This document shows positions 1-12,914 of a stretch of DNA of 12,914 nucleotides, piece after piece. Positions within the stretch are counted from its first letter, which is position 1. Each line of letters starts with the position of its first letter. The notes beneath the pieces are model-generated. The model searched no databases, was not told where the DNA came from, and was given only the letters and a program-made list of their open reading frames with translations. The translations under genes were made by a program, and so were the position numbers. Origin of the DNA: a bacterium (GTDB taxonomy: Bacteria; Vulcanimicrobiota; Vulcanimicrobiia; Vulcanimicrobiales; SCRA01); NCBI GenBank assembly GCA_028869325.1, contig JAGWST010000107.1, positions 1-12,914 of the forward strand, read 5' to 3'.

Positions 1-209
1 ATCGCGTCGTGGCGGCGGATGCGCTGGAGCCCGTCCTCGGGCATCATGCGGCCGTGCTGCGCATACCACTCGCAGCTCCATGGCAGCACGTCCCACGCGA
101 ACGAAAAACCGTAGCGCTTGCCCACGGCATCCAGCACACGCATACCCGCCGGAACCACCTCTTTGCCGATGCCGTCGCCGGGGATGACGGCGATGCGATA
201 CTCCGCCAT
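1..209 (-). CDS. Tartrate / D-malate dehydrogenase-like protein (IDH/IMDH family), 3' end beyond window
   Basis: The first 69 codons of a beta-decarboxylating dehydrogenase are visible, reading leftwards off the window. The N-terminus [20 protein letters not shown] carries the family hallmark IPGDGIGKE. Residues 43-65 ([18 protein letters not shown]) match the tartrate dehydrogenase/D-malate dehydrogenase branch (TtuC, DmlA/YeaU) better than isopropylmalate or isocitrate dehydrogenase. Family members oxidise a 2-hydroxy diacid with NAD and usually decarboxylate it in the cytoplasm, D-malate giving pyruvate and CO2. The ATG at 209 is preceded by a strong AGGAGG site. The gene diverges from the lyase gene at 389 across 179 bp, so the two may share control. 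The catalytic Lys, Tyr and Asp residues lie outside the window, so the substrate cannot be fixed. Confidence 0.88.
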
Positions 210-388
210 GGCTGCCTCCTCGTGGATGGATGAAGGCGTTCACGTGCTCGCGGGCTCGCCCTGCTCCGTCCTGTGGAAAGTTCGGCGCGGGTTCGCGCGC
301 CTTCAGGGCATTGCCGTCGAATCGCGAAGGGTCACGAGCCGCGCCGCGCCACGTCGTGGCTTGTAACGGCCGATTGTAGGAGGGACGC
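210..388. promoter_or_regulatory. Divergent intergenic region with a 13-bp inverted repeat
   Basis: This 179-bp gap separates two divergent genes and must hold both promoters. No convincing -35/-10 pair is visible. A perfect inverted repeat, GCCACG-T-CGTGGC, lies at 348-360, ending 28 bp before the ATG at 389, where a repressor site could sit. A second, purely GC arm pair (284-289 and 296-301) is probably chance. Two TTGTA pentamers (361-365, 374-378) lie just before the AGGAGGG ribosome binding site of the lyase gene. No regulator gene adjoins this gap. Confidence 0.4.
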
Positions 389-1759
389 ATGACCGCTACG
401 GCGATCGACTCTGCCATCTTTCGCGACATCTTCAGCACCGAGGCGATGCGCCGCGTCTTCTGCGACGAGAGCCGCGTGCAGTACTATCTCGATGTCGAGG
501 CGGCGCTGGCGCGCGTGCAGGCGCGCTTGGGCATCATCCCCGCCGAGGCCGCCGAGGAGATCTGCCGCCACTGCTCCGCCGGCGAATACGATTTGGCGGC
601 ATTGAAGCGGCAGACGGAGCGCATCGGCTATCCCGTGCTCCCCGTGGTGCAGCAATTGGTGGCGCTCTGCCGCGACGGTCTAGGCGAATGGTCGCACTGG
701 GGCGCCACCACGCAGGATATCACGGACACCGCCACGGTCCTACAGATTCGCGACGCCCTGGCGCTAGTGGAGGAAGAGATCGTCGCCATCTGCGAGTCGC
801 TCGCGGAGCTGGCACGCCGCTACCGCGACACGCCGATGGCGGGGCGCAGCAACCTGCAGCAAGCGGTGCCGATCACTTTCGGCTACAAGATGGCGGTCTT
901 GCTGGCGGGCTTCCAACGCCATCGCGAGCGGCTCGCGCAACTGCGCCCGCGCGTGCTGGTCGGGGAGCTTGGCGGCGCCGCCGGAACGCTGGCATCGCTG
1001 GGCGCCGACGGCCTGCGCGTGCAGGAGGCGCTGATGGCGGAGCTGGGACTCGGGCAGCCCGTGATCGCCTGGCACACGATGCGCGACTGCTTCGCCGAGG
1101 TCGGCTGTTTCCTCGGCCTGGTCACGGGCACGGCGGCCAAGATCGCTACCGACGTGAAGCTCATGATGCAGACCGAAGTAGAAGAGGCGTTCGAACCGTT
1201 CGCGGAGGGGCGCGGCTCCAGCAGCACCATGCCGCAGAAGCGCAATCCGATCTCCTCGAACTACATCATCGCCTGCACCTCGATGGTGCGTCAGAACGTG
1301 GCCGCACTGCTCGACGCCATGGTTGAGGATCACGAGCGGGCCACCGGCCCCTGGGAGATCGAGTGGATCGCCATGCCGGAGATCTTTCTGCTCTCCGCCG
1401 GCGCGCTCGCGCAGACGCGCTCTCTGGTCGCCGGGCTGCAGGTCGACGCGCAACGCATGCGCTCCAACCTCGATCTCACACGCGGCCTCATCGTCTCCGA
1501 GGCGGTGATGATGGGCCTGAGCCCGGCGCTCGGGCGGCAGCGCGCGCACGATCTGGTCTACGACGTCTGCCGCAAGGTGATCGTAAGCGGCCGCCCGTTT
1601 CTCGACCTGCTGGCGCTGGAGCCGGAGATCACGCGCCATCTCGACCGCGAGGCGCTGGCGCATCTGGTGGACCCGGCCAACTACCTGGGGCTCTCCGGCG
1701 AGATGGTCGATCGCGTGCTGCGGTACGGATCGCGGCCCATGCCCGTGGACTCTTATTGA
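389..1759 (+). CDS. 3-carboxy-cis,cis-muconate cycloisomerase / adenylosuccinate lyase family protein
   Basis: This 456-residue protein belongs to the class II fumarase/aspartase superfamily, whose homotetramers add to or eliminate from a succinyl-type substrate in the cytoplasm. The signature loop GSSSTMPQKRNP spans residues 276-287 and holds the catalytic serine. The upstream motif HWGATTQD (103-110) matches the HxGxTSxD region, and RSNLQQAVPITFG (153-165) and LGGAAGT (194-200) are typical of the PcaB-like branch. Length is normal. ATG 389 has an AGGAGGG site 5 nt upstream. PcaB opens the carboxymuconate ring in protocatechuate degradation, but no other pca gene is present, so family membership is certain and the reaction is not. 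The neighbouring diacid dehydrogenase suggests a role on dicarboxylates. The H-NOX gene starts 107 bp downstream on the same strand. Confidence 0.9.
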   Translation: MTATAIDSAIFRDIFSTEAMRRVFCDESRVQYYLDVEAALARVQARLGIIPAEAAEEICRHCSAGEYDLAALKRQTERIGYPVLPVVQQLVALCRDGLGEWSHWGATTQDITDTATVLQIRDALALVEEEIVAICESLAELARRYRDTPMAGRSNLQQAVPITFGYKMAVLLAGFQRHRERLAQLRPRVLVGELGGAAGTLASLGADGLRVQEALMAELGLGQPVIAWHTMRDCFAEVGCFLGLVTGTAAKIATDVKLMMQTEVEEAFEPFAEGRGSSSTMPQKRNPISSNYIIACTSMVRQNVAALLDAMVEDHERATGPWEIEWIAMPEIFLLSAGALAQTRSLVAGLQVDAQRMRSNLDLTRGLIVSEAVMMGLSPALGRQRAHDLVYDVCRKVIVSGRPFLDLLALEPEITRHLDREALAHLVDPANYLGLSGEMVDRVLRYGSRPMPVDSY

Positions 1760-1866
1760 CCGTGAAAACGCCGATGAGTCATGGAGAGCCTCCGCCAGCG
1801 TACCGTGTGATTATCGAACGGGTGTGCGGGGTCATTTTTGCGCGTCTACACTATTTGGAGGTTGAT

Positions 1867-2409
1867 GTGCACGGATCGATTCACTTGGCGTTGAAGCAGT
1901 ATGTGGTTGAGGTCTACGGCGCGAGCACCTGGGAACAGATTCTCGCCCAGTCCAACGCGACGATCAAAATGTACCTTGCGACGTCCTCGTACCCGGATGG
2001 GGAGATCACGGCGCTGATCACTGCGGCGTCGGCTCTCGCCAACCGCCCGGCGAACGACATGATCGAGGACTTCGGAAGGTATCTCATGCCGAAGCTGATA
2101 CAGAACTATCGTTCGCTCGTGCGGCCGGAGTGGCGCACGCTCGATTTTCTGGAGAACGCCGAGCAGAGCATCCACTCGGTCGTTCGAGTGCAGAACCCGG
2201 GGGCAAGACCGCCGATCTTACGCTGCGTGCGGCACGGCGCCTCGGAGCTGCAGATCATCTACTCCTCGGCACGTCGACTCTGCGCGCTGGTTCGGGGCAT
2301 GGCCTTGGGAGCCGCGCAGCATTTCGCTGAAGTAGTGATGGTTGATGAGCGCCAGTGCATGTTACATGGAGCGGAATCCTGCGACTTCAGGATGCGCGTC
2401 GTGGCATAG
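1867..2409 (+). CDS. hnoX: Stand-alone H-NOX (haem nitric oxide/oxygen binding, HNOB) sensor protein
   Basis: This 180-residue protein has the normal length of a bacterial single-domain H-NOX, a cytoplasmic haem sensor that binds NO and passes the signal to a kinase or cyclic-di-GMP enzyme. It begins VHGSIHLALKQYVVEVYG, the usual H-NOX N-terminus. The proximal haem ligand is His103 (AEQSIHSVV), followed by PP at 115-116. The haem-propionate motif YxSxR is present as Tyr132-Ser134-Arg136. These positions are one above His102, Tyr131, Ser133 and Arg135 of the well-studied Thermoanaerobacter protein. The distal Tyr140 of that oxygen binder corresponds to Leu141, so NO rather than O2 binding is predicted. 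Cys139, Cys164 and Cys172 resemble the zinc-site cysteines of Vibrio/Shewanella H-NOX. The GTG start has GGAGG 5 nt upstream; an in-frame ATG at 1774 would add 31 residues with no family match. No partner kinase or GGDEF gene adjoins it. Its 5' part is near 50-57% G+C, unlike its neighbours, which suggests transfer. Confidence 0.9.
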   Translation: MHGSIHLALKQYVVEVYGASTWEQILAQSNATIKMYLATSSYPDGEITALITAASALANRPANDMIEDFGRYLMPKLIQNYRSLVRPEWRTLDFLENAEQSIHSVVRVQNPGARPPILRCVRHGASELQIIYSSARRLCALVRGMALGAAQHFAEVVMVDERQCMLHGAESCDFRMRVVA

Positions 2410-2410
2410 T

Positions 2411-2439
2411 CCGGCAGGCTCGTAGTGGCTACTAGCCGG
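2411..2439. terminator. Possible weak hairpin at the convergent junction
   Basis: CCGGC at 2411-2415 pairs with GCCGG at 2435-2439, enclosing GTAG-TGG-CTAC (2422-2432). The structure lies in the 22-bp gap between the stop codons of the H-NOX and glucosidase genes and runs into the last codons of the latter. There is no run of T on either strand, so this is at best a weak bidirectional stop signal. Confidence 0.22.
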
Positions 2440-3772
2440 CGCCGGCCGTGCGCCGGGACGCGGCGATCATTCGCGTGTACCAACGTCCGCTGTCCTTGAC
2501 GATGCGGCGCTGCGTCGCGTAGTCCACGTAGATCAATCCGAAGCGCTGGCGGTAGCCCTCGGCCCACTCGAAGTTGTCCAGCAGCGACCAGACGAAGTAG
2601 CCGGCCAGCGGTACGCCCGCGGCGATCGCGCGCCGCGCCTGGATGACGTGCGCCTCCAGATACGCGATGCGCTCCGCATCGTGCACGCCGCCTTCGGCAT
2701 CCGGCCGATCGGGCAGCGCCATGCCGTTCTCGGTGACGTAGATCCGGCGCGGGGCGTGCCGCCGCGCGATGCGCACCAGCGTCTCGAAGAGGCCCTGCGG
2801 GTAGACCTCCCAGCCCATCGTCGTGCGCCGCTCGGCCGGCGCCTCCAGCGCGACTCCAAACGGGTTGCCCCCCTGTGCGTCGTGAGCCACGAAGAAGCGC
2901 GTGTAGTAATTGACGCCAAGAAAGTCGATGGGCGCGGCGATCGCCGCCATGTCGCCCTCCGCCACCGTCAGGGCGTCCAGCTTCAGGGGCGGCGGCACCG
3001 TATGCTCCTGGTAGCCGCGGCCGAAGACCCGATCGAGGAACCAGAGATTGAGGTTCACGTCGGCCGCCTCGGCGGCGGCAACGTCCAGCGGCGCGCTGGA
3101 GGCCGGGGCGATGGGGCTGAAGTTGAGCGTAACGCCGACCTCGGCGCGCGGCGCGTTGCGGCGGAGCACCGGCACCGCGAGCCCATGCGCCAGCAGCAGA
3201 TGGTGCGCCGCCTGCAGGCCGAGCTGCGGGTCACGGTATCCCGGCGCGTGCTCCCCCCGCGCGTAACCCAGCCACGCGCAGACCCACGGCTCGTTGAGCG
3301 TGATCCACGCGGCGACGCGGTCGCCCAGCGCACGCGAGACCGCCTCCGTCAGCTCCGCGAAGGCATATGCCGTCTCGCGTCCGATCCAGCCGCCGAAGCG
3401 ATCGTGAAGCGCAGCAGGGAGATCCCAATGGTAGAGCGTGGCGTAGGGGCGAACGCCCGCCTCCAGCAGACGATCGACCAGACGGCGGTAGAAATCGAGG
3501 CCGCGCTGGTTCACGCGGCCGGTGCCCTGCGGCAACACGCGTGGCCAGGCGATCGAGAAGCGGTAGGCGTCGACGCCCAATTGGCGCAGGAGCTCGACGT
3601 CCTCGTCCATCCGGTGGTAGTGGTCGCAGGCGACCGCTCCCGACTCGCCGTTGGCGATGTTGCCGGCCACGGCGCAGAAGCGGTCCCAGATCGATGCGCC
3701 GCGTCCGTCCTCGCGCACCGCGCCCTCGATCTGGTAGGCCGCCGTCGCGGCGCCCCAGACAAACGCGTCCAT
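2432..3772 (-). CDS. GH1 family beta-glucosidase
   Basis: This 446-residue protein is a glycoside hydrolase family 1 enzyme, a retaining (beta/alpha)8 barrel that releases glucose or galactose from beta-linked disaccharides and aryl glycosides. It starts MDAFVWGAATAAYQIEG, the standard GH1 opening. The acid/base glutamate is Glu161 in TLNEPW, and the nucleophile is Glu348 in YVTENG. The sugar-binding motifs YHWDLP (114-119) and WSLLDNFEW (395-403) are intact. There is no signal peptide, so it acts in the cytoplasm on imported sugar. The start at 3772 is chosen by alignment to the family; an open frame continues to 3841 but adds nothing GH1-like. The only Shine-Dalgarno-like sequence (GAAGAG) lies inside a perfect hairpin at 3778-3792. 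The gene stands alone, convergent with H-NOX and divergent from the CoA-transferase; no sugar transporter adjoins it. Confidence 0.94.
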   Translation of the reverse strand: MDAFVWGAATAAYQIEGAVREDGRGASIWDRFCAVAGNIANGESGAVACDHYHRMDEDVELLRQLGVDAYRFSIAWPRVLPQGTGRVNQRGLDFYRRLVDRLLEAGVRPYATLYHWDLPAALHDRFGGWIGRETAYAFAELTEAVSRALGDRVAAWITLNEPWVCAWLGYARGEHAPGYRDPQLGLQAAHHLLLAHGLAVPVLRRNAPRAEVGVTLNFSPIAPASSAPLDVAAAEAADVNLNLWFLDRVFGRGYQEHTVPPPLKLDALTVAEGDMAAIAAPIDFLGVNYYTRFFVAHDAQGGNPFGVALEAPAERRTTMGWEVYPQGLFETLVRIARRHAPRRIYVTENGMALPDRPDAEGGVHDAERIAYLEAHVIQARRAIAAGVPLAGYFVWSLLDNFEWAEGYRQRFGLIYVDYATQRRIVKDSGRWYTRMIAASRRTAGAG

Positions 3773-3777
3773 CGATG

Positions 3778-3792
3778 CGCTCTTCAAGAGCG
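3778..3792. promoter_or_regulatory. Perfect 7-bp-arm inverted repeat just upstream of the glucosidase start
   Basis: CGCTCTT-C-AAGAGCG reads as a perfect inverted repeat with a one-base centre. On the glucosidase strand it is CGCTCTT-G-AAGAGCG and ends five bases before the ATG at 3772. The likely ribosome binding sequence AAGAG is in the 3' arm. It may be a repressor operator on DNA or a helix that hides the ribosome binding site in mRNA. A one-base loop cannot close in RNA, so the top pairs would open and leave about a 5- to 6-bp stem. Confidence 0.45.
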
Positions 3793-3912
3793 TCGAAACG
3801 GGCCCTCCAGCTCGTCTCGGAGGCTTCCTGCATGGCCGCACTGTACCGAAAATGGCCTTGCAGCCTGTACCCGCCAGGGCCGGAGCGCCGGGCGGCCAAC
3901 GATGCTCTTCTC

Positions 3913-5109
3913 ATGAGACCGTTGGAAGATATCCGCATCATCGCCGTCGAGCAGTACGGCGCCGGTCCGTTTGGAAGCATGCACCTGGCGGACCTGGGCG
4001 CAGACGTGATCAAGATCGAGGATCCGCGTGGCGGCGGCGACGTTAGCCGCTACATTCCGCCTCATCAGGCGGGCGAGGATAGCCTCTTCTTCGAATCGTT
4101 CAATCGCAACAAGCGCTCACTCTCACTCGATCTGCAGAACGAGGCGGGGTATCGCGTCTTCCGCGACTTAGTGAGCCATGCCGATGCCGTCTATTCGAAT
4201 CTGCGCGGCGATATTCCCGAGCGGCTGCGCCTGCGTTACGCGGATCTGAAGGACGCCAATCCCGCGATCGTCTGCTGCTCGCTCTCGGGCTTCGGGATGA
4301 CGGGGCCACGCCGCAGCGCGCCGGCCTACGATTACATCCTGCAAGGCATCGCGGGCTGGATGAGCGTGACCGGCGAGCCCGACGGCCCTCCGGCAAAATC
4401 CGGTCTCTCGCTGGTGGACTACTCCGGGGGATACGTCGCCGCGCTGGCATTGATGTGCGGCATCCATGCCGCGCGCCGCGACGGCGTGGGCATGGACTGC
4501 GACACCAGCCTCTTTGACACGGCCATCGGCATGCTCACCTACCTTGCAACGTGGAATCTCACGGTGGGGGAGCGGCCGCGGCGCACCGCGCACTCGGCCC
4601 ATCCATCCGTCGTGCCGTTCCAGATCTTCGAGGCGGCCGACGGCTGGATCGTGGTGGTCTGCGCGAAGCAGAAGTTCTACGAGCGCCTCTGCGACGTGCT
4701 GGAGCTGCCCGCGCTGAAGAGCGACGAGCGCTTCGCCGGCTTCGCCGCGCGCCGTGCCAACGAAGAGAGACTCCTGGCGATTCTGGAGCCGGCGTTCAAG
4801 CGTAGGCCCGCCGCGACGTGGCTGCAGCGGCTCGAAGAGGCCGGCGTTCCGTGCGGCCCCGTCAACACGATCGAGCAGGCGCTGGCGGAGCCGCAGACGG
4901 AGGCGCGCCGGATGACCGTCGCCACGCAGCACCCCGTCTTCGGTACCGTGCGCGGCGTCGCCAGCCCCGTACGCGTCGGCGAGCAGCCGCCGCCTGCTCA
5001 GGCAGCGCCACGCCGCAATCAGCATGCCGACGCCATCCTGCGCGGGTTGCTCGCGTACAGCGAGGCGCAGATCGCCGCGCTCGCGGCCGCGGGCGCGTTC
5101 GGCGGCTAG
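3913..5109 (+). CDS. Class III CoA-transferase (CaiB/BaiF family)
   Basis: From ATG 3913 this is 398 residues, the usual length of a family III CoA-transferase, which moves CoA between carboxylic acids through an aspartyl-CoA thioester in interlocked-ring homodimers. The N-terminal Rossmann-like part (DIRIIAVEQYGAGPFGSMHL, ADLGADVIKIEDP at 26-38) is typical. The catalytic residue is Asp169 in SGLSLVDYSGG, the same number as in formyl-CoA transferase. FNRNKRSLSLDL (63-74) and SLSGFGMTGP (123-132) are further family motifs. The start is ambiguous: an in-frame ATG at 3832 would add 27 residues and has GGAGG 8 nt upstream, whereas 3913 has no clear ribosome binding site but gives the usual family N-terminus. 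The acyl substrate cannot be read from sequence. It diverges from the glucosidase and converges on the solute-binding protein gene with an 18-bp gap. Confidence 0.92.
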   Translation: MRPLEDIRIIAVEQYGAGPFGSMHLADLGADVIKIEDPRGGGDVSRYIPPHQAGEDSLFFESFNRNKRSLSLDLQNEAGYRVFRDLVSHADAVYSNLRGDIPERLRLRYADLKDANPAIVCCSLSGFGMTGPRRSAPAYDYILQGIAGWMSVTGEPDGPPAKSGLSLVDYSGGYVAALALMCGIHAARRDGVGMDCDTSLFDTAIGMLTYLATWNLTVGERPRRTAHSAHPSVVPFQIFEAADGWIVVVCAKQKFYERLCDVLELPALKSDERFAGFAARRANEERLLAILEPAFKRRPAATWLQRLEEAGVPCGPVNTIEQALAEPQTEARRMTVATQHPVFGTVRGVASPVRVGEQPPPAQAAPRRNQHADAILRGLLAYSEAQIAALAAAGAFGG

Positions 5110-5127
5110 CGCGACCCCGTCAGTGCT

Positions 5128-6399
5128 TCACGACGGCCAGTCCAGATGGCAGACCTTGGCTTGGGAGGCCTCCGATGCGGCGATCTGGCTCGGCTCGCGG
5201 CGGTCGACGATGTTGAACAGATCGTAGGGATCGGCGGGAGTGCCGTCGGGACGGATCTGGCCGAACCAAACGGGCCACATCAGCGAGTGGTCGACCTTGC
5301 GATAGAAGGGATCACCGTTCCAGACGCTCTTGAACGGCGATCCCGCCAGCGCCCGCGCCAGCTTCACCCCATCGGTGCTCTTGGTCTCGTTGATCGCCCA
5401 ACAGATGCGGTCGAGCGCGACGTAACCGAAGCAGGATTGCGCGGTAGGCGGCATCTTGTGCCGCTTGCGATACTCTGCGACGAAGTCCGCCGCGACCGCG
5501 TTGTTCTTCTTGAAGACCAGGTCGCTGTTGTAGTACCACTCGACGCCCCAGAAGCCGACGCGAGCCGACTTCGGTAGCTCGAGGATCGACTCGAATTCCA
5601 GGATCGGGCCGGCGACGGGGTACTTCTTGAGCAGCCCAAAGGTGTCGGCCTGTTTGATCGCGTTGACGAAGTCCTGCCCCGCGACCAAGAAGATCAGGCA
5701 ATCGGGCTTGGCGGCATCTACCTTCACGAGGTACGAGCTGAAGTCCGTGGTGCCCAGCGGCGCGAGCTCGTTTGCCACGACTTGGCCGCCTACCTTGTTC
5801 AGCACGTCCTGGTAGCCGGCGGCCAGCGAGTGGCCGAACGCGTAGTCGGGTGTGAGCATGAACCACTTCTTGCCGAACTTCTCCGCGATGGAGTAGCCGG
5901 TCGCGTGGGTGAGCATCCATGTGGTATGGCACGTCTGGAAGGCGCTCCAATGGCAGCCCGCTCCGGAGATTTGATCGGCGTGGCCGCCCATGTCGACGAA
6001 GAGCGTCCCCATCGTGGCCGACGCCGCGCTGTCGGAGAGCGTGGCGGCGCTGCTCAGGGTTCCGCAGAGCGCGACGCAGCTCTGCTCGTTGACCAGTTGA
6101 CGCGCCTTCTGCACGCTGGTTCCCGGCTTGCTGTGATCGTCGGCCTTGATCACCTCAACTCGGCGTCCCATCACGCCGCCGCGCTTGTTCCAAGCCTCGA
6201 CGGCCAGCTCCAAGCCGCGCATGTTGCTCTGCGCCTCGGCGGAGTAGACGCCGGTGATGCCGGATACGTATCCGATTTTCAGGGTCTCCGCGGCCTCGCC
6301 GAGCCGCGGAATGAACGCAGGGATTCCGGTGGAGAGCGCGGCGGCCCCGACTCCGGCGCCCTTGATGAATCTCTCCCGGGAGATCGACCGGTACGACAT
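5128..6399 (-). CDS. ABC transporter substrate-binding protein, branched-chain amino acid type (Peripla_BP_6)
   Basis: This 423-residue exported protein belongs to the type 1 periplasmic binding proteins of the Leu/Ile/Val, urea and aromatic-acid group. The mature part begins near residue 40 with LKIGYVSGITGVYS, then RGLELAVEAWNKRGGVMGR (61-79) and VIKADDHSKP (83-92), the normal first lobe. The N-terminus ISRERFIKGAGVGAAALSTG resembles a Tat signal (SRRxFLK), but the arginine pair is split by Glu9, so export may be Tat or Sec. ATG 6399 has AAGGAGG 7 nt upstream. The gene follows the dehydratase by 41 bp on the same strand and is probably co-transcribed with it, so the ligand may be that enzyme's substrate or a relative. 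No permease or ATPase gene is in the window, so it must work with components encoded elsewhere. Confidence 0.92.
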   Translation of the reverse strand: MSYRSISRERFIKGAGVGAAALSTGIPAFIPRLGEAAETLKIGYVSGITGVYSAEAQSNMRGLELAVEAWNKRGGVMGRRVEVIKADDHSKPGTSVQKARQLVNEQSCVALCGTLSSAATLSDSAASATMGTLFVDMGGHADQISGAGCHWSAFQTCHTTWMLTHATGYSIAEKFGKKWFMLTPDYAFGHSLAAGYQDVLNKVGGQVVANELAPLGTTDFSSYLVKVDAAKPDCLIFLVAGQDFVNAIKQADTFGLLKKYPVAGPILEFESILELPKSARVGFWGVEWYYNSDLVFKKNNAVAADFVAEYRKRHKMPPTAQSCFGYVALDRICWAINETKSTDGVKLARALAGSPFKSVWNGDPFYRKVDHSLMWPVWFGQIRPDGTPADPYDLFNIVDRREPSQIAASEASQAKVCHLDWPS

Positions 6400-6440
6400 C
6401 GATGTGCCTCCTTCCGCAGGTGAATCCGGTGCTTGAGTGA

Positions 6441-8114
6441 TTACGAGCGTTTCCCGAGGACTGCGCCCTCGGCATACGATTGTACGGTCTGTGCATACAG
6501 CGAGAGCCATCCCGGGCGCAGCCTTCGGGCCGGCCGTTGCCAACGGCCCAGGCGCCGCTGCAGCTCCTGGTCCGCGACCTCCAAGACCAGACTGCCGCGG
6601 TCGACGTCGATGGCGATGAAGTCACCGTTCTCGACGATCGCCAGCGGGCCGCCCAGCGCGGCCTCCGGCGTCACGTGTCCGATGCAGCAGCCCCGCGTGG
6701 CCCCCGAGAAGCGCCCGTCGGTGACTAGCGCAACGCTGCGCCACAGGCCGCTGCCGACCAGCGATCCCGTGAATGCCACGGCCGATTCGAGTCCCGGCCC
6801 GCCCGAGGGGCCGAGGCCGCGCAAGACGACGACGTCCCCCGCGCCGATGATGCGCCGCTCGATCGCCTGCACGGCGTCGTCGACGCTGGTGAAGACGCGC
6901 GCCGGCCCACGGTGAGCGCGCATCTCTTGCGGCACCGCGGACGATTTGACGATCGCGCCGTCGGGGGCCAGATTCCCGCGCAAGATGGTCAGTGCGGGGC
7001 TTGCGGAGGCCGGATCATCGAGCGCGCGAATCACCGCTCCCGCCGCAGCGGAGATCTGCGCCAGATGATCGCCGATCGTGCCCCCCGCGACCGAGCGCGC
7101 CTCCAGATGCAGGAGCGGCGCCAGCCGTTGCATCACTGCCGCAGTGCCGCCAGCGCGCTCGAAATCCTCGATCTGGTCGTTGCCGTTCGGACGAATCGCG
7201 CAGAGCTGCGGTACCTGCCGCCCGAAGCGCTCGAAGAGCTCGATGACGGAGACCCGCAGCTCCGCCTCGCAGGCGATCGCGGCGAGATGATGCACGACGT
7301 TCGTCGAGGCGCCGATAGCCAGCGCAACCTTGACGGCGTTCTCGAACGCCGGCGCCGTCATGATGGCGCGCGGGCGCACGTCGTTGCGCATTAGCTCTAC
7401 GATCCGCCGCCCCGCGCTCCGAGCGATCTGGCCCGCGCGCTCGCCGGCGGCGGCGATCGGCGTGGTTCCCGGCAGCGTCATGCCCAGCGCCTCGGCCAAG
7501 CAGTGCATCGAGTTGGCCGTGCCCAAGAAGGAGCAGACTCCCGGCCCGGGACAGGCCCGCTCCGCGAGCTCGATCACCTCCGCGAGGCCGATCTCGCCAT
7601 TGCCGAGCGCGCCGGGCGCCTCCAGCAGGCTCTCCATATCGATGCGGCGGCCCTCGTGGCAGCCGGGGGCGCCGTAGCCGCCCGCGACGACGATCGACGG
7701 CAAATCCAGGCGCGCCGCGGCCATCAGCTCGGCCGGCAGCGTCTTGTCGCATGCGCCGATCAACACCATGCCGTCGAAGCGAAAGCTCTCCACGGCCACT
7801 TCGATCTCGAAGGAGATCAGGTCGCGCGTCACCAGCATGTAGCGCGCATCGGCAAGCGTCTGCAGATCTAGCATCGGGCAGGTGAAGATCTCGAAGCCCA
7901 GGCCGCCCGCTTCATAGATGCCGTCTTTGACGGCGGCGGCTAGGCCGCGCAGGTGGAATCCGCAGGGCCCGATCTCGTTCCAGGGCGTGATGACCGCGAT
8001 CTTCGGACGCTCCAGGTCCTCGCTCTTGATGCCGACGGAGCGCAAGTGTGCCCGCCGGCTCGCCCAGGCGGCCGAGCCGGCATCGAAGTTGCTACGCCAC
8101 GTCCCTTCCGACAT
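6441..8114 (-). CDS. IlvD/Edd family dehydratase (dihydroxy-acid or sugar-acid dehydratase)
   Basis: This 557-residue iron-sulfur enzyme removes water from a 2,3-dihydroxy acid to give a 2-keto-3-deoxy acid. Three cluster cysteines are in place: Cys51 ([10 protein letters not shown]), Cys122 ([10 protein letters not shown], with Lys124 at the metal site) and Cys194 ([15 protein letters not shown]). The C-terminal motif [11 protein letters not shown] (465-475) holds the catalytic Ser470, and IGHVTPEA (478-485) follows as usual. Length fits dihydroxy-acid dehydratase, but the GACDKTLPA variant and catabolic neighbours favour a sugar-acid or other hydroxy-acid substrate over valine/isoleucine synthesis. 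ATG 8114 has a modest AAAGG site. The gene leads a probable two-gene unit with the solute-binding protein and diverges from the aldehyde dehydrogenase operon; the 8170-8187 palindrome overlaps its likely promoter. Confidence 0.92.
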
Positions 8115-8168
8115 CACAAGCCTTTCGCACGCAAATAGAGCTTGGAGGAGACTCCGCACTCCGCACAT

Positions 8169-8197
8169 AACTTACCAAATGGTCAGTAATTTAGCAA
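8169..8197 (-). promoter_or_regulatory. Candidate promoter of the dehydratase/solute-binding protein unit
   Basis: On the minus strand, TTGCTA (plus positions 8192-8197) and TAAGTT (8169-8174) are separated by exactly 17 bases, a sigma70-like arrangement. The -10 element matches the consensus at only three of six positions. The spacer and -10 are covered by the 8170-8187 palindrome, which would explain repression by steric block. No equally good promoter is visible on the plus strand for the aldehyde dehydrogenase gene. Confidence 0.35.
8170..8187. promoter_or_regulatory. TetR-type operator palindrome between the two divergent operons
   Basis: ACTTACCAAATGGTCAGT has two 8-base arms around AA with one mismatch, and the core ACCA-AA-TGGT is perfect. 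This 18-bp dyad with ACC...GGT half-sites is the usual form of TetR-family operators. It lies 45 bp upstream of the aldehyde dehydrogenase ATG and 55 bp upstream of the dehydratase ATG. It stands in a locally A/T-rich patch of an otherwise GC-rich gap. The only regulator gene of this type in the window is the TetR gene at the end of the plus-strand operon, the natural candidate to bind it. Confidence 0.62.
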
Positions 8198-8232
8198 GAC
8201 CTCGGACCCTAATCCGCAGTGGGAGGGATACG

Positions 8233-9678
8233 ATGCTCTCGGTCGCCTACGAACGATCGCTCTACATCGAGGGGGCGTGGAGCGAAGGCCGCGCACGCGC
8301 CGACGTGATCCATAAGTACCGGCAGCGGCCGTTCTCGGCCATCAGCCTGGCGGGCGCCGAGGACGTCGCGCGGGCGGCATCCGCGGCGGCCAAGGCCGTC
8401 GAGCAAGTCCCGCTGAGTCTGGGCGAGCGCTGCCGATTTCTCCGCGATCTAGCCGGCTTGGTGCGCCAAGCGTGCGACGCGATAGCCCCCACGTTGAGCG
8501 CGGAGACCGGCAAGCCGCTCGGCGAGGCGAGATCGGAGGTGGAGCGCTGCGCGGCCGTCCTCGAGCTCAGCGCCGAGGAGGGGCGCCGGCTGGGCGGCGA
8601 GGTGGTGCCGCTGGAGGCGACCAAGGGTTTGGAGAACCGCGTTGCCTTCACGATGCGCGCGCCGGTGGGCGTGGTCGCGGCGATCACGCCGTTCAACGCG
8701 CCGCTGGTGCTGCTGGCCCACAAGCTGGGTCCGGCGATCGCGGGCGGGAATGCCGTGCTCGTCAAACCCGCGCTCGAGACGCCGTGCGCCACGATCGAGC
8801 TCTTCGCCCTCATCGAGCGCGCCGGTCTCCCCGCCGGCTATGCGCAGCTCCTGCAAGGCGGCGCCGACGTGGGCAGCGCGATGGTCACCGATCCGCGCGT
8901 CGATCTGGTGAGCTTCACCGGAAGCGCGCGTGCCGGCGAGGCGATTCTGCGCAGCGCCGGTCTGAAGCGCGTTCTGCTGGAGCTGGGCAACAACTCGGCG
9001 GCGATCGTGGCGCCCGATGCCGATCTCGACGAGGTCGCCGGCATCGTCTGCCGGCAGTCGTTCGGCTACGCGGGGCAGGTCTGCATCTCGCTCCAGCGCA
9101 CGTACGTCCATCGCAGCGCCGTCGAGCGCTTCACGGAGCTGCTGGCGCAGAAGGCGCGGCGGCTTGTGGTGGGCGATCCCGAGCGGCCGGAGACCAACGT
9201 CGGGCCGATGCTCCGCGAAGCCGACGCAGAGCGCGTCGAGCGCTGGGTCGCGGAGGCGGTGACGGAGGGCGCGCGCATCGTCTGCGGCGGCCAGCGCCAG
9301 GGCGTCATGTTCCAACCGACCGTGCTGACCGATGTGAAGCCGTCGATGAGCGTGGTCTGTCAGGAGGTCTTCGGTCCGGTCGTCTCGGTGATTCCCTTCG
9401 ACGACGACGACCACGTCGCGGAGGCCGTGAACGCGGGGCCGTACGGCCTGCAGGCGGGCGTCTTCACGCGCGATATCGACCGCGCTTTTGCGCTGGCAAG
9501 GCGCCTGCGCATGGGCGCCGTGATGATCAATGACGGTCCGCTCTTTCGCGCCGACGCCATGCCATACGGGGGCATCAAGTCCTCGGGGCTGGGGCGCGAG
9601 GGGCCGCGCTATCTCATCGAGGAGATGACGCAGCAGCGGCTGATCGTACTCAACTTGAAGTCTCCGGCCCAGCGCTGA
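8233..9678 (+). CDS. NAD(P)-dependent aldehyde dehydrogenase
   Basis: This 481-residue protein is a complete member of the aldehyde dehydrogenase superfamily, oxidising an aldehyde to its acid in the cytoplasm. The catalytic cysteine is Cys284 (GYAGQVCIS), the general base is Glu250 (LLELGNNS), the oxyanion Asn is in ITPFNAP (Asn155), and Lys178 (VLVKPA) binds the cofactor. SFTGSARAG (227-235) is the nucleotide-loop motif. The C-terminal MPYGGIKSSGLGREG is like that of the lactaldehyde, phosphonoacetaldehyde and non-phosphorylating glyceraldehyde-3-phosphate branch, so a small hydroxy- or semialdehyde is a reasonable guess. ATG 8233 follows GGGAGGG by 5 nt. It leads a probable operon: the SDR gene starts 28 bp after its stop. 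The upstream gap carries the TetR-type palindrome. Confidence 0.94.
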   Translation: MLSVAYERSLYIEGAWSEGRARADVIHKYRQRPFSAISLAGAEDVARAASAAAKAVEQVPLSLGERCRFLRDLAGLVRQACDAIAPTLSAETGKPLGEARSEVERCAAVLELSAEEGRRLGGEVVPLEATKGLENRVAFTMRAPVGVVAAITPFNAPLVLLAHKLGPAIAGGNAVLVKPALETPCATIELFALIERAGLPAGYAQLLQGGADVGSAMVTDPRVDLVSFTGSARAGEAILRSAGLKRVLLELGNNSAAIVAPDADLDEVAGIVCRQSFGYAGQVCISLQRTYVHRSAVERFTELLAQKARRLVVGDPERPETNVGPMLREADAERVERWVAEAVTEGARIVCGGQRQGVMFQPTVLTDVKPSMSVVCQEVFGPVVSVIPFDDDDHVAEAVNAGPYGLQAGVFTRDIDRAFALARRLRMGAVMINDGPLFRADAMPYGGIKSSGLGREGPRYLIEEMTQQRLIVLNLKSPAQR

Positions 9679-9706
9679 ACCGGGCCGGTAAAGGGAGAAC
9701 GCCTTC

Positions 9707-10504
9707 GTGAAGACCGAGATCGCACGCGATGGAGAGACCGCGGGACGGCTGGCCGGCAAGGTGGCCGTGATCACCGGCGCCGCCTCGGGCATGGGGCGCG
9801 CGGCCAGCGCCCTTTTCGTCAGAGAGGGCGCGCGCGTCGTGCTGGTCGACATCAGCGCCGAGGGCGCCGAGCGCGCGGCGAAAGAGATCGATCCGCAGGG
9901 CGGCAAGACGCTTGCATTTGCCGCCGACGTTGCCGATTCTGCCCGCATGCACGCGGCGGTGGAGCGCTCTATCGAGCACTTTGGCGCCGTCGACATCCTC
10001 TTCAACAACGCGGGCTATCCGATGGAGTTCACCGCCATTGAAGACGTCGACGAGAGGCTCTACCAACGCGTGATGGACGTCAACGTCAAAGGGGTCTTCG
10101 TCGGCTCCCAAGCCGTGGTGCGCCACATGAAGGAGCGGCGCGCGGGCTGCATCATCAACACCAGCTCCGTGGCGGCGCTCCGCCCGCGCCCCGGGCTCAC
10201 GGCGTACTGCGCGGCCAAGAGCGCCGTGATCACGATGACCAAGGCGCTTGCGCTGGAGCTGGCCCCGCATCAGGTGCGCGTGAACTGCATCGCTCCCGGT
10301 GCCACCGACACGCCGATGCTGCCGGGCTTCATCGGTCTGAAGAACGATTTCGAGAAGGGGCGCGCGATGTACATCGGCAGCATCCCGCTTGGCCGCCTCG
10401 CGACCCCCCAGGACATCGCCGCCGGGGCGCTCTATCTGGCCTCCGATGACGCGGCGTTCGTCACCGGCGAGGTGCTAACCATCGACGGCGGGCGCGGCGT
10501 CTAG
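9707..10504 (+). CDS. Short-chain dehydrogenase/reductase (classical SDR)
   Basis: This 265-residue classical SDR oxidises or reduces an alcohol/ketone pair with a nicotinamide cofactor. The cofactor motif TGAASGMG is at 23-30, NNAG at 100-103, and the active site has Ser154, Tyr167 and Lys171 (YCAAK), with Asn126 completing the tetrad. Asp48 at the end of the second strand (VVLVDIS) predicts NAD(H) over NADP(H). The C-terminal FVTGEVLTIDGG is the usual substrate-side ending. The start is GTG 9707 with AAGGGAG about 9 nt upstream; no ATG is available before the Rossmann strand, so about 15 extra N-terminal residues are predicted. Its stop codon overlaps the start of the FAD oxidoreductase by one base, so the two are probably translated together. 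The alcohol substrate is not readable from sequence. Confidence 0.93.
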   Translation: MKTEIARDGETAGRLAGKVAVITGAASGMGRAASALFVREGARVVLVDISAEGAERAAKEIDPQGGKTLAFAADVADSARMHAAVERSIEHFGAVDILFNNAGYPMEFTAIEDVDERLYQRVMDVNVKGVFVGSQAVVRHMKERRAGCIINTSSVAALRPRPGLTAYCAAKSAVITMTKALALELAPHQVRVNCIAPGATDTPMLPGFIGLKNDFEKGRAMYIGSIPLGRLATPQDIAAGALYLASDDAAFVTGEVLTIDGGRGV

Positions 10505-11841
10505 TGCTGGTCTCGCTCCCCGGCCGCCGCGTTCCCGTGGTGTACGAGGCCGAGGTGCTGGTGGTCGGGGGCGGCTCGGCGGGGATCGCCTCGGCGCTGG
10601 CGGCCGCGCGGGCCGGAGCGCGGGTGGCGCTGGTCGAGCGTTACGGCTTCTTCGGCGGGATCCTCACCGGCGTGACGCTGGGGAGCCTGGTCGGCTTTCA
10701 CACGCTCGACGCCGACGGGCGGCTGTTGGATGTGGTCGGCGGGATCGGCCGCGAGGTGGTAGAGCGGCTGCGGCAAGGCGGCGGTGCCGCGCCGCCGCGC
10801 CGCTGGCTGCGAACGGCATCGGTCCCGTACGACATCTTCGCGCTGAAGCTGCTCTTCGACCGCATGATTCAAGAGGCGGGCGTCGAGCCGTTCCTGCATG
10901 CCTTCGTCACGGATGTCGTCATGGATGGCGAGCGCTTGGGCGGCGTGGTACTGGCGACGAAGTCCGGGTTCCAGGCCGTGACGGCGCAGGTGGCGATCGA
11001 CTGTTCCGGCGACGGCGACGTGGCGGCGCTTGCCGGTGCCCCGTTCGAGGTGCCCGAAGAGGTGCAGCTTCCCTCGGCGATGTTTCGCATGGGCGGCGTG
11101 GATGCCGACCTCGTCGACGCCATGGAGCGCCCGCGGCTGCGCGCGATCCTGGAGCGCGTGCGCGAGGGCGGCGTCGATCTTCCACGCGTCGCCGGCGGCG
11201 TCTTCAGCACGCCCAACCGCTCCGGCACGCATCTGAACATCACCCGCGTCTCGCGCGATGGAAGGCCGGTCGATCCGACAGATGCTCGCCAGCTCACCGC
11301 CGCGGAGATCGAAGGCCGCCGCCAGGTCGCGCTCTACGCATCGGTCTTTCGGCAGCACGTGCCCGGCTTCGAGCACGCCTATGTCGTCGATAGCGGCGCG
11401 CAGATCGGCGTTCGCGAGAGCCGCGTCATCGGTGGGCGCTATCGCCTCACCGAAGAGGACGTGCTGGGCGAGGCCCGCTTCGAGGATGCGATCGGCTGCG
11501 GCGCGTGGCCCGTGGAGCTGCACACCGCCGATCGCGCGACGACGTGGAGATGGCTGCGCGACGGCGGCTACTATCAGATGCCCTATCGCATGCTGCTGCC
11601 GTTGGGAGTCGATGGGCTGATGATCGCGGGACGCTGCATGTCGGCGACGCATGCCGCGCAAGCCTCCGTGCGCGCCAGCGCCAACTGCTTCGCCGCCGGA
11701 GAGGCGGCCGGCACCGCAGCGGCGATGGCCGTCGATGCAGGAGTCCAGCCGGCGGCATTGCCGGCGGATGCGTTACGCCGCAAGCTGGAGGCGGGCGGCG
11801 CGCTGATGGCTCCTATTTCACATGAAGCGCTGAGCCGCTGA
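10504..11841 (+). CDS. FAD-dependent oxidoreductase (FAD_oxidored, PF12831-like)
   Basis: This 445-residue flavoprotein has an N-terminal dinucleotide fold: EVLVVGGGSAGIASALAA (residues 17-34, GxGxxG variant GGGSAG) ending in the ribose-binding acid Glu45 (VALVER). YGFFGGILTG (47-56) and the C-terminal second FAD contact GRCMSATHAAQASVRA are typical of the FAD_oxidored family, whose members often sit in carbohydrate and organic-acid gene clusters. The donor substrate and electron acceptor are unknown. The start is taken as GTG 10504, which shares its first base with the SDR stop codon (TAGTG) and has no ribosome binding site of its own, as expected for coupled translation. An in-frame GTG a little further in is an alternative. 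The TetR gene follows on the same strand after a structured gap of about 70-110 bp. Confidence 0.88.
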   Translation: MLVSLPGRRVPVVYEAEVLVVGGGSAGIASALAAARAGARVALVERYGFFGGILTGVTLGSLVGFHTLDADGRLLDVVGGIGREVVERLRQGGGAAPPRRWLRTASVPYDIFALKLLFDRMIQEAGVEPFLHAFVTDVVMDGERLGGVVLATKSGFQAVTAQVAIDCSGDGDVAALAGAPFEVPEEVQLPSAMFRMGGVDADLVDAMERPRLRAILERVREGGVDLPRVAGGVFSTPNRSGTHLNITRVSRDGRPVDPTDARQLTAAEIEGRRQVALYASVFRQHVPGFEHAYVVDSGAQIGVRESRVIGGRYRLTEEDVLGEARFEDAIGCGAWPVELHTADRATTWRWLRDGGYYQMPYRMLLPLGVDGLMIAGRCMSATHAAQASVRASANCFAAGEAAGTAAAMAVDAGVQPAALPADALRRKLEAGGALMAPISHEALSR

Positions 11842-11847
11842 ACACCA

Positions 11848-11896
11848 CAGGGCGCGCCGAAGCAGCCGCCGAAGGCCGCCGTCGCACAGCGCCCTG
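11848..11896 (+). promoter_or_regulatory. Long-arm inverted repeat and CGCCGAAG repeats in the leader of the TetR gene
   Basis: CAGGGCGC (11848-11855) and GCGCCCTG (11889-11896) are perfect 8-base complementary arms enclosing 33 bases. The octamer CGCCGAAG occurs at 11855-11862, 11867-11874 and, beyond the stem, 11904-11911. The 3' arm ends immediately before AAAGGA (11897-11902), the best ribosome binding site for the TetR gene. The structure could reduce read-through into, or translation of, the regulator gene. No T-run follows, so it is not a standard terminator. Confidence 0.35.
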
Positions 11897-11911
11897 AAAG
11901 GATCGCCGAAG

Positions 11912-12517
11912 CTGGGAAAGATCAGAGATGCCGCGCGCACGCGCGAGCGCATCGTGAGGGCAGCGGAGAAGGAGCTCGCCGCGAAAGGCTTCAGCGGCGC
12001 TCGCGTTGAGGAGATCGCTCGGCGAGCGAAGGTCAAGAAGCAGCTCCTCTACCACTACTTCGCCAGCAAGGAGGCCTTGCTCGACGAGATCCTCCATCGG
12101 CAGATCGAGCAGAAGGCGCTACGGGTCTACAAGGCGCCGGGAGAGGCCACGGACCTGCTGGAGTATCACTTCGCCAGCCGGCTCGGCGATCTCGACTGGA
12201 TCCGCTTTCTCACGTGGGAGGCCGCGAGCAGCGGCAACCGGCGCGTCCACAGCGAGCGCGAGAGGCGTGAGGCCTTCGTGCAGCAGGCGGAGGAGCTGCG
12301 CCGCAGTTACCCGGAGAGCTTCGCGAGCGCCGATCTCGATCCGACCATGGTGCTGCTGGCGATCTACAGCTTGACGACATATCCGCTAGCCTTTCCGCAG
12401 ATCACGCGCATGATCGCGGGCCAGAGTGCCACGAGCGAGGCCTTCCGCGACGCCTGGCAGCGCTTTCTCCGCGTACTTGGCGAGCGCCTGATGGACGCCG
12501 GCGGCTCCGAAGCGTAG
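11912..12517 (+). CDS. TetR/AcrR family transcriptional regulator
   Basis: This is a TetR-family repressor: an N-terminal helix-turn-helix domain (AAKGFSGARVEEIARRAKVK, then QLLYHYFASKEALLDEIL) and a C-terminal ligand-binding domain of about 130 residues ending LGERLMDAGGSEA. The first ATG or GTG in frame is GTG 11954, which would give 187 residues but cut into helix 1. Upstream codons in the same frame read KIRDAARTRERI, exactly the kind of N-terminus TetR proteins have. CTG 11912, with AAAGGA 9 nt upstream, is therefore proposed as the start (201 residues); this is uncertain. Downstream of the aldehyde dehydrogenase, SDR and FAD genes on the same strand, it probably controls them by binding the palindrome at 8170-8187. 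The ligand may be a pathway intermediate. Confidence 0.85.
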   Translation: MGKIRDAARTRERIVRAAEKELAAKGFSGARVEEIARRAKVKKQLLYHYFASKEALLDEILHRQIEQKALRVYKAPGEATDLLEYHFASRLGDLDWIRFLTWEAASSGNRRVHSERERREAFVQQAEELRRSYPESFASADLDPTMVLLAIYSLTTYPLAFPQITRMIAGQSATSEAFRDAWQRFLRVLGERLMDAGGSEA

Positions 12518-12623
12518 CCCCACCCCGGCGCATCGGGCCGAGCAGCCGAGCGCTCTGCTAGGGGTATCCCTCGCGGATGGCCAAACGGCCGCTAGCCTAC
12601 TCTACCGCGGGGGAATCGCCGTC
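12518..12623. other. Intergenic gap with short dyads, no clear promoter
   Basis: This 106-bp gap follows the TetR stop. It holds a perfect 8-bp palindrome GAGCGCTC (12548-12555) and GGCC-AAAC-GGCC (12579-12590), which could fold into a small hairpin after the TetR gene. No T-run follows the hairpin. No convincing promoter for the exported protein gene is visible. Confidence 0.25.
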
Positions 12624-12914
12624 ATGATCGGATTCCGGCGCCTGGTCTGCGCGTTCGCAGCGGCGCTTGCCCTCGCAAGCTCCGCGCCGGCCTGCGCCGC
12701 GGATCCTTCGCTGACCAGCGTGCACAGCGCGGTCGCGGATGACGGCAGCGCGCGTATCACCTTGAGGTTCAACGGACCGCTGCCCGATGCGCGCGTGATC
12801 CAGAACCCATCAGGCCTGGTCCACGTCGTCTTCATTGGCGCATCGCTCAGCTCGCACGAGCGCGCCACGATCGTACCGGGCGGCGAGATTCTGAGCGCCG
12901 CACTCAAACCATTC
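12624..12914 (+). CDS. Sec-exported protein with an AMIN-like N-terminal domain, cut by the window edge
   Basis: Ninety-seven codons are visible and the frame is still open at the right edge. Residues 1-26 form a Sec signal peptide: MIGFRR, a hydrophobic core LVCAFAAALALASS, and the cleavage region APACAA before Asp27. Residues 28-75 contain beta-strands of the AMIN type: SARITLRFNGPLPDARVIQNPSG followed by LVHVVFIGAS. AMIN domains target cell-wall amidases and PilQ-type secretins to the envelope, usually as an N-terminal module, so the missing part would decide between those. The cysteine before the cleavage site is not in a lipobox. ATG 12624 has only a weak G-rich site upstream. It is separated from the catabolic operon by 106 bp and probably belongs to a different, core-genome neighbourhood. 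Confidence 0.62.
   Translation, partial: MIGFRRLVCAFAAALALASSAPACAADPSLTSVHSAVADDGSARITLRFNGPLPDARVIQNPSGLVHVVFIGASLSSHERATIVPGGEILSAALKPF

Follow-up and report, generated by a model that had tools for sequence, protein, structure and literature searches.

A solitary H-NOX gene from an uncharacterized subfamily of short proteins with an altered Cys/Glu site

RESULTS

Genes surrounding the H-NOX gene

The stretch of DNA analyzed here, referred to as the window, comprises 12,914 nucleotides and represents one whole contig (C536), so that only 1.9 kb is visible upstream of the H-NOX gene. It belongs to a bin of 2.53 Mb in 539 contigs, a MAG that is 82% complete. The genes and features of the window are compiled in Table 1. 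The H-NOX gene follows a lyase gene on the same strand after a gap of 107 nt. Because the leftmost gene is divergent and the GH1 gene is convergent, any transcript unit that includes H-NOX is limited to these two genes. Bounded on both sides, this unit leaves no room for an operon partner hidden beyond the contig end; a partner could lie further off. No sigma-70-like promoter site was found in a scan of positions 1 to 2700.

Table 1. Features of the window
Feature	Position	Strand	Evidence
Isocitrate/isopropylmalate-dehydrogenase-like gene, start only, cut by contig end, divergent	3..209	-	PF00180
Fumarase/aspartase-superfamily lyase (PcaB/PurB-like; Lyase_1)	389..1759	+	PF00206, PF10397; TIGR02426, 368 bits (cut-off, 355.75)
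Ribosome-binding site GGAGG, 5 nt ahead of GTG start	1857..1861	+	Read directly
H-NOX (HNOB) gene, stand-alone, 180 aa	1867..2409	+	PF07700, AlphaFold2 model, PDB fold match
His103 codon, proximal heme ligand	2173..2175	+	Kept in 122/122 listed relatives
Tyr132-x-Ser134-x-Arg136 codons	2260..2274	+	Kept in 122/122 listed relatives
Cys139 codon, predicted zinc/redox ligand	2281..2283	+	122/122 listed relatives; aligns with S. oneidensis zinc ligand
Glu161 codon, fourth zinc-ligand position (His/Gln in characterized H-NOX)	2347..2349	+	Glu in 105/122 listed relatives
Cys164 codon, predicted zinc/redox ligand	2356..2358	+	122/122 listed relatives
Cys172 codon, predicted zinc/redox ligand	2380..2382	+	122/122 listed relatives
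GH1 beta-glucosidase, convergent with H-NOX gene	2432..3841	-	PF00232, TIGR03356
CoA-transferase III, after GH1 gene		+	Profile scan
Peripla_BP_6 substrate-binding protein	5128..6543	-	Profile scan
IlvD/EDD dehydratase, after Peripla_BP_6 gene		-	Profile scan
Aldehyde dehydrogenase, SDR, FAD oxidoreductase, TetR, in this order after IlvD/EDD		+	Profile scan
Cut frame at contig end	12624		No Pfam match

A sequence-only reading of this DNA had named a lyase-family enzyme, a GH1 glucosidase, and a CoA-transferase as neighbors of H-NOX, and all three were matched by profiles. It had also stated that no signaling gene follows for at least 10 kb downstream. In agreement with this, no kinase, GGDEF/EAL, or chemotaxis gene was detected among the ten proteins scanned and the two cut frames of the 12.9-kb contig. 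The term "catabolic cluster" was appropriate only in part: catabolic-type neighbors are present, but the genes lie on both strands, and "cluster" is therefore a loose description.

Contamination of the MAG by the window contig was considered and is not supported. In tetranucleotide composition, the contig correlated at 0.969 with a set of further contigs from this genome (85 kb), slightly low compared to the values of 0.972 to 0.990 obtained for six chunks of that set, and the Peripla_BP_6 gene family is common across the genus. For the latter, 9 further matches of more than 500 bases were found in the same genome, and each of the remaining three genus genomes had 13 to 14, at 64 to 72% DNA identity. 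The Peripla_BP_6 protein of the window is thus part of a paralogue expansion of about 10 to 15 long matches per genome.

The window protein is an H-NOX protein by profile, predicted fold, and heme-site residues

The GTG start of the H-NOX frame falls in the same alignment column as the starts of 26 aligned homologues; a longer start for the same gene (215 aa) is given in database entry P0002. The Pfam profile HNOB (PF07700) matched the translated protein with an E value of 1.4e-32 and 113.3 bits (cut-off, 25.5), and V4R (PF02830) gave a marginal match of 31.2 bits (cut-off, 31) over residues 134 to 177. No further Pfam domain was found in the 180 aa, and HATPase_c_2, AAA+, and DNA-binding domains were absent. 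The top PDB fold match of the AlphaFold2 model (pLDDT, 87.2; pTM, 0.83) was the H-NOX protein of Shewanella oneidensis (4u99), with a TM score of 0.90.

The sequence-only reading had made its assignment depend on this fold, which the model indeed displays. It had described a full-length H-NOX protein with His103, Pro115-116, and Tyr132-x-Ser134-x-Arg136. All of these residues were found, with Pro115-116 present in addition to His103 and YxSxR, and both the HNOB match and the modeled fold agree with the description. Tyr132-x-Ser134-x-Arg136 is the heme propionate motif. Since H103, P115, Y132, S134, and R136 are kept in all 122 listed relatives (see below), and P116 in 103 of them, the match to H-NOX is not a product of chance. 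We therefore assign the window protein to H-NOX on the basis of its profile match, its predicted fold, the proximal His, and YxSxR.

A subfamily of short H-NOX proteins with three Cys and mostly Glu161

A search with the single window sequence returned 28 proteins, its own entry included, and V4R is listed for 26 of these. The profile search, whose length limits of 0.55 to 1.75 times the query excluded long fusions, yielded at least 514 proteins with E values up to 0.001 among 7997 scored candidates; the best 120 were listed. Residues were compared in 122 of 125 proteins, leaving out the window's own translation, its database copy, and a 140-aa fragment. The compared relatives are 178 to 206 aa long. 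H103, Y132, S134, R136, C139, C164, and C172 each occur in 122/122 of them, a conservation that is partly due to selection, as these relatives scored highest against a profile that was itself derived from the family. Position 161 is occupied by Glu in 105 relatives, Asp in 9, Gln in 7, and His in 1. Residue 141, Leu in the window protein, is V, L, F, or I throughout. By its numbering, we take this position to correspond to the distal Tyr found in O2-binding H-NOX proteins; a hydrophobic residue is as expected for an NO-selective protein.

Sources named among the matches listed include Longimicrobium, Gemmatimonadetes, Chloroflexota, and Planctomycetes, and a Rokubacteriota contig carries one subfamily H-NOX that matches P0003 at 61%. 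In a phylogenetic tree, the window protein was split with a support of 95/60 from S. oneidensis H-NOX and three H-NOX proteins of the same phylum (G065, G135, and G139). This tree contained several long branches, its bootstrap had not settled, and it gave no well-supported placement of the window protein inside the subfamily. The protein belongs to a large uncharacterized H-NOX subfamily whose listed members are short and whose Cys/Glu site is altered.

Comparison of the predicted site with characterized proteins

The H-NOX protein of S. oneidensis (SO2144; 4u99, 2kii) binds zinc via Cys139, Cys164, Cys172, and His161, and these Cys residues are conserved in H-NOX groups 2 and 3, with His or Gln as fourth ligand (PMC7108781). 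The window protein shares with it the fold, His103, YxSxR, and the aligned C139, C164, and C172, but is only 25% identical. It thus has the three Cys of groups 2 and 3 at 139/164/172, whereas position 161 holds Glu instead of His or Gln. Moreover, the S. oneidensis protein grouped with classical H-NOX proteins in the tree, outside the subfamily of the window protein.

Three Cys and a Glu are the zinc ligands of DmpR, a phenol sensor with a V4R domain (Cys151, Glu172, Cys177, and Cys185; PMC7264223). With V4R of DmpR, PoxR, and MopR, the window protein shares the profile match at residues 134 to 177 and the three Cys and Glu, and its last two Cys are 8 residues apart, as in DmpR. Its Glu precedes the second Cys by 3 residues, compared to 5 in DmpR. 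Unlike these V4R regulators, it keeps the heme His and YxSxR and has neither an AAA+ nor a DNA-binding domain. That HNOB, V4R, and a three-Cys cluster are related has been pointed out before (PMC5847659). Cys139, Glu161, Cys164, and Cys172 may form a Cys3-Glu zinc site, possibly a V4R-like version on a heme-competent H-NOX protein.

V. cholerae H-NOX is reported to be activated by oxidation of the same Cys, for which heme is not needed, and a "Cc" H-NOX (read as Caulobacter) by Cys oxidation and not by NO (PMC12329717).

H-NOX copies in the genome, genus, and phylum

A protein with the same sequence as that encoded at L029 (genome G077, from the class of the window genome) carries the name Candidatus Eremiobacter antarcticus, which makes Eremiobacterota the most likely phylum. 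Across the phylum, HNOB was detected in 11 of 149 genomes (13 loci), including three of the four genomes of the genus and none of the 57 other genomes of the order. A second copy in the window genome (G000:C204) is 35% identical to the window protein and has Gly in place of His103. The copies of two further genomes of the genus, G001 and G002, have Ala at this position, and G003 has no H-NOX. All three copies that lack the heme His keep the Cys triad and Glu161 (L002/L003:801-1346, minus strand; L006:8549-9136, minus strand; L007:8915-9538, plus strand). H-NOX proteins without the proximal His have been described as group 5 (PMC8738867). The window protein shares the H-NOX fold with this Paracoccus-type group, and the second copy likewise lacks the proximal His, but group 5 has mostly Pro at the His position and, according to the same source, no conserved Cys, whereas the second copy has Gly together with the Cys triad (Gly or Ala in the genus).

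The second copy adjoins a convergent EAL gene. In G001 and G002, H-NOX is part of a conserved row on one strand, in which it follows an RND efflux gene and a small gene that looks DUF302-like by eye and precedes an NMO-like gene; Pfam covered the efflux and NMO-like genes of G001.

The Cys triad is present at nine of the 13 phylum loci: the window, the second copy, G001, G002, G076, G088 (twice), G077, and G132. It is absent from G065, G139, G135, and, by eye, G138. All four of these triad-less genes directly adjoin a signaling gene on the same strand, encoding PAS-HisKA-HATPase with HNOBA (G065), HisKA-HATPase-REC (G139), HNOBA-HisKA-HATPase-REC (G135), or HNOBA-PAS-SpoIIE-HATPase_c_2 (G138). 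At none of the nine triad loci was a kinase or cyclase gene found immediately next to H-NOX on the same strand within the stretch read; at least five of these loci lie near contig ends (the window, the second copy, G002, G132, and the first copy of G088). It should be noted that neighbors were identified partly by Pfam and otherwise by eye, and that no P value is given for this difference because the loci are kin by descent. Homologues that consistently sit beside a kinase had been named as evidence against an isolated H-NOX. This pattern was observed for the triad-less relatives, but not for the Cys-triad relatives read.

A cut CHASE3 gene lies about 2.1 kb downstream of the first H-NOX copy of G088. 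In G076 (L026:6007-7625, plus strand), H-NOX overlaps by 4 bases with a gene for a probably exported protein, cupredoxin-like by eye and with no Pfam match over the cut-off.

H-NOX loci outside the phylum

Other H-NOX genes besides that of the window are solitary, and the neighbors of H-NOX genes are of several kinds. In the genome_contigs set, a search with the single protein found no relative, and a profile scan gave four loci. The Rokubacteriota gene (L008) is accompanied by AMP-ligase, RidA, and gamma-glutamyltransferase genes, and no signaling gene was seen there. In Xanthocytophaga (L009:7495-9031, plus strand), H-NOX is preceded by the gene for a single-domain response regulator and followed by a globin gene, and in Hymenobacter (L010:6452-8543, plus strand) it directly follows an ECF sigma factor gene and an RskA-type anti-sigma gene. 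Both of these H-NOX proteins are without the Cys triad. An HNOB-PilZ fusion of Magnetococcales (L011:7926-9281, plus strand) has Leu aligned to the heme His.

An H-NOX match was present in 16 plasmid records, and four regions with incomplete gene tables were read. The Bradyrhizobium plasmid gene has EAL and GGDEF neighbors. On the Natrinema plasmid, a PAS protein gene is next upstream (730 bases, same strand) and an oxidase-family gene is next downstream. No annotated signaling neighbor was found in the incomplete gene tables of the Hymenobacter volaticus and Pontibacter akesuensis plasmids.

Links to RsbW-type domains and candidate partners

At two of the nine triad loci (the second copy of G088 and G077), HNOB is fused to HATPase_c_2 (64 to 65 bits). 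These RsbW-like fusions (L028:2272-3234, minus strand; L029:6045-6983, plus strand; P0126 to P0130) stem from Candidatus Eremiobacter and relatives, and five database proteins with this architecture, the query among them, were found. The fusion of Candidatus Eremiobacter antarcticus, from the same phylum, shares H103, YxSxR, and the Cys triad with the window protein; it differs in being 312 aa long, in carrying an RsbW-like ATPase domain, and in having Gln at position 161, whereas the window protein ends after HNOB. In G138 (L022:445-3074, minus strand), the triad-less H-NOX gene overlaps its HNOBA-PAS-SpoIIE-HATPase_c_2 neighbor, which has an RsbU/RsbW-type output.

The sequence-only reading had proposed a search of the genome for kinases and GGDEF proteins, and these do occur away from H-NOX, with 20 HATPase_c, 11 GGDEF, and 4 MCP matches. 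HATPase_c_2 was matched 12 times, 7 times over the cut-off, including four RsbW-like proteins (C448, C27, C54, and C457). C448 is encoded alone, C27 lies between RsbV-like and sigma-factor-like genes (by eye), and C54 is within a SpoIIE-HATPase_c_2 protein. None of the four qualified as an orthologue of the fused ATPase domain, as identities reached 29 to 32% at best. In a quick tree, the fused domains fell together not with these four but with free proteins encoded in G077 (C4, at about 50% identity, and C7, at about 40%) and in G088 (C18).

DISCUSSION

We consider the window protein to be, with fair probability, a stand-alone heme-competent H-NOX that senses NO, and perhaps redox state, and acts in trans on an unlinked signaling enzyme. 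According to this model, it would bind ferrous heme and, given the Leu at the distal Tyr place, would take up NO and not O2, and by analogy to other zinc H-NOX proteins the Cys3-Glu site would hold zinc and may sense oxidants. The activated protein would then act on a signaling enzyme encoded elsewhere, possibly of the partner-switching type. Two points suggest action in trans: those H-NOX outputs that have been described are kinases or DGC/PDE enzymes on a separate chain, and fusions or adjacent genes in the phylum carry HATPase or HATPase_c_2 domains. Characterized members of two-gene H-NOX systems mostly adjoin an HK or DGC/PDE gene, which the window gene does not. Unlinked partners are available in the genome, which has the kinase, GGDEF, MCP, and RsbW-like matches elsewhere as well as the second H-NOX copy without heme His, and with a MAG that is 82% complete a partner may also be missing from view. 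The loss of the heme His from three relatives in the genus raises the possibility that the core function of this lineage is something other than heme sensing. Contrary to a partnerless picture, signaling genes do occur near triad-type proteins or their near relatives: EAL by the second copy, CHASE3 near the first G088 copy, and the PAS protein upstream in Natrinema.

The catabolic surroundings invite other readings. H-NOX could directly regulate the neighboring lyase or its pathway, forming a co-transcribed, NO- or redox-controlled metabolic unit, as the two genes share a strand and are isolated between divergent and convergent genes. The 107-nt gap and the separate ribosome-binding site of H-NOX argue against this, however, as does the lyase itself, which has no close relative in the remaining three genus genomes (best, 37% identity) and, by eye, was seen at none of the other H-NOX loci read. 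A conserved lyase-H-NOX pair was therefore rejected, a link of H-NOX to the catabolic genes found no support, and control of the lyase appears very unlikely. The same surroundings would suit a V4R-like sensor of small (aromatic) molecules, or a pure redox sensor, in which the Cys3-Glu site is the decisive part and heme is either dispensable or missing in vivo. The V4R match just over the cut-off, its occurrence in most proteins of the single-sequence search, the ligand set of DmpR (PMC7264223), and the heme-less genus copies that retain the Cys triad and Glu are all consistent with such a sensor. We regard it as doubtful, since a heme His and YxSxR kept in every listed relative argue for a retained heme function, and since the window protein has no DNA-binding or AAA+ output domain.

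Alternatively, the gene could be a relic or a recent transfer that has lost its partner and has no function in this genome. Its GC content of 0.606 is the lowest of eleven genes measured, its GC3 is 0.78 compared to 0.83 to 0.89, HNOB is absent from the 57 order genomes outside the genus, and genus mates have either heme-less copies only (G001 and G002) or none (G003). On the other hand, all key residues are intact, the frame is clean and preceded by a ribosome-binding site, and other triad-type members are solitary as well, so that a decayed gene seems improbable to us. The claim that the gene is isolated, with a partner elsewhere or an unusual target, stands insofar as the gene is solitary, like several relatives of the same type; an unusual target class, RsbW-type ATPases, is hinted at only by fusion and adjacency in relatives.

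The preferred model of action in trans can be extended to this target class. In the Eremiobacterota, H-NOX might pass NO or redox signals on to transcriptional control by partner switching (RsbU/RsbW-RsbV-sigma). Some members would do so through their fusion to an RsbW-like ATPase, one through its coupled HNOBA-PAS-SpoIIE-HATPase_c_2 protein, and the window protein by acting in trans on a free RsbW-like kinase. Two kinds of H-NOX link to RsbW/RsbU-type domains within one phylum make the RsbW class a reasonable first guess. As none of the four free RsbW-like proteins is orthologous to the fused domain, we keep this guess tentative and give it a low probability.

The window protein belongs to a known family, of which it represents an unstudied form, solitary and with a Cys3-Glu site, and the H-NOX-RsbW connection in its relatives is the more striking lead. 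Knowledge of H-NOX biology comes from a small number of proteins, mainly from proteobacteria, whose genes lie next to one for a kinase or cyclase. The short Cys/Glu subfamily, which occurs in several little-studied phyla with no obvious linked output where read, represents a part of H-NOX signaling without a known target. The RsbW-like ATPase fusion offers a concrete target class and, if this holds true, would link NO or redox sensing to sigma-factor control. In the open-access literature searched, no link of H-NOX to RsbW, SpoIIE, anti-sigma factors, partner switching, or Eremiobacterota was found; passages of PMC4976288 and PMC6473078 contain such terms, apart from each other. A 2022 review states that NO-sensing hnox genes of facultative anaerobes usually adjoin kinase or DGC/PDE genes, and the legend of its Figure 6 lists several non-signaling families of hnox neighbors (PMC8738867).
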